Source: Marinomonas sp. SBI8L
GTDB taxonomy: Bacteria > Pseudomonadota > Gammaproteobacteria > Pseudomonadales > Marinomonadaceae
Direction of reading: 5' to 3'
Length of the DNA: 64,000 bases
Assembly: GCF_001624705.1 (NCBI RefSeq)
Contig: NZ_JSEO01000003.1
Span: forward strand, 124,001 to 188,000
This document shows, piece after piece, positions 1 through 64,000 of the stretch. The position numbers were made by a program, and so were the translations under genes. Every line of letters begins with the position of its first letter. Within the stretch, counting starts at the first letter, position 1. The notes under the pieces were generated by a model. That model was not told the DNA's origin, did not search any database, and worked only from the letters and a program-made list of their open reading frames with translations.

Positions 1-1
1 T

Positions 2-304
2 CTCTTACCTCATTGGGGTGTTAACAGAGACCATGAACCCGATGAAGAGCAGCTAGGTAAGTTTTCTAAAAGTTGCCAAGTGTTAGAGCAGGCACTCGCC
101 CAAAATACTTATTTATGTGGCGATGACGTGAGTGTGGCTGATATCTCAGTCGCTGCAGTTTTCATGTTCCATCAAGAAGCTGGTATGCCATTAGATAATT
201 ACCCACATCTGGTGGCTTGGCTAACACGTTTAGAAGCAAGGAGCTGGTGGCGTTTAACTAAGGATGAGGCGGTCGATTTTATTGGTGATTTGACGCACCG
301 ATAG
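2..304 (+). CDS. Glutathione S-transferase family protein, C-terminal part (cut by window start)
   Basis: The frame is open from base 2 to the stop at 304, so the gene begins before the window; the GTG at base 80 is internal. The visible 100 residues look like the all-helical C-terminal domain of a cytosolic glutathione S-transferase: an 'LCGDDVSVADIS' stretch (the family's hydrophobic staple and N-capping region just before a buried Asp helix) followed by 'YPHLVAWLTRLEARSWW', typical of the last helices. The glutathione-binding thioredoxin domain is not visible, so substrate and subclass cannot be judged. It is separated from the next operon by about 110 bases. Confidence 0.75.
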   Translation, partial: LLPHWGVNRDHEPDEEQLGKFSKSCQVLEQALAQNTYLCGDDVSVADISVAAVFMFHQEAGMPLDNYPHLVAWLTRLEARSWWRLTKDEAVDFIGDLTHR

Positions 305-387
305 GGATATTGAGCAATGAGTAATGGCTTTTAGTTGTTACTCATTTTATTTATATAAATACATGCATATGCATTAATTGTTGTTTT

Positions 388-405
388 GTTACAGATCTCT
401 GTAAC
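388..405. promoter_or_regulatory. 18-bp inverted repeat just before the RND operon (candidate operator)
   Basis: GTTACAGA-TC-TCTGTAAC has perfect 8-base arms and ends directly against the GGGAG ribosome-binding site of the RND gene, whose ATG is at 417. A repeat of this size and position suits a TetR-type or similar dimeric repressor. No such regulator gene lies nearby, so this is inference from symmetry and position only. Confidence 0.45.
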
Positions 406-416
406 GGGAGTTTAAG

Positions 417-3400
417 ATGAAAGATTCAGCCCCAGCCGCCGTCAGTGCGGCATCACCTAACGCTGTAAAAGATTTGAATAGAAGCCAAGGCTACCGGCTG
501 TTTAGTTGGATAGTTTCACACCCCAAGCGGGTTTTAACCTTCGGCTTGCTTCTTATGGCGTTGGTCATTTCCCAAATTACTTCGCTCACCAAGGATACTC
601 GCGCTGATGCCTTTTTAGCTGATGATAATAGCGCGCTCGTGTATCGGGAAAAGGTGAAAAAAATCTTTGGCTTAAGTGACCCTTTGGTTATCGCCGTGGT
701 TGCTAAAGACAGTATCTTTACCCCTGAAGGGCTAAATGCAGTACAAGCTGTGACAGATGTGGTGATGGATCTAAACAATATTGATCCGGAGGGCATTACC
801 AGTTTGGCCACAGAGAACAATATATTTGGCACTCAAGAAGGCATGGAGGTTGAGCCTTTTTATGAGTATGAAATAGAGAGTCAGGCAGAAGCCTTAGCTG
901 TGCGAGATGCGATTCGAGACTTTCCGCTTTATCAGGGTAGCCTAGTTGCACAAGATGAATCGGCTACCTTGGTGGTGGCTGAGCTTTTAGATGAGAAGCT
1001 AGTGGAGCAGTCTTACGATGACATGGTCATTGCGATGAATGAGCTGACTCTGCCACAAGATATTCAGCTTTATGTAGCAGGTGAAGGGGCTGTTTCAGGC
1101 TATCTAGGCAGCTATATTGATGCGGATGCAAAGCGCTTAAACCCGCTTGCTGGTGTCATCATTACCTTGATCGTGTTTATCGCCTTTGTTCGCTTTGGTC
1201 CCATTATTATGGGGAACCTAGTAATAGCCGCATCTGTATTAATGACAATAGGGGTTATGGCGTTTGTTGGTGTGCCTTTTTATGTCATTACTAACGCTTT
1301 ACCTGTGATTTTGATTGGTATTTCTGTGGCTGACAGTATTCACATTTACAGTGAATATTTTGAGCGTCGTGCTCTTTATCCAAATGAATCGATCAAAGAG
1401 TCAATCATTCAAACCATGATGGAAATGTGGCGTCCTATTACACTGACCACATTAACCACAGTTGCTGGATTTATGGGGCTGTACTTTGCTGCTTACATGC
1501 CTCCATTTAAGTTTTTTGGTCTCTTTACCGCCGTTGGTGTGTCTGTGGCTTGGTTTTATTCGCTGGTGGTATTGCCTGCGGCCATGAGTCTTATTAAGAC
1601 AGAAGTAAGGCCCGGATTTGCAGCTAAAGTACGTTCACAAAAGCATGATATGACAGCGCGTTTTATGGTTTTCTTAGGCCGTATTACTGCGCGCTTTGCT
1701 AAGTTTATTCTTGCTTTGTCATTGGTTATTTTTGTTCTAGGTCTATTTGCTGCAAGCCACTTGGTGGTGGATGAAGAGCGCATTAAAACCTTCCATCCAA
1801 ATGAAGCGCTTTATGTGGCGGATGAGATGATAAACAGCCGCTTCGATGGCTCAAATTATCTGGATATTGTGGTAAATACTCAGGATATTGAAGGCATATT
1901 TGATCTTGAGGTGCTGGCTAAAATGGAAGCGCTACAGGTCTATGCCGAAGGTCTTGATTATGTCGAGGGTTCCACCTCATTAATTGATTACTTGAAGCAG
2001 ATGAACCGTTCTTTAAATGACGGTGATAAAGCCTTTTACCGTTTGCCTCAAGATCAGGATTTGATTGCTCAATTCTTCTTATTGTATTCCGCTTCAGCTG
2101 AACCAACGGATTTTGAAGAAGAAGTCGATTATGACTATCAAAGAGCCAATATTCGCCTAACCCTAAATAATGGTTCTTATGTTAATACCAAGGACGTGGT
2201 TGAAGACCTGCAATCTTATCTGGATAAACAATTTAATGATGACAAGGTGAATGCCACGTTAACTGGCCGAGTGACTTTGAATTACCACTGGATTAAAGAT
2301 CTGGGTGAAAGCCACTTCTTCGGCATGGGGATCGCTCTCTTACTCGTACTGATCGTATCTTCCTTGTTATTAAAATCCCCTGTTGCTGGGTTTTATACCT
2401 TGATTCCCGTGGCGATGAGCATACTTCTGGTTTACTCGTCCATGGTGCTGTTTTCTATCTCATTAGGCATAGGTACCTCTATGTTTGCGGCGGTTGCTAT
2501 TGGCCTTGGGGTCGACTTTGCCATTCATACGATAGAAAGAATGAGAGCCTTATATCAGGTAGAAAAAGATATGAAAAAGACCTTTGCCCGTTTTTATCCA
2601 TCAACAGGTCGTGCTCTGTTGTTTAACTTACTCGCAATCGCCTTAGGTTTTGGTGTACTGATTTCTAGTAAGGTGGTGCCTCTTAACAACTTTGGTGCCA
2701 TTGTCGCCATCTCTGTTGTCACCAGCTTTCTCTTTAGCCTGACCCTATTGCCCGCACTTATCATGCTGTTTAGACCTAAGTTTATCCTGCAAGAAAAAGC
2801 TGTTAAATCAGGGGTAAGGCTATCAAATGCGACGCCTTTGTTATTAGTTGGCGTAGTGGGAGCTGGGCTTTTCTATCAAGATAAGGCGCAGGCTAGCCAG
2901 GACGATACGGCTTTACCTGATGCAAATTGGATCGTAGAGCAAATTAACCATGTGGAAGAGGGTCGTCAGAGTTCCAGCAAGTTGTCCATGACCCTGATAG
3001 ATAGACGCGGCAAGGTAAGACAAAGAGAAACCGTGAGCTTTCGCCAATATGTAGGATTAGAAAAGCAGACAGTACTTTATTACTTATCCCCTAGAAACGT
3101 GAAAAACACAGCCTTTTTGATCCATGATTTTCCAGAAGCTGAGCGTGATGATGACCAATGGTTGTATCTACCTGCATTACGTAAAGCGCGCCGTATTTCT
3201 GCATCGGATCGAGGTGATTATTTCTTAGGAACGGACTTTAGTTACGAGGATATTAAAAAAGAAGGCAAGTTTGAAACCGCTGATTTCAAGTTTAAAACCT
3301 TAGCCAAAGAGACTCTAAATGGTGTGGAAACCATTAAGTTAGAAGCTATGCCGATAGATAAGAAAACCTCGCGAGAGCTAGGTTATGGGCGTCAGGAGGT

Positions 3401-3650
3401 TTGGGTTGACCCGAGCAATTGGATAATCCAAAAGGCTGAATATTGGGATATCAAGATGAACCCATTAAAAACCTTAACTATCAGTGATGTACGTAAGGTT
3501 GAAGGCATTTGGACTCGTCATAATTTAAAAATGGTGAATCATAAAACGGGTCATAGTTCTGAGTTTATTTTCTCTGATATGAATTACAGCAAAAAAATTA
3601 AAAATAGCGTCTTTACACGTCAGGCCCTAAGCCGAGGAGCACCAAAATGA
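417..3650 (+). CDS. RND/MMPL-type exporter fused to a C-terminal LolA-like periplasmic domain
   Basis: This is a predicted inner-membrane exporter of hydrophobic or lipid-like molecules. Residues about 1-795 show the duplicated RND plan: TM1, a large periplasmic loop and a five-helix bundle, then the same again. Each half carries the family's membrane Asp (D306 in a 'SVADSIHI' motif, D700 in 'GVDFAIH'). After residue about 805 comes another hydrophobic segment ending in an AQA-S signal-peptidase-like site (824-827). About 250 residues follow that resemble the outer membrane lipoprotein-sorting (LolA-like, PF17131-type) family, with motifs such as 'YLPALRKARRIS' and 'GTDFSYEDI'. That domain is normally a separate protein. 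A GGGAG ribosome-binding site supports the start at 417. The next gene overlaps by four bases (ATGA), so the two are almost certainly co-translated. Substrate unknown. Confidence 0.85.
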   Translation: MKDSAPAAVSAASPNAVKDLNRSQGYRLFSWIVSHPKRVLTFGLLLMALVISQITSLTKDTRADAFLADDNSALVYREKVKKIFGLSDPLVIAVVAKDSIFTPEGLNAVQAVTDVVMDLNNIDPEGITSLATENNIFGTQEGMEVEPFYEYEIESQAEALAVRDAIRDFPLYQGSLVAQDESATLVVAELLDEKLVEQSYDDMVIAMNELTLPQDIQLYVAGEGAVSGYLGSYIDADAKRLNPLAGVIITLIVFIAFVRFGPIIMGNLVIAASVLMTIGVMAFVGVPFYVITNALPVILIGISVADSIHIYSEYFERRALYPNESIKESIIQTMMEMWRPITLTTLTTVAGFMGLYFAAYMPPFKFFGLFTAVGVSVAWFYSLVVLPAAMSLIKTEVRPGFAAKVRSQKHDMTARFMVFLGRITARFAKFILALSLVIFVLGLFAASHLVVDEERIKTFHPNEALYVADEMINSRFDGSNYLDIVVNTQDIEGIFDLEVLAKMEALQVYAEGLDYVEGSTSLIDYLKQMNRSLNDGDKAFYRLPQDQDLIAQFFLLYSASAEPTDFEEEVDYDYQRANIRLTLNNGSYVNTKDVVEDLQSYLDKQFNDDKVNATLTGRVTLNYHWIKDLGESHFFGMGIALLLVLIVSSLLLKSPVAGFYTLIPVAMSILLVYSSMVLFSISLGIGTSMFAAVAIGLGVDFAIHTIERMRALYQVEKDMKKTFARFYPSTGRALLFNLLAIALGFGVLISSKVVPLNNFGAIVAISVVTSFLFSLTLLPALIMLFRPKFILQEKAVKSGVRLSNATPLLLVGVVGAGLFYQDKAQASQDDTALPDANWIVEQINHVEEGRQSSSKLSMTLIDRRGKVRQRETVSFRQYVGLEKQTVLYYLSPRNVKNTAFLIHDFPEAERDDDQWLYLPALRKARRISASDRGDYFLGTDFSYEDIKKEGKFETADFKFKTLAKETLNGVETIKLEAMPIDKKTSRELGYGRQEVWVDPSNWIIQKAEYWDIKMNPLKTLTISDVRKVEGIWTRHNLKMVNHKTGHSSEFIFSDMNYSKKIKNSVFTRQALSRGAPK

Positions 3651-4942
3651 AACCTCAATTATTAGGGGCGATATTGGCGCTTATTCCCAGTCTGAGTTTA
3701 GCGTTTGAAATGAGTCATAGCCTTAAAAGTCAAACCAGTTATGGTACCAGTGCGAGTGATTGGCAACAGTCTGATTGGCGTCTTGATAGTGAACTTTATC
3801 AAGGCTTAGAGAATGGCGAGATTACTGGCATTTTACGCAGCCGCTTTGATCTGCAAGATAAACTTAACTCGGATCAAACACTGAATAATTATAGCGCCCA
3901 CTCTGAGCCTCTCACTGCTGGCGATCATGAATGGGTCGAGCTAAGAGAACTGTATTGGCAAGCAGGCTTTGATACCAGTTATTGGCGAATTGGTAAGCAG
4001 CAAGTGGTTTGGGGGGAAGCGGATGGCATCAAACTATTAGATGTGATTAATCCACAGAGCTATCGTGGGTTTATTCTGGATGATTTTGATGACTCTCGTA
4101 TTCCTTTATGGATGGTAAATGGGGAGTTTCAAGTTGGGGAAGAGGGTACTTTGCAGGCTCTATGGGTATTGGATACTAGCACCCATGAGTTAGCGCAATC
4201 CAGTTCGCCTTTTGCCTTTACTAGCCCTGTGCTAGTGCCAGATAGCGCCGCTGTACCAGCAGGTGTTACTGCCACATTAGAAGAGGCAAACACACCTGTC
4301 ATGACACTTGAAAACAGTGATTTTGGTTTACGTTATACCAGCTTTATTGGTAACTGGGACTTCTCTCTTAATTACCTCTATCACTATGTGGATGAGGCGG
4401 TGATTAGCGCAGATTTAAGTGGCTCTTCTCTCACTTTAACACCTGATTATAAGCGTAGTCATTTACTGGGCGGCTCTGCTTCTAGTGTCTTTGGTGATTG
4501 GGTACTAAGAACAGAATTTGCTTATGAAACAGATAGGTACCATAGAACAACGGTATCAGTACCGGGTGTTGATAAAGCCGATCAATGGGGCATCTTGGTT
4601 GGTTTAGACTATCAAGGTATGACGGACTATTTGATCTCGGTACAGTGGTTTCAATCTAATCTTGTGGGGCAAACGGAAAACTTGGTGAAAAATCGCCAAG
4701 AAAATACCTTGAGCCTTCTGGTAGAGCGAACCCTCTTTAATGAAACCTTATTGCTTAAATGGCTACACCTACATTCAACCGATCATGGGGATGGCGTTGT
4801 TCAGCCGCAAATTAGCTATAACCTAGAATCGGATTTTGATGTTTTCTTAGGGATGGATATCTTCTATGGCAACGAAGGCGGACTCTATGGGCAATTTGAT
4901 GAAGCAGACCGTATCAGTGCTGGCTTTGAATGGGGCTTTTAA
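3647..4942 (+). CDS. Outer-membrane beta-barrel protein, DUF1302-like
   Basis: The 431-residue protein starts with a clear signal peptide cleaved near 'LSLA-FEM' and then consists of amphipathic strands ending in 'SAGFEWGF', where the terminal Phe fits an outer-membrane barrel. The stretch 'WRIGKQQVVWGEADG' followed by 'DVINPQSYR' and 'DDFDDSRIPLWM' resembles DUF1302 and related barrels, which are commonly encoded beside RND exporters and LolA-like proteins. The ATGA overlap with the fused RND gene points to a working unit that spans inner membrane, periplasm and outer membrane. It is shorter than typical DUF1302 proteins (about 550-600 residues), so the family name is tentative. The outer-membrane location is better supported than the family. 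Confidence 0.65.
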   Translation: MKPQLLGAILALIPSLSLAFEMSHSLKSQTSYGTSASDWQQSDWRLDSELYQGLENGEITGILRSRFDLQDKLNSDQTLNNYSAHSEPLTAGDHEWVELRELYWQAGFDTSYWRIGKQQVVWGEADGIKLLDVINPQSYRGFILDDFDDSRIPLWMVNGEFQVGEEGTLQALWVLDTSTHELAQSSSPFAFTSPVLVPDSAAVPAGVTATLEEANTPVMTLENSDFGLRYTSFIGNWDFSLNYLYHYVDEAVISADLSGSSLTLTPDYKRSHLLGGSASSVFGDWVLRTEFAYETDRYHRTTVSVPGVDKADQWGILVGLDYQGMTDYLISVQWFQSNLVGQTENLVKNRQENTLSLLVERTLFNETLLLKWLHLHSTDHGDGVVQPQISYNLESDFDVFLGMDIFYGNEGGLYGQFDEADRISAGFEWGF

Positions 4943-4971
4943 ACAATAACCTCTTATAAACTAGTGTTGAT

Positions 4972-5005
4972 AATGTGCTTTTTTCCTAAAGGTTAAAAGC
5001 ACATT
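4972..5005. terminator. Bidirectional terminator between the barrel gene and the iclR-type gene
   Basis: An 11-base stem (AATGTGCTTTT / AAAAGCACATT) with a 12-base loop is followed by a short T-rich tail on the plus strand. It lies between two convergent genes and can serve both. Confidence 0.7.
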
Positions 5006-5016
5006 GTTTTGCTGGA

Positions 5017-5778
5017 TTAACCTATTCTCGATGACAGTTGTCGCGCTGCTTGGATTAACTTCTTCGCATTATCTCTGGCTTCTTGCTGGTCCAGATAATC
5101 ACCACTGATACTGGCACTGATGGCGGCAACTGGCTCATTTCGTAAGTTTAAAATTGGTGCTGAAATACAACTGACACCGGCTTCTATTTCCCCGTGAGTG
5201 ACGGCATAGCCTAAGCGTTTGGCTCTATCTAATTCTTCCTGAACTGTCTGCCACTCTTGTTTGATTTGCGGGTTAACCTTTTTCTCTGAGGCTAGGTAAG
5301 TTTGCTGAAACTCAGTGCTGCGCATAGAGAGGATCGCTTTCCCTGATGCGGATTGATAAAGGGGCATGGTTTGGCCAATAAAGATATTAAACGCACTGTT
5401 TAACGAGGTTTCTAATTTAGATACCACCACTATGGTGTTGCCCACAGGCACACTTAAAAAAATGGTCTTATGGATCTCGTTTTTAAGGATCTCAGCAATA
5501 GGATAAAAGAAGGGAATGATGCTCTGCTTGTTGTAAATGGTAGAAGCAATTTGAAAGATCTTTGCGCCTATGCAGTAAGACTTTTTGCGACTTGGGTCAT
5601 GGGCCACCATTTGGTGTTCTAACAGGGTATTAATAATGCGATGGCCGCTGGCAGAAGGAATGCCAGTTTGTTCACAAATTTCAGACAATGTCATAGGGTA
5701 ATTTGCGCTGGCAAGAAGGTCCATAATGAGTACTGAACTATCTACTGCTGGGGCTTTTGACTTCTCTTTCTCTGGCAT
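5017..5778 (-). CDS. IclR-family transcriptional regulator
   Basis: The 253-residue protein has an N-terminal winged helix-turn-helix (residues about 15-75, 'MTLSEICEQTGIPSASGHRIINTL') and a C-terminal IclR ligand domain. The latter includes the 'AVTHGEIEAGVSCISAPI' region, where the Cys and neighbours line the effector pocket in this family. It is transcribed away from the aldehyde dehydrogenase gene. The shared 366-base spacer carries ATTC/GAAT-type inverted repeats that are plausible binding sites. The simplest reading is local control of the catabolic block at 6145-12013; the inducer is unknown. Confidence 0.9.
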   Translation of the reverse strand: MPEKEKSKAPAVDSSVLIMDLLASANYPMTLSEICEQTGIPSASGHRIINTLLEHQMVAHDPSRKKSYCIGAKIFQIASTIYNKQSIIPFFYPIAEILKNEIHKTIFLSVPVGNTIVVVSKLETSLNSAFNIFIGQTMPLYQSASGKAILSMRSTEFQQTYLASEKKVNPQIKQEWQTVQEELDRAKRLGYAVTHGEIEAGVSCISAPILNLRNEPVAAISASISGDYLDQQEARDNAKKLIQAARQLSSRIG

Positions 5779-5816
5779 AGCTTGATCCTAAAAGTGATGT
5801 GACTCACAGATTAAAA

Positions 5817-5832
5817 ATTCTATATATGAAAA
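5817..5832. promoter_or_regulatory. Candidate IclR-type box, iclR-proximal
   Basis: ATTCTATATATGAAAA lies 39 bases upstream of the regulator's start codon. It repeats, with one base changed in the core, the reverse complement of the sequence at 6048-6062 (ATTCTATATATGGAA). A near-identical motif at both ends of one divergent spacer suggests one regulator controlling itself and the target genes. Confidence 0.45.
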
Positions 5833-6045
5833 ACTTGTGCAAAACTCACTAAATTAATCCCACTTTTTTAAACCTGATTCCCTAAGGGAAAATAAAATGA
5901 AAAAAATATAATTTTTTTTGTTTTGGTCAAGCCTAGAAGATAACTGGCTTGCGCTGCTTTTCTCTCTTTAAGGGTGAACTTAGTGGCTGGTTATCGAAAA
6001 ACTGAGCTAAGCTTAAAGACCCGAATTATAAGGCTTTCAGGATAT

Positions 6046-6083
6046 TATTCCATATATAGAATTAAAATTTCTCATATGGAATA
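6046..6083. promoter_or_regulatory. Candidate IclR-type operator upstream of the aldehyde dehydrogenase gene
   Basis: Perfect 10-base arms TATTCCATAT (6046-6055) and ATATGGAATA (6074-6083) are separated by 18 bases. The left arm also begins a smaller near-palindrome, ATTCCATATATAGAAT (6047-6062). It lies 62 to 99 bases before the ATG, a normal operator distance. Assignment to the neighbouring IclR protein is inference. Confidence 0.5.
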
Positions 6084-6144
6084 TTTTTTGACTCAAGCAG
6101 GGATGAGGTTTTAGCATGGCCATATTCAGTAAAAGGGTGAACCC

Positions 6145-7569
6145 ATGAGAAGCGATCAAAATTTTATCAATAATGCATTTGTTCCATCTATCACAAGCAA
6201 GGCTATGCCTGTTTATAGCCCAGTAAATGAAGCGCAAGTTGCTCAGGTTGCACTAGCCAGTGCGGAAGATGCACTTGGTGCTGTTGATATCGCTGCCAAA
6301 GCTCAGAAAGGCTGGCGTCAACTGACCAGTATTGAGCGTGCTGGTTTCCTTCATAAATTGGCAGATGCTTTGTTGGCCCGTAAAGAAGCCATTGGCCAAG
6401 CTTTGGCATTAGAGTCAGGCAAAAGCCTTGAAGATGCGACTAACGAAGCGGTTTACGCGGCGGATATTACCCGTTATCACGCTGAATGGGCGCGTCGTAT
6501 AGAAGGTGAAATTATTCCTAGTGATTCACCATCAGAAAACCTCTTACTGCAAAGAGAGCCGATTGGTGTGGTGGCTTGCCTAATCCCTTTTAACTATCCG
6601 GTTTACACCCTGTTGCGTAAAATTGCCCCAGCTTTAATTACAGGTAACAGTGTGGTGGTACGTCCAAGTAACAATACCCCAAGCTCAGCGTTTGAAATTG
6701 CGAAAGCCGTGCAAGATTCAGGTATTCCAGCAGGCGTAGTGAATATTCTAACTATGGATCACGCCACTGCTGAGAGCGTCTGTACTCATCCTAAAGTTGG
6801 TATGATTACACTTACTGGGAGCGTAGGCGCTGGCCGTAAAGTGTTGGAGTATTCTCAAGTGAATATTGCAAAATCTTCTTTAGAATTAGGCGGCAAATCA
6901 CCTGCCATTGTTGAAGCAGATGCAGACCTTGAAAAAGCGGCCCGTGAGATAGTGGCATCTAAAACGACTAACTGTGGTCAGCTTTGTACTGCGATCGAAA
7001 GGGTTTATGTACATGAAGCCATTTATGATGAGTTTGTTGCCTTACTAAAAGGACAGATGAGCGAACGCCAGTTTGGTGATCGTGCAAAAGATGCCAGCTT
7101 TATGGGGCCGCTCATTAATGAGAATGCGCGTTTAAACATACATCAAATGGTTGAAAGAGCCATTGATGATGGCGCGTCTCTAGAGGTTGGTGGTTATATC
7201 CCAGAAGGTAAAGGTCACTTCTATCCTCCTACTTTATTGACTAACTGCCGCCAAGATATGGAAATCGTGCAAGAAGAAATCTTTGGTCCTGTTTTGCCTG
7301 TTCTTAAATATACCGATGCTGACCAAGCCTTAGAGCTGGCGAACGATCACCAGTTTGGTTTGGCATCGGTTATCTACACAGAAAATTATCGTACAGCCAT
7401 GAAGGTCGCCAACAATATTGAAGCGGGTGAGATTTATATTAATCGTACACCTGCAGATCCTTACCAAGGCTTCCATGCTGGTTGGAAACGTTCTGGCCTA
7501 GGTGGAGATGATGGTAAGCATGGTATGTTGGAATATACACAAACCCGTTTAGTGGTACTTAACTACTAG
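6145..7569 (+). CDS. NAD-dependent aldehyde dehydrogenase, AldA-type
   Basis: At 474 residues it has the length and motifs of the lactaldehyde/glycolaldehyde dehydrogenase AldA. The general base is E247 in 'LELGGKS', the catalytic cysteine is C281 in 'GQLCTA', and the C-terminus 'YQGFHAGWKRSGLGGDDGKHG' closely parallels E. coli AldA. The family oxidises small hydroxyaldehydes to acids with NAD. It opens a co-directional block with a sugar-type carrier, an acid-sugar dehydratase-like protein and a GMC alcohol oxidase, so it probably oxidises an aldehyde made in that pathway. A 282-base gap separates it from the carrier gene, so it may have its own transcript. The true substrate cannot be read from sequence. 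Confidence 0.88.
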   Translation: MRSDQNFINNAFVPSITSKAMPVYSPVNEAQVAQVALASAEDALGAVDIAAKAQKGWRQLTSIERAGFLHKLADALLARKEAIGQALALESGKSLEDATNEAVYAADITRYHAEWARRIEGEIIPSDSPSENLLLQREPIGVVACLIPFNYPVYTLLRKIAPALITGNSVVVRPSNNTPSSAFEIAKAVQDSGIPAGVVNILTMDHATAESVCTHPKVGMITLTGSVGAGRKVLEYSQVNIAKSSLELGGKSPAIVEADADLEKAAREIVASKTTNCGQLCTAIERVYVHEAIYDEFVALLKGQMSERQFGDRAKDASFMGPLINENARLNIHQMVERAIDDGASLEVGGYIPEGKGHFYPPTLLTNCRQDMEIVQEEIFGPVLPVLKYTDADQALELANDHQFGLASVIYTENYRTAMKVANNIEAGEIYINRTPADPYQGFHAGWKRSGLGGDDGKHGMLEYTQTRLVVLNY

Positions 7570-7632
7570 GGCTCAGTCGTTTGAATTCAGCCACTTGAGT
7601 TCAATAGTGTGAGCTTAACCCTTGGTGTAATT

Positions 7633-7668
7633 AAGTGATGCCTGTGCTTTGCATGGGGTCACTTTTTC
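7633..7668 (+). terminator. Weak stem-loop with T tail after the aldehyde dehydrogenase gene
   Basis: A six-base stem AAGTGA/TCACTT with a long, partly pairable loop runs into TTTTTCTT. It may partly separate the dehydrogenase gene from the carrier operon. The stem is short, so confidence is low. The rest of the 282-base gap shows no other recognisable element. Confidence 0.3.
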
Positions 7669-7851
7669 TTACACACAAACATTCCCATTAACCCATATGC
7701 CCATAACACGAGGTAGGAATCCGTTCGTCTCTTAATTAGAAAAATTGAATGGAAAATAAATAGAAAAGAGCACAGGGCGCAAGCCCATTAGCAACACCTG
7801 TAGACACTTAAAAAGATAAAAACAACAAAACAAATAATAGAGATTAAGACT

Positions 7852-9141
7852 ATGAGTGACACCATGACAGCCAGACCTGAGGCATCAGGTAAAAACCTGA
7901 ACTTAAAGCGTTATTTCCAGTTCACCCTATTACTTTTAGCCGCTGGGGCTATCTACCCTTTGCTGTACTTAAGGCAGAATTTTGAAAGCTCGATTTTGGA
8001 AGTCTTTCAAATAACCTCGGGCGATCTTGGCAATTATTACTCCATGTTAGGGGTAGTGTATTTTGTCTGTTATGTGCCAAGCGGCTGGTTGGCCGATAAA
8101 ATTTCACCTAGGCTTTTGGTCACCTTATCTATGGTGGGAACGGGTGTTTTAGGCCTATGGTTTGCGAGTATTCCCTCAAAAGAAGTATTGGTTTACATCT
8201 TTATGGCATGGGGTATAGCAGCAGGTTTGACCTTCTGGGCCTCTATGATTAAAGGCGTGAAAATGCTGGCTCATAAGAACGAGCAAGGTCGATTCTTTGG
8301 TGTGCTTGATGGTGGTCGAGGTTTGGTGGAAGCGGTATTAGCTACGATTGCTATCGCCATTTTTGCCTATGCAATTGAAAGTCAGGGGCAAAGTACCACG
8401 CTAGCACTTAAACAAGTGATTTATATGTACTCATATACCTGTATTGCGATTGGTGTGCTGACCTTTTTCTTTTTCCGTGGCGAAGCAAACAAGGACGAAG
8501 CGTCAGGCCCAAAAGTCACAAGTAAGAACTTGTTTAGAGATTTGAAGTTCCTTGCCTCTATTCCTGAGTTATGGATGGTCGCTGCGGTTATCTTTTGTGG
8601 TTACCAGCTTTTTTGGGCGACTTACTCTTTCTCTTCATTCATGCAGCTTGGTTATGAAGTGAGCGCGGTGACAGCAGGTTTTATTACCGTGGCTAAACTT
8701 TGGATGCGCCCGATAGGTGGCATAGGCGCTGGCTTTTTAGGGGATAAGTATGGCAAAGAAAACATCCTAGCGGTTGCCCTTGCAGGTTCGACCTTGGGCT
8801 TGGTGGTTATGATTGTCTTCCCTCAGCTTAATACGGTTTATTTCCTATTGGCGATAGTGCTTTTAATTGGTGTTTTAACCTATGCCATTCGAGGTCTTTA
8901 TTGGGCTATCTTGGATGATTGTGACATCCCTCTACAGGTAACTGGTCTTGCTATTGGTGTGATTTCTCTAATTGCTTACACACCCGATATTTTTCTACCT
9001 CAAATCAACGGCTATTTTGCTGCTCGCTATGAAGGCATTACCGTCTATAACCTGTATTTTGGCTATATTGCAGTAATGGGTGCTTTAGGCACGCTAGCAG
9101 CCCTTAAACTTAAATCAATGACAGCTAAGAAGAAGTCTTAA
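7852..9141 (+). CDS. MFS transporter
   Basis: This 429-residue integral membrane protein has about 12 hydrophobic segments in two halves. Loop 2-3 carries 'GWLADKISPRLLV', the major facilitator signature (G-x-x-x-D-K/R), and a related 'GAGFLGDKYGKE' occurs in the second half. The overall look is of the organic acid/sugar-phosphate-like MFS branch. It is followed after two bases by the enolase-superfamily gene, so the carrier very likely brings in the substrate of that enzyme. Substrate identity is not evident. Confidence 0.85.
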   Translation: MSDTMTARPEASGKNLNLKRYFQFTLLLLAAGAIYPLLYLRQNFESSILEVFQITSGDLGNYYSMLGVVYFVCYVPSGWLADKISPRLLVTLSMVGTGVLGLWFASIPSKEVLVYIFMAWGIAAGLTFWASMIKGVKMLAHKNEQGRFFGVLDGGRGLVEAVLATIAIAIFAYAIESQGQSTTLALKQVIYMYSYTCIAIGVLTFFFFRGEANKDEASGPKVTSKNLFRDLKFLASIPELWMVAAVIFCGYQLFWATYSFSSFMQLGYEVSAVTAGFITVAKLWMRPIGGIGAGFLGDKYGKENILAVALAGSTLGLVVMIVFPQLNTVYFLLAIVLLIGVLTYAIRGLYWAILDDCDIPLQVTGLAIGVISLIAYTPDIFLPQINGYFAARYEGITVYNLYFGYIAVMGALGTLAALKLKSMTAKKKS

Positions 9142-9143
9142 TC

Positions 9144-10379
9144 ATGAAAGTAACCCATTGCGATACTCATATTGTTGCCACGCCACCGCCTCATGTAGGG
9201 GGTATGTATTGGATTTTTGTTAGCCTGAAAACAGATTCAGGCATCGAAGGGGTTGGTGAAGTCTATGCTGATACCTTTCATCCAGAGGTGATGGTAAAAG
9301 CGATAGAAGACGTATTTGAGCGCTTTTTAAAAGGGCACGACCCGCATCATATCGAGCGCTTTTTTAGGGAAGCTTATTCAAGTGGTTTTACCCAAAGACC
9401 TGACTTAACCATGATGGGGATTGTCAGTGGTTTGGAAATGGCATGCTGGGATATTATCGGCAAGGCAGCAGGTAAGCCTGTCTATGAGCTGATAGGGGGC
9501 AAGGTGAATGACAAACTACGTTCATACACTTACCTCTATCCTAAGGATAAAAACGGTGACTATAACTACGACAATGTAGAGCTGGCTGTTGAATGTGCTT
9601 TAGCTGAGAAAGCGCGTGGTTTCACCGCCTTAAAGTTTGATCCAGCTGGCCCTTATAGTGCTTATTCTGGACAGATGATTTCCCTTGAAGCCATGGAAAA
9701 GTCCGCCACCTTTTGTCGTCGTATTCGTGAAGCTGTAGGTAATAGCTGTGATTTACTCTTTGGTACACACGGACAGATGGTACCCGCTTCAGCGGTGCGT
9801 TTGGCTAAGCATTTGGAACCTTTTGACCCTATGTGGTTTGAAGAGCCAGTACCACCGGGCCAAAGTGAAGCGATGGCAAGAGTCGCTGCTAAAACCAGTA
9901 TTCCAGTGGCGACAGGTGAAAGGCTAACAACTAAGTATGAATTTCACGATGTTCTAAAACACAATGCGGCTTCGATTTTGCAAATGAATCTAGGCCGAGT
10001 GGGTGGCATTTTAGAGGGTAAGAAAATTGCCGGAATGGCCGAAGCCTATTATGCGCAAATCGCACCTCATCTTTATAACGGCCCTGTTGGTGCGGCTGCG
10101 AGCATTCAATTAGCGGCGACCTTGCCGAACTTCTTGATTCAAGAAAGTATAGGCACTTGGGATGGTTTTCATGCCGAGGTGCTAGAAGAAAAAATCAATT
10201 GGCAGGATGGCTACATTATTCCATCGGACAAACCGGGCTTAGGGGTTGAGCTCAACATGGAGACAGTCAAAGCCTGCTCTCCTTATCGTGGCAAAGCTTT
10301 GCACCTTTCTATGGACCCAAGACCTTATGATGTGAAACGAGAATCAGGAACTGAGTGGAAACATATTCCGGAGAAGTGA
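9144..10379 (+). CDS. Enolase-superfamily (mandelate racemase/muconate lactonizing-type) acid-sugar dehydratase-like protein
   Basis: The 411-residue protein has the N-terminal capping domain and C-terminal barrel of the enolase superfamily. Candidate metal ligands E233 ('WFEEP') and E259 ('ATGERL'), and a catalytic His, H309, in 'APHLYNGP', place it near the galactonate/mannonate dehydratase group. At the position of the usual first metal ligand (Asp in 'DxHGR' or 'DANGG') I read G207 in 'FGTHGQ', so metal binding or chemistry may differ; H209 is a possible substitute. By family it would abstract the proton next to a carboxylate, usually dehydrating an aldonate. It lies two bases after the MFS gene, and its TGA overlaps the next start codon. 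Confidence 0.85.
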   Translation: MKVTHCDTHIVATPPPHVGGMYWIFVSLKTDSGIEGVGEVYADTFHPEVMVKAIEDVFERFLKGHDPHHIERFFREAYSSGFTQRPDLTMMGIVSGLEMACWDIIGKAAGKPVYELIGGKVNDKLRSYTYLYPKDKNGDYNYDNVELAVECALAEKARGFTALKFDPAGPYSAYSGQMISLEAMEKSATFCRRIREAVGNSCDLLFGTHGQMVPASAVRLAKHLEPFDPMWFEEPVPPGQSEAMARVAAKTSIPVATGERLTTKYEFHDVLKHNAASILQMNLGRVGGILEGKKIAGMAEAYYAQIAPHLYNGPVGAAASIQLAATLPNFLIQESIGTWDGFHAEVLEEKINWQDGYIIPSDKPGLGVELNMETVKACSPYRGKALHLSMDPRPYDVKRESGTEWKHIPEK

Positions 10380-12013
10380 TGATGGAATTTGATTTTATTA
10401 TTGTGGGTGCTGGGTCTGCTGGCTGCATTGTGGCAGATAGATTGAGCGAATCTGGTCGCTATTCAGTGTTATTGATCGAAGCGGGGGGCAGAGATACTTC
10501 CCCTTGGATCAAGCTACCTGTGGGTTTTGGTAAAACATACTACAACCCAAAATACAATTATATGTATTACAGCGAAGCCGAAAAGGAAATGGCTGGGCGT
10601 AAGTTGTATGCCCCAAGAGGCAAGGTGCAAGGTGGATCAGGTTCGATCAATGCCATGATTTATGTGCGTGGCCAAGCCTCTGATTTTGATGATTGGGCAA
10701 AGGCCGGTAATACAGGTTGGTCTTATCAAGATGTATTGCCTTACTTTAAAAAGCTAGAACAGCACCCGCTTGGTGAGACCCAATATCATTCTGATCAAGG
10801 CAAGATAGGCATCTTCCCAATGAAAGATGAGGCTCACCCTATTTGCCAAGATTATCTAGCGGCGGCGAAAGAGTTGGGTTATCCCTTAAATGATGATTTT
10901 AATGGGGCTGAATTTGAAGGGGCTGGGGTGTATGAGACCAATATTAAAAATGGTCAAAGATCCTCCAGTAATATTGCTTATTTAAAGCCAGCCTTGAAGC
11001 GAGACAACCTCACTCTTTGGCGTGTTAGCCAAGTTGAAAAGATAGTGCTAAATGAAAAGACAGCGCTAGATGAGGCTAATCGTGCCACAGGTGTACTGGT
11101 ACGTCATGAAGGCGAGCTAGTTGAAGTTAAGGCTAACAAAGAGGTAATAGTGTGCGCAGGTGCCGTTGATTCTCCTAAACTACTGCAATTATCTGGAATT
11201 GGCGATAAGGACGAACTTGAAGCCAAGCAAGTCGAGCCTTTGCATCATTTACCTGGGGTAGGGAAGAACTTACAGGATCACTTGTGTGTGAGTTATTTCT
11301 ACCGTGCCAAGGTGAAAACCTTAAATGATGTGTTTTTATCTTATGCTTCTCAGATTAAAGCAGGGCTTGAATATGTGATAAATCGTACGGGCCCTTTATC
11401 TATGAGTGTGAATCAGGCGGGTGGCTTCTTTAGAGGTAATGAGCAAGTGACTGAGCCAAATATTCAACTCTACTTTAATCCTATGTCTTATCAGATTCCG
11501 GTGGACCCTAATGCCAGCTTAGAGCCCGAGCCTTATTCTGGTTTCTTACTGGCATTTAATGCTTGTCGTCCTACTAGTACGGGCACCATTGAGCTTGCTT
11601 CTAATAACCCTTTGGACGCGGCCTTGATCAAGCCAAATTACTTGTCGACCCAAAAAGATAAGGATGAAGTGATTCAAGGGAGTCGCTTGATTCGTAAAAT
11701 AATGCAGGCCAAAGCTTTGCAGAAGGTTACCGAAGAGGAAGTGATTCCAACCTTATCCCAGGTAAATGATGATGAGAGCATGCTGCAGTACTTTCGTGAG
11801 AAAGGTGGATCTATCTATCATTTGTGCGGTTCTTGCAAAATGGGGCCAAACCCAGACGATGCGGTTGTCGATGATAGGCTGAGAGTTCATGGTATCAGCG
11901 CATTGAGAGTCATAGATGCTTCTATCTTTCCTAATATTACTTCGGGCAACATCAATGCCCCTGTGATGATGGTGGCTGAAAAAGGCGCCCAGATGATATT
12001 GGAGGATTGTTAA
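10379..12013 (+). CDS. GMC-family FAD-dependent oxidoreductase (choline dehydrogenase-like)
   Basis: The N-terminal 'DFIIVGAGSAGC' is the FAD-binding Rossmann motif, and 'VQGGSGSINAMIYVRG' is a GMC signature. Near the C-terminus the active-site pair appears as His in 'YHLCGSCKMG' and Asn in 'SGNINAP'. GMC enzymes oxidise primary or secondary alcohols to aldehydes or ketones. I place the start at 10379 (or 10382), where GGAG is well spaced and TGATG couples it to the upstream gene; an in-frame ATG at 10355 would add eight unsupported residues. It probably makes the aldehyde used by the AldA-type enzyme, which is inference. Confidence 0.88.
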   Translation: MMEFDFIIVGAGSAGCIVADRLSESGRYSVLLIEAGGRDTSPWIKLPVGFGKTYYNPKYNYMYYSEAEKEMAGRKLYAPRGKVQGGSGSINAMIYVRGQASDFDDWAKAGNTGWSYQDVLPYFKKLEQHPLGETQYHSDQGKIGIFPMKDEAHPICQDYLAAAKELGYPLNDDFNGAEFEGAGVYETNIKNGQRSSSNIAYLKPALKRDNLTLWRVSQVEKIVLNEKTALDEANRATGVLVRHEGELVEVKANKEVIVCAGAVDSPKLLQLSGIGDKDELEAKQVEPLHHLPGVGKNLQDHLCVSYFYRAKVKTLNDVFLSYASQIKAGLEYVINRTGPLSMSVNQAGGFFRGNEQVTEPNIQLYFNPMSYQIPVDPNASLEPEPYSGFLLAFNACRPTSTGTIELASNNPLDAALIKPNYLSTQKDKDEVIQGSRLIRKIMQAKALQKVTEEEVIPTLSQVNDDESMLQYFREKGGSIYHLCGSCKMGPNPDDAVVDDRLRVHGISALRVIDASIFPNITSGNINAPVMMVAEKGAQMILEDC

Positions 12014-12183
12014 GGTTTTTATATTCACTCTCTTTGGTCAGTGATTGTTTCCAATTGTTTTGTTTTATTGCAAAAGGCGACATTACTGGCTGAATTGTGT
12101 GATTTTATTGCCACGCCAAGCAAGATGTAATTAATTTCATATAATTCAAGCTAATACATTTATCGGTAAATAGTGGTGACTCT

Positions 12184-15100
12184 ATGATGCGTGAAGTGAG
12201 TGCTTTGAATAAAAAGAAAGATCTCAATCATTTTGTTAAGTTACTAGTTTCACTTTTCTGCTTTGTTTCCATTACTGGCTTTGGCCTTTATTCCTATACC
12301 CTCTATTTGAGTGAAGAGCTCACTCAGAAATCTGCCTTAAACAGTGCCTCCATTTACACTAGAGCACTTAAAAAAATCCGCTCGCTTTACTCGTCTGAAG
12401 TGGTTGATGCGGCCTCTAAGCATGGAATGCTGGTTACCCATGATTATGACAAACAAGACGGTGCTATCCCTCTTCCTGCTACCTTTAGTATGTTAATTGG
12501 TAAACAGATTGGAGCTCAGAGCGATGCAAGCTCTAAGCTATATAGCCCTTACCCGTTTCCTTCTCGTGAAGATGCTGGTGGTTTAAAAGGCGAATTTGCT
12601 AAAAAAGCATGGTCTTATTTACAAGCAAACCCAGACAGAGCTTATTCTGAGTTTTTTGAGCTTGATGGAGAGCCTGTACTTAAATATGCCACTGCAGATG
12701 TGATGACTGAAAGCTGCTTAGCCTGTCATAACTCACACCCAGACTCGCCTCAAAAAAATTGGCAGGTTGGCGATGTTAGAGGTGTGTTAGAAGTCACATT
12801 ACCTCTGAATAAAATTATTGAGTATTCGAATAACAGCCTATTAGGTGTGTTTTGGCTATTGTTTTCTATTTCTATTCTGGGTGTGCTGAGTGTTAGCTTT
12901 TTTGTCATACGTATGAAAAGAGATGCGATTAAGTTGGAGCAAAGTGCGCTAATAAAAGAGAGCTTAAATGGGCTTAATGATGCTATGAGTGGCGAGCAAA
13001 ATATCTCGCAAATGAGCCAATCTATTTTAGGATACCTAGCACCAATTCTTGGTGCTCAACAAGGGGCGCTATTTCTTGCTAGAGAGGACCAAGCCTATAC
13101 CTTAACTGGCAGTTATGCTTTATCACGGGGTGAAAGTGCCAAACAAAAATATGAAAAAGGGGAAGGCTTAGTCGGCCAAGTGATTGCTGATAAAAAGGTA
13201 TTAATTGTTAGGGATGTGCCTGAAAATTATTTGATCTTAGACTCTGGTTTGGGAACGAGTGAACCAAAAATGATAGTGCTTTACCCAATATTATTTGAGG
13301 GTGAATTACTGGCTGTAATGGAACTTGCAAGTTTAGGTAGCTTCACTGATCAACAGTTTGAGTTTTTAAAAGACATTGCGCTTATTGTGGGTATCGCCTT
13401 GAAAACAACGATTTCCCGCGAGAAGACGGATGAGTTGTTGATACTGAACCAGTTCCAAGTGTTGGAGCTGAAAGCGCAACAGGAAGAGTTAGGAGTCGTT
13501 AATAGTGATCTTGAGGCTCAAGCTCAGCAGCTAAGGTCTTCGGAAGAAGAGCTAAAAGCTTCCGAAGAAGAATTGATTCAACAGAGTGAGCAGTTACGCT
13601 TGAGTAATGTTGAGTTGGAAGAGAAGCAGGAATCTCTCACCATCCAAGCACAAGAATTGATGATTTCGAAAAAAGAGTTAGAAGAAAGTGCGTTAGAGCT
13701 AACACAGGCAAGTAAGTACAAATCTGAATTCTTAGCGAATATGTCCCACGAGCTTAGAACGCCTCTTAATAGTTTATTAATCTTGTCTAAAATATTGGCT
13801 GAAAATAAACGAGGTAACCTCACGTCAGACCAGGTTGAGGAAGCCAGTATTATTCATAAAAGTGGCCAATCTTTATTAGAGCTGATTAACGACATAATGG
13901 ACTTGTCGAAAGTCGAAGCTGGCATGTTGGATATCTGTATTGAGACCACGTCTCTAAATGGCATTTGCCACAGTTTGGAGTCTCTCTTTATGCCAATTTC
14001 TAAAGATAGAAATATCGGATTTAGTATCGCTTTAGACCCAGCCTTATCGGATCAAATTCAAACGGATCAAAAAAGAGTCGAACAGGTGCTTAAAAACTTT
14101 TTATCCAATGCGTTTAAGTTTACTAAGCAAGGGGAAGTAAAGCTCGATATAGGTTCTACTGAATTAGAAGGAAGTCCCGCTGTCATCTTTTCTGTCACGG
14201 ATACCGGGATTGGTATTCCTTTATCGAAACAAAAGTTAGTCTTTGAGAGTTTTAAACAAGCTAATGGCTCCACTAACCGTGAATTCGGCGGAACTGGATT
14301 AGGTTTGTCCATTTCAAAAGAGTTAAGCCAGCTACTTAAAGGTGAAATAAGACTGAAAAGTGAAGAAGGGCAAGGTAGCTGCTTTGCTCTTATTATCCCT
14401 TATACACTTGAAGAGAAGGTGCAGCTTATCGCGGATGAAAACCCACCTTTAGAAGGTCTCGTTTCTGAACCGATTTATCAGGTATCGAGCACCTGGTTTA
14501 ATGATGATAGGGATAATCTAAAACCCAGTGATAAAAGTTTATTGATAGTGGAAGACGATCAAACCTTTACTAAGGTGTTAATTGAGTATGCAAGGTCAAT
14601 AGACTTTAGTGTGATTGCAACTAATAAAGGCGCAGAAGGACTCTTATTAGCGAAACAGTACAAGCCGAATGGCATCTTGCTTGATATAGGCCTACCAGAT
14701 GCTGATGGCCTCGAAATTCTTGAAACCTTAAAGGCCAATCCTGATACCTGTGATATTCCAGTACATGTTTTATCTGCCAGTGATAATAAAGTTGCTTCCA
14801 TGCATTTAGGGGCTGTGAACTATCTGCAAAAACCGATGGAGATAGATAAGATTGGAGACTTGCTACAAGGTACTAGTGAGCAAGCTGAAACCATTCTGCC
14901 CCAAATTTTGTTAGTAGATGATGATAAGGATGCGCAGGTTGCCATTCAGCATTTGGTAGATAACAGTGAAGTGGGGCTAACCTGTGTTAGTAATGCCGAA
15001 GAAGCCTTTGAGCAGATAGACAAAAAGCGCTTCGATTGCATCATTTTAGATTTGGGTTTACCAGATGTCAGTGGTATGGATTTGGTTAAAGCAGTGAGCC

Positions 15101-15717
15101 ATAAGGTCGCTGATTTTAAAACGCCAATTATCATATATACAGGTAAGGAACTTAGCCCTGAAGAGCAAAAAGTCTTACAAAATCTTTCTATCTCTATTGT
15201 GATTAAAGGGTCTGAGTCGCCAGAAAGATTATTAGATGATGTGGCTTTATTTTTAAATCATATCGATGGTTCCCATAGCCCGACCCAGCCAGAAAAATTA
15301 AAGATGCTGCATGATGAAAATAGCATGCTAGAAGGGCGTCGTGTGCTGGTAGTTGATGATGATATGCGTAATGTTTTTGCAATCACTCGGGTACTCGAAG
15401 AGACAGGTTTGATCATTACTCAAGCAGAAAATGGGCAGGCAGCTGTTGATGCTGTGACACATGCTGATGAGGTATTTGATTTGATCTTAATGGATATCAT
15501 GATGCCCGTCATGGATGGCTTAGATGCGACGCAAATTATCCGTGGTATGCCTGATTACCAATCTATTCCTATTATTGCTTTAACTGCTAAAGCCATGCCT
15601 GGAGACAGACAAAAATGCCTTGATGCGGGTGGCTCGGAATATTTAATCAAGCCTTTAGATATGGATATGCTGCTCTCGATTTTACGTGTTTGGCTCTATC
15701 AACCTAATATGGTGTAA
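12184..15717 (+). CDS. Hybrid sensor histidine kinase with periplasmic haem-c-type sensor, GAF domain and three receiver domains
   Basis: The 1177-residue protein has TM1 (about 17-40), a periplasmic DUF3365/Tll0287-like domain with a CLACH haem c motif at 178-182, and TM2 (about 219-242). A GAF domain (about 265-405), a long glutamate-rich coiled coil (425-510), and HisKA with phospho-acceptor H522 in 'MSHELRTP' follow. Then come an HATPase domain ('GTGLGLSIS') and three receivers with phospho-Asp D834, D956 and D1104. A covalently bound periplasmic haem suggests sensing of redox state, oxygen or NO; this is inference from the domain family. The gene is followed after five bases by cheR, so the two are co-expressed. 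No separate phosphotransfer protein is nearby. Confidence 0.88.
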   Translation: MMREVSALNKKKDLNHFVKLLVSLFCFVSITGFGLYSYTLYLSEELTQKSALNSASIYTRALKKIRSLYSSEVVDAASKHGMLVTHDYDKQDGAIPLPATFSMLIGKQIGAQSDASSKLYSPYPFPSREDAGGLKGEFAKKAWSYLQANPDRAYSEFFELDGEPVLKYATADVMTESCLACHNSHPDSPQKNWQVGDVRGVLEVTLPLNKIIEYSNNSLLGVFWLLFSISILGVLSVSFFVIRMKRDAIKLEQSALIKESLNGLNDAMSGEQNISQMSQSILGYLAPILGAQQGALFLAREDQAYTLTGSYALSRGESAKQKYEKGEGLVGQVIADKKVLIVRDVPENYLILDSGLGTSEPKMIVLYPILFEGELLAVMELASLGSFTDQQFEFLKDIALIVGIALKTTISREKTDELLILNQFQVLELKAQQEELGVVNSDLEAQAQQLRSSEEELKASEEELIQQSEQLRLSNVELEEKQESLTIQAQELMISKKELEESALELTQASKYKSEFLANMSHELRTPLNSLLILSKILAENKRGNLTSDQVEEASIIHKSGQSLLELINDIMDLSKVEAGMLDICIETTSLNGICHSLESLFMPISKDRNIGFSIALDPALSDQIQTDQKRVEQVLKNFLSNAFKFTKQGEVKLDIGSTELEGSPAVIFSVTDTGIGIPLSKQKLVFESFKQANGSTNREFGGTGLGLSISKELSQLLKGEIRLKSEEGQGSCFALIIPYTLEEKVQLIADENPPLEGLVSEPIYQVSSTWFNDDRDNLKPSDKSLLIVEDDQTFTKVLIEYARSIDFSVIATNKGAEGLLLAKQYKPNGILLDIGLPDADGLEILETLKANPDTCDIPVHVLSASDNKVASMHLGAVNYLQKPMEIDKIGDLLQGTSEQAETILPQILLVDDDKDAQVAIQHLVDNSEVGLTCVSNAEEAFEQIDKKRFDCIILDLGLPDVSGMDLVKAVSHKVADFKTPIIIYTGKELSPEEQKVLQNLSISIVIKGSESPERLLDDVALFLNHIDGSHSPTQPEKLKMLHDENSMLEGRRVLVVDDDMRNVFAITRVLEETGLIITQAENGQAAVDAVTHADEVFDLILMDIMMPVMDGLDATQIIRGMPDYQSIPIIALTAKAMPGDRQKCLDAGGSEYLIKPLDMDMLLSILRVWLYQPNMV

Positions 15718-15722
15718 AGTGT

Positions 15723-16592
15723 ATGGCTGAAAATGCAGAGATAGATTCGGATAGCGCTTTATTATTAAGTGCTGAAATAGAGCAGCTGGAAATCGATCTG
15801 TTTTTGGATGCGGTTTATAAACAGTATGGTTATGACTTTCGTCACTATGCTAAACCTTCGTTGCACAGACAAATTTTGAACTGCTTAGCCAGAGAGAAAA
15901 AACAACATGTGAGTGACCTTATTCCCTGTATTTTGCATGATGAATTCTTCTTTGATCGCTTCCTACAGGACATGTCTGTCACAGTCACCAGTATGTTTCG
16001 TGACCCTGAGCTGTTCCGTTTATTGAAAGAGCTCGTGATTCCAAAGCTGAGTACCTATTCTTCAATCAATATCTGGCATGCGGGCTGTGCAACAGGTGAA
16101 GAAGTTTATTTCTTAGCGATTCTGCTAGATGAAGCGGGTTTGCTGGAACGCTGTCGTATCTATGCCACTGACTATAATAATGACTCTTTGAAGCTTGCTC
16201 GTTCTGCCATTTATTCGTTATCACATTTTGATGAATACCAGAGGAACTACATCTTGTCTGGTGGTGAGAAGCGACTGGCAGATTATTATCGGACCAATCA
16301 CAAGTCGGCCATATTTTCACCAGCCCTAAGAGATAAAATTATCTTTGCCCATCATAACTTTATGAAAGATGGTGCCTTTGCTCAAATGCATTTAGTGCTT
16401 TGTCGTAATGTGCTGATTTACTTCGATTCTTATTTAAAAGAGAGAGCACTCAAGGTGCTTCAAGAAAGTGTTATTCCTCGTGGATTCTTTATGCTGGGGG
16501 ATAGGGAGAGTCTAGACTGTACAACTGAATCAGATGCTTTCGAAAGGGTACAGCAGGATGTGAATTCCATTTATTGTAAAAAGCTGTTTTAG
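15723..16592 (+). CDS. CheR-family protein-glutamate methyltransferase
   Basis: The 289-residue protein contains the SAM-binding motif 'IWHAGCATGEE' (the GCSTGEE-like signature of CheR), the 'IYATDYN' acidic strand and 'LVLCRNVLIYFD', all diagnostic. CheR enzymes methylate glutamates on chemoreceptors or on regulatory partners of hybrid kinases. It lies five bases after the hybrid kinase gene and no cheB is present, so it more likely tunes this kinase system than classical chemotaxis. This is inferred from context. Confidence 0.88.
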   Translation: MAENAEIDSDSALLLSAEIEQLEIDLFLDAVYKQYGYDFRHYAKPSLHRQILNCLAREKKQHVSDLIPCILHDEFFFDRFLQDMSVTVTSMFRDPELFRLLKELVIPKLSTYSSINIWHAGCATGEEVYFLAILLDEAGLLERCRIYATDYNNDSLKLARSAIYSLSHFDEYQRNYILSGGEKRLADYYRTNHKSAIFSPALRDKIIFAHHNFMKDGAFAQMHLVLCRNVLIYFDSYLKERALKVLQESVIPRGFFMLGDRESLDCTTESDAFERVQQDVNSIYCKKLF

Positions 16593-16646
16593 GCGTATTC
16601 TAGTTTCACCTTTCTTATATCAATACCAAACTTTGCTAACTTCTTT

Positions 16647-18725
16647 CTATTGTAATTGCGTCGCTTGCACGCAGTATTCGTCTAACTTATGGATAGGTAA
16701 CGCTGGGCTGTAATAGTAGCCTTGTATCTTGTTACAACCTAAAGCAACCACTTGCTGGTGGTGCATGGTGCTTTCAACGCCTTCGGCAATCACATCCATA
16801 TTACACGCATCGGCAATGGTGATAATGGCTTTTACTAGGGCTTCTGTTTTTTTACAGGTGCCTAATCGTCTGACAAAACACTGGTCTATCTTGATCGCGT
16901 CAAAAGGCAGCTTCTGTAAGTAGTTTAAGGAGGAGTAACCTGTGCCAAAATCATCAAGCGCTAAGCGTACGCCCATAGCTTTTAAGTTGTGAATACTGGT
17001 GATGATAGATTCACTATTGCTCAAAATAGCGGTTTCTGTAATTTCGAATATGAGCCGCTCTAGCGGGAAGTGATATTTTAATAAAATATCTTTTAGTTCT
17101 TCTAAAAAGAAAGGGTGGTTGAGTTGTTTGGCGGATAAATTAACCGAAATTGTAAGGTGCTTGTTCTTGTTTTCTTGATGCCAAAGGGCGAGTTGATCAC
17201 AAGCTTGAATTAAAACTTGCTTTCCTACTTCTTGAATTAGAATGGACTGCTCAGCAATAGGGACAAAGACACCTGGTGATATTTGTTCTCCATAGCCACT
17301 TTCTGGCCAACGGGCGAGGGCTTCAAAGCCAACAAACTCACCTAGGTTGACACTAAATTGAGGTTGGTAATGGACCACAAGGTCACGGCTTTCTAATAAA
17401 TGTCTAAGTTTATGTTGAATGCTTGCCTGTAGGCTTCTTTGTTCTGCCATTTCCGAGATAAAGAGTTTAAATCGATTTTTACCAGCGAGTTTAGCTTCAT
17501 TAAGGGCAATATCTACTGACTTTAACAAAGCTGATTTGTCGTAATTTCCCGTTTTTGCATCGGCTATTCCGATACTGGCTTCAATGTATATTTCTTGGTC
17601 TTGAATAATGAAGGAGTTCGAAATGAATTGTACTAGTTGCTTGGCTAGGTTCTCTGCTGCATGGATTTCTGGGTGTTGTATTAGGATAGCAAACTCATCG
17701 CCACCTAAACGGGCAGCGAACGCATTATCTGGGAGGTTTTCTGTCAATCTTGAAGCAACGCCAACTAATAATTTATCACCAATACTATGGCCTAAGGTGT
17801 CATTGATTTTTTTGAAACCATCCAAGCCCAACATTAATAAGAAGAAGTTTGATTCTTTCTCTTGTGCATCAACGAGCACTTTATTCAGGTAGGTATTAAA
17901 GTAATTACGATTGGCAAGTTTGGTTAAACTGTCGTAATTCGCCAAGTGTGTGAGTTCGGCTTCATAGGCAAGTTGTTGGGTAATATCTTGAAACAATACA
18001 ATAACATCGTCATCCTGATCCGCTTGTTTGCGAGAGCAGGTAATTTCAATTTTATGGACGTCTTTGTTAAAGGGCTTTAGTGTCACTTTTTGCTGTAAAA
18101 CACTGTTAGCTTGGATTTTTGATTGGATACCCGTAAAGAGGTTTTCATTGTTATCACAGCGACTAAACCATTTATTGAACTGTGTTGATAGCACCTCACT
18201 TGAGCTTTGATTAAGCATGTTGAGTGCCGCGGCATTGGCAAACTCGATAACCCCTTCTTGGGACACCTTGATTAAGCCTTGGCCTATTGATTCTATGATG
18301 GCGTCTTTTTCTGCTTTTAGTCTTTCGGTGCGATTTTGCAGTTGGTCGAGGGTGACATAGAGACCAACCTTGTTGAGTAAAATTGTTGGCTCAATTGGTT
18401 TGGTTAAATAATCTACCGCCCCAGAATTATAGGCTTTAAGCGCACTTTGGTTACCTGTGTGAGCAGTGAGCATTATGATAGGTGTGTGCTTATGGCTTTC
18501 GGTGCTTGTGATTAGCTCTGCCACTTCGTAGCCATCCATTTCTGGCATGTTTACGTCGAGCAAAATAAGTGAAAATTGATTGTGAATGATAAGGCTTAAA
18601 GCCTGATTGCCGGACTCGGCATGAAAAATTTCTATATTTTCTATAGGCTTAAGCAAGCGCTCCAAAGAGACCCTATTAGAGTGATAATCGTCAACAATGA
18701 GTATTTTACTTGCTCTTTTTTTCAC
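16647..18725 (-). CDS. Response regulator with PAS, GGDEF and EAL domains (cyclic-di-GMP turnover)
   Basis: Domain order over 692 residues: receiver (1-120, phospho-Asp D57 in 'ILLDVNMPEMDG'), PAS-like linker (about 140-250), GGDEF (about 260-420) with an intact 'RLGGDEF', and EAL (about 435-685) with 'FEALARW', 'EITETA', 'DDFGTGYSSL' and 'AEGVES' intact. Both cyclase and phosphodiesterase catalytic motifs look functional, so the direction of its net activity is open. It converges on the hybrid kinase-cheR pair, and the receiver makes it a credible output of that kinase. The start ATG at 18725 is on the minus strand. Confidence 0.9.
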   Translation of the reverse strand: MKKRASKILIVDDYHSNRVSLERLLKPIENIEIFHAESGNQALSLIIHNQFSLILLDVNMPEMDGYEVAELITSTESHKHTPIIMLTAHTGNQSALKAYNSGAVDYLTKPIEPTILLNKVGLYVTLDQLQNRTERLKAEKDAIIESIGQGLIKVSQEGVIEFANAAALNMLNQSSSEVLSTQFNKWFSRCDNNENLFTGIQSKIQANSVLQQKVTLKPFNKDVHKIEITCSRKQADQDDDVIVLFQDITQQLAYEAELTHLANYDSLTKLANRNYFNTYLNKVLVDAQEKESNFFLLMLGLDGFKKINDTLGHSIGDKLLVGVASRLTENLPDNAFAARLGGDEFAILIQHPEIHAAENLAKQLVQFISNSFIIQDQEIYIEASIGIADAKTGNYDKSALLKSVDIALNEAKLAGKNRFKLFISEMAEQRSLQASIQHKLRHLLESRDLVVHYQPQFSVNLGEFVGFEALARWPESGYGEQISPGVFVPIAEQSILIQEVGKQVLIQACDQLALWHQENKNKHLTISVNLSAKQLNHPFFLEELKDILLKYHFPLERLIFEITETAILSNSESIITSIHNLKAMGVRLALDDFGTGYSSLNYLQKLPFDAIKIDQCFVRRLGTCKKTEALVKAIITIADACNMDVIAEGVESTMHHQQVVALGCNKIQGYYYSPALPIHKLDEYCVQATQLQ

Positions 18726-18945
18726 ATAGATGGCCTTTTAAATAACTATGAATAAAGGCTAGTTCAGTTTATTTGCTACGTATATGAAGGACCTGTTAGG
18801 AATTTGTAGCTAATCGTTTCTAAATGAAGTGAATGTATCTTTATGAAATTAGATAAAGTGAAAGCGTATAATTTGTAAGCTTTAAGTAGTTGCTTATGCT
18901 GCTCTCATGTAAAATTGTCGAATTGTCCTTTTTTGAGTTAACAGC

Positions 18946-20994
18946 ATGTCAGAAGCCCCGCCAACAATTCGCCAGCGAATGAAAAACCTTAATGATCGCC
19001 AGCTCGATGCCGTGAAGCGCATTGATGGCCCCCTCTTGGTATTGGCCGGTGCTGGTAGTGGTAAAACCAGTGTAATCACAACAAAAATTGCCTACTTGAT
19101 TCAGGAGTGTGGTTATAAAGCTTCGAATATTGTGGCGGTAACCTTTACCAATAAAGCAGCCCGTGAGATGAAAGAGCGGGTGGTCAGCATGTTAAGTAAA
19201 GATGAAAGCCGTGGCTTGAAGATCTCGACCTTCCATAATTTAGGCTTAACTATCTTACGTAAAGAGTACGCTAAAGCCGGTTTGAAGCAGGGCTTTACTC
19301 TGTTTGACTCTCAGGACTCTCTTACCTTGATTAAAGAGATTCTGGATAAAGAGTTTAACGAACAGGCTGATGAAGCAAATTTTTGCCAGATGACGATTTC
19401 GAACTGGAAAAATGATTTAACCCCACCGAATGAGGCCGTGGTTAATGCGGATTCAGATGAGATTTTGCTAGCAGCCCATGTGTATGGCCAATATCAGCGT
19501 TATTTAAGAGCCTACAATGCTGTGGATTTTGATGATTTAATTCTCTTGCCTGTTAGCTTACTAAGTGGGTTTGAAGATTTAAGAGAGCGCTGGCAGCGTA
19601 AAGTCAGATACTTGCTGGTGGATGAGTGTCAGGATACGAATAACAGTCAGTATGAGCTAATACGTATTCTAGCGGGAGCGCGCAAGTGCTTTACTCTGGT
19701 AGGTGATGATGACCAATCTATTTATGCTTGGCGTGGTGCTAGACCTGAAAATTTGGAGCGTTTGAATTCTGACTATAAAGGGCTCAAGCTGGTTAAGTTG
19801 GAGCAAAATTATCGCTCAACAAAAACCATACTTAAGGCTGCCAATACCTTAATCGCAAATAACCCTCACGTGTATGACAAGTCTCTTTGGAGTGATTTGG
19901 GTATTGGTGATCCTATTCGGATTATGGTGACACGTAATGAAGAGTCTGAGTCTGATCGTGTTGCTGCTGAAATACAGTCTCGCCATTTAAGACATGATAT
20001 TCCTTATAAAGATTTTGCCATCCTGTATCGAGGTAACCACCAAGCTCGCTTGATAGAAATTAAGCTGCAAGCTTATCGTATTCCTTACAAGATGAATGGC
20101 GGTACTTCATTTTTCGCCCGTGCTGAAATTAAAGACCTCATGAGTTATTTACGCTTATTGGTGAATCCAGAAGATGATAATGCCTTTTTACGTATTATTA
20201 ACTTGCCGAAGCGAGAAATTGGACCTGCGACCTTAGAGAAGGTCGGCATACTGGCCACCGAGCATAAAGTTAGCTTGTTTGCTGCATGTGAGTTGGCCGA
20301 GCTAGAAGAAAGAGTCACTGGGCGCTCTTTAAAGAGTCTACGTGAGTTTGAGCATTGGATTAGTTCTTTGAGAAGGCGTTTATCCGGCGCTTCTCCTGTG
20401 CCTGTGATAGAGCAAATGATTCATGACATGGATTATTATGGTTGGTTGCAGGAGCAGTCGAGTTCGCCAAAGGCGGCTGAAAGACGCATAGAAAATGTGC
20501 GATTCCTGCTCGAATCTATTCAGCGTATGATGGAAAGTGCTTGGGAAGAAGACCCAAATGCTGAACTTGATCAGGCGATTAGCAAGTTATTATTGATCGA
20601 CATGCTGGAGCGACAAGAAGAGGAAGAAGATGAGGACAAGGTACAGCTATTAACCTTGCATGCTTCTAAAGGCCTTGAGTATCCACATGTCTTTTTGATC
20701 GGCTGTGAAGAGGAGTTATTGCCACATCGAAACAGTATTGAGAATGATGACATTGAAGAAGAGAGGCGCTTAGCTTACGTAGGAATTACCAGAGCAAAGC
20801 GTACCTTGTGTATTACCTTGGCATCTAAAAGGCGTCAGTACGGAGAAGAAATTGACTGTATGCCGAGCCGTTTTCTAGATGAATTGCCTGATGACGTGGT
20901 GCAATGGGAAGGTCGAGGTGATGAATCAGATAAAGTGAAAAAAGAACAAGGTAAAGCGTCTTTGTCTGCACTAAAGGCCATGCTAAACAATTAA
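18946..20994 (+). CDS. rep: ATP-dependent DNA helicase Rep
   Basis: A superfamily 1 3'-5' helicase with Walker A 'AGAGSGKT', motif Ia 'TFTNKAAREMKER', DExx box 'VDECQDTN', motif III 'GDDDQSIYAWRGA', motif IV 'LEQNYRST' and C-terminal 'LTLHASKGLEYPHVF'. At 682 residues it is close to the usual 670 of Rep and lacks the longer C-terminus of UvrD. Rep assists replication forks past bound proteins. Homologues often begin at the equivalent of 'MKNLNDRQ', so the ATG at 18979 is a realistic alternative start. Neither start has a strong ribosome-binding site. Confidence 0.92.
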   Translation: MSEAPPTIRQRMKNLNDRQLDAVKRIDGPLLVLAGAGSGKTSVITTKIAYLIQECGYKASNIVAVTFTNKAAREMKERVVSMLSKDESRGLKISTFHNLGLTILRKEYAKAGLKQGFTLFDSQDSLTLIKEILDKEFNEQADEANFCQMTISNWKNDLTPPNEAVVNADSDEILLAAHVYGQYQRYLRAYNAVDFDDLILLPVSLLSGFEDLRERWQRKVRYLLVDECQDTNNSQYELIRILAGARKCFTLVGDDDQSIYAWRGARPENLERLNSDYKGLKLVKLEQNYRSTKTILKAANTLIANNPHVYDKSLWSDLGIGDPIRIMVTRNEESESDRVAAEIQSRHLRHDIPYKDFAILYRGNHQARLIEIKLQAYRIPYKMNGGTSFFARAEIKDLMSYLRLLVNPEDDNAFLRIINLPKREIGPATLEKVGILATEHKVSLFAACELAELEERVTGRSLKSLREFEHWISSLRRRLSGASPVPVIEQMIHDMDYYGWLQEQSSSPKAAERRIENVRFLLESIQRMMESAWEEDPNAELDQAISKLLLIDMLERQEEEEDEDKVQLLTLHASKGLEYPHVFLIGCEEELLPHRNSIENDDIEEERRLAYVGITRAKRTLCITLASKRRQYGEEIDCMPSRFLDELPDDVVQWEGRGDESDKVKKEQGKASLSALKAMLNN

Positions 20995-21031
20995 ATGTTA
21001 ATGGGCTAAATACAAGGATAAAGTGAGTAAC

Positions 21032-21065
21032 AAAAAAGCCGTGTAACAGGGTTACACGGCTTTTT
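21032..21065. terminator. Bidirectional Rho-independent terminator between rep and udk
   Basis: A perfect stem AAAAAGCCGTGTAAC / GTTACACGGCTTTTT with a three-base loop has T runs on both strands. It serves the convergent genes rep and udk. Confidence 0.92.
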
Positions 21066-21086
21066 ATATTCCAATCTCTAAGAAGA

Positions 21087-21698
21087 TTAGATGGCACCTT
21101 TTTCCTTTAGAAGGTAATCAATATGATTACGGAAAAGGTTTGCAGCATTAGTGAAACTATTATTATTCGGAATAATAAAGTCTGACTTGTTGCGGATATC
21201 TAATGTTTTCAATGCAGCTTGTCTAACATGACGCATATAGCGACTTGTGACTTCGTTTACATTACGGCCACGCTCTGAAATATCTCTCTTTAAGCGACGT
21301 ACCACTGCAATATCAAGGTCAGTATCAACGAATAGTAGGTAATCAACGGCATCGCGAATACCTGGATCTTGAAACATCATGTGACCTTCAACTAAAACAA
21401 CATGAGTAGGTTCAAGGTTACGATAGCCAACACGACTGTGTTTTGAGTGGTCGTAAATCGGAATTTCATTAGGCTGTTGACGGTTTTTACAGTTATGGAT
21501 AGCTAAAGTGAGGCTTTCAGTATCTAAAGAGCTCAAATCATCGAAATTATAAACATCAGGATCAATGCTGCCGCAGCCATTATAAAAGTTGTCCTGGCAT
21601 AGAACCGTGATTTTATCTTCATGACCTTCCGCCAATAGCGAACAAAGACGGCTCTTTCCGCTACCGGATACACCAGTAACGCCAATAACTAGCGCCAT
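21087..21698 (-). CDS. udk: Uridine kinase
   Basis: The 203-residue P-loop kinase has 'GVTGVSGSGKSRL' as Walker A, 'CQDNFYNG' in the base-recognition region, 'VVLVEGHMMF' as the Walker B-like strand and 'FVDTDLDIAVVRRLKRDISERGR', which matches uridine kinase closely. It phosphorylates uridine and cytidine in pyrimidine salvage. It is about ten residues shorter than E. coli Udk. It has its own transcript ending at the terminator shared with rep. Confidence 0.88.
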   Translation of the reverse strand: MALVIGVTGVSGSGKSRLCSLLAEGHEDKITVLCQDNFYNGCGSIDPDVYNFDDLSSLDTESLTLAIHNCKNRQQPNEIPIYDHSKHSRVGYRNLEPTHVVLVEGHMMFQDPGIRDAVDYLLFVDTDLDIAVVRRLKRDISERGRNVNEVTSRYMRHVRQAALKTLDIRNKSDFIIPNNNSFTNAANLFRNHIDYLLKEKGAI

Positions 21699-21842
21699 TT
21701 ATTACCTCATTTTACAGTTGTTTACGGGATTGAACTCCTGTGTTGGAAGTCCTTGATGTAATATAACAGAAGCAAGGTTAAAATTCCTTGCTACTCTTAT
21801 AGATACTAATCTTTTTCAAATCTTTTTGTGGCTGTAATTCTC

Positions 21843-22421
21843 ATGAACACTTGGTTTTTTTCTCGCATCTTATGCTGCCTTAGCATAATGAGCTTTGTTT
21901 TTGTTTCTATCACTGTAAATGCTGAGGAAATTAAACTAGGAAAGCCCGCCCCGCCACCAAGTTATGCAAAATCTGCTGAACTTTTTGGCTTGCTGATTAA
22001 TGATTTAAGCCAAGAAGAATTTGAAAAGCACCTAAGAAGCATGGGCATGTCACCTTATCCTAGTTATCAAGCAGGGCTGGCAAACTATAGCCTAGGGGAT
22101 AAAGGCATCCTAGGTATTAGGCAGATTGCAGTGCATTACAACAATTATAATTTTGTTGAAAAGATTGAATTGCATGGTGTTGTTGAAAATGTGAAGCAGC
22201 GCAGTTCTCTCGGTAATTTGTTATCTAAAAAATATGGGCCACCTATGGCTGGTTTTGTCAGAGATGGCTTTGGTCGTGCTCAGTGGCGTTTTGCCGATGG
22301 CACCTTGGTTGAACTTCATAATACTACCTATGAAGTCAGTATTTCTTATCGTGATCTCATCCCTAAAAGGAAATCCGTATCAGGTGAAATTAATGTTCAA
22401 GCCTTAAAAGATAGGCTCTGA
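21843..22421 (+). CDS. Hypothetical exported protein
   Basis: I do not recognise this protein. The ATG at 21843 gives 192 residues beginning with a signal peptide, 'MNTWFFSRILCC...SITVNA-EE', a cleaner start than the GTG at 21828. The mature part has a proline patch 'KPAPPPSY' and a compact mixed region with repeated references to a reaction-centre-free fold ('YSLGDKGILGIRQIAVHYNNYN', 'KYGPPMAGFVRDGFGRAQWRF'). It is probably periplasmic. It stands alone between udk and the DUF3392 gene. Confidence 0.65.
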   Translation: MNTWFFSRILCCLSIMSFVFVSITVNAEEIKLGKPAPPPSYAKSAELFGLLINDLSQEEFEKHLRSMGMSPYPSYQAGLANYSLGDKGILGIRQIAVHYNNYNFVEKIELHGVVENVKQRSSLGNLLSKKYGPPMAGFVRDGFGRAQWRFADGTLVELHNTTYEVSISYRDLIPKRKSVSGEINVQALKDRL

Positions 22422-22541
22422 TCATTCATTTATGCTTTCTTTTAGAATAGGTTTTTCCTTGTCATATTTTTATGTTATTTCTTGCAGGCTAATCTCTAAA
22501 TTAACCTTCTGTGAGAACAGACTTGCTAATACAAAACGTAA

Positions 22542-22874
22542 ATGAACTTTATTTTAGAACTTAACCAAGACCTTGTTTCCTTAATGCGCCCTTATTTGGC
22601 GGATATTTCTTTGGCTTTGGTGGCAACTTGCCTAGTTGTGTACGGTGATAATGTTAATAAGCTTATTAAACGTTTAGTTTATAAGTGGCACTTTGTTGCT
22701 AGGGTTCTGGTTTTTATTCTTATGTGTACATTTGGTTATGGAATTTTAACCTTATGGTTACAACCTCTCATTGAATCTTTGTTGAGGCTGGTTTCAACAA
22801 ATTATTTGGCAATTCTGATAATCAGTATTTTCTGTTTTTTAGGTGTTATGGCTGAGCGAAAGCGCCATTTATAA
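22542..22874 (+). CDS. Small inner-membrane protein, DUF3392 family
   Basis: The 110-residue protein has three hydrophobic segments and the pattern 'MRPYLADISLALVATCLVVYG', 'FGYGILTLWL' and a closing 'GVMAERKRH' that I associate with DUF3392 (PF11872), a small gammaproteobacterial membrane family of unknown function. The stop is followed by an A-rich stretch and a stem-loop (22891-22916). Confidence 0.75.
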   Translation: MNFILELNQDLVSLMRPYLADISLALVATCLVVYGDNVNKLIKRLVYKWHFVARVLVFILMCTFGYGILTLWLQPLIESLLRLVSTNYLAILIISIFCFLGVMAERKRHL

Positions 22875-22890
22875 AAAAAATAGAAAAAAA

Positions 22891-22916
22891 ACATGAAAGT
22901 TAATCCCTTTTCATGT
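22891..22916 (-). terminator. Terminator-shaped hairpin reading on the minus strand
   Basis: ACATGAAA/TTTCATGT form a perfect eight-base stem with a ten-base loop. On the minus strand the stem is followed by an uninterrupted run of eight U and more U after it; on the plus strand there is no T tail. No minus-strand gene lies immediately upstream of it, so its purpose is unclear. Confidence 0.4.
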
Positions 22917-23146
22917 GATCTAATAACTACATAAATTGAGTAATATTCATAAATATTGTAAGAATGAGTTACTCATGTCGTAAACTTTCATAATTGCTCG
23001 GTTTTTTTTCGTTATTTCATAACGAAATTGCACCTAAGCTCCCGTTTTTAGGGCGTTTCGTAGGCTTCTTTCAATTTGTAATGAGACGTTTTGCCAGCTA
23101 ATATTCGCGCAAATATCGCTTTATGTTACTGCTTTCGGAGAAACTA

Positions 23147-24520
23147 ATGACAAACGCTTGGCTTACCTCTCTTTCACTTGTTGAATCTATGATTCCTGTT
23201 TTAGGTCAATTGGGCCGTGAACAAAATGTTAAAGTACAACTAGCAGGTAAAAGCCTACTAGCTGACTCTGTAACAAGTTTGATGACAGTGTTTGATCAGT
23301 ATCCAGAGATTGACCTTGCGCAAATCGTAACGCTTTTAAATGAGCTTAAAGATAGCAATGCATCTAACACTATTGTTGATCTAGAAGCTTTGATTGCTGA
23401 AAATGAACTCGATGCTATTTTGCAAACAAGTGTTGATAGCGGCGAACAAACTCCTGTTGTACTTTATGGCTTTGGTCGTATCGGTCGTTTATTAGCACGT
23501 CGTATGTGCAGTATTGGTCATACAACACCAAGCATGAAGCTAGCTGCAATTGTTGTTCGTAAAGCTGGCGATAAAGACCTTAAAAAGCGTGCTAGCTTAC
23601 TTAAGTATGACTCAGTGCACGGTACTTATGATGGCTTGGTAAAAGTTGATGCTGATCAGCAAACTTTGATCATCAATGGCCAACCAGTAAAAATTATTTA
23701 TGCTTCACACCCAAGTGAAGTTGATTACCAGTCTCACGGTATTGATGGTGCATTACTTGTTGATAACACAGGTATCTGGCGTGATCATGATGGCTTAAGT
23801 GTACACCTACAACGCCCTGGCATTGAACGTGTTGTTTTGACTGCACCTGGTAAGCAGATGAAAAACATTGTATTCGGTGTTAACGATTCTGATATTGATA
23901 GCCAAGATCAAATCCTTTCAGCGGCGTCTTGTACAACCAATGCGATTACACCAATTCTATCTGTTCTAGAAAACAAATACGGTGTTGAGTCTGGTCATGT
24001 TGAAACAGTTCACGCTTACACTAACGATCAGAACTTGATTGATAATGTACACAAAGGTGATCGTCGTGGACGTGCGGCAGCCATGAATATGGTTATCACT
24101 GAAACAGGTGCTGCTAAGGCGGTATCTAAAGCGATTCCTGCACTGGAAGGTAAGTTGAGTGGTAGCGCAATTCGTGTGCCTGTTATCAATGTATCTATCG
24201 CAGTATTGAGCTTAAATCTTAAAGCAGAAACATCTGTTGAAGAAATTAATACATTATTGAAAGATGCGTCAGCATCTGCTGAGCTAACTGGTCAGATTGC
24301 TTATAGCGATGCACCAGATGCGGTGTCTTCTGACTTTATCGGCTGTGAAAATGCAGGCATCCTAGATTCTCAATCTACTAAAGTTCGTGGCAAGCAAGCG
24401 ACTTTATATGTTTGGTACGATAATGAGTACGGCTACAGCTGTCAGGTTGTTCGTCTAATGGAGCGTTTGTCTCAAGTAGGCCTTCAGGTAAAGCAAGAAG
24501 AGCAAAACCAAGCAGCATAA
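23147..24520 (+). CDS. Glyceraldehyde-3-phosphate dehydrogenase, long form
   Basis: An N-terminal extension of about 100 residues precedes a complete GAPDH: the NAD-binding 'YGFGRIGR' starts near residue 107, the catalytic cysteine is C262 in 'SAASCTTNAITP', and 'WYDNEYGYSCQ' closes the C-terminus. GGAG six bases before the ATG at 23147 fixes the start; the ATG at 23123 has no such site. Long GAPDHs of about 480 residues form a recognised bacterial subgroup distinct from glycolytic GapA. The direction of flux (glycolytic or gluconeogenic) cannot be told here. It is monocistronic with a strong terminator. Confidence 0.9.
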   Translation: MTNAWLTSLSLVESMIPVLGQLGREQNVKVQLAGKSLLADSVTSLMTVFDQYPEIDLAQIVTLLNELKDSNASNTIVDLEALIAENELDAILQTSVDSGEQTPVVLYGFGRIGRLLARRMCSIGHTTPSMKLAAIVVRKAGDKDLKKRASLLKYDSVHGTYDGLVKVDADQQTLIINGQPVKIIYASHPSEVDYQSHGIDGALLVDNTGIWRDHDGLSVHLQRPGIERVVLTAPGKQMKNIVFGVNDSDIDSQDQILSAASCTTNAITPILSVLENKYGVESGHVETVHAYTNDQNLIDNVHKGDRRGRAAAMNMVITETGAAKAVSKAIPALEGKLSGSAIRVPVINVSIAVLSLNLKAETSVEEINTLLKDASASAELTGQIAYSDAPDAVSSDFIGCENAGILDSQSTKVRGKQATLYVWYDNEYGYSCQVVRLMERLSQVGLQVKQEEQNQAA

Positions 24521-24540
24521 TGTCTTAGTTTCGTAGTTCT

Positions 24541-24573
24541 AAAAAACGGCAACCCTAGGTTGCCGTTTTTTTT
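24541..24573 (+). terminator. Rho-independent terminator of the GAPDH gene
   Basis: The 13-base stem AAAAACGGCAACC / GGTTGCCGTTTTT with loop CTA is followed by further T residues. It lies 21 bases after the stop codon. Confidence 0.9.
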
Positions 24574-24660
24574 GCTTAAAATAAGCTCATTATTGAACCT
24601 TTCTGCATACTTGCTAGTCTTTAACTCAATAAAGTTGAACTAATTGATCTTATTAATAAG

Positions 24661-24686
24661 TTGGGGTTGACGAATCAACTCCCAAT
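24661..24686 (+). promoter_or_regulatory. Stem-loop in the leader of the sbmA-like gene
   Basis: TTGGGGTTGA and TCAACTCCCAA pair around a CGAA tetraloop with one bulged base. It is 60 bases before the ATG at 24747. It has no T tail, so it is a structured leader or protein site rather than a terminator. Function unknown. Confidence 0.3.
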
Positions 24687-24746
24687 AGGGTGTATTAGGG
24701 GTATCAGGTGGCAATTCTCCCACCATAATAAATAGGTAAGTAGATA

Positions 24747-25757
24747 ATGTTTAAGTCTTTTTTTCTTAATAAGAAGTGGCTGCTTTGGTCATTATTTGGC
24801 TCGATTTTGATCTTGGGCGTGACCTGGTACAAGGTACAGCTAGATGTGCAAATTAATGAATGGTTTGGTGATTTTTATAATACGTTACAGCAGGCATTAG
24901 CTGAGCCAAACAGTGTTTCGCTAGAAGAGTTTATTAGTAAGTGTTTTACCTTTGCAAAAATTGCGGGTTTGTACGTTTTTATTGCTGTGATGCTTGGTTT
25001 CTTTGTTAGGCATTATATTTTTCGCTGGCGTACGGCGATGAATGAATATTATATGAGCCATTGGCAGAAACTACGTCATGTAGAAGGTGCTGCTCAGCGT
25101 GTGCAAGAAGATACCATGCGCTTTGCTAGTATTATGGAAGGGCTAGGTGTTGCTTTTATTCGTTCGATTATGACGTTAGTCGCGTTTTTGCCTTTGTTAT
25201 GGGTATTAAGTGAAAATGTGACCGAGTTACCTTATTTTGGCCCAGTGGATCATTCATTGGTTTATATTGCCATCTTATCTGCGTTATTTGGTACTGTGCT
25301 CTTAGCTGCCGTTGGAGTGAAGCTACCTGGATTAGAGTTTAAAAATCAAAAGGTAGAAGCGGCTTATCGAAAAGAGTTAGTTCTTGGTGAAGATAATGAT
25401 GATAGAGCGGATCCGCCAACGGTCAAAGAACTCTTTACTCATGTTCGTAAGAACTACTTTAACCTGTATCTGCACTATATGTATTTTGATGTAGCTAAAT
25501 GGTCTTACTTGCAATTTACTGTGCTAATTCCCTATATAGCGATGGCGCCTACCATAGTTGCGGGGGCGATTACTCTTGGGTTATTGCAGCAAATCTCACG
25601 AGCGTTTGGACAAGTAGAGAACTCTTTCCAGTTCCTTGTTAACTCTTGGAGTACTATTGTTGAATTGATTTCTATTTATAAGCGTCTGAAAGCATTTGAG
25701 TCGATTATCCATAATCAAGAGCCTGCGGGTGAGGATGCTGTTTCTTCTCAACCATAA
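24747..25757 (+). CDS. sbmA: SbmA/BacA-family peptide transporter, short form
   Basis: The core matches E. coli SbmA strongly: 'FRWRTAMNEYYMSHWQKLRHVEGAAQRVQEDTMRF' (split here by family motifs), 'GVKLPGLEFKNQKVEAAYRKELV', 'PPTVKELFTHVRKNYF' and 'NSWSTIVELISIYKRLKAFE'. The family is a proton-driven importer of peptides and peptide antibiotics in the inner membrane and has no ATPase domain. At 336 residues it lacks roughly the first 70 residues of E. coli SbmA (406), including its first membrane segment. The visible ATG falls just before the second segment and the upstream DNA is a short structured leader, so the gene looks natively short, not broken. Confidence 0.85.
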   Translation: MFKSFFLNKKWLLWSLFGSILILGVTWYKVQLDVQINEWFGDFYNTLQQALAEPNSVSLEEFISKCFTFAKIAGLYVFIAVMLGFFVRHYIFRWRTAMNEYYMSHWQKLRHVEGAAQRVQEDTMRFASIMEGLGVAFIRSIMTLVAFLPLLWVLSENVTELPYFGPVDHSLVYIAILSALFGTVLLAAVGVKLPGLEFKNQKVEAAYRKELVLGEDNDDRADPPTVKELFTHVRKNYFNLYLHYMYFDVAKWSYLQFTVLIPYIAMAPTIVAGAITLGLLQQISRAFGQVENSFQFLVNSWSTIVELISIYKRLKAFESIIHNQEPAGEDAVSSQP

Positions 25758-25765
25758 ATTTTAGA

Positions 25766-25799
25766 CAAAAAAAACCGGGCAAACCTAGGTTTGCCCGGT
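25766..25799 (-). terminator. Terminator of the predicted small RNA
   Basis: A perfect 26-base palindrome (25774-25799; arms ACCGGGCAAACCT / AGGTTTGCCCGGT) is followed on the minus strand by an eight-U run. On the plus strand it has no T tail, so it is built for minus-strand transcription, although the hairpin could also slow RNA polymerase leaving the sbmA-like gene. Confidence 0.85.
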
Positions 25800-25942
25800 A
25801 ATACAAAAGTAACTAGCAGTTGCCTGGTAAAAATGCATGTGGGTCGCATTCTTACCTGCCAAACTATGTCTGTGGGGGCATAATTTGGCCAGATAAAAGC
25901 AGTTAGGGCTGCTTTTATCAATCTCGATCAGATCGAGAAGAT
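25767..25942 (-). ncRNA. Predicted structured small RNA, divergent from a GcvA-type LysR gene
   Basis: Read on the minus strand, about 175 nt form a series of stem-loops. They are an 8-base palindrome (25922-25938), a perfect 11-base stem (25892-25902/25909-25919, loop CCCTAA), a 10-base stem (25859-25868/25879-25888, loop CCCCCACAGA) and an 11-base stem (25826-25836/25846-25856, loop GACCCACAT). A single-stranded stretch and a terminator follow. The one irregular pair in each of the last two stems is a G-U wobble on the minus strand but an A-C mismatch on the plus strand, which fixes the RNA strand. No open reading frame of note lies inside. I do not recognise the RNA. The C-rich loops suggest pairing with G-rich ribosome-binding sites of target mRNAs. 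Confidence 0.7.
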
Positions 25943-25948
25943 GTTCGT

Positions 25949-25976
25949 ATTTTAGGTATTTTTAAGCTAACTACAA
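25949..25976 (-). promoter_or_regulatory. Predicted promoter of the small RNA
   Basis: On the minus strand a -35-like TTGTAG (25971-25976), a 16-base spacer and a -10-like TAAAAT (25949-25954) predict a start near 25942, just ahead of the first stem. Both boxes deviate from consensus, as expected for an activator-dependent promoter. Confidence 0.5.
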
Positions 25977-25990
25977 ACGATATAAATTAA

Positions 25991-26020
25991 TTTTTAGCAT
26001 TAGCTGTGCTAATCTAAAAA
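25991..26020. promoter_or_regulatory. LysR-type box between the small RNA and the LysR gene
   Basis: ATTAG-CTGTG-CTAAT (25999-26013) fits the LysR T-N11-A motif and is embedded in a larger near-palindrome with arms TTTTTAG and CTAAAAA. Its centre is about 64 bases upstream of the predicted small-RNA start, where LysR activators usually bind. The CTAAT half-site is also the core described for GcvA in E. coli. Confidence 0.6.
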
Positions 26021-26220
26021 TCACTTCTGTTTGAAAAATCTATTTTTTATTAAATTTTGATAAATCATTATTTTAAAGTTTAAAGTTCTTTAAAATATAG
26101 GTTTTGTAGTATCTATATCTGGCACTTTTGTAATAATTAATGATTTTAATGAAGGCTTTATGTTTTTCTTTCATGTTTTTAGTGTAGATCACCTAAGTAT
26201 AAATTGGAGAGTTTCTTACA

Positions 26221-27162
26221 ATGCGCCAACTTCCATTAGCCACACTCTTCACTTTTGAGGTTGCTGCTAAGCATCTGAATTTTACTAAAACGGCTGAAGA
26301 GCTTCATATCACTCAAGGTGCTGTCAGCCAGCAAATACGTCAGCTTGAAGAAAGAATAGGATTCAAGTTATTTGAGCGCTATCACAGGCGTTTAACCTTG
26401 ACTTCAGAAGGGGCTAGATTAGCGTTACAGCTCAATCATAGTTTTACTGAAATAGACTCGCTACTGACAGAGCTAAAAGAAGATAAACAATCTAATATTC
26501 TTACCTTATCCGTTATGCCTTCTTTTGCGAGTAAGTGGTTAATTCCTAGGCTAGGAGATCTACAAGCTGCATATCCTGATATGCAATTGCGGATACAGGC
26601 TAATGATAAAGAAGTAAATTTTGGTCGCGATAGGGTAGATGTTGCTATTGTTCATAGCCACCTTTATAAAGGGGATGATTTTCAGGTTCCTCTGATCAAG
26701 GATAAAGTCTTCCCTGTATGTAGCCCAGATTTTGCTAAACAGCATAAACTGTTTGAACCTCAGCAATTAGTTGGTCTCCCCTTATTAAATGATGATTCAG
26801 AGAGCCGCTTTAGTACGCCATATGTGGAGTGGGAAAACTGGCTGCAAAAAGCCAATGTGAAAGGTGTTAAGCCGTCTCGTGCTATTAGCTTTAACCGTGG
26901 CGACCTTGCCATACAAGCTGCTGTGGCGGGGCAAGGGGTGGCATTAGGTCGTACCCCTTTAGTCATGGATGATATTCAAAGTGGACAACTCATTAAGCCA
27001 TTTTCTGCAGAGTTAGACGATGGCTTGAGTTACTTGTTTGTCTGTCCTCAAGCGCAAAGTTTGCGCCGAGAGGTAAAGGACTTGCTTATCTGGTTATTGC
27101 AGAGTTGTCTTGAATACGAGCCAGAATCAACTTTAACCTCACCCTCGGCATTTACAGACTAA
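26221..27162 (+). CDS. LysR-family transcriptional regulator, GcvA-type
   Basis: The 313-residue protein begins with the winged helix-turn-helix 'LPLATLFTFEVAAKHLNFT' and 'ELHITQGAVSQQIRQLEE', in the form seen in GcvA and its paralogues, followed by a periplasmic-binding-like effector domain. It is divergent from the predicted small RNA at 25767-25942, with a LysR box in between. In enteric bacteria GcvA activates the sRNA GcvB from the same layout, so this protein most likely controls that RNA and itself. Its stop codon overlaps the convergent TSUP gene by four bases. The effector is unknown. Confidence 0.88.
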   Translation: MRQLPLATLFTFEVAAKHLNFTKTAEELHITQGAVSQQIRQLEERIGFKLFERYHRRLTLTSEGARLALQLNHSFTEIDSLLTELKEDKQSNILTLSVMPSFASKWLIPRLGDLQAAYPDMQLRIQANDKEVNFGRDRVDVAIVHSHLYKGDDFQVPLIKDKVFPVCSPDFAKQHKLFEPQQLVGLPLLNDDSESRFSTPYVEWENWLQKANVKGVKPSRAISFNRGDLAIQAAVAGQGVALGRTPLVMDDIQSGQLIKPFSAELDDGLSYLFVCPQAQSLRREVKDLLIWLLQSCLEYEPESTLTSPSAFTD

Positions 27163-27935
27163 AACCAGTTTGTGTGGATTAGCTTGGCCGACATAAGTAG
27201 ACACATGGTAATCACCATAGGGCGTATTAATAGGTTCCCTTTGGTGACAACTAACCGAGAGCCAATCTGTGCGCCCAGCCATTGACCTGCGGCCATACAA
27301 AGCCCTAATCCCCATAATACATGTCCTGTAAATGAGAAAATCACTAATGATGCGACATTACTTGTTGCGTTTAATACCTTGGTGTTCGCCGTTGCTGAAA
27401 TAAGGTTCATGCCGGTTAGGCAAAGGTAAGCCGTAGTAAAAAAAGCGCCTGTTCCTGGGCCGATCAAACCATCATAAAAACCAAATGATGTACCAATTAT
27501 CAAGGCAAAAGCAAAGGTGGAAAACTGTACTTTACTACTGATAAGTGGCTGTAGTTTATTGAGAAATAGAAAGAAAATAGCTACTAAAATCAAAATGATA
27601 GGGACTGCTTTGAGCAGTAAGCTACTATCTAGATAGGCCACTAGAATAGTGCCTAAAACACTACCTATAGCTGTTGTGACTATGGCTGGAAATAGGGCTT
27701 TTAAATCGACTTTTCGTCGTTTTATAAAGTGGTATGAGGCTGATAAGGTTCCGGCGCAACCTTGTAATTTATTGGTTGCTAAAGCTTGAGCAGGTTCTAC
27801 ACCAGAAAATAAAAGTGCAGGTACTGTAATCAGGCCGCCACCTCCTGCAATTACGTCTATGATACCGGCTAAAAAAGCCACGCCAGTTAAAATAAGCAAG
27901 GTGCTTAGATTAAAATCGAAAAATATAAGATCCAT
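27159..27935 (-). CDS. TSUP-family (TauE/SafE-like) membrane transporter
   Basis: The 258-residue hydrophobic protein has about eight membrane segments and the family motif region 'GVAFLAGIIDVIAGGGGLITVPALL' near the N-terminus, with a repeat-like 'GPGTGAFFTTAYL' in the second half. TSUP proteins move sulfite, sulfonates or other organic anions across the inner membrane, often outward. No sulfur genes are adjacent, so the substrate is open. It converges on and slightly overlaps the LysR gene. Confidence 0.88.
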   Translation of the reverse strand: MDLIFFDFNLSTLLILTGVAFLAGIIDVIAGGGGLITVPALLFSGVEPAQALATNKLQGCAGTLSASYHFIKRRKVDLKALFPAIVTTAIGSVLGTILVAYLDSSLLLKAVPIILILVAIFFLFLNKLQPLISSKVQFSTFAFALIIGTSFGFYDGLIGPGTGAFFTTAYLCLTGMNLISATANTKVLNATSNVASLVIFSFTGHVLWGLGLCMAAGQWLGAQIGSRLVVTKGNLLIRPMVITMCLLMSAKLIHTNWF

Positions 27936-28012
27936 TTAATTGGGGTCCAGCTAGGAGGGTTTAGATAAGTCTATAAGGTAACATGAAACCTCTTATATTC
28001 TTGATCTAAAAT

Positions 28013-28050
28013 CAAAAAAAAGCCGCTACTTTCTAAGTGAAAGAGCGGCT
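28013..28050 (-). terminator. Terminator of glpD
   Basis: On the minus strand AGCCGCT and AGCGGCT pair, extended by CTTTC/GAAAG with one bulge, and the hairpin is followed by a run of at least seven U. It lies about 50 bases after the glpD stop. Confidence 0.85.
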
Positions 28051-28101
28051 ATAAAATGAACACTAGGTTCATAGAGAATGATCGAGTGAAGATCCTTCAA
28101 G

Positions 28102-29601
28102 TCATGCGGCAACAAGGCCTTGCTTAGCAAGGTATTGTTCAAGTTGGTTAGTCATTTCACTGCTAAACTCTAAACCTAATTTGGTACGGCGCCAGAGGAT
28201 GTCTTGGCTAGAGTAAGCCCATTCATGTTTCACTAAATAATCGACTTCTACTTGGTATAAATCGTTAGAAAAGTTTTGTCCCAATGCTTCCATTGAATTT
28301 GCATCTTTTAAGAAAGTTTCGCATAAGGTGCCATATGTGCTGGCATAGCGATAAGCAAGTTTCTTATTTAAAAAGCGATATTTACTTTGTAGTGATTCAG
28401 CGTAACCTTGAAGGCTAGTGTTTAAGTTTCCACCAGGTAGGCTACTTGTATCTGTCCACTCTTTACCCATATTCGGGTAATAGTTTTTTAGATCATCCAT
28501 GCAAGAAAGAGCAAGTTGGCGATAAGTTGTTATCTTGCCACCAAATACACTTAATAAAGGTGCCTTTCCTGCATCGTCTTCCACATGCAAAGTATAATCA
28601 CGTGTGACTGCTGATGGGTCGCTAGATTCATCTTCTAGGAGAGGTCGAACTCCTGAGTAGGACCAAACGATATCTTTGTTAGTAAGTTGTTTTTTAAAGT
28701 GTTGGTTGGCAACTGACAAAATATAATCTGCTTCATTTTGAGAGATGCTTACTTCTGATGGGTTACCAGTATATTCTTCGTCAGTTGTTCCTATTAAGGT
28801 GTAATCGTTACGGTATGGGATAGCGAAAACGATACGCTTATCTTCATTTTGCATGATAAATGCATTGTCTTGCTCGTATAGTTTAGGTACCACTATGTGG
28901 CTGCCTTTTATCATACGGATACTATACGGTGCTTTTCTTTCTACCTTAGTTTCAATAAATGACGATACCCAAGGTCCTGTTGCATTCACTAAACCTTTTG
29001 CGGTTACCGTTTCTGTTTCGTTAGATCCTGCCTTTTGAAGAGTGATTTCCCAGATGCCATTTTTACGTTTAGCACTAACGCATTTGCGTCTGTCATAAAT
29101 CTTAGCGCCATTGTTTTGAGCGCTTAAAGCATTAATAACAACTAATCTAGCGTCATCAACCCAGCAGTCTGCATATTCAAAGCCTTTAGTGATTTCACTT
29201 TTTAGTGGGCTAGTTCTGTCGTACTTAACACCATGAGAACCGCTTAATGCTTCTCTCTTTCCTAAGTGGTCATAAAGAAATAAACCGATGCGAATTAACC
29301 ATGCTGGTCTAAGGTGTGGTCTATGTGGCATTTGAAAGCGAAGTGGTGTCACTATATGCGGCGCTACTTTTAATAGTACTTCGCGTTCGTTTAATGCTTT
29401 TTTAACTAAGCCAAACTCATAGTGCTCTAAATATCTTAGGCCACCATGAATGAGTTTACTGCTATTTGATGATGTGGCGCTTGCTAGGTCATTCATTTCG
29501 CAAAGTGCAACAGATAGGCCTCGGCCAGCAGCGTCAGCAGCGATGCCTGTGCCATTAATACCGCCACCTACAATAAAAAGATCAAAGTTTGTTTCTGGCA
29601 T
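28102..29601 (-). CDS. glpD: Aerobic glycerol-3-phosphate dehydrogenase
   Basis: The 499-residue FAD enzyme begins with 'DLFIVGGGINGTGIAADAAGRG', the GlpD dinucleotide-binding motif. It continues with 'NSSKLIHGGLRYLEHYEFGLV', 'NATGPWVSSF' and 'YSGVRPLLEDESSDPSAVTRDY', all typical. It oxidises glycerol-3-phosphate to dihydroxyacetone phosphate at the inner membrane, feeding electrons to quinones. A GlpR-like operator lies 51 bases upstream of its start, and glpR is the next gene upstream on the same strand. Confidence 0.95.
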   Translation of the reverse strand: MPETNFDLFIVGGGINGTGIAADAAGRGLSVALCEMNDLASATSSNSSKLIHGGLRYLEHYEFGLVKKALNEREVLLKVAPHIVTPLRFQMPHRPHLRPAWLIRIGLFLYDHLGKREALSGSHGVKYDRTSPLKSEITKGFEYADCWVDDARLVVINALSAQNNGAKIYDRRKCVSAKRKNGIWEITLQKAGSNETETVTAKGLVNATGPWVSSFIETKVERKAPYSIRMIKGSHIVVPKLYEQDNAFIMQNEDKRIVFAIPYRNDYTLIGTTDEEYTGNPSEVSISQNEADYILSVANQHFKKQLTNKDIVWSYSGVRPLLEDESSDPSAVTRDYTLHVEDDAGKAPLLSVFGGKITTYRQLALSCMDDLKNYYPNMGKEWTDTSSLPGGNLNTSLQGYAESLQSKYRFLNKKLAYRYASTYGTLCETFLKDANSMEALGQNFSNDLYQVEVDYLVKHEWAYSSQDILWRRTKLGLEFSSEMTNQLEQYLAKQGLVAA

Positions 29602-29651
29602 TGCTCAATCCCACATATCAATATTAGTAAACTTGGTCATTCTTGAATAAT

Positions 29652-29671
29652 AATGTTCAAAAACGAACATT
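29652..29671. promoter_or_regulatory. GlpR operator upstream of glpD
   Basis: AATGTTCAAAAACGAACATT is an inverted repeat of ATGTTC half-sites with one unmatched position. It agrees with the known GlpR operator pattern of enterics (ATGTTCG...CGAACAT) and lies between glpR and glpD. Confidence 0.8.
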
Positions 29672-29751
29672 TGATATCGAAAGAGTAAAGCAAGCTTGTT
29701 CATTTCGCAAGTTTGCTTTACTAAAAAGGTGAAATTGTTAGGTGATTATCG

Positions 29752-30531
29752 CTATTTAGCGTTTACAGGTTGGCATAATGTTAGGGCAACATCATGCTCG
29801 TTGAGAATTTTTTGAATGGCTTCGGGAGGCTTAACATCAGTAAATAAGGTGTTTACTTGGCTGATGCTGCCAAGCCTTACCATAGCATTACGGCCAAATT
29901 TAGCGTTATCTGCCGCCAGAAATACAGTGCGAGAATTGTTAATAATGCTTTGCGCTACTCTGACTTCTTGGTAATCATAATCAAGTAAAGAGCCATCTTG
30001 AGGGTCCACGCCACTAATCCCTATGATGCCGTAATCAACACGGAATTGATTAATAAAGTCGAGTGTCGCTTCACCAATGACGCCACCATCTCTGGAGCGG
30101 ACTGTGCCGCCTGCAATGATAACAGTAAAGTCATCTTTGCTACTTAGTATGCTGGCAACATTTAGGTTGTTAGTGATTACTTGCAAACCTGTGTGGTTAA
30201 GTAGTGCCTTTGCAACTGTCTCTGTTGTTGTGCCTATGTTAATGAATAATGAGGCATGATCAGGGATCTCTGATGCAATTTTTTGTGCTATGGCTTGCTT
30301 GGCATCGAGCTGTAAAATTTGGCGAGTAGCATAGGCAACATTGGTTGTGCTTGAGTCTATGCTGGCACCGCCATGATGGCGACGAATTTTATCCGCATCG
30401 GCAAGGGTATTTATGTCTCTGCGTATGGTTTGAGGGGTGACGTTAAAGTGTGCTGAAAGCTCATCAATAGTTACATAACCACGTTCTTTGACAAAGAGTG
30501 TGATTTTTTCATGTCGAGTTTGTTGACCCAT
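29752..30531 (-). CDS. glpR: Glycerol-3-phosphate regulon repressor GlpR (DeoR family)
   Basis: The 259-residue protein has an N-terminal DeoR helix-turn-helix ('[33 protein letters not shown]') and the sugar-phosphate-sensing domain with '[15 protein letters not shown]' and '[13 protein letters not shown]'. GlpR represses glycerol genes until glycerol-3-phosphate binds. The surrounding ATGTTCG repeats, upstream of glpD and between glpR and glpK, support this identity over other DeoR members. Confidence 0.92.
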
Positions 30532-30592
30532 TCTGTCAAAGGCTCCTAATTTTATGACTTGCCAATGAAGGCAGTTGTGGTTTTAATATAAA

Positions 30593-30628
30593 GGATTCAA
30601 AGACGAACATTAAATGTTCGAAATATTG
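30593..30628. promoter_or_regulatory. GlpR operators in the glpR-glpK divergent spacer
   Basis: One site, ATTCAAAGACGAACAT, runs into a second overlapping site, CGAACATTAAATGTTCG (30604-30620), followed by a weaker half. They lie between the divergent start codons, so one cluster can control glpK and glpR itself. Confidence 0.75.
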
Positions 30629-30683
30629 TAAACTCTTTCATACTTACTTAATTAAATATGAAACTTGCCCATAGAGACTCACC

Positions 30684-32168
30684 ATGACTAATTATATTCT
30701 AGCAATTGATCAGGGAACCACTAGCAGTAGAGCCATAGTGTTCGATGCAAAAGGTAAGCGCATTGGGCAAGCTCAACAGGAGTTTAACCAAATATTTCCG
30801 CATGACGGATGGGTTGAACATGATCCTGAAGAGATTTGGCAATCAAGCTTAAATGTTTGCCGAACTGTACTCAAGGATACAGGGTTAACTGCTCAAGATA
30901 TAGCCGCGATAGGAATTACTAACCAGAGAGAAACGACTGTTCTTTGGGATAAAAATACAGGTAAGCCAGTTTATAATGCGATTGTGTGGCAAGACAGAAG
31001 AACGAGCCAATATTGCCAGACTTTAACGGATCAAGGTTGGCAGGATAAAGTTCAAGCTAAGACGGGGCTGTTAATTGACCCTTATTTCTCTGCCACAAAA
31101 ATCAAGTGGATTTTGGATAATGTTGAAGGCGTTAAAGCGAGAGCTGAAGCTGGCGACATTGTGTTTGGTACGATTGATTCTTTCTTGTTATGGCACCTTA
31201 CATCAGGCGAATCTCATAAAACTGATGCCACTAATGCCGCAAGGACAATGGCATTCAATATCCATAGCCAAGAGTGGGATGATGAGCTCATTGAGGTCAT
31301 GGGGATTGGTGATGTTAACTTTCCTGAAGTTATGGATTGTAGTGCGGATTTTGGTATCACATCGAGTGACTTGTTTGGTGCGCCTATTCCTATTACTGGT
31401 ATGGCAGGAGACCAGCAAGCCGCTCTAATTGGTCAGGCTTGTTTTGAAAAAGGTATGGTGAAAAGTACCTATGGAACGGGCTGTTTCATGATTCTAAATA
31501 CAGGCGATGAAGCGCTTAAATCTGAGCATAAAATGCTAACCACTGTCGGTTATCGCCTTGATGGTAAAGTTACTTATGCCCTTGAAGGTAGTATCTTTAT
31601 TGCGGGCGCCGCTATCCAATGGTTACGAGATGGCTTGAAACTTTTCAACGATGCAAAAGAAACAAAAACCTTAGCTGAGCAAGCTAGAAACCAAGATTCT
31701 GTTTATCTTGTACCTGCTTTTACGGGTTTAGGTGCCCCTTACTGGGACCCTGATGCGCGTGGAGCCATGCTTGGTCTAACCCGTGATACAAGTGTTGCAG
31801 ACATAGTAAGTGCTGGCTTACGTTCTGTTTGTTATCAAACTAAGGACTTAGTGAATGCCATGGAAAAAGATGGCGCTGTATTTAGCTCATTAAGAGTTGA
31901 TGGTGGCATGGTGGTGAATGATTTGGTTGTACAATTTTTGGCTGACATCCTAGGAGTGAAAGTTGAGCGACCAAAAGTAACAGAAACAACAGCATTGGGT
32001 GCTGCATTTTTGGCAGGTTTAAAAGTTGGGGTCTATTCTTCCTTAGAGGAAATTACATCCTTATGGTGGTCAGATAAGGCGTTTGAGAGTGAAATGCCTG
32101 AGACTCAACAAAAAGCTCTCTATCACGGATGGCTAGGCGCTGTTAATAGGGTGAAAACGAAAGATTAA
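30684..32168 (+). CDS. glpK: Glycerol kinase
   Basis: The 494-residue FGGY kinase begins '[18 protein letters not shown]' and contains '[11 protein letters not shown]', '[12 protein letters not shown]', 'WQDRRT', '[13 protein letters not shown]' and 'STYGTGCF', the standard glycerol kinase set. It phosphorylates glycerol to glycerol-3-phosphate, the substrate of GlpD. It is preceded by GlpR operators. The glycerol facilitator gene glpF, often just upstream, is not here. Confidence 0.95.
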
Positions 32169-32237
32169 AAAAATTACGTTTCTATACAGCTTTTCGCTTG
32201 TTTCAAAACTGACTTATGGCTAACGTTAGTTCATGGC

Positions 32238-32258
32238 GGCTCTTTTTCTTAAAGAGCC
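32238..32258 (+). other. Stem-loop between glpK and the 95-residue gene
   Basis: GGCTCTTT and AAAGAGCC form a perfect eight-base stem around TTCTT. A terminator-like T tail is weak (AAAGTTGCTTTT). It may end the glpK message or shape the leader of the next small gene. Confidence 0.4.
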
Positions 32259-32288
32259 AAAGTTGCTTTTAATTGGTGAGAGATAAAT

Positions 32289-32576
32289 ATGGCGAACAAA
32301 TTTGAGCCAGTTCAGGCAGATGATTTTATGAAATTCGGCGGCGAGCGCCCAAGTTATTTGTTGATAGAAGATGAACTCATGGCATTGGGTGGACTTGGGG
32401 TAACAGGGAATCAGTTTAAGAAAGAAGTACTTAAAGCGGCTGGATGGACTGGTGGCGCTTTAACAACATATGCGCAAAGACCTGCAGTTGCTGCAGCTTC
32501 TTTTAATAAGATTAGAGAAATACTCGAAAAAGGTGTTGCTGACGGTGGCGCGTTAAAAGCGTCTTTAGAAGGCTAA
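32289..32576 (+). CDS. Small hypothetical protein (95 residues)
   Basis: I do not recognise this protein. It is soluble, with no signal peptide or membrane segment, and has a glycine-rich middle ('ALGGLGVTGNQF', 'AAGWTGGAL') and a helical C-terminal half. A clear ATG and regular codon use within a gene-sized frame followed by a strong terminator argue that it is real. It lies 120 bases after glpK in the same direction, but nothing ties it to glycerol metabolism. Confidence 0.6.
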   Translation: MANKFEPVQADDFMKFGGERPSYLLIEDELMALGGLGVTGNQFKKEVLKAAGWTGGALTTYAQRPAVAAASFNKIREILEKGVADGGALKASLEG

Positions 32577-32610
32577 TCTATAATTACTAGCCTTTAGTAA
32601 TATCTATTTA

Positions 32611-32640
32611 AAACCATCATTTTTCAATGATGGTTTTTTT
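32611..32640. terminator. Bidirectional Rho-independent terminator
   Basis: AAACCATCATT and AATGATGGTTT pair around a TTTC loop and run into seven or more T. It separates the 95-residue gene from the convergent DUF501 gene. Confidence 0.88.
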
Positions 32641-32644
32641 GTGT

Positions 32645-33160
32645 CTACTTCTCCGCATCGGCAATGGCTTTGATGCCATATTCAGCGTCAAGAATTCTAC
32701 CAATCGCATTATCGCCAACCAGATGGTGTGCGTATTGCATGTGTAGGCAACGAACTTGGTCCCAGCTTTTGATTCCACCAATTCCCAAATTTTCGAATAA
32801 AGGTGTAAAGCCTTTTTCTTCTATGATGGCTTTATGTTCTGCTGTCATTCCTTCCCAGCGTCTTGCAATATAGTCACGGTGTGACTTGTGATGTGCCTCT
32901 TTTAGCTCTGGGTCATCCTGTATTCTTTGCTCTAACTCTTTTACGACACCTTGGCTTTCAATTTTAGCCAATGCTTTATCTATGGCTTTACTTGATAGCC
33001 AGAATAAAGTTGGGAAAGGTTGATCAAACACCCAGCTTTGCATTTGCAAAGATTGGGGAATACCAGCAGGTGAGTAGTGGGCTATTTTGGCTATACCATT
33101 AGGAGTACGGCCAATTTGATCCGTAATTATGGCAATGTCTTTTTCGCTTAGATGGGTCAT
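32645..33160 (-). CDS. DUF501 family protein
   Basis: The 171-residue protein has 'GRTPNGIAKIAHYSPAG', 'PFPTLFWLSSKAIDKALAKIE', and late 'GIGGIKSWDQVRCLHMQYAHHL', a spacing and set of motifs that fit the DUF501 family (PF04417), cytoplasmic proteins of unknown role. Conserved Cys and His in 'CLHMQYAHHL' may bind something. The PilZ-like gene is ten bases upstream in the same direction, so the two probably form an operon. Confidence 0.8.
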   Translation of the reverse strand: MTHLSEKDIAIITDQIGRTPNGIAKIAHYSPAGIPQSLQMQSWVFDQPFPTLFWLSSKAIDKALAKIESQGVVKELEQRIQDDPELKEAHHKSHRDYIARRWEGMTAEHKAIIEEKGFTPLFENLGIGGIKSWDQVRCLHMQYAHHLVGDNAIGRILDAEYGIKAIADAEK

Positions 33161-33170
33161 AGATTATTTA

Positions 33171-33581
33171 TTAGGCTGTAAATGCGGGGAAGGATGCGGC
33201 AAATTTTTGAATCCATTCTGCTGCTGCATCATTAAAGTTTAATCTTCGTCCTTGTTGTTTTGCTTGTCGTCGATAGTGCTCAATATGGGAGAGTTGCTCA
33301 ACCATTCGAACGCAGTAACAATCATCTTTACAAGGGAACTCGATAGCAATACGGAACTCATCTGCTTCTTTATCACACCATACTATGCGTCCAGTGACAC
33401 AAAAGTTGGGGTCAATTTCAGCGAGTTTTAATTGCACACACTGGCCAGGATTATAAGCTTGAGATGTCAAACAAATAATGCCGGCAAACCCTTTATTCTC
33501 CAAATCATTTGCTTGGAAAAATTGGGTCTCCACTTCTTCTATGTGAAGTGGTATGTCTTTAGGATGCGCTACAAATTCCAT
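33171..33581 (-). CDS. PilZ-like domain protein
   Basis: The 136-residue protein has a beta-rich core reading 'PGQCVQLKLAEID...VTGRIVWCDKEADEFRIAIEFP', the layout of a PilZ barrel (pG..v.l..., v.GrVvW, ...y.iGieF). I do not see the usual RxxxR cyclic-di-GMP-binding motif at the N-terminus, so binding is uncertain. It shares an operon with the DUF501 gene. Confidence 0.5.
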   Translation of the reverse strand: MEFVAHPKDIPLHIEEVETQFFQANDLENKGFAGIICLTSQAYNPGQCVQLKLAEIDPNFCVTGRIVWCDKEADEFRIAIEFPCKDDCYCVRMVEQLSHIEHYRRQAKQQGRRLNFNDAAAEWIQKFAASFPAFTA

Positions 33582-33881
33582 AAGGACGTGCCAAAAAGTT
33601 ACTCAGATGTATAGGTTATCGACCAAAATACAAAAGTATTAAAAAAGAATGGGAATTGTACGCTTTTCACGCTATCTGTACAGAGTAAAATCAGCATAAT
33701 ATTCGTTAATGAAGCTATTCTTTTAAAGATTCGATTCTCTTTTTTCGTTTAGCTTAAATAGAAAGAGGCGAATCCAATTTTAATTATTTGTACTTGCTCT
33801 TAAATTCTTCTTATTAAATATAATGAAGCAGTAAATATGCCATTTATGGATATAAATTCATAAAAAGTGAAAATACCTAGT
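33582..33881. other. Non-coding spacer with an imperfect stem-loop
   Basis: About 300 AT-rich bases contain no supported gene. The only structure I see is an imperfect hairpin at 33728-33774 (GATTCG/CGAATC and CTCTTT/AAAGAG around a 19-base loop), possibly at the end of the MocR-type message or in the PilZ leader. Confidence 0.4.
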
Positions 33882-35294
33882 TTAATGGCTTAAACGTTTT
33901 GCCATCTTCCCTAGCAAGCGCAATGCTCCTTCAATACGGTTATCCCAGTTTATAGCGTAGTTGATTCTGAGGTGATGATTGAAGCTGTGGCTTAAGCTAA
34001 AGGCTAGCCCTGGAATGGTGCCTATCCCTTGTTCAATAGCGGCTTTGTGTAATGTTAGAGCGTCTATTTCAGGAGGTAAGCTTATCCAAAGCAAAAAGCC
34101 CCCTTTAGGGTCTGAGGTGTAGGTGCCTTCGGGAAAGTATTTATTAATACTATGCTGACAACGGCGTAAATTTTCCTCATAGGTGTGCCTTGTTTTCCGT
34201 AAATGTCTATCATATGCCCCATTTTCCAGAAAATTGGCAATTGCTCTCTGAGTTAGGGTTGGAATAGCTAAAGACTCTACGTAGGCATGTTGTTCTATTT
34301 GCTGTTGATATTTGGCGCCAATAATCCAACCAATGCGAAAGCCTGGGGCAATACTCTTAGAGAATGAGCTGCAATAAATAACCTCAGCTTGAGAGTCTTC
34401 TGCTTTTAAGGCCTTGGCTCTAGTTTCACAGTAGCTAAGTTCGCCATAAACATCATCCTCAATTAAGGTGACTTCTTGTTGTTGGCAGAGCTTTATTAGG
34501 CGGGTTTTGGCTGATTGAGAAAGCGTTGCGCCAGTCGGATTTTGATTGCTTGGGGTTACAACACAGGCTTTTACTTTCCATTGGGCTAAAACTTGTTCAA
34601 GGGCATCTAAATCTATGCCTGACTGTGAATCACAAGGGATTTCAATCGCTTTCAATTTTAACTCATCAACCGCTTGCAGTAGGCCATGATAAGTTGGCGT
34701 CTCAATAATAATAGTATCGCCAGGAACTGTAATGGCTCTTAATGCCAATATCATGGCATTTTGGCAACCTAAAGTGATGGTAATATCATCAGGTTGAACA
34801 TTACAGCCCGCATCTAACATGCGAATTGCAATTTGTCGTCTTAGATTTAACGAACCTGGTGTGAACTCATAAGCGGCGCAAATTTCTGGCTCTAGTCTCA
34901 TTAAACGCCCAACAGACTTTTGCAGTTGTCTGATAGGTAAAAACTGAGTGTGTGGGATGGCTGCGCCAAATTGAATGATATCCGGTCTTTGAGAGGCATG
35001 GAGTAGTGAACGAATCAGTTCAGGGACGGATTCTTGTGCTTGGCTTGGTTTAAACTGTGGTGTGGACTCTGGCAGAGGAAGATTGTCTTGTACAAAGTAG
35101 CCTTTTTGCGGCCTTGCTTTAACCACACCTCTGTCTTCTAACAAACTATAGGCTTGTAAAACAGTTGCTACACTCACGCTCATTTGTTTACTAGACTTAC
35201 GTACAGAAGGAATTTTAGTGCCAGGTAAAAACACCCCTTCTTGTATTTGTAGTTCTACTTGATCTGCGATTTTCTCGTAGAGAGGTTGTTCCAT
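33882..35294 (-). CDS. MocR-type regulator: GntR helix-turn-helix fused to a PLP-dependent aminotransferase-like domain
   Basis: Residues 1-75 form a GntR winged helix ('PLYEKIADQVELQIQEG', 'SVSVATVLQAYSLLEDRG'). The rest is a fold-type I aminotransferase-like domain with the PLP lysine in 'SSFSKSIAPGFRIGW'. MocR proteins sense PLP or amino-acid-related ligands and usually regulate a divergent gene. I chose the ATG at 35294, where homologues start; an upstream frame extension to 35384 adds 30 residues unlike the family. The divergent neighbour is a chemoreceptor, with repeated TTTTGTAAC motifs in the spacer. Confidence 0.85.
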   Translation of the reverse strand: MEQPLYEKIADQVELQIQEGVFLPGTKIPSVRKSSKQMSVSVATVLQAYSLLEDRGVVKARPQKGYFVQDNLPLPESTPQFKPSQAQESVPELIRSLLHASQRPDIIQFGAAIPHTQFLPIRQLQKSVGRLMRLEPEICAAYEFTPGSLNLRRQIAIRMLDAGCNVQPDDITITLGCQNAMILALRAITVPGDTIIIETPTYHGLLQAVDELKLKAIEIPCDSQSGIDLDALEQVLAQWKVKACVVTPSNQNPTGATLSQSAKTRLIKLCQQQEVTLIEDDVYGELSYCETRAKALKAEDSQAEVIYCSSFSKSIAPGFRIGWIIGAKYQQQIEQHAYVESLAIPTLTQRAIANFLENGAYDRHLRKTRHTYEENLRRCQHSINKYFPEGTYTSDPKGGFLLWISLPPEIDALTLHKAAIEQGIGTIPGLAFSLSHSFNHHLRINYAINWDNRIEGALRLLGKMAKRLSH

Positions 35295-35626
35295 AATAAG
35301 TCTAAAAAGAGCTGCAAGGATAAGGATGTCAAATTTAACAGAATGGGGCCAGTAAGCAAAATAATTCGAATTAATACTGACCAAGAGGTTAGTTTGTAAT
35401 ATTAAAAGTGTTAACCTAGTTTTGTAACTGTTTTAAATAAAAATCAGTGTTTAAAAGCGACCTTACTTTACATTTTGTAACCATGTAAGGACTTTGTAAG
35501 GTAATTGGTTGATTAATTTCACATTATTTGTGATAAGTCATGTATAGAAAATATAGTGTTAGCCTTTATTAAAACCATAAAAGCGTGATGCACATCAAAT
35601 GTTTTGTAATAAATTGGGGTGAGATA
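35295..35626. other. Divergent spacer with repeated TTTTGTAAC motifs
   Basis: Between the MocR-type gene and the chemoreceptor gene I see TTTTGTAAC at 35420-35428 and 35473-35481 and the related TTTGTAAG at 35493-35500, all in the same orientation. MocR proteins commonly bind direct repeats. No gene is supported in these 332 bases. Confidence 0.4.
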
Positions 35627-37603
35627 ATGTCTTTATCTGTGATACAGAGAATTCTTTTAGGTTTTGCTATCTTGTTGGTGCTATTAGTTGTGGTTGCTGC
35701 AACAGGGTTCACCGGCATAAAGAAAGTTGAGCAAGGGCTAAATACTGTTACTGGCGAAGTGGCGAGTGTTGTCGCTTCAAGTAACAAGATTAATGAGACT
35801 TTGTTAACTTCGAATGCGACTTTATTGCAGCATCTTATTACTTATCCAGATGATGAGTTAACAAGTTTAGAAGCGGCCTTGCAGCAACAGGAAGCTGACT
35901 TTTTAAACTTAGCGAGCTCTTTAGAAGGCTTGATTCAAAATTACCCTATCATGACTGAGTCCTTAGTTGAAATTAAGCGTGAGACAGAAGTTTTTTATCA
36001 AATATCAAAACAAGCAACGACAAATCATCGACTAGAAATTGCAAATCGTGATCAAGTATTTGAGCAAAAATTTGATTTAAAAGACTCTATTTTATTCGCG
36101 GTTGAAGATTTAGCGATTTTAGAAGAGTCTGGTTATAAAACCGATGTTAAATTTGCTGCTTCTTATATTTTAGGGCAAATAGAAAGTATTCAGTACACTG
36201 TAAACGACTACTTTGATCAAACTGAATTAGGAACATTAGACGATCTAATCAAATCAATGAATTCAAACCTTCAAGGAGCGAAAGATAAACTTGCTAATCT
36301 AGAAGATGAAAACATTGAAATTCTGATCCAAGAAATTGAAGACCATGTTTTGGCAGAGCAAGGTGTTATTAAGGCTTATTATAATTACCTTGTGTTTCAG
36401 GAAAAAGGCATCCAGCTAGCAAATCAGTTGTCTAGCACAATGAACTCGATTAATACCTCAACCACAGCTTTGTTAAATGAAGCTTCACAAGTACGTCAAG
36501 GTGCGTTAAATCAAGCAAAGTCTGCTGTTAATTTATCCGTCAGCAGTGCTGTGTTAGTGATTATTGTGTCTGCAATTATCGCTATCTTAGTCGCTACTTG
36601 GGTCAGTCGTAGTATTAGAAAGCCACTATCTATTGTAATGGATGTTTTGGGTAAAATTGCTGAAGGTGATTTCACTTTACGTGCTGAAATTAAATCTAAA
36701 GATGAATTTGGAGAGTTATCCCGTTGGGTTAACGACCTTGCGAGTAAGCTGGAATCTGTGATTCGCGAAATACGTCAAGCGTCAGTGCAGGTTGCTGGGT
36801 CTGCGCAATCTGGTGTGGTAACGGCTGAGGAATCAAAAGAGTTGATGAGTTCTCAAAATGATATGACAACCTCAGTCGCATCGGCTATGACAGAAATGGC
36901 AGCAACAGTGCACCAAGTTGCGAATAGTGCTGAGACGACTTTAGAGCAAGTGCAGACGGTTGATGTAAAAGCTTCAGAAAACCGCTCACAAATGGATGTG
37001 AATATCGAAACGATTCAAACCTTGGCTGATGAAATTGAAAGCTCTTCTAAGGTGGTTAACGAGTTAAATGTTTACTCACAAGATATAGGTAAAATTCTAG
37101 AAGTTATTCAAGATATTGCAGAGCAAACTAATTTATTGGCGCTAAATGCGGCCATTGAGGCAGCAAGGGCAGGCGAGCAAGGTCGTGGTTTTGCTGTGGT
37201 TGCAGATGAAGTAAGAACCTTGGCAACTAGAACGCACAGCTCAACTGAAGAAATTCAGAAGGTGATTAGTCGTCTACAACAAGGGGTAAAAGAAACTGTT
37301 TCTAGCATGACTCAAAGCCAAAACAGTGCTCAACAAAGTGTCGATAAAGCGAAGGAAGTAGGCCAATCCTTACAAGAGATGCAAGAGTTTGTTACTGGCA
37401 TTCGAGATCTAAGTACGCAAATAGCGACAGCGGCTGAGCAGCAGTCTGCAGTAGCGCAAGAAATTAGTGTGAGTGTGCATGACATCGCAAAAATGTCTGA
37501 TGAAGCTTCTAGCGCCGCGGACTCGACGGCTCAGAATAGTGAAGGTTTATCAAAACTTGCTGAGCAGCAAAATACTTTATTAAGCCAATTCAAAGTATCT
37601 TAA
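35627..37603 (+). CDS. Methyl-accepting chemotaxis protein
   Basis: The start ATG at 35627 has GGGGTGAG just upstream; the ATG at 35585 would prepend 14 residues before TM1. The 658-residue protein has TM1 (about 7-29), a long helical periplasmic ligand domain, TM2 (about 306-328), HAMP (about 330-385) and the signalling hairpin with '[20 protein letters not shown]' near residue 500. The sensor domain looks like a four-helix or double four-helix bundle; its ligand is unknown. Confidence 0.92.
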
Positions 37604-37670
37604 CAAGAGATAACTTGGTATGTTTGTTGATAAATATCATATTTTATCTAAGTAAAGGAGTTTGAATTAA

Positions 37671-38150
37671 GTGTCTATTCAAGTAGGAGATACCCTGCCA
37701 GCCGCCCAGTTTCAAGTAATGGGTGAAGATGGTCCAAAAACTATCCAAGTGGCTGAGTTTTTTAGCAATAAAAAAGTTGTGATGTTTGCGCTTCCTGGTG
37801 CTTTTACGCCAACTTGCAGTGCTAGCCATGTACCTGGTTTTGTTGTGAACTTTGATGCATTAAAAGAAAAGGGTGTTGATGACGTCGTTTGTCTTTCTGT
37901 TAATGACGTCTTTGTTATGCATGCATGGGGAGAAGCCCAAAATGCAGAGAATCTAGTTATGGCTGCAGATGGTATGGCTGAGTTTACCTTGGCTATGGGT
38001 CTTGAACTGGATTTATCATCCGCTAAGTTTGGTATGCGTAGTAGCCGTTATGCCATGTTAGTGGATAATGGTGTTGTAACTCAGTTATGGAAAGAAGAAG
38101 CGGGTGAGTTTAAAGTGAGCTCAGCTGAATATGTGCTGAGTCAGCTATAA
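37671..38150 (+). CDS. Peroxiredoxin (Prx5/redoxin type)
   Basis: The 159-residue thiol peroxidase starts at GTG with AAAGGAG ten bases upstream. The peroxidatic cysteine is C49 in 'GAFTPTCSASHVPGF', the Prx5 form of the T-x-x-C motif, and a second Cys occurs in 'DDVVCLSVND'. Prx5 enzymes reduce H2O2 and organic peroxides using glutathione/glutaredoxin or thioredoxin. It has its own terminator, shared with the convergent PII gene. Confidence 0.9.
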   Translation: MSIQVGDTLPAAQFQVMGEDGPKTIQVAEFFSNKKVVMFALPGAFTPTCSASHVPGFVVNFDALKEKGVDDVVCLSVNDVFVMHAWGEAQNAENLVMAADGMAEFTLAMGLELDLSSAKFGMRSSRYAMLVDNGVVTQLWKEEAGEFKVSSAEYVLSQL

Positions 38151-38184
38151 GTGAGTGATCGCTGCTAATAAATCTGCTTTTAAT

Positions 38185-38221
38185 AAAAAAACCTCAAACT
38201 TGAATAAGTTTGAGGTTTTTT
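38185..38221. terminator. Bidirectional terminator between the peroxiredoxin and PII genes
   Basis: AAAAAACCTCAAACTT and AAGTTTGAGGTTTTTT pair around a GAAT loop, with T runs on both strands. Confidence 0.92.
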
Positions 38222-38241
38222 ATGTTCACTACAGACTGAAA

Positions 38242-38607
<366 letters not shown>

Positions 38608-38722
38608 TCAATTAGATAAAAATACCATTCTCTACTCTTTGCGGCTAGTTAGGTCGATCAAGTAACGAGAAATAAAGAGGGATAATCTATAGAAGTGAGC
38701 AGAAAGAGGCTTTTTGAGAGGA

Positions 38723-38751
38723 ATGCACTAGACTGAGGCAGTCCAGTGCAT
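38723..38751 (-). terminator. Stem-loop downstream of hemE
   Basis: ATGCACT-GACTG and CAGTC-AGTGCAT pair around a three-base loop with one internal pair that is G-U on the minus strand and A-C on the plus strand. It begins 20 bases after the hemE stop. There is no clear U tail, so it may be a transcript-protecting hairpin. Confidence 0.5.
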
Positions 38752-38770
38752 ATCAAGGTATTTATAAAGG

Positions 38771-39877
38771 TTATGATTTTAGATCGTTTAGTTGGTCTAA
38801 TTGATCTGATTGTGTTTGATGGTATTTAGCGCCTAATTCGTGCACCGCATCGATTAAGTATTTTGGCTGTTCAGGGTCAACAAACTGATGGATACCATGC
38901 CCTAGGTTAAACACATGGCCTGTACCATGACCGAAGCCTGCTAATACTTCGCCAACTTGATCGCGAATAACCTCTTTGTCAGCATATAAAACACAAGGAT
39001 CAATGTTTCCTTGTAGCGCAACTTTGTCGCCAACGCGTGCTCTTGCTTCAGCCATATCGGTTGTCCAGTCAAGACCTAGCGCATCAGTACCACTTGCCGC
39101 CATGTTTTCTAACCATTGGCCACCATTTTTGGTAAACATGATAACAGGGATCTTTTTACCTTCATGTTCGCGAATCAGACCATCAATAATCTGTTTCATA
39201 TACATTAAAGAGAACTCTTGGTATTTAGGGCCACTTAAAACACCACCCCAAGTATCGAAAATTTGGACTGCTTGAGCACCTGCTTTAATTTGACCATTTA
39301 GGTAGTCAGTGACTGAGATAGCTAGTTTACGCAGTAACTCATGAAGAATTTCTGGAGACTTGTACATCATGCCTTTTATGTGGCGGAAATCTTTACTTGA
39401 ACCACCTTCTACCATGTAGGTAGCAAGCGTCCATGGACTACCAGAAAAGCCAATTAACGGAACACGCCCGCCTAGTGCGTTACGAATGGTTGTAACCGCT
39501 TTCATGACATAATCTAGATCATTGACGCTGGCAATAGGTAGCGCTTCAACATCGGCTTCGGTGCGAATGACTTTCTTGAATTTAGGGCCTTCACCTGTTT
39601 CAAAGTAAAGTCCTTGGCCCATCGCATCTGGAATCGTTAAGATGTCAGAAAATAAAATCGCGGCATCAAGTTCATATCTTTCTAGAGGCTGTAGGGTAAC
39701 TTCACAAGCAAATTCGTCATTCTTACAGAGACTCAAAAAATCACCCGCATGAGCTCGACTAGCACGATATTCAGGAAGATAACGTCCAGCTTGGCGCATC
39801 ATCCATACTGGTGTGGTATCGACAGGCTGCTTTAAAAGGGCGCGAATAAAACGATCATTTTTGAGTTCAGGGAACAT
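38771..39877 (-). CDS. hemE: Uroporphyrinogen decarboxylase
   Basis: The 368-residue protein has '[30 protein letters not shown]', the N-terminal signature with active-site Arg residues, '[13 protein letters not shown]' with the catalytic Asp, and '[17 protein letters not shown]'. It decarboxylates uroporphyrinogen III to coproporphyrinogen III in haem synthesis, in the cytoplasm. The length matches the family, and the gene is alone. Confidence 0.95.
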
Positions 39878-40088
39878 TCAGTGACTCCGATGTAAAAATT
39901 TTAAGCATTTTACCTAACTTGACGATAAAAGCGGAATCTATAAATGATTTTTATGGCTTTAAATTGAAAAAGGCATGTGTTGAGTCAGTATTTTGACGTT
40001 AAATTCGATCACAATAGGTTTTCAAGTGACAGAAATCACTTAATGAGGCTATTTGAACTCGTCTTTACACTTGTTAGAAAATGAAATT

Positions 40089-41390
40089 TTACTTCTCTGT
40101 TAGCTCGGCTACAGTGTTGGATATATTTTCAGCACCTTGTTTGATTTGATCTATGATCACAAATGCGTTGTTAATTAGCTCGTTACTTTCAATCGCTTGT
40201 TCACGTACTTTTTCCATGCTGGTTTTAGTATCACGGGTTAATAAAGTGTTTTGTTTGACCATTTCTTCTATTTCTATGGTTGAGCTACTGGTTCGTGAGG
40301 CTAATTGCCTGACTTCATCTGCCACCACTGCAAACCCTCTTCCGTGTTCGCCTGCTCGTGCTGCCTCTATTGCAGCATTAAGTGCTAATAAGTTAGTTTG
40401 CCCAGCGATACTTCCTATTGTGTTCACAATTTTCGATATTTCATCTGATTGTATGTTTAACTTTTCTATTAGGTTGGAAGCTTTATCCATTTCATTTGAA
40501 ATATCTGAAGAAATATCAACGGATTTCTGTAATACCTGAGCGCCTTTTTCTGACACATTGCTTGTTTCAATCGAGGTTTCATATGCCATTTTAGAGACCT
40601 TTTGGCTGGAATCTCGTTTGTTTATTTGCTCTGTAATATCAGAAGCAAATTTAATGACTTTATAAACTTTTCCATACTCATCATAGACAGGGTTGTAGGT
40701 CGCTTCTAACCATATACTTTCACCTTGACTGTTTTTTCGTTCGAATTGTCCAGATTTAAATTGGCCTTGTTGAAGCTCTTGCCAAAATGATGGATTGTCT
40801 TGGTAAAAATTATCAAAGCAAAACATCTTATGATGCTGGCCTAGTATTTCATTTGCTTGATAACCTATGCAGGTTAAAAAATTTTCGTTGGCGTTTAATA
40901 TGTCTCCATTGGGAGAAAACTCAATGACTGCCATGGAAAGGTTTAGGGCATTTAAAATGGCAGATTGGCAGTCTAGGCGTTCTTTTGCCTGAGTAATGTC
41001 GCTAGCTAATTTCACTACCTTGATGACTTTTCCATCTTCAATAACGGGCAAATAGGTAGCTTCAAGCCAGAGTGTTTCTTGATCTTTATTGATTCGCTTG
41101 AAAACACCTTTATGACTGACTCCTTGGCTGAGCTCACGCCAAAAATTAGCGTATTCTGTTGTGTTGGCATACTTATCTTCGCAAAACATCTTATGGTGTT
41201 GGCCAATAATGTCTTCTTTCATGTATTTGGATGCATTTAGGAAATGTTCGTTAGCTTCTAGAATGATGCCTTGAGGAGAGAATTCAATAACCGCTATGTT
41301 TTGCTTTATTGCGGTTAGGTAATTTTGGCTTTCTTGGGCTAGTTCTGCTGCTTTTTGCTGAGTGTCTTGATGTTTGTTGCGGTTAAACAT
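40089..41390 (-). CDS. Soluble PAS-PAS chemotaxis transducer, BdlA-like
   Basis: The ATG at 41390 follows GAGG by six bases and gives 433 residues; a TTG at 41414 is less likely. Two PAS domains (about 25-130 and 145-250) each contain 'GQHHKMFC' and 'WLEATYNPV'-like motifs. A shortened methyl-accepting signalling region with '[19 protein letters not shown]' follows. There is no membrane segment, so it senses internal redox or energy state. Length and plan match BdlA of Pseudomonas aeruginosa, which links signals to biofilm dispersal. Confidence 0.85.
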
Positions 41391-41523
41391 ATTAGGCCTC
41401 GGGAAACTATACAATCATTCTGTTATAAGCCTAAATCTAATTTTGTGTTTAACCGTTAGCTTCTTGTGTTGATAACGTATTTTTTTGTAGAAAAATTGAG
41501 CCGTTTTTAATATGCCCAATTTT

Positions 41524-42318
41524 TTAATCCCCTAAATAGCGTTTCAAGCTGTGTTGATTGACCCTGTAAGTGGCTTCAGCAATTTCGTTATTTTGATTTA
41601 GTTCCGCTAAAGCGCTGTCTAATGCTTGAGCGACTTGTTGCTGTGACATGCCCGCTTTCAACCTAGGAGAATAAAGTATCTTGAGTAAAATATAATCTAG
41701 AGGGCTGAGGTAAGAGTCGATGCTATTGTCATTGAATATAGAAGGGTAGACCTTATCTGAATCATTTGGCAGACCAAGTAATTGGGTGATTTCTTCAATA
41801 ATACAATCTAAAAAACGTGAGTTTTCTCTGGCGTAATCGACAGGAATTATAATGACCCCTTTAAAAATCTCACCTCTCTTATTGTTTTTAAAGGTGCCAA
41901 TGCAAATCGCTTCTTTTAGTGCGACTTCATAATGCTTAGGGTTGCCTATGTATTGAGCAACCTTATCCCTTATTTGCTTGTGCTGGGTGAAGATGATGGT
42001 GATATTAGCTTGGTTTTGGGGCACATTTAGCTGAAATGGATGATTTGTGATACTGGCAAGATGTTTGATGTGAGTAGATAGCAGAACGTTCTGTAAGTTC
42101 GCATCGCCTGAATCACTGGCTATGTGTACCTTGATAGGTTTCTTCCAGCGAACAAGGCGGCTTTCTTTATTTTTTTCGTATTCTCTGCCTAAAGCAATGT
42201 CTATGAAGCTTGCTTTTATGTAATCGGCATCTTGCCATCTGCTTTGTCCATATGAGATCTGGCTGAAGCCTAGGCTAATCAGGATCAGAAGGCTGTAAGA
42301 TAAGGCGATTTTCAACAT
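41524..42318 (-). CDS. DUF2927-like exported protein
   Basis: A signal peptide ('ALSYSLLILISLGFSQISYG') precedes a domain with 'FIDIALGREYE', 'RLVRWKKPIKVHI' and 'CIIEEITQLLGLPNDSD...PSIFND', resembling DUF2927, a family that looks like a degenerate metallopeptidase; here the expected HExxH is not present. The start is either 42318 or 42333. Both overlap the upstream Nudix gene by more than 40 bases in a different frame, so translation is probably coupled. Function unknown. Confidence 0.65.
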   Translation of the reverse strand: MLKIALSYSLLILISLGFSQISYGQSRWQDADYIKASFIDIALGREYEKNKESRLVRWKKPIKVHIASDSGDANLQNVLLSTHIKHLASITNHPFQLNVPQNQANITIIFTQHKQIRDKVAQYIGNPKHYEVALKEAICIGTFKNNKRGEIFKGVIIIPVDYARENSRFLDCIIEEITQLLGLPNDSDKVYPSIFNDNSIDSYLSPLDYILLKILYSPRLKAGMSQQQVAQALDSALAELNQNNEIAEATYRVNQHSLKRYLGD

Positions 42319-42805
42319 AATGGTGTAATGCATCTAAGGTGTCTGGAGTAAAGTTTAAGCATTTTTTATTCATTAAGATATCTTCAATGCTTATCTCTTT
42401 TATAGCAGCAACTTCATCTGCTTGCATTGTGATTTTACCATCCTGCTCTGGGTCATAAATGCAGCTAAACACTTTTCCCCAGATGCGATAGCTTTCTCCT
42501 TCGGTAAAAAATAAACCATGATTAGTTAGTGTTAAATCTAAGCCTAACTCTTCTTTTAGTTCTCTTTGAGCTGATAGGTGATAACTTTCGCCATGGGCAA
42601 CAACCCCACCTGTCGCAATACCATAATAGCCGGGACAAAATTGTTTGTTTAAAGTGCGTTTTTGTATGATGAGCTCTTTCTTTTTATTGAATACTAAAAT
42701 GTAAGTCGCTCTGTGGTAATCAATACCAAAGCGCATTTCTTTCCTTGCTACGCTGCCAATTAAATTATTGTCTTTATCAATTAAACTGATTATTTCTTCG
42801 CTCAT
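42275..42805 (-). CDS. Nudix hydrolase (YfcD-like)
   Basis: The Nudix box reads G-x5-E-x7-RELKEELGL within 'GGVVAHGESYHLSAQRELKEELGL', with all catalytic glutamates present. The start 'MSEEIISLIDKDNNLIGSVARKEMR' matches the YfcD/isopentenyl-isomerase-like branch; I prefer the ATG at 42805 to that at 42832. Substrate unknown. Its 3' end overlaps the DUF2927-like gene. Confidence 0.85.
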   Translation of the reverse strand: MSEEIISLIDKDNNLIGSVARKEMRFGIDYHRATYILVFNKKKELIIQKRTLNKQFCPGYYGIATGGVVAHGESYHLSAQRELKEELGLDLTLTNHGLFFTEGESYRIWGKVFSCIYDPEQDGKITMQADEVAAIKEISIEDILMNKKCLNFTPDTLDALHHYVENRLILQPSDPD

Positions 42806-43066
42806 AACAGGCTCTTTTGTGTTTGGTATCATGGTATCTTATGGCAAAATTATAAGGATAAAATGCCTGTAAAAGTAGTCTTTTAGCAAGTTAGGTTTTT
42901 GTGTGAATGATTAATATAAAGTTTCCAAATTGCGACAACAAATTTCGTGTAAGCTTGGCAAATGATGGCTTTTAACTTTTCGGCTTGAAGTCTAGATTTA
43001 CTACCATATCTTGTTATCAATAACTCACTAATTAGATAGTAAACCCCCGTTCCAGAGGATGAATTC

Positions 43067-44074
43067 TTGATTAAGCAACATGACCTATTAGCCTTTAGTT
43101 TAGCCAACCCTACACATGCAGAAAAAAAAGTTGAAGAGTATGGATTTGCCAAAGTTTCCTTACTGGAAACTGGTATCGTCACTATCGAACCAAAGCAAGA
43201 GGCGCAGATTAGCTTAGTATTGAGTGCAGGCATTCATGGCAATGAAACCGCACCGATGGAAATGGTTAATGATATTTTAAAAGATATTTTAGATGAAAAG
43301 CTTGCTTGCTCAGTGCGTTTACTGGTTATTTTCGGAAACTTACCTGCTGCAAATATTGGAAAAAGGTTTACTCAAGTAAATATGAATCGCCTCTTTTCTG
43401 GTGCTTGGCAAAAAGAAGAGGGCTTTGAAGCTCAAAGAGCTGGCTTGATTGAGAAAACAATTGCAGACTTTTTTAATGAAGGGCCAGATAGTGCTCAAAG
43501 AATTCATTATGACCTTCATACCGCGATAAGGGGATCAAAGTACCCTAAATTTGTGGTTTATCCTTATTTGCATGGGCGTCCTTACAGTGCTGAGCAGATT
43601 GGCTTTTTGGAAGCTTCTGGTATTGAAGCTGTTTTATTGTCTCACCAAAGTACGACAACCTTGTCTTACTTCTCATCTGAGCAGCATAATGCTAGTGCTT
43701 TTACTGTTGAATTAGGCCAAGTAGCTCCTTTTGGAGAGAATGACCACTCGAAGTTAACAGCTATTAGACATACTTTGAGGCACTTGATTAAAGATGAAGA
43801 GTTAACCTCTAGTGACCAAGGTTCAATGAAGATTTTTCAGGTGATTGATGGCTTGAATAAGGATGCAGAAGACTATCAGCTGAATATTGCGACAGATTTT
43901 GAAAATTTCACGTCATTTGATGCTGGTTTTAAATTAACTCAGTCTCAACTCTCTGAATATTTAGTGAAGCAAGATGGAGATGCCTTAGTTTTTCCGAACA
44001 CTAAAATCCCTGTCGGTCAAAGAGCTGGACTTATGGTTAGAGAGGTGGCGCTGTCATCTCTTGAACTTAATTAA
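43067..44074 (+). CDS. astE: Succinylglutamate desuccinylase
   Basis: The 335-residue zinc hydrolase has 'SAGIHGNETAPMEM' (His and Glu zinc ligands), 'NMNRLFSGAWQ' and 'HYDLHTAIRGSKYPKFVV', matching AstE closely. It releases succinate and glutamate in the last step of the arginine succinyltransferase pathway. It starts at TTG with AGAGGAT seven bases upstream. The other ast genes are not nearby, so it is an isolated member of that pathway. Confidence 0.9.
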   Translation: MIKQHDLLAFSLANPTHAEKKVEEYGFAKVSLLETGIVTIEPKQEAQISLVLSAGIHGNETAPMEMVNDILKDILDEKLACSVRLLVIFGNLPAANIGKRFTQVNMNRLFSGAWQKEEGFEAQRAGLIEKTIADFFNEGPDSAQRIHYDLHTAIRGSKYPKFVVYPYLHGRPYSAEQIGFLEASGIEAVLLSHQSTTTLSYFSSEQHNASAFTVELGQVAPFGENDHSKLTAIRHTLRHLIKDEELTSSDQGSMKIFQVIDGLNKDAEDYQLNIATDFENFTSFDAGFKLTQSQLSEYLVKQDGDALVFPNTKIPVGQRAGLMVREVALSSLELN

Positions 44075-44098
44075 AGTTACATTGTTTGCTTGATCGCC

Positions 44099-44129
44099 TT
44101 CCCCCTAGAAGTCATATAACTAGGGGGAA
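44099..44129. other. Perfect stem-loop after astE
   Basis: TTCCCCCTAG and CTAGGGGGAA form a ten-base perfect stem with an eleven-base loop. There is no U tail, so it may be a Rho-dependent end, an mRNA-stabilising hairpin, or a protein site upstream of znuA. Confidence 0.4.
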
Positions 44130-44213
44130 TCCTACCTACACCCATTCCTTAAACAGTGCTTTTAGCTTTCTTTCTTCAATTGTGTTCACTTATATATCAA
44201 TGTTAATATGTCT

Positions 44214-44226
44214 GTTATGTTATAAC
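44214..44226. promoter_or_regulatory. Candidate Zur box upstream of znuA
   Basis: GTTAT-GTT-ATAAC is a perfect five-base inverted repeat that fits the GTTATAnTATAAC-type Zur box of pseudomonads. It lies 18 bases before the znuA ATG, a repressor position. Confidence 0.55.
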
Positions 44227-44243
44227 GTTTTTTGAGAGTTTAA

Positions 44244-45170
44244 ATGAAGTCTATTTTAGGTTTTTTGTTGGTGGGTTTGTTCGCGATAAATGGTCAGTTG
44301 CAAGCGGAGACGATACCGAGTGTCGCAACCAGCATAAAGCCAGTTTCTATGATAGTAAAAGCCATTGCTGGTGATAAAGTTGCTATAGAACAAATTGTCT
44401 CTAACAGTGCTTCTCCTCATGATTTTGCCTTGCGTCCATCAGATTTAAGAAAAGTAATTAATGCAGATTTGGTTGTTTGGGTCGGAGAGTCTCTTGAGCC
44501 ATTTTTGGAAAAACCATTACACAATAGCCAACATGCTGATACGGCTATCGAGTGGATGTCTTTAGTAGAAGCGGCTGGTGATCATCATGAATCTGATAAG
44601 CCTAAAGCCGTGAAAAGCTTTGAAAGTCATGGGCATGGACATGGGCACCATCATGATGGTTTAGATCCACATGTGTGGTTGGATATAGAAAATGCTCACA
44701 TTCTTGCTGAGGCTGTCGCAGAAAAGCTGTCTCTTATGCTTCCTGAACAAGCTTCCTTCTTTACGCAAAATTTAGAATCTTTTGAAAGTGCATTAGCGAA
44801 AGCCGATGCCGAAAATAAGCAGTCACTGTTGCCGCTAAAAGATCTAAACTATGTCGTTTTTCATGATGCTTATGGTTATTTTGAAGCGCATTATGATATT
44901 GCTCACATTGCAAATATTAGTTTAAGCCCAGAGCGTAAACCTGGTGCCAAAAAGGTCGTTTCGATCAGAAGCTTGATGAAAGACGAAAGTGTTGCCTGTA
45001 TTTTTAGTGAGGTTCAATTTAATCCTGCTATCGTAAATGCACTAGTGGAAGGGACAAGTGTCAAAGCGATTGAACTGGACCCATTAGGAGCGAGTATAGC
45101 CCTAAATGAAACGGCCTATATTGCTTTTATTAAGCAACTTGGCAGTCAGTTTTCAAAGTGCCAAGCTTAA
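44244..45170 (+). CDS. znuA: Zinc ABC-transporter substrate-binding protein ZnuA
   Basis: The 308-residue protein has a signal peptide and the cluster A-I metal-binding fold with zinc-ligand histidines in 'SPHDFALRPSD', 'DPHVWLD' and 'VVFHDAYGYFEAHY'. A His-rich acidic loop 'HGHGHGHHHDG' sits before the second ligand, typical of zinc over manganese binding. It captures periplasmic zinc for ZnuBC. No znuB, znuC or zur gene is nearby, so it must pair with a permease elsewhere. Confidence 0.9.
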   Translation: MKSILGFLLVGLFAINGQLQAETIPSVATSIKPVSMIVKAIAGDKVAIEQIVSNSASPHDFALRPSDLRKVINADLVVWVGESLEPFLEKPLHNSQHADTAIEWMSLVEAAGDHHESDKPKAVKSFESHGHGHGHHHDGLDPHVWLDIENAHILAEAVAEKLSLMLPEQASFFTQNLESFESALAKADAENKQSLLPLKDLNYVVFHDAYGYFEAHYDIAHIANISLSPERKPGAKKVVSIRSLMKDESVACIFSEVQFNPAIVNALVEGTSVKAIELDPLGASIALNETAYIAFIKQLGSQFSKCQA

Positions 45171-45534
45171 GCTTATCTTTTCAATAAAGCCGTCGCTTAA
45201 TACTCCTTGTGACTGCTTTGATTATAAAAAAGTGAGTACCTAACTCACTTTTTTATTGTCTAACTTAACCTTCCCTAATAAAGACCGGCACCTTCAACTA
45301 TTACCTCAACCAGTCATACCTTTTGCTACATAGATAAGATAGCTTTGTTCAAAGCAGACTTTCTTATTTAAGTCAGTCTTAGCAAATAGTCTTGAAGATA
45401 AAAAAGCAGAAAGAATGCTTGTTTCTAGTGGCTTTTTTAGATGGCCTTTAGTTCACCGCATGCTCAATAAGATTTCTATCTTGAACTCGCTTTTTGGGTA
45501 TAATGCTAGTCATTCTAATTTGTAGAGATCAGAC
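45171..45534. other. Intergenic region between znuA and kdsD
   Basis: These 364 bases contain no supported gene. They hold a terminator at 45226-45254 and a good -10-like TATAAT at 45499-45504, 30 bases before kdsD, without a well-spaced -35. This is the likely promoter region of the long kds-gsp run. Confidence 0.5.
45226..45254. terminator. Rho-independent terminator after znuA
   Basis: AAAAAAGTGAGT and ACTCACTTTTTT form a perfect 12-base stem with a five-base loop and T runs on both strands. Confidence 0.88.
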
Positions 45535-46533
45535 ATGGCTGACGTAACAGAAATTATGCCTTCTTCAACACAAGTCCTTAATAAAACAGATGATGAGTTA
45601 CTTAAAAGTGCTCAACATACCTTGAATACTCAGGCAAACGCCTTGTCTAAGCTAGCTGATTCTGTAACAAATGAATTTGTTAACGCAATTAAATTGATTA
45701 TGAAAACCCAAGGTCGAACCATTATTTGTGGTATGGGAAAATCAGGCTTAATTGGCGCTAAAATTGCGGCTACCTTAGCTTCGACGGGAACACCAAGCTT
45801 TTTTCTCCATCCTGGGGAAGCCTTTCATGGCGATTTAGGTATGATTGAGCCTCAAGATACCTTGATTCTCATTAGTTATTCAGGGGAAACAGAAGAACTT
45901 ATTCGATTACTGCCTTCTCTAAAAAGCTTTGGTAATCCTTGTATTGCCATGGTCGGGAATTTGCAGTCTACCTTAGCTAAGCATTGTGACTGTGTTTTAG
46001 ATATTTCTGTAGATAGAGAAACATGCCCAAATAATTTAGCACCAACAACCTCGACAACAATGACAACAGCGATGGGTGATGCTTTAGCGGTGGCTTTGAT
46101 GGAGTGTCGAAACTTTCAGCCACAAGATTTTGCTCGCTTTCACCCAGGTGGCAGCTTAGGTCGTAAGCTCTTAACTCGTGTTAAAGATCTCATGCATAAG
46201 GATAATTTACCTGAATGCACTCCAAGCACTTTATTGAAAGATGCTATTGGCATTATGACCACTGGGCGAATGGGAATGGTATTAGTGAAAGAGGGCAAGG
46301 ACTTGCTTGGGATTTTCACTGATGGCGATTTACGTCGTGCCATGTTAACAGATGCTGTTGGTATGCTGGATAAAACCATTTCTCAAGTGATGACAGCAAG
46401 TCCTAAAACGATACACCAAGATACTTTAATTGCGACGGCAGAAGAGCAAATGTTGCAAGGTAAAATTACCCTGCTGATTGCCGTTGATGATGATAATAAT
46501 GTAGTTGGCTTACTAGAAATTTACGACCGCTAA
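45535..46533 (+). CDS. kdsD: Arabinose-5-phosphate isomerase
   Basis: The 332-residue protein has an N-terminal SIS domain ('IICGMGKSGLIGAKIAATLASTGTPSFFLHPGEAFHGDLGMI' region, with 'SYSGETEE') and two C-terminal CBS domains starting near residue 215 ('KDLMHKDNLP'). It makes arabinose-5-phosphate from ribulose-5-phosphate, the first step towards Kdo for lipopolysaccharide. It heads the kdsD-kdsA-kdsC-kdsB set. Confidence 0.95.
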   Translation: MADVTEIMPSSTQVLNKTDDELLKSAQHTLNTQANALSKLADSVTNEFVNAIKLIMKTQGRTIICGMGKSGLIGAKIAATLASTGTPSFFLHPGEAFHGDLGMIEPQDTLILISYSGETEELIRLLPSLKSFGNPCIAMVGNLQSTLAKHCDCVLDISVDRETCPNNLAPTTSTTMTTAMGDALAVALMECRNFQPQDFARFHPGGSLGRKLLTRVKDLMHKDNLPECTPSTLLKDAIGIMTTGRMGMVLVKEGKDLLGIFTDGDLRRAMLTDAVGMLDKTISQVMTASPKTIHQDTLIATAEEQMLQGKITLLIAVDDDNNVVGLLEIYDR

Positions 46534-46541
46534 CTAACTGA

Positions 46542-48016
<1,475 letters not shown>

Positions 48017-48077
48017 CCTTTAGACGTTAATCCTTGTTTAACTACTGAATCATTTTATATCTGAGCCTATTTCAATT

Positions 48078-48854
48078 ATGTCTAACATACTGCCAGAATT
48101 TCATATTGTTATCCCTGCCCGTTATGCTTCTCAGCGTTTCCCTAAAAAGTTACTTGCACCCTTGGCAGGTAAACCTGTTTTGCAGTGGGTTTATGAACTA
48201 GCACTTAAAGCCGGTGCGAGTACTGTCGTTATTGCAACAGACCATGAAGATATTTATCGCGCAGTATCTGACTTTGGTGCCAATGTCGTGATGACAAGGG
48301 ATGATCATGAAAATGGTACAGAGCGTCTTGCTGAAGTTGCTCAAATAATGGGATGGCATGATGATGAAATCATCGTCAATGTACAAGGCGATGAACCTTT
48401 ATTGCCTGTTGCCATTATACATGATGCGGTGATTGCACTGGCGAATGATGCCTTAGCTGATATGGCTACCATGGCCTGTCGTATTCAGCATAAAGATGAC
48501 TTTTTTAATGCCAATGTGGTGAAGCTCGTGGTTGATGAAAAAGATCATGCTTTGTATTTTAGCCGAGCGCCTATCCCGTGGGATAGAGATGGCTTTAATC
48601 AGGTTCAAGAATTAAATGAGGCTATGCCTGCTTATCGGCATATAGGGATGTATGTATATAGAGCACGATTATTGTCTGCATATTGTAAAATGCCTATGTC
48701 TCCTCTGGAAAAATGGGAGAAACTAGAGCAATTAAGATTATTGCATCAGGGCGTTAAAATTAAAGTTGCTTATGCCGAGGGGATGCCGCCCCATGGTGTA
48801 GATACAAAAGAGGATTTAGCTAAGTTAAATCGCTTAATAGAAAACCAAGCTTAA
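48078..48854 (+). CDS. kdsB: CMP-Kdo synthetase (3-deoxy-manno-octulosonate cytidylyltransferase)
   Basis: The 258-residue nucleotidyltransferase has 'HIVIPARYASQRFPKKLLAPL' with the CTP-binding loop, 'VVIATDHEDI', 'NVQGDEPLLP' and 'YFSRAPIPWDRD', characteristic of KdsB. It activates Kdo as CMP-Kdo for transfer to lipid A. It completes the four dedicated CMP-Kdo enzymes in one cluster and is 22 bases before gspN. Confidence 0.95.
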   Translation: MSNILPEFHIVIPARYASQRFPKKLLAPLAGKPVLQWVYELALKAGASTVVIATDHEDIYRAVSDFGANVVMTRDDHENGTERLAEVAQIMGWHDDEIIVNVQGDEPLLPVAIIHDAVIALANDALADMATMACRIQHKDDFFNANVVKLVVDEKDHALYFSRAPIPWDRDGFNQVQELNEAMPAYRHIGMYVYRARLLSAYCKMPMSPLEKWEKLEQLRLLHQGVKIKVAYAEGMPPHGVDTKEDLAKLNRLIENQA

Positions 48855-48876
48855 TCTAGGCATAGGGATATCGTAG

Positions 48877-49608
48877 ATGAAGGTTAAAATTTTTCTCTTT
48901 ATCTGGTTTGTTTTAGTCTTTTTGGTTGCGGGTGTTGTGCTTGCTCCTTTGCACTTTTGGCGATCAAGTCTAAATCAAGTTTTAACAGAAGAGGGTGTCC
49001 GTCTTGAACAGTTTGAAGGTCGGTTCTGGCAAGGAAAGGCTAAGTTAAGGATAAATCAGCTTAGAGGGGATATGCTAATTCAATGGAAATTGAATGGCGT
49101 TTTTGAACCAATTGACTTTCAGGTACTGCATAAGGAAATAAAGGCTTGGGGGAGCTTTCAACCTGAAATGGATGAAGCGTCTCTTTGGTTAGATGGTTTA
49201 AGCTTATCTAGTGAACTTTTGAACTCATTTTTAGAGCCTTATAAAGCAAAAGTGTCTGGCGGTAACATAGTGCTGGAAAAATTGTACGGAAAATGGCCCT
49301 ATGTAGAGTCTACACCGAGTAAGTTAAGAGGTAATGGTTACTGGGAAGGTGGGGACCTAGAGTTTGTCGTCTCTAGGCAAAGAGATTCAGTTTCTCTAGA
49401 TAAAGTACTGTTTGAATTGATTAATATTAATTCAATAAACCAACTGAAAGTAACCTCTTTAAAAGGTGTTCCTCTTATAAATGCTGGTGTGAGTCCGCAA
49501 GGTGATGCGGAGTTATCTGTCATGCCTGCTGTATTTGAGCTAATCAACCAGCCATGGACTGGTGATATGGATGCGCCTGTTTTTGTTATGACAGATAAGG
49601 TTTTTTGA
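48877..49608 (+). CDS. gspN: Type II secretion system protein N
   Basis: The 243-residue protein has one N-terminal membrane segment ('FIWFVLVFLVAGVVLAPLHFW') followed by a beta-rich periplasmic domain with 'GRFWQGKAKLRINQLRGDMLIQWKL', the GspN pattern. GspN is an accessory inner-membrane protein of the secretion machine. Here it precedes gspC, whereas in Klebsiella-type operons it lies at the end. Confidence 0.85.
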   Translation: MKVKIFLFIWFVLVFLVAGVVLAPLHFWRSSLNQVLTEEGVRLEQFEGRFWQGKAKLRINQLRGDMLIQWKLNGVFEPIDFQVLHKEIKAWGSFQPEMDEASLWLDGLSLSSELLNSFLEPYKAKVSGGNIVLEKLYGKWPYVESTPSKLRGNGYWEGGDLEFVVSRQRDSVSLDKVLFELININSINQLKVTSLKGVPLINAGVSPQGDAELSVMPAVFELINQPWTGDMDAPVFVMTDKVF

Positions 49609-49677
49609 TATATTAGTAATAACAGTTAGTGTGTAACATATTGATTAAGGTAAGTTTCTAGATAAATTCTTACTTAT

Positions 49678-49708
49678 AAAACTTAATTTAGTAGATAAAT
49701 TAAGTTTT
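49678..49708. other. AT-rich stem-loop between gspN and gspC
   Basis: AAAACTTAATTTA and TAAATTAAGTTTT form a perfect 13-base stem with loop GTAGA. It is all A/T apart from one pair per arm and is not followed by a T run, so it is a weak terminator at most. It may set the ratio between kds-gspN and the main gsp genes. Confidence 0.4.
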
Positions 49709-49748
49709 ACCAAATTGATTTAACAATAATAAGTAGATGAGATAAGTC

Positions 49749-49802
49749 ATGCTAAAAAGAAGCCATCAACAAGAATCTACTTCACCTAAGAGGTGTTGGT
49801 GA
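49749..49802 (+). CDS. Possible 17-residue leader peptide before gspC
   Basis: An ATG at 49749 opens a short frame (MLKRSHQQESTSPKRCW, then stop) whose TGA overlaps the first base of the gspC ATG at 49802 (TGATG). The position suggests translational coupling. There is only a poor ribosome-binding site (GATGAGATAAG) ahead of it. Low confidence. Confidence 0.25.
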   Translation: MLKRSHQQESTSPKRCW

Positions 49803-50653
49803 TGGCTGTGGGCGTCTTACGTATTGAGGCTTGGCTTCGCTATTTAGCTTTATTTAGCTTTGTTAGTCTTTCTGCTTATTCTGCTGCGCAAATTTTTTGG
49901 TCTTTTACACCTATGCCTGAACCAGAGCTGGCAGCTATAGATTTTCGTGCTGCGCAAAATAATAAAGCTCAAGTGAACATGGCTTCATCCTCTTTGTTTG
50001 GCTACCTTGCCGAAGTTGAAGAAAAAGCAGTCGAACCGACTAAAAAAACTAAATTAAAACTGACTCTAAAAGGGGTTATGCCAGCGTTAGAGATGAAAGA
50101 CTCTATGGCTATTATCAGCTCCAGAAGTAAAAAAGATGAAGTTTATCGCATTGATACGCAAATCATTCGAGGTGTTCTTCTTAAAGAAGTATACAGCGAT
50201 CACGTTATTCTGGAGCGTGCTGGTAAGTCTGAATCATTATATTTCGATGAAGATAAATTGCTTACTTTGATAGAGAGTGCAGATAACCAAGCCTTAGCTC
50301 AACAAAAAACAGTACCTGCGAATACAAGAAAGTCAGTCGAAAGTGATGTGGGTACGCTTTCACCCGCAGAAATTCTAGATACCTATGAAGCTTTGTTTGA
50401 AGAAGACCCTAATGCGCTTTTAGCATCTACAGGGTTACGCTCGAATGGTACCTCTTATGAGGTACTTGCATCTAGTTCTCTCATTGCTATGGGTCTAAAA
50501 GCGGGAGATAAAATCGTCGCTGTAAATGGGCAAAGTGTGGGTAATATCGAAAGTGATGCTGGATTAGGTGAATTAGTTCGAAAACAAAGCGTCGCTAATT
50601 TTCAAATCCAACGGGGAAGTCGGACCTTTTCTGTGTCATATCCGATTAAATAA
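49802..50653 (+). CDS. gspC: Type II secretion system protein C
   Basis: Residues about 12-32 form the single membrane helix, followed by a proline-rich linker and the HR domain ('LTLKGVMPALEMKDSMAIISSRSKKDEVYRIDTQI' region), which contacts the secretin. A C-terminal PDZ domain (about 190-283, 'GLKAGDKIVAVNGQ') completes it. AGAGGTG seven bases before the ATG at 49802 sets the start; GTG/TTG codons just upstream are unlikely. It links the inner-membrane platform to GspD and helps choose substrates. Confidence 0.88.
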   Translation: MAVGVLRIEAWLRYLALFSFVSLSAYSAAQIFWSFTPMPEPELAAIDFRAAQNNKAQVNMASSSLFGYLAEVEEKAVEPTKKTKLKLTLKGVMPALEMKDSMAIISSRSKKDEVYRIDTQIIRGVLLKEVYSDHVILERAGKSESLYFDEDKLLTLIESADNQALAQQKTVPANTRKSVESDVGTLSPAEILDTYEALFEEDPNALLASTGLRSNGTSYEVLASSSLIAMGLKAGDKIVAVNGQSVGNIESDAGLGELVRKQSVANFQIQRGSRTFSVSYPIK

Positions 50654-50671
50654 CAATATAAAGGATGGTAG

Positions 50672-52522
50672 ATGTATTCTGTTGTAACGCAAAAACTGCT
50701 TAAGTTAGTTGTATCTCTTTGTTTATTTATTCCTTTGATGGCAATCGGGAAAACTTGGCAAGTTAATTTGCAGCAGGCGGATATTGGGATTTTTATTCGA
50801 CAAGTCGCTGAAATGACAGATAGAAGCTTTATTGTTGATCCTAGAGTAAAGGGTAAAGTGACAGTTATCTCGAATGCGAGTTTGGATGAAGATGCTGTAT
50901 TTCGTTTATTCCTATCCGTACTGACCGTCCATGGTTATGCTGTTTTAGAATCACCTGAAGGTTTTAAAATATTGCCGCAAAATATTGCTAAGCAAGGTGG
51001 ATTGAACTTTGATCCATCAGGCGGTGCGCCAGGTGAGTTAATGGTTACCCGTGTATTAGCGATCAAAAATGCGGTTGCTTCAGAACTTGTTCCTATTTTA
51101 CGTCCACTGATTCCTCAATATGGCCATCTTGCGGCTGTTCCAACAATGAATGCTCTGATTATTAGTGATCATGCAGATAATATCCGCAGTCTAGAAGACT
51201 TAGTTGAGCGTCTTGATAGCACCAACGAAGGTGAAATGACAGTGGTGGCGTTAAAACATGCATGGGCAGGAGATGTCATTACTCTGTTGCAGCAATTGAC
51301 GACAACCACAACGGGCAAAGGGGCAAGATCCAGTGATGTTACCACCATAGTTGCTGATGAAAGAACAAATCGTCTTATCTTAAAAGGTAAACCAGGTGAG
51401 CTTAATCAAATAAAAGATTTGATTATAAAATTGGATATTCCTGCTGAAAAATCAAGTCGACTTCAATATATCCCGCTGCAATACGCTGATGCGACGAAAG
51501 TTGCTGATTTGTTAAAAGGTGTTGTCGGTGATATCGAGAAAAAAGAAGGCTCGGCGCCAGTTTTAACAACAAATATCCAAGCTGATACTGACCTAAATGC
51601 GCTATTAATTAATGCCGAGCCAGGTGTGATGACAGAAATCTATTCTGTATTACAGCGTATTGATGTACCAAGAGCACAGGTTCTAATTGAGGCTGTTATT
51701 GTTGAAATTACTGTGACAGATACAGAAGAGCTGGGTGTACAGTGGTTAATAGGTGGTAATGACGGTTTGAACTCTGGTACAAACTTTACCACTGCAGGTA
51801 CTTCCGTTAGCTCGATTGTGACATCGGTAGGTTCGAACGGTACTAACTCTTTAGCGACGGGTGGTACTGCTATTTTAGGTGATACTAATCTAGGCGCTAT
51901 TATTCAAGCGCTTCAAAGTAAAAGTAACTCCAACCTTTTATCAACGCCAAAAATACTCACCTTAGATAACCAAGAAGCACGTATTCTAGTGGGTGAGACT
52001 AGACCCTTCCAAACAGGGGAGTACTCTGAGAGCAGTAGTAGTACCTTTGTGACGACTTCCCGAGAAGATGTGGGCCTGACCCTTAAAGTGACACCGCATA
52101 TTAACTCGGGTAACGAAGTGAAAATGGAAGTGTTTCAAACAGTTGAATCTGCCTCAGATGAAGCAAGTTCTCTAGGGACTATTACAACAGTACGTGAAGT
52201 AGAAACTGTGGTGATTGCTGGAGATAGGCAAACTATAGTGCTTGGTGGTCTGATTCAAGACAATATTACTGAGTCAAAACAGAAGGTGCCTTTCCTTGGT
52301 GATATTCCTTTTGTAGGGGCCTTGTTTAGAAGTAGTTCATTCACCATTGATAAGAAAAATCTTCTTGTTTTTATTCGTCCTACCATTATTCGTGGTAAAG
52401 CTAATGCTGACAGTGTAACTAATACTCAATACCAAGGCTTTAGGGCGGTTGAGCTTCAAATGAGTGCACCAAGAGAGGGTGGCATTGAAGGTTTGTTTGA
52501 ACCTGAACTATCTGATGAATAA
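50672..52522 (+). CDS. gspD: Type II secretion system secretin
   Basis: The 616-residue protein has a signal peptide, an N0 domain ('VNLQQADIGIFIRQVAEMTDRSFIVDPRVKGKVTVI'), N1-N3 domains ('GAPGELMVTRVLAIKNAVASELVPILRPLIPQYGHLAAVPTMNALIISD', 'DVTTIVADERTNRLILKG') and the secretin C-domain ('LLSTPKILTLDNQEARILVGETRPF', 'VPFLGDIPFVGALFRS'). It forms the outer-membrane channel of the T2SS. It ends in an acidic tail; no pilotin gene is adjacent. Confidence 0.95.
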   Translation: MYSVVTQKLLKLVVSLCLFIPLMAIGKTWQVNLQQADIGIFIRQVAEMTDRSFIVDPRVKGKVTVISNASLDEDAVFRLFLSVLTVHGYAVLESPEGFKILPQNIAKQGGLNFDPSGGAPGELMVTRVLAIKNAVASELVPILRPLIPQYGHLAAVPTMNALIISDHADNIRSLEDLVERLDSTNEGEMTVVALKHAWAGDVITLLQQLTTTTTGKGARSSDVTTIVADERTNRLILKGKPGELNQIKDLIIKLDIPAEKSSRLQYIPLQYADATKVADLLKGVVGDIEKKEGSAPVLTTNIQADTDLNALLINAEPGVMTEIYSVLQRIDVPRAQVLIEAVIVEITVTDTEELGVQWLIGGNDGLNSGTNFTTAGTSVSSIVTSVGSNGTNSLATGGTAILGDTNLGAIIQALQSKSNSNLLSTPKILTLDNQEARILVGETRPFQTGEYSESSSSTFVTTSREDVGLTLKVTPHINSGNEVKMEVFQTVESASDEASSLGTITTVREVETVVIAGDRQTIVLGGLIQDNITESKQKVPFLGDIPFVGALFRSSSFTIDKKNLLVFIRPTIIRGKANADSVTNTQYQGFRAVELQMSAPREGGIEGLFEPELSDE

Positions 52523-52863
52523 CGTATCTGGATAAAGCGTATCTGATTGCTAGGGAGGAAGCTGCGATTAAGTTACCTCTTCTTAGTCTGCTCTTTTAAA
52601 GTATACGAGAAAAAGTGTTACTTTTTCTGAAATGCCGCTTAGGTATTCTTCAAAGACCCGAAGGGCGCGGCCTAGAAACACTGTTTTTACGTCTAGTGCC
52701 TTATTAATGGAATGACTATTAAGTTGCGGCTCTACCATAAATCTAGGCACTTTTATCCACACGCTGAGGTGGGAGGACTTATTCGCAGGTTCCCTAGTAC
52801 TTAAATCCACTTTGATGATAATGTTGGGACTTTCAAAGTCGGTTTACTTATAAAGAGGAATGA
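52523..52863. other. 341-base gap inside the gsp operon
   Basis: Between gspD and the TraF-like gene there is no supported plus-strand gene. I see a stem-loop at 52608-52628 (AGAAAAAGT/ACTTTTTCT, loop GTT) and a long-range AGTGCC/GGCACT pairing. A minus-strand frame of 75 codons (52583-52810, GTG start, no ribosome-binding site) reads like plausible protein but is unsupported. The gap may hold an internal terminator and a new promoter. Confidence 0.4.
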
Positions 52864-54165
52864 ATGGCAAGAAAGCTGTACCTAGTACTAGCGTTTTTTT
52901 ATAGTGCTTTGTGTTTATCTGGACAACCGGTTTATCACCCCATAGGCTCTGCATCGACTTTAGGCTCTGTTACAAATAGCCGTTTTATATCAAGCAGCTT
53001 ATCAAATCCAGCTAGCCCATTTTTAATGTTTGATGAGAATGAAAGTCGTGATAATCCGAGAGGCTTATTTCGTTTTGGTATATTAGGGCCTGGCGGATTT
53101 GGTGCTGAGGTTGGTCAACTTGATTCTTTATCGGACGAGCTTGATGGGCTTGAATCCGTTCTAAATGATACTAGTCTGACGAGTGCTGAAGCGGCTGCTG
53201 CACAGACAAAATATAATGCCTTTTTGAAAAATGCTGGTGAACAGGGCTATATAAAGGTTTCTACTGCTGGCTATGTTCCTGCTTTTCCTATTTTTTATAA
53301 ACATCCTAAATTTGGTACCTTGGCCTTTGATTTGATACTTCAGGGTGAAGGGAAAATGAAAGTGCTTGATGACGATATTGATGTCGTTGTGAGCGGTGGT
53401 AGTACAACTTTGGAAACTGATTCATCTGTCTACTCTAAGACAGCATTGGCTGCCGTATTTGGTGTAGGTTATAGCAAACAAGTATTACGAACTCGGCAGG
53501 GACGCTTAATCTTAGGCTCTAAGTTTAATCTGACTCGAATGAAGCTGGAACGAAGCTTAAGTACGATTGAGAATATAGATAATGATGGTCAGTTTGAGGA
53601 GAGTGAGGCATTTTCGACTAACTATAGTGTTGATCTAGGGGCTATTTGGTTAACTCAGAATGTTTTATATGGTGCTAAAGTCACTAACCTGAATGAGCCT
53701 ACCTATTACTACGATACTTTAGGCGGTGGTTGTGCCGTAAAAACAGGTGCGGCTTTAACCAATTGTAATACTGTTGCGACTTTCGTTAGTTCAAATGATC
53801 TGACCCACGATGAAACTTATGTAGCAAAGCGTCAGTTTAGTATAGAAGCTTCAAGTTCGTTTGCTAATGGGCTTTGGAGTGTGCAATCTAGTTTAGACCT
53901 GAATGCTGTTGTTGATGCTGTCGATGATGAATACCAATGGTTAGTTGTGTCTTCAAGTTATTATGGGGATTTATTGTTACCCGGCTTTCGAGCTGGCTAT
54001 AGCCGCAACCTTGCGGGAACCCAATTAGATTATATTAATCTTGGTTTTACTTTTTTCGATCGGGCTAACTTAGATTTTGGTTGGTCTTTGGATACGGTTA
54101 AAGTTGATGGAAAGTCTTTGCCGAGATCCTTGTTTGTTAATCTAGGGATAGAGTCAGCATTTTAA
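52864..54165 (+). CDS. TraF-like (PF13729-type) outer-membrane protein within the gsp operon
   Basis: The 433-residue protein has a signal peptide (cleaved near 'ALCLSGQP') and then a beta-rich body with 'SASTLGSVTNSRFISSSLSNPAS', 'GYVPAFPIFYKHPKFGTLAFDL' and a C-terminal 'LFVNLGIESAF' ending in Phe, as outer-membrane barrels do. The pattern matches a family automatically labelled 'conjugal transfer protein TraF'; nothing here suggests conjugation. It sits between gspD and gspE, which are normally adjacent, in the same direction. It could be an assembly factor for the secretin or a secretion-linked barrel. Confidence 0.6.
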   Translation: MARKLYLVLAFFYSALCLSGQPVYHPIGSASTLGSVTNSRFISSSLSNPASPFLMFDENESRDNPRGLFRFGILGPGGFGAEVGQLDSLSDELDGLESVLNDTSLTSAEAAAAQTKYNAFLKNAGEQGYIKVSTAGYVPAFPIFYKHPKFGTLAFDLILQGEGKMKVLDDDIDVVVSGGSTTLETDSSVYSKTALAAVFGVGYSKQVLRTRQGRLILGSKFNLTRMKLERSLSTIENIDNDGQFEESEAFSTNYSVDLGAIWLTQNVLYGAKVTNLNEPTYYYDTLGGGCAVKTGAALTNCNTVATFVSSNDLTHDETYVAKRQFSIEASSSFANGLWSVQSSLDLNAVVDAVDDEYQWLVVSSSYYGDLLLPGFRAGYSRNLAGTQLDYINLGFTFFDRANLDFGWSLDTVKVDGKSLPRSLFVNLGIESAF

Positions 54166-54323
54166 AGTGGTTTTATAGGTTAGTATTTTGAGACTTTTTG
54201 TTTTCTTAGGCTGTCTAACCAAGCTTTGTGTTGTTTGAAGCTTGAGTGGTATTTAAATTGATGTAATTGTACTAGGTCTTTGTACTAAAAATGACTCTAG
54301 TCTCTGATTTATAAGGAAGTGTT

Positions 54324-55778
54324 TTGTCGTCATTGCCCTATTCATTCGTTAAACAATCCGGTGTACTGTTAAGGCAGGATGCAGACTTGTGGGTGCTTGT
54401 GCATAAACAGGGAACTGACCTTAAAGCCATTTCAGAGGCGTTAAGAATTTCACCAAAAGAACCGAGAATTGAATGTTTAAGTGACGCTGACTTTGATGAA
54501 GCTGTTGTGCGTTTCTATCAGCAAGAAGGCGGACAATCTTTAGCTATGGCGCAAGGGATTGGTGATGATATGGATTTGGCAAGTGTTGCCGAAGCCTTGC
54601 CAGAAAGTGAAGACCTATTAGAGCGTGAAGGCGATGCGCCTATTATCCGTCTAATCAATGCCATTATGAGTGAAGCGGTAAAAGAAGAAGCTTCAGATGT
54701 GCATATTGAAACCTTTGAAAGACGATTGGTCGTCCGTTTTCGTGTAGATGGTATTCTACGTGAAGTGATAGAGCCAAGGCGAGCATTAGCACCAATGCTA
54801 GTGTCTCGTATTAAAGTCATGGCTAAGCTTGATATTGCAGAGAAACGTGTGCCCCAGGATGGACGCATAGTGCTTAGAATTTCAGGACAAGAAGTGGACG
54901 TGAGGGTATCAACACTGCCTTCATCCCATGGTGAGCGTATCGTAATGCGATTGCTTAATAAGCAGGCGGGACGCTTAGATTTAACCCATTTAGGCATGAA
55001 TGAATCTGATCGTGAGAGGTTGCGAGATGTAATCTCTCATCCCCATGGCATTCTATTGGTAACAGGTCCAACAGGATCTGGTAAAACCACTTCTCTTTAT
55101 GCTTCTTTAGGCTATTTAAACAACGGGCGTCGCAACATTATGACGGTTGAAGATCCTGTTGAATACCATTTAGAAGGTATAGGTCAGACACAGGTTAATA
55201 GTAAAGCTGATATGACTTTTGCCCGCGGGTTAAGGGCGATATTACGTCAAGACCCTGATGTGGTCATGATAGGTGAAATCAGGGATAAAGAAACCGCTGA
55301 AATTGCGGTACAAGCATCTTTAACCGGCCACCTAGTTCTTTCTACTCTTCATACTAATAGTGCGGTCGGAGCCATTACTCGTTTAGAAGATATGGGCGTT
55401 GAGCCTTTCTTATTATCCTCTTCAATTGTGGGTGTTCTATCGCAAAGGTTGGTGCGTAAACTCTGTGATGACTGCAAACAGCCAGTTCAAGCGGATGAAG
55501 CAACTCAGGCCTTATTAGAGGTTGATTCCCCCGTCACTATTTATCATGCAAAAGGTTGCGATAGTTGTTTTGATCAAGGGTATCGCGGCCGTATTGGCCT
55601 TTATGAGTTAATTCTGATTGATGAAGGTGTGAAAACCCTGATTCATAGTCAGGTAGGTGAGCAGGCCATGGAGCAGCATGTGCGACAAACAACTCCTAGC
55701 TTACGACAAGATGGTATGAAGAAGGTAATAGCAGGTAATACCACTGTTGAGGAAGTGCTGCGAGTGTCTCATGGTTGA
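54324..55778 (+). CDS. gspE: Type II secretion system ATPase
   Basis: The 484-residue ATPase has Walker A 'GPTGSGKT' at 248-255, an Asp box, Walker B 'VVMIGEIRDKETAEIAVQASLTGHLVLSTLHTN', and a four-cysteine zinc motif ('LCDDCKQ' and 'GCDSC'). It starts at TTG with AAGGAAG upstream; no better ATG exists before the conserved N-terminal domain. It powers pseudopilus assembly from the cytoplasmic face, bound to GspL. Confidence 0.93.
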   Translation: MSSLPYSFVKQSGVLLRQDADLWVLVHKQGTDLKAISEALRISPKEPRIECLSDADFDEAVVRFYQQEGGQSLAMAQGIGDDMDLASVAEALPESEDLLEREGDAPIIRLINAIMSEAVKEEASDVHIETFERRLVVRFRVDGILREVIEPRRALAPMLVSRIKVMAKLDIAEKRVPQDGRIVLRISGQEVDVRVSTLPSSHGERIVMRLLNKQAGRLDLTHLGMNESDRERLRDVISHPHGILLVTGPTGSGKTTSLYASLGYLNNGRRNIMTVEDPVEYHLEGIGQTQVNSKADMTFARGLRAILRQDPDVVMIGEIRDKETAEIAVQASLTGHLVLSTLHTNSAVGAITRLEDMGVEPFLLSSSIVGVLSQRLVRKLCDDCKQPVQADEATQALLEVDSPVTIYHAKGCDSCFDQGYRGRIGLYELILIDEGVKTLIHSQVGEQAMEQHVRQTTPSLRQDGMKKVIAGNTTVEEVLRVSHG

Positions 55779-55822
55779 TACGAGACATGATTTAGGTTTG
55801 ATGAAGAGAGAGGTTATGACAA

Positions 55823-57025
55823 ATGGCAGCATTTGAATACCTAGCTCTAGATGCTAAAGGTAAGAAGAAAAAAGGCGTTTTAGAAGCCGATAATGAACGC
55901 CATGTTCGTCAAATGTTGCGAGAACAGGGCAAAGTATTACTTGAAATTCACCAAGTAAAAGAGAAGCAAACAAACAGCTTTTTTAGCCCTGGTATCAATA
56001 TTAAAGAAAGGTCTTTGCTCACACGACAGCTAGCCACTTTGATTGATGCAGGCCTTCCCATTGAGGAGGCTTTAACAGGAGTCGCCCAGCAGGCAACCAA
56101 AAATAAAATACGCAGTATGTTGCTTTCCATTCGATCTAAGGTCATGGAAGGTCATAGTTTGGCAGAAGCATTAGCGAGTTACCCTAAAGCCTTTCCAATT
56201 CTGTTTCGAGCCAGTGTTGAGGCAGGTGAACAGTCTGGCCATCTACATGGCGTACTAATGCAACTGGCTGACTTTACTGAAAGGCAAAAACAAAATGCGC
56301 AAAAAATACAAATGGCCATGATGTATCCGGCCATTTTAACTTTTGTAGCGATTGGTATTGTGAGTTTCTTATTGGGCAGTGTGATGCCAGATATCGTTCA
56401 GGTGTTTGATACACAGGGTGCTGAGCTGCCTGGTATTACGCAATTTATGTTGAGCTTGAGCAATCTAATTACAGGTTATGGTGCGCGATTTGTCATAGTT
56501 GTTGCTCTAGTCATTATTTTTTATCTCTGGTTAGTCTCTAAACCTGCTCCTAAGAAAATAAAAGATAAATTAGTACTTAAAATACCCGGTATAAGTAGCT
56601 TGGTAAGAGTGTCTCAAGTGACGCGTTATATTAGTACTTTAGCCATGCTGTCTAGTAGTGGTGTGCCATTGGTAGAAGGTATGAATATCGCGTCTCAAGT
56701 CGTGGATAATCTTGCTATGCAGGATGCTTTGAGAGATTGCCAGCAAAAGGTCAAAGAAGGTGGCAGTTTAGGTAAAGCGTTCGAAGCAACGAAGCTGCTA
56801 CCGCCTATGATGCTGCAACTCATACAAAGTGGTGAGCGAAGTGGAGAGCTAGACCAGATGTTAGCAAGAGCCGCAAGGCAGCAAGAAGATGATACGAATG
56901 CTTGGATAGGTACTTTGGTTGCACTATTTGAGCCACTAATGCTGCTTGTGATGGGCGGAGCTGTGATGATGATAGTCATGGCTATTTTACTGCCAATTAT
57001 GAATATGAACCAATTATTGAATTAA
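55823..57025 (+). CDS. gspF: Type II secretion system inner-membrane platform protein F
   Basis: The 400-residue polytopic protein has two copies of the T2SSF cytoplasmic domain ('LTRQLATLIDAGLPIEEAL' and 'VTRYISTLAMLSSSGVPLVEGM') and three membrane segments near residues 170, 220 and 370. It forms the centre of the assembly platform under the pseudopilus. It lies 44 bases after gspE. Confidence 0.93.
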   Translation: MAAFEYLALDAKGKKKKGVLEADNERHVRQMLREQGKVLLEIHQVKEKQTNSFFSPGINIKERSLLTRQLATLIDAGLPIEEALTGVAQQATKNKIRSMLLSIRSKVMEGHSLAEALASYPKAFPILFRASVEAGEQSGHLHGVLMQLADFTERQKQNAQKIQMAMMYPAILTFVAIGIVSFLLGSVMPDIVQVFDTQGAELPGITQFMLSLSNLITGYGARFVIVVALVIIFYLWLVSKPAPKKIKDKLVLKIPGISSLVRVSQVTRYISTLAMLSSSGVPLVEGMNIASQVVDNLAMQDALRDCQQKVKEGGSLGKAFEATKLLPPMMLQLIQSGERSGELDQMLARAARQQEDDTNAWIGTLVALFEPLMLLVMGGAVMMIVMAILLPIMNMNQLLN

Positions 57026-57103
57026 TAACAAAGCTTATTTGGTGGTTTCCTGCTGTTAAATAAGACGATAAATAACACTCAATACTCGTGATAGGAATGA
57101 TAC

Positions 57104-57571
57104 ATGAATAGAGTTAACCGCAATTTGGCAATGAAAAAACCGCGTTCTAATACGCAAAAGAAAGGCTTTACCTTGCTTGAACTAATGGTGGTCTTAGTTA
57201 TCCTTGGTGCTCTTATTGGTATGGTTGCACCTAATATTCTAGGTCGTTCTGATGATGCCAAAGTGTCAGTTGCTAAGACTCAAATTCGAAACCTTATGTC
57301 AGCTTTAGATTTATATAAATTAGACAATGGAAACTATCCAGCGACGGCGCAAGGCTTAGAAGCTTTGGTAAATAAACCAACAGGTTTTCCAGAAGCGAAG
57401 AACTGGAAGTCGGGTGGCTATGTGAAAAAACTACCTCTAGATCCTTGGGGTAATGATTTTGTTTACATCAGTCCTGGTGCAACCGGTGACTATGATCTGA
57501 TTGCATTAGGCTCTGATGGCCGTGAAGGCGGTGATGAAAACGCAGCTGACTTAAGTCAGGATGACCTTTAA
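57104..57571 (+). CDS. gspG: Type II secretion system major pseudopilin
   Basis: The prepilin cleavage motif 'KKG-FTLLELMVVLVILG' is followed by a helix and the major pseudopilin body with 'GNYPATAQGLEALV', 'PLDPWGNDFVY' and a closing acidic 'GSDGREGG' loop that binds calcium in this family. An AGGAATG ribosome-binding site precedes the ATG at 57104. The leader before the cleavage site is 22 residues, longer than most (a start at Met10 is possible). Confidence 0.95.
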   Translation: MNRVNRNLAMKKPRSNTQKKGFTLLELMVVLVILGALIGMVAPNILGRSDDAKVSVAKTQIRNLMSALDLYKLDNGNYPATAQGLEALVNKPTGFPEAKNWKSGGYVKKLPLDPWGNDFVYISPGATGDYDLIALGSDGREGGDENAADLSQDDL

Positions 57572-57613
57572 GGTCTTGATGTTATTGATATGACTATATT
57601 GAGGAGGGCATAA

Positions 57614-58147
57614 ATGAGATGTATTGCTAAACCCTCCTCAAGCGTCTCTCAACAAAAAGGTTTCACCTTACTTGAGTTGATGGTGGTGCTGGTCATCATT
57701 GGCAGTTTGCTCGGAATGGTAACCGTTGCTTATCAAGTGGATGATGACGAAGAAGCCGTAAGGTTAGATGCTCAGTCAGTCAGACTATTTATTCAACATC
57801 AAATTGACCAATCTTGGTTAGATGGAAAAACCTTAGGCGCTAAAGTTAGTGCGAGAGAGATTAACCTCTTTGAGTTCGATTTAGACAATGAAGTTTGGCT
57901 TGAGACAGAATTTAATTGGGAACCTGATTCTGAACAGGTGGAAGTAAGTCTCTTGCTGTCAGATACCGAAAAAGCGGGTGACATTGCTAAAAGTAGTTTA
58001 GTCAGAGAAGTTGATTTGGCTTTTGTGGCAAGCGGTGAATACTCTCCTTTTAAACTGAATATTCGCATTATCGATGATACTTCTGATGGCCATAGCTTTT
58101 TGTTAGAGGGGGATGGCGTCAATGCCCTTGAACTTAGCGAAAACTAA
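57614..58147 (+). CDS. gspH: Type II secretion system minor pseudopilin H
   Basis: The prepilin motif 'QKG-FTLLELMVVLVIIGSLLGMV' is followed by a diverged C-terminal domain. The 177-residue length and place between gspG and gspI identify it. GspH belongs to the minor pseudopilins at the tip of the pseudopilus. Its 3' end overlaps the gspI start. Confidence 0.85.
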   Translation: MRCIAKPSSSVSQQKGFTLLELMVVLVIIGSLLGMVTVAYQVDDDEEAVRLDAQSVRLFIQHQIDQSWLDGKTLGAKVSAREINLFEFDLDNEVWLETEFNWEPDSEQVEVSLLLSDTEKAGDIAKSSLVREVDLAFVASGEYSPFKLNIRIIDDTSDGHSFLLEGDGVNALELSEN

Positions 58148-58517
58148 AGCTGGCTTTACATTGATGGAAGTCTTAGTGGCATTGGTGATATTGGCTTTTG
58201 TCAGTCTGGTCTTGGTGCAAGTAACAAGCCAGTCAACCAGTCAAGCAGACTATCTCAAACGAAAAATGTTGGCAGTGTGGATAGCGCAAGACAGATTAAC
58301 TTACCTAAAACTACTTTCAATTAGTGGACAAGAGTTAGAACTTGGAGACCAAGAGGTTGAGCAAGCTAATTTATCTTGGTCAAGTGAGGCTCTGGTAACT
58401 AAGACTGCAAATGGCGTGATTACCATTGAAGTTGCTGTTTTTCAGCCGCCTGGTGCTGACAATTCAATTTATCGCATGACAGGCTTTGTTGCTGCACGGA
58501 CTGAGGATGATGGCTGA
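58122..58517 (+). CDS. gspI: Type II secretion system minor pseudopilin I
   Basis: The prepilin motif 'KAG-FTLMEVLVALVILAF' with the typical Met-Glu pair of GspI, and 'MLAVWIAQDRLTYLKL', identify it. GAGGGGG nine bases ahead favours the ATG at 58122 over that at 58113. It lies inside the end of gspH in another frame, so the two are translationally coupled. It starts assembly of the tip complex with GspJ and GspK. Confidence 0.88.
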   Translation: MPLNLAKTKAGFTLMEVLVALVILAFVSLVLVQVTSQSTSQADYLKRKMLAVWIAQDRLTYLKLLSISGQELELGDQEVEQANLSWSSEALVTKTANGVITIEVAVFQPPGADNSIYRMTGFVAARTEDDG

Positions 58518-59215
58518 TGGCTTCTTATAAGCAAGGTCGCGTCTTGACGGGTAGAAAAGGGTTTAAAGCTATACAAGCTGTTTCTGCTTTTACCTTGGTC
58601 GAAATGTTAGTTGTTGTTGGTATTTTAGGTTTTATTGGCTTGGCTAGTTTCGATATGGCGAGCATGGGAGTCAGGGTCAAACGGGCTTTAATTGATCAAG
58701 AAAAAGTCATGTTCGATAGCATTCGCTTATGGCAGTGGATAGAGCGAGATATGGAGCAGCTGGTTGATCGTACTGTAAGAGATGAACTTGGTGAGTATGA
58801 ATTTTCACTAAAACTAGACGATGGAAAATTAGATTTTACTAAGGCTGGCTGGATTAACCCTTTAGGTATCAACCGTTCTGAACTGCAAAGGGTGAGCTAT
58901 GAGTATGACGAGTCTGAAGGTATATTAAAGCGAACTTTTTGGCGGGTCTTGGATAAAGAGCAGGATGTTGAAACCTTAGTTCAAGAGTTTGATGGCGTTT
59001 CGAGTTTTAGCATTAATCTACTTAATACTGATGTTGAATGGACAGATACTTGGCCGCCAGTGAATGATGGAACTTTACCGGGGGAAGTGGAAAAGCCGGC
59101 TGATATGCCATGGGTTGTACAAATTAATATGGCCACTGAAGGGCTTGGTTTAGTGAGCCGTATGTTCGCTGTGCCCAGTTACCCTTTTAACTATGATGCT
59201 GATGATAATGGCTAA
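58517..59215 (+). CDS. gspJ: Type II secretion system minor pseudopilin J
   Basis: 'SAFTLVEMLVVVGILGFIGLASF' is the pseudopilin helix; the residue before Phe is Ala, not the usual Gly, which is uncommon at the cleavage site. The body has 'RLWQWIERDMEQLVDRTVRDE', typical of GspJ. The start codon overlaps the gspI stop by one base (TGATG). Confidence 0.87.
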   Translation: MASYKQGRVLTGRKGFKAIQAVSAFTLVEMLVVVGILGFIGLASFDMASMGVRVKRALIDQEKVMFDSIRLWQWIERDMEQLVDRTVRDELGEYEFSLKLDDGKLDFTKAGWINPLGINRSELQRVSYEYDESEGILKRTFWRVLDKEQDVETLVQEFDGVSSFSINLLNTDVEWTDTWPPVNDGTLPGEVEKPADMPWVVQINMATEGLGLVSRMFAVPSYPFNYDADDNG

Positions 59216-60209
59216 AAGAGTGAAACGTCCTAATCGCTTGATGGCTGCTAAACAAAGCCACGGTGTGGCTTTAATTATGGCTTTAATGGTCTTTGCCTTA
59301 GTTGCCGCAATTGCCGCTAGTATTATGTCTCAGTTAGCAAGAGAGCGAAGCTTGCTTGATCAAATGCAATCCACCGCGGCGTTAAAGCAGCAGCTATTGG
59401 GTGGGGAATCTTGGGCTAGGTATGCCTTTGCAAAGTTAGATGAGTCCGAGTTACCTAGTCTTGAAGAGTCTCGTTGGGTTTTGCTAGATCAAAACTTTGC
59501 TTTGGATAACCCAGGAGACTCAATGCGAGTTGTCGTGGTTGATAGGCAGGGCTGCTATAACGTGAATCGTTTTGCTGATGAAGCGCTAAGCAATGCCGCT
59601 TTATCAGAAACTAAACGCCTGTTCGCCAGTTTAAGTGTTGATTCTGCCTTGGCCGAGCCACTAAAAGATTGGCTTGATAAAGACCAGAATATTACGGGTA
59701 GTGATGGTCATGAAGATGAGTATTATTTGGGATTAACACCTGCTTATCGAACCTCAGATAGTCGCTTAATTAGCGAAACTGAATTTGATTTATTGCAGTG
59801 GGATGAGGAAACCAAAACCAGTTTGATACCTTGGCTTTGCATTTGGCCTGAAAATCTAGGTATCAATGTGAATCGCATGAGCGAAGAGCTGTTAGTGACT
59901 ATGATAGAAAATATTAGTACTCAGCATAAAGAGGCTGTATTAGCTCAAATGGATAGTAGTGGCTTTGAAACGCTCGATGACTTTTTGAATAATGTTAACC
60001 TGACTAGTTATAGCTTAGAAAAAGTAGATTGGCGTACAGATATTCTTTTGGTTGATGTTTTCGTGGACGTTACTTTAGGGGAGCGCTCTATGTCTTTGCA
60101 TAGCAAGCTTTATCAATCAGAGGATGGCCCTGTGATTAGTTATTATCGCGCTTATGGACCGAATAAAAAACTGCAAGCTATGTTTGGAATAGAAGCATTA
60201 GAGGAATAA
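59208..60209 (+). CDS. gspK: Type II secretion system tip pseudopilin K
   Basis: The prepilin-like motif 'SHG-VALIMALMVFALVAAIAASI' lacks the Glu at position 5, as GspK does. The large alpha domain includes 'VDRQGCYNVNRFA', 'LKDWLDKDQNITGSDGHEDEYY' and 'NPENLGINVN'-like stretches with the calcium-binding acidic patch. I favour the ATG at 59208, overlapping the gspJ stop; upstream Met codons at 59193-59196 are in frame but unsupported. Confidence 0.87.
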   Translation: MAKRVKRPNRLMAAKQSHGVALIMALMVFALVAAIAASIMSQLARERSLLDQMQSTAALKQQLLGGESWARYAFAKLDESELPSLEESRWVLLDQNFALDNPGDSMRVVVVDRQGCYNVNRFADEALSNAALSETKRLFASLSVDSALAEPLKDWLDKDQNITGSDGHEDEYYLGLTPAYRTSDSRLISETEFDLLQWDEETKTSLIPWLCIWPENLGINVNRMSEELLVTMIENISTQHKEAVLAQMDSSGFETLDDFLNNVNLTSYSLEKVDWRTDILLVDVFVDVTLGERSMSLHSKLYQSEDGPVISYYRAYGPNKKLQAMFGIEALEE

Positions 60210-60266
60210 TGCTAAGTCGTGAAATAGGATGAATTTTTAAATGAATCAGCAATTAGGTAGTGGCAA

Positions 60267-61571
60267 ATGAATCGCCTTTATATCAGGACTATTGAAGCCC
60301 AATCTGACACAAAAAATGATGAAGAGGAGCGAACCTATGCCCTTGCTGATCAATTCGAATGGCTGTTATTAGCACCAAGTTCAGATGTGCTTAATGCAGG
60401 CAAAGATAAAACAGCCGCTCAATTACAAGAAGCACTACAAGACCTAAACCTGACCTATGGCGAATTAATTTTTATACCGCCAGAGCACAGAGTTCAAGTG
60501 AGACGAGTTGAGTTAGCAAAAGGGCAGCACCGTCACGCAGGACAGGTGATTCCTTTTTTATTAGAAGAAAGCTTAGGCCAATCTCCTGATGAACTACATT
60601 ACACCTTGTTAAATAAATCAGATAAAGACCATCAGTGGGTGAGTGTCGTTGCAAAAGATGTGATGGCCTCTTGGATTTATGATTTACAAAATATGGGATG
60701 GCCACAGGCGTGCATATTAGCTGTCAATAATATGTTGCCCTTTTGGCCTGAACAAGATGATGATTTAGACTTTATTTTTACCTCAGCGGATAGTTTGCTC
60801 TATAAGGATCAAGACTCTGTTTCTTGCTTACCTTTGTCTGGGCAGGCATTTCTACCTAAAAGAGAAAGGTATCGACTTTGCTGTGATTCGGATACTCAGG
60901 AAGGCTTCCAGTCATTAGCAACTACATTTGATATTGTTTCCCCTTGGTCAAATTATCGTACTAATGATAAAGGTAAATTAGAAACCTGGTTGTTTATCGT
61001 TGCCTCCAAGGTGCAAACAAACAGTAAGCTTTTACTATCAAATCTGTGCCATGGAGAGTTTGGGCGTCAGACTCAAATCTTTGCGCGGTTAAAACCCTGG
61101 TTTTGGGTACTCGTGTTTGCGGTGTTTAGCTTAGGGACTGAGCTGTATTTAACCGTGAAGAAAACCAATGAACTGAATGCTCAAGCAGATGTAATATATC
61201 AAAAATCTAGCCAAGCCTTTTTAAAACTGGCGCCTGACGAAGGACGCGTTTCTTATTTAGATAGGCAGATTAAAGGCCGTATTCAAAGGGCGAAACAAGG
61301 CCAAGGACAAACTCAGAAAACCTTCACTGTCTATGAGGTGATGGCAATGGTTGATCAAGTTAGAGCTAAAGTAGTGGGTGAGCATCGTATTACTAAGCTT
61401 GATTATGCTAATCAAGAATATCGTTTAGATTGGCAGGCAGAGCAAAGGGATGTACTGGATGCGATTCAGTCTGCGCTTGAAAAAGAGCCATTAGATGTAG
61501 TCTTTGAACAGGTCGCAAAACGAGGTGAAAAATATGTAGCCTCAATTAAACTGAAAGCGGAGGCGAAATAA
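60267..61571 (+). CDS. gspL: Type II secretion system protein L
   Basis: The 434-residue protein has a cytoplasmic actin-like domain (about 25-260) that binds GspE, one membrane segment ('FWVLVFAVFSLGTELYLTV', about 275-293) and a periplasmic ferredoxin-like domain. GspL recruits the ATPase to the membrane with GspM. Its stop overlaps the gspM start by one base. Confidence 0.85.
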   Translation: MNRLYIRTIEAQSDTKNDEEERTYALADQFEWLLLAPSSDVLNAGKDKTAAQLQEALQDLNLTYGELIFIPPEHRVQVRRVELAKGQHRHAGQVIPFLLEESLGQSPDELHYTLLNKSDKDHQWVSVVAKDVMASWIYDLQNMGWPQACILAVNNMLPFWPEQDDDLDFIFTSADSLLYKDQDSVSCLPLSGQAFLPKRERYRLCCDSDTQEGFQSLATTFDIVSPWSNYRTNDKGKLETWLFIVASKVQTNSKLLLSNLCHGEFGRQTQIFARLKPWFWVLVFAVFSLGTELYLTVKKTNELNAQADVIYQKSSQAFLKLAPDEGRVSYLDRQIKGRIQRAKQGQGQTQKTFTVYEVMAMVDQVRAKVVGEHRITKLDYANQEYRLDWQAEQRDVLDAIQSALEKEPLDVVFEQVAKRGEKYVASIKLKAEAK

Positions 61572-62086
61572 TGGCTTGGTTAGAAGCGCAAATCCGAAAC
61601 AGCAGCTTGCTTTATCCTATGGTTCAAAAATATCAGGCGCTTTCGAAAAGAGAGCAAACACTCGTGGGTGTCATGTCTCTCGTGATATTTCTGTATTTGA
61701 TTTACTCCAGTCTTTGGCTACCAATTCATGAGCGCCAAGAGGCCGCTCAAAAGAAGTTAGATGCAAATTTAAAAACCTATTACTTATTGGTTGAGAACGC
61801 CGCTTTATTAAATGCTAATCAAGCTGATCAGGGTGTCGTGCTCGAAGATAGGAGTGGACAAGCTTTGCAAGCCTTAGTCAGTCGAACTATGCGAAAACAG
61901 AAGTTAGTGGCTCAACGTATGAACCTTGATGGAGACAGTCGGTTACAAGTTTGGGTTGAAAATACGTCTTATTCTGAGATAAGTAAGTGGTTAGAAGTAC
62001 TGGCGAAAAACAAAGTTGCGATTTTTAGTGTGCAGTTTGCTAGTCGTGATCTTGGCATAGTAGATATGCGTTTAACTTTGGATTAA
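61571..62086 (+). CDS. gspM: Type II secretion system protein M
   Basis: The 171-residue protein has the layout of GspM: a short cytoplasmic start, 'LSKREQTLVGVMSLVIFLYLIYSSLWLPI' as the membrane segment, then a helix and a ferredoxin-like periplasmic domain. It dimerises with GspL. It ends the gsp operon; gspO (prepilin peptidase) is not in the window. Confidence 0.85.
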   Translation: MAWLEAQIRNSSLLYPMVQKYQALSKREQTLVGVMSLVIFLYLIYSSLWLPIHERQEAAQKKLDANLKTYYLLVENAALLNANQADQGVVLEDRSGQALQALVSRTMRKQKLVAQRMNLDGDSRLQVWVENTSYSEISKWLEVLAKNKVAIFSVQFASRDLGIVDMRLTLD

Positions 62087-62107
62087 ACGCATATTTAAGT
62101 ATTTATC

Positions 62108-62683
62108 CTAATTCTTTTTTGTTGAGATATAGAGGCTGTCAGTGGCAATAGCATCAAGCGGGACATCCCAGCTTTCAATTGGCAAAGAATCAACTTTCTG
62201 GCAATCATGCGCTAGCCCAACTAAAAGAGACTCTCTGGCTGCAAAGGTTTTATCGTAATAGCCGCCTCCCATGCCTAACCTGCCTCCTAAAATATCAAAG
62301 CCAACTAGTGGCATAAAGACAAGTTTCATATCGGCACCCATTAGAGGGTTTTTATCGATAGGCTCTGCAATATTAAATTGGTTTTTTTGCCACTCGCATT
62401 CGTTGTGGTAATGAGCAAATACTAGGGTTTCACCATTAAGGCATGGAAGGTAAGTTTTTATACTCTGCTGCCATAACCAATTACAAATATGGTGGGGTGA
62501 TATCTCGCCATCATTTGCTAGGTAAAGGGCTACTTTGTCATTAGCCTTAAGCTGAGCTAGAGGTGAGTCAAGGTTTTGTATTAGCTGTTCGAATAGATTA
62601 AGTGCAGCGGTTTCTTGTTGTGCTGGAGTAAGGGACTGACGATTTTGTCTTAATTGAGAGCGTAGGTTACTACGAAGAGTCAT
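62108..62683 (-). CDS. fau: 5-formyltetrahydrofolate cyclo-ligase
   Basis: The protein has 'LGGRLGMGGGYYDKTFA' (the ATP-binding glycine motif of the family), 'FMPLVGFD' and 'ISPHHICNWLW'. It converts 5-formyl-THF to 5,10-methenyl-THF. I choose the ATG at 62683 over the TTG at 62698. It lies just downstream of 6S RNA on the same strand, the same neighbourhood as ygfA/fau in E. coli. Confidence 0.9.
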   Translation of the reverse strand: MTLRSNLRSQLRQNRQSLTPAQQETAALNLFEQLIQNLDSPLAQLKANDKVALYLANDGEISPHHICNWLWQQSIKTYLPCLNGETLVFAHYHNECEWQKNQFNIAEPIDKNPLMGADMKLVFMPLVGFDILGGRLGMGGGYYDKTFAARESLLVGLAHDCQKVDSLPIESWDVPLDAIATDSLYISTKKN

Positions 62684-62689
62684 GATAGG

Positions 62690-62864
62690 GTTTCCCAAGT
62701 TGCCGCACCGACTATAGGCCTTGAACCCAGTGGTTCAAGGAGGAAAGAATCGAGATTTTTAAGGCTTTCCGACGCACGGACATGCACACCAAACCCACAG
62801 ACTCTTTCCAGGAGTATACTCATAGGCTCAAGGGCGTTAAGCCGATTCGTACAACCCAGGAAAC
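62690..62864 (-). ncRNA. ssrS: 6S RNA
   Basis: On the minus strand the segment has the hallmarks of gammaproteobacterial 6S RNA. The closing stem GTTTCC...GGAAAC joins 62864 to 62690. Internal motifs shared with E. coli include GAGCCTATGAG, GCATGTCCGTGCGTCGGAAAG, AGCCTTAAAA, CCTTGAACC and GGTTCAAGG. A -10 box TATACT (62871-62876) is seven bases before the predicted 5' end. Its location between zapA and fau is the conserved one. It binds RNA polymerase-sigma70 in stationary phase. The 3' end is seven bases before the fau ATG. Confidence 0.93.
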
Positions 62865-62870
62865 GGGCAG

Positions 62871-62876
62871 AGTATA
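62871..62876 (-). promoter_or_regulatory. -10 box of the 6S RNA promoter
   Basis: TATACT on the minus strand lies seven bases before the inferred 5' end at 62864. A clear -35 is not visible. Confidence 0.6.
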
Positions 62877-63001
62877 ATGTAAAAAAAATAAAAAAACACC
62901 AGTGATACGCTTTTTTCAAAGCATTCTAAAACATAAAATGCCTTGGTTGAACGCTTTGTAATCAAGCCTGTTTAAAGCCTGATCAATGAGTTAGTTAAAA
63001 G

Positions 63002-63295
63002 CTAACCCACTTTAGATTTATTTGTTAACGCTGTATCTAATTGAGATGTTAATTCACGTAACTGTTGCTCATTTTTACGTGTGTATTTACGACTAGAAAG
63101 CATGTCGTGAGTAATATTTAGGGCAGCGATAATAGCGATCTTTTCCATACCAATGATTTTGCCGCTCGCTTTAATTTCTCGCATTTGATTATTAAGATAT
63201 TCTGCCGCATCTTGCAGTTCTGACTCATGCCCTTTAGGGCAGCTTATCTTAAATTCTTGACCCAGAATGTCGACTGAGACAGTTGGTTTTTCCAT
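63002..63295 (-). CDS. zapA: Cell division protein ZapA
   Basis: The 97-residue protein has 'VSVDILGQEFKISCPKGHESELQDAAEYLNNQMREIK', the ZapA fold, and a C-terminal helix that forms its coiled coil. ZapA tetramers bundle FtsZ filaments at the division ring. Its place just upstream of 6S RNA is conserved in gammaproteobacteria. Confidence 0.93.
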   Translation of the reverse strand: MEKPTVSVDILGQEFKISCPKGHESELQDAAEYLNNQMREIKASGKIIGMEKIAIIAALNITHDMLSSRKYTRKNEQQLRELTSQLDTALTNKSKVG

Positions 63296-63440
63296 GATGA
63301 TACCTTTTTATTAATCCGGCCTTAAAAAATGGTTTATTTTTAAGCATTGTAAGGCTAATAGGATTTTATGATGCTGGTAAATTCGTTACAATCGCAAGTT
63401 ACGAATATTTACCCTGATTTATAGCAAATTGAAGCCGAGT

Positions 63441-64000
63441 ATGGAAATCAATCCGATCATATCTAAGATAAAAGAACTGTCTGAGCGCTCCCTGACTCTT
63501 AGGGGGTATCTTTGACTATGAAACAAAGCAAGAACGACTTGAAGAAGTAACCCGAGAGCTTGAAGATCCTGATGTCTGGAATGATCCAGATTATGCTCAA
63601 AAGCTAGGGAAGGAACGTGCTGCACTTGAAGCAGTAGTCAGTGTATTAGATACCATGTCTAGTGGCTTAGTAGATGCTAAAGAATTACTAGATATGGCCG
63701 TTGAAGAAGACGATGAAGATTCGGTAGAAGCAGTCACTCTGGAGCTAGAAGAGCTTGAAGCTCAATTAGCTAAGTTAGAGTTTAGACGCATGTTCTCTCA
63801 AGAAATGGACCCAACTAATGCCTTCCTTGATATCCAGGCTGGATCTGGTGGAACAGAGGCTCAAGATTGGGCCAATATGTTGTTGCGTATGTATTTACGT
63901 TGGGGTGAAGATAAAGGTTTTAAAGTTGAGTTGATGGAAGTTTCAGCGGGTGATGTTGCAGGCATAAAATCTGCCACAATTCGCTTTGAAGGCGAGTATG
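63441..64000 (+). CDS. prfB: Peptide chain release factor 2, with programmed +1 frameshift (cut by window end)
   Basis: The ATG at 63441 opens '[24 protein letters not shown]' and reaches an in-frame TGA at 63513-63515. The site AGGGGG-TATCTT-TGA-C is the classic prfB frameshift signal: an internal ribosome-binding-like sequence, the slippery CTT and the UGA read by RF2 itself. Shifting +1 at 63514 gives '[22 protein letters not shown]' and then the RF2 body to the window end ('[18 protein letters not shown]' is visible). RF2 ends translation at UAA and UGA; the frameshift limits RF2 when it is abundant. Confidence 0.96.

Follow-up and report, generated by a model that had tools for sequence, protein, structure and literature searches.

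A putative LysR-activated small RNA of Marinomonas with ilvD and gltB as predicted targets

Marinomonas sp. SBI8L appears to possess a LysR-activated, base-pairing small RNA (sRNA) that is fairly likely to repress ilvD and probably gltB. The gene lies within a window of 64,000 nucleotides (the whole stretch of contig NZ_JSEO01000003.1 that was analyzed) and is divergent from a gene for a LysR-type regulator (Table 1). It is almost certainly a real sRNA gene linked to LysR. The conservation of the RNA, its structure, the layout of the promoter, the linkage to LysR, and the complementarity to mRNAs are found in the sequence itself. From these we infer that the RNA is transcribed, that LysR activates it in response to a signal or ligand, that Hfq takes part, and that the regulation runs in the direction of repression. 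The new feature is a predicted CCCACAG loop that is complementary to the ilvD ribosome site in all 41 Marinomonas genomes that carry the RNA.

If this is true, the pair is a convergent regulatory circuit, in which the same kind of regulator stands beside an unrelated RNA with similar targets. The defined seed and the predicted targets are open to direct test, and the eight genomes where neither the RNA nor LysR was found are a natural experiment. In addition, a covariance model is offered for an RNA that falls below every Rfam release 15 cut-off as searched.

Structure and Conservation of the RNA

Table 1. Features of the predicted sRNA gene, its promoter, and the divergent regulator. Positions are those of the window; the sRNA is read from 25942 to 25767.
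Feature	Position	Strand	Evidence
LysR-type regulator, GcvA/DsdC-like, presumed activator	26221..27162	plus	profile matches; orthologues in 41 of 49 genomes
LysR-type box ATTAGCACAGCTAAT	25999..26013	minus	TTA-N7-TAAT at the same place in 40 of 41
Conserved element TTATATCGTTTG; its TTG starts the predicted -35	25974..25985	minus	found with at most 2 changes in each of 41
Predicted -10 hexamer TAAAAT	25949..25954	minus	TANAAT at fixed offset, 40 of 41
Small RNA gene, about 176 nt, predicted ends	25767..25942	minus	fold; 41 of 41 LysR loci; covariation
Hairpin 1, 5' end; that of the window species differs from most relatives	25922..25938	minus	fold and alignment
Hairpin 2, loop CCCUAA, flanking pairs GCCCUAAC	25892..25919	minus	fold; 7 of 8 pairs changed on both sides
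Hairpin 3, carries the invariant loop CCCACAG	25858..25889	minus	fold; 10 of 11 pairs changed on both sides
Seed 1, CCCACAG, hairpin 3 loop	25870..25876	minus	41 of 41; mean unpaired probability 0.82 over the 41
Hairpin 4, second C-rich loop	25826..25856	minus	fold; 5 of 7 pairs changed on both sides
Seed 2, CCCACAU in the window, hairpin 4 loop	25837..25843	minus	second CCCACA in 33 of 41; mean unpaired probability 0.83
Linker CUGCUAGUUACUUUUG, 5' of the terminator, strongly conserved	25804..25819	minus	alignments
Intrinsic terminator, 11-pair stem and T run	25767..25799	minus	terminator scan; T run invariant in 41 rows

The original prediction described a run of strong stem-loops ending in a terminator, and the fold bears this out. 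The minus strand from 25766 to 25942 folds at -71.2 kcal/mol, compared with a mean of -37.96 (sd 4.32) for 200 shuffled sequences, none of which was as good (z -7.69). Four hairpins are followed by the terminator, divergent from the GcvA-like LysR gene. The terminator (25799-25774) has 11 pairs, a 4-base loop, and then seven T, and it is the sole terminator-like site in 25700-26300, where 0.4 would be expected. Open frames were also explored. No ATG is present 5' of the hairpin 3 loop in 21 of the 41 RNAs; frames from such an ATG are shorter than 20 codons in 11, run off the end in seven, and reach 20 codons in two. A closed frame of at least 20 codons from any ATG, GTG, or TTG is present in 25 of the 41, positions having been compared only for ATG before the hairpin 3 loop.

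The same RNA was read upstream of the LysR orthologue at all 41 Marinomonas loci. In a DNA search of 38 genomes, matches were obtained in the genome itself and in 10 other Marinomonas, mostly in the box and the stretch behind it. Two alignments were used. The first, A1, holds 28 of the 41 RNAs and is the basis of the covariance model R1 and of the pair counts; it omits L020, which is nearly identical to L017, and 12 rows from L043-L054 that are mostly divergent. The second, A2, holds all 41. A check on homologous spacers had been proposed, and these were found to contain the same RNA with strong covariation. In A1, 35 pairs are predicted, 26 of them with a double-sided change in at least one sequence. 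Paired cells make up 93.9% compared with 81.8% in shuffles, cells with double changes number 109 compared with 25.4, and on each of five measures all 500 shuffles fell short of the observed value; related sequences may exceed shuffles without structure, and the pair-count and type-count measures, which are safer, both also lay above all shuffles. When partners were slid by 1 to 3 columns in A1, pairing fell to 33.5-44.8%, a comparison that penalizes the slid versions when the structure derives from the same alignment, as it does here. For A2 the prediction gives 24 pairs, of which 22 show double changes, with a larger number of broken cells.

It could be argued that these are chance hairpins around a plain terminator and have no function, since the claim of an RNA rests on sequence and its promoter was missed by a generic scan. 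With the covariation and the presence of the same RNA at 41 of 41 LysR loci, this explanation is hardly credible. The longest run that is invariant in the 41 RNAs, the T run aside, is CCCACAG in hairpin 3. The other invariant columns are AGTT in the linker, CC in hairpin 4, and two single columns.

Promoter and LysR-Type Regulator

As would be expected of a trans-acting base-pairing sRNA, the gene has a promoter of its own, recognized by conservation only, and an intrinsic terminator. The predicted start and promoter rest on comparison because a generic sigma-70 scan gave three promoter-like sites (2.4 expected) and the sRNA promoter was not among them. The comparison was anchored on TTATATCGTTTG, allowing up to two changes, at 41 loci. 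The single exceptions to the fixed TTA-N7-TAAT and to the fixed TANAAT are different rows. The center of the box lies about 64-65 bases upstream of 25942. An unanchored reading puts it 64 bases from the predicted start in 38 of 41 rows; in the window locus (L014), L023, and L036 this reading caught another motif.

GcvA sites contain CTAAT, and a LysR box spelled ATTAG-N5-CTAAT had been placed near -64. A box of the T-N11-A type is indeed conserved at a fixed spacing in 40 of 41 loci, but this spelling is one variant of it, found strictly in 17 of 41; ATTA(A/G)-N5-CTAAT is found in 34. Thus, the layout is that of a LysR protein and its divergent target, with a box near -65 (40 of 41) and a second element near -35 (41 of 41). 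This element, TTATATCGTTTG, probably serves as the activation half-site for LysR. It is very likely that LysR activates the RNA.

The box and element together were sought in 17 genomes with up to three mismatches. They were found at the sRNA promoter in 13 of 13 LysR-bearing genomes and in none of the four LysR-less ones. In 12 of the 13 they are confined to this promoter, and the LysR protein seems nearly dedicated to it because the combination is found almost nowhere else. One genome, G010, has a further site (L115, about 1500-1545) with the exact TTATATCGTTTG upstream of a short open frame, and this may mark a further gene of the regulon. A second match in G009 shares bases with the same box but runs in the opposite orientation. 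Seven divergent rows have the center of the box 22-24 bases away from the start codon of LysR, and a box in this place would also suit self-repression by LysR.

The neighboring regulator had been called GcvA-type. It is GcvA-like and divergent, but at 279.3 bits it falls below the cut-off of 288 of the GcvA model NF008352 and is the seventh best GcvA match of its own genome, in which three other proteins pass the cut-off. The orthologue of G024 scores 294.8 bits, above the cut-off. The protein of Marinomonas sp. MED121 is 93% identical to that of the window.

Distribution in Marinomonas

Orthologues of LysR were sought in 49 Marinomonas genomes at E up to 1e-90 and were found in 41 of them. 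The R1 covariance model matches the same 41 genomes. An order-wide R1 search of 293 genomes gave 17 matches, 12 of which are Marinomonas; because nine candidates were scored per genome under strict filters, weak relatives could have escaped it, and about three matches are expected by chance at the threshold used. The five matches outside Marinomonas (E 0.00045 to 0.0045) were rejected, as none has CCCACA and none has a LysR relative within 3 kb (tblastn, E 0.001). A second, weak match in G045 (C99; L117, 1502-1690 minus) was set aside. It ends in a terminator and is without CCCACA, and tblastn with the window LysR was empty at E 0.001. A frame next to this match looked LysR-like by eye. As far as searched, the RNA appears to be a Marinomonas family.

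The eight genomes without the RNA and LysR are scattered on a tree of ilvD DNA, a single gene, where they amount to eight changes, at least six of them forced by starred branches. Since the RNA and LysR are adjacent, a single deletion or a single assembly gap is enough to take out the two together. Assembly gaps are a poor general explanation because seven of the eight genomes are at least 99% complete. The eight were also searched for CCCACAG followed by TAGTTAC at 36-64 bases, a pattern that is not exhaustive in that it misses the known RNA of G010; the one match (G019) looked coding-like by eye.

The neighborhood on the other side of the RNA was compared in the 41 fetched loci. GAPDH is present in 35 of them. 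In the window genome, a gene for an SbmA-like transporter (24747-25757, plus) lies between GAPDH and the RNA. SbmA was rejected as a partner since sbmA is present in only two of the 41 loci, the other being that of G056.

Predicted Targets

The CCCACAG sequence is present twice in 28 of the 41 RNAs. In all 41 RNA-bearing genomes it is complementary to TGTGGGG at the ribosome site of ilvD. The seven columns of TGTGGGG are invariant in the 41 ilvD leaders, and the neighboring columns range from 0.37 to 0.93, GGGG having served as the anchor. The longer CTGTGGGG precedes ilvD in only 28 of the 41. Scans for targets covered ATG starts and exact CTGTGGG. When CTGTGGG(A/G)A-N1-14-ATG was sought in 12 genomes, one string, CTGTGGGGAAAA(T/C)AATG, recurred in 11 of the 12, and this is the start of ilvD. 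The remaining strings are each shared by two to four genomes at the most, and the ones that were read are gene-internal. This pattern gave 71 matches compared with 61 for its reverse, and CTGTGGG-N3-13-ATG gave 452 matches in 10 genomes compared with 323. There is little excess overall, and the reversed pattern is a rough control because it is without ATG.

The main result against ilvD as a target is that six of the eight RNA-less genomes retain TGTGGGG before ilvD, five of them with the full CTGTGGGG. It is lost in G043 and G020, both RNA-less, a coincidence with a probability of 0.024 when relatedness is left out of account. On the ilvD tree, where the median is 0.21 changes per column, the RNA-less genomes that keep TGTGGGG sit on end branches of 0.38 to 0.76. 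The retention implies that the losses are recent or that something else also holds the sequence. The RNA could therefore be a real LysR-controlled sRNA whose main targets are other mRNAs, with the TGTGGGG/CTGTGGGAG sites of ilvD and gltB kept because they bind the ribosome or serve another regulator; the scans near ATG were confined to exact CTGTGGG. We consider this unlikely. TGTGGGG was found in none of 24 readable ilvD leaders from other genera (36 genomes with an ilvD match, 28 loci fetched) and at none of 47 gene-like starts within the window, and the two genomes that were fully examined share ilvD and gltB. Since the site is present across the genus and in none of the 24 other leaders, it appears to have arisen with or near Marinomonas.

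Taken with the complementarity, ilvD is a likely direct target of the RNA. The window genome is an exception in its spelling. There, the ilvD sequence is CATGTGGGG and the loop of hairpin 4 is CCCACAU, and the pairing is restored as judged by eye. For the window species and for G056, pairing with the ilvD leader is longest in the linker, over 10 bases, and not in the loops; the loop pairing, CAUGUGGG, was read by eye. The best RNA-ilvD duplex is weak (-14.4 to -16.8 kcal/mol) in G017, G023, G014, G044, and G048. The linker was tried as a seed and rejected. A 12-base complement of it occurs outside the RNA gene three times in 15 genomes, the two places that were read have no common gene, and no conserved site complementary to the linker was found among these genomes.

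Glutamate synthase is another possible target. Matches to CTGTGGG-N3-13-ATG were listed completely for G008, G046, and G009, and all places were examined in G008 (37) and G009 (51), the RNA gene itself included. The rule for a start was at least 60 codons from the ATG and an in-frame stop no more than 40 codons upstream, with final judgements made by eye. The gene starts so judged are ilvD, gltB, and an FAD-linked oxidase in G008, and ilvD, gltB, and a TRAP transporter dctQ gene in G009; ilvD and gltB are thus common to both. The gltB and dctQ sites are also in G046, which places the gltB site in three of the three fully listed genomes, a comparison made within Marinomonas. The gltB gene was named by NCBIfam and dctQ by Pfam. 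The RNA and the gltB leader can form 11 pairs in a row, one of them G-U, in G009 and nine in G046; in G008 the longest pairing run is outside the loops. On balance, gltB is probably a direct target as well, with somewhat less assurance than ilvD. Complementarity to mRNA starts is conserved, therefore, for ilvD (41 of 41) and gltB (three of three), the ilvD site being shared with the six RNA-less genomes.

Other places with the motif were also noted. The dctQ start reads CTGTGGGTA(C/T)TTTAATG in G009 and G046 (L356 2178; L355 1093), and dctQ is a possible third target. At the start of the FAD-linked oxidase of G008, a protein with a 4Fe-4S domain, the motif reads CTGTGGGATTTTTATG (L358, about 1873-1885 minus); this was seen in the one genome only. 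Three further G009 places, L324, L337, and L338, were flagged by the start rule and were not judged to be gene starts by eye. L337 has its start further upstream, and L324 falls inside a longer frame in a different phase. L338 is a frame of 90 codons. The recurrent CTGTGGG...ATG strings besides those of ilvD, gltB, and dctQ were set aside, as those that were read lay in coding frames or before short frames.

Proposed Mechanism

Judging by the promoter layout and the seeds, LysR would activate the RNA when bound to its ligand, and one or both loops would cover the ilvD and gltB sites. The divergent LysR protein would bind at about -65 and -35 and activate the sRNA promoter. The signal to LysR is probably an amino acid or a related metabolite. 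The trans-acting RNA would then present CCCACAG in one or two hairpin loops. These loops could pair with the ribosome-binding site of ilvD, which encodes dihydroxy-acid dehydratase, and block translation. They would probably pair likewise at gltB, which encodes the large subunit of glutamate synthase. With the signal present, both the synthesis of branched-chain amino acids and the supply of glutamate would be expected to fall. Synthesis of branched-chain amino acids needs IlvD and the glutamate made by GltB, and so joint repression in times of amino acid plenty would make sense.

Comparison with Known Systems

At the gathering cut-offs of Rfam release 15, no family was over cut-off in the RNA region of the window, and none was over cut-off in 10 relatives. 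This agrees with the expectation that the spacer would not match a known RNA family. Looser matches (L20 leader at E 0.05, TarB, FsrA, SorX, SorY, PrrF, and others) are unconnected and far below the cut-offs, and were taken as chance. The sole Rfam match over cut-off in the window is a 6S RNA (RF00013, 62688-62865 minus, 102.6 bits). No description of the Marinomonas RNA was found among the open-licence PMC texts searched.

OxyR is a LysR-type regulator of oxidative stress that activates a divergent gene for the sRNA OxyS. The Marinomonas pair resembles it in having a LysR-type regulator with a divergent sRNA gene, and it differs in that OxyR is an oxidative stress regulator and the RNA is a different one. 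The C-rich sRNAs of Staphylococcus aureus offer another likeness. In RsaA, a C-rich sequence pairs with the Shine-Dalgarno region of an mRNA and the RNA is Sigma B-dependent (PMC3961350). The C-rich sequence and the pairing at the Shine-Dalgarno region are alike. Unlike the Marinomonas RNA, RsaA belongs to another phylum and depends on Sigma B, and its family gave no Rfam match here.

Other RNAs have been published from Marinomonas. CsrB and CsrC of M. mediterranea are sRNAs with intrinsic terminators, as is the present RNA, but they are described as having ANGGA/AGGA motifs, binding CsrA, and being under PpoS/PpoR with a GacA box (PMC8523701). An nqrA leader motif has been described as well (PMC11109978). 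By these descriptions, neither CsrB/CsrC nor the nqrA leader motif is the Marinomonas RNA. The sponges bear on the possibility that the RNA acts on a protein or on another RNA, as a sponge or in the manner of 6S, through its repeated C-rich loops and not on mRNAs. The doubling of CCCACAG in most of the RNAs and the compact chain of hairpins would suit a repeated protein site. This is nonetheless improbable, as no Rfam family was over cut-off and the loops carry CCCACAG where the CsrA sponges carry ANGGA/AGGA.

The closest comparison is with GcvA/GcvB of the enterics and vibrios. The seed of GcvB is G/U-rich and unstructured. The conserved stretches of the Marinomonas RNA are CCCACAG, GCCCUAAC, and CUAGUUACUUUU, which are not of this kind, and the statement in the original prediction that the G/U-rich seed is replaced by C-rich loops holds with CCCACAG invariant in 41 of 41. 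GcvB gave no match at gathering in the window, none up to E 10 in 25700-26100, and none up to E 5 in 10 relatives. GcvB was also sought by Rfam beside the three best GcvA matches of the genome itself, and no match was present in 28.5 kb. In E. coli, gcvB is divergent from gcvA and is activated by GcvA (PMC1557403). The same layout beside a GcvA-like LysR gene would be consistent with a highly diverged GcvB. However, the empty GcvB searches and C-rich loops that are the opposite of the GcvB seed make this very improbable.

As a working analogy the gcvA/gcvB comparison holds, and the predicted target ilvD strengthens it. In both systems an sRNA gene is divergent from a GcvA-like LysR gene, although the window LysR lies at the edge of the GcvA model and below its cut-off, and the RNA has C-rich loops and no GcvB covariance match. 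The ilv genes also fall within the target field of GcvB in Vibrio alginolyticus. In a gcvB mutant of that species, ilvC, ilvE, and ilvD mRNA were slightly raised by qRT-PCR and were not significant in the transcriptome (PMC9409037). The Marinomonas RNA looks like a functional counterpart of GcvB that is not GcvB by covariance search. The full form of this reading is that the Marinomonas circuit evolved independently of GcvB: a GcvA-like LysR would have come to control an unrelated RNA of opposite seed chemistry, with twin CCCACAG loops silencing ilvD and gltB, an ilvD site remodeled to TGTGGGG for such control, and the regulator and RNA lost as a unit. We hold this full form tentatively, at a little under an even chance. 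It would make the Marinomonas pair an independent counterpart of GcvA and GcvB.
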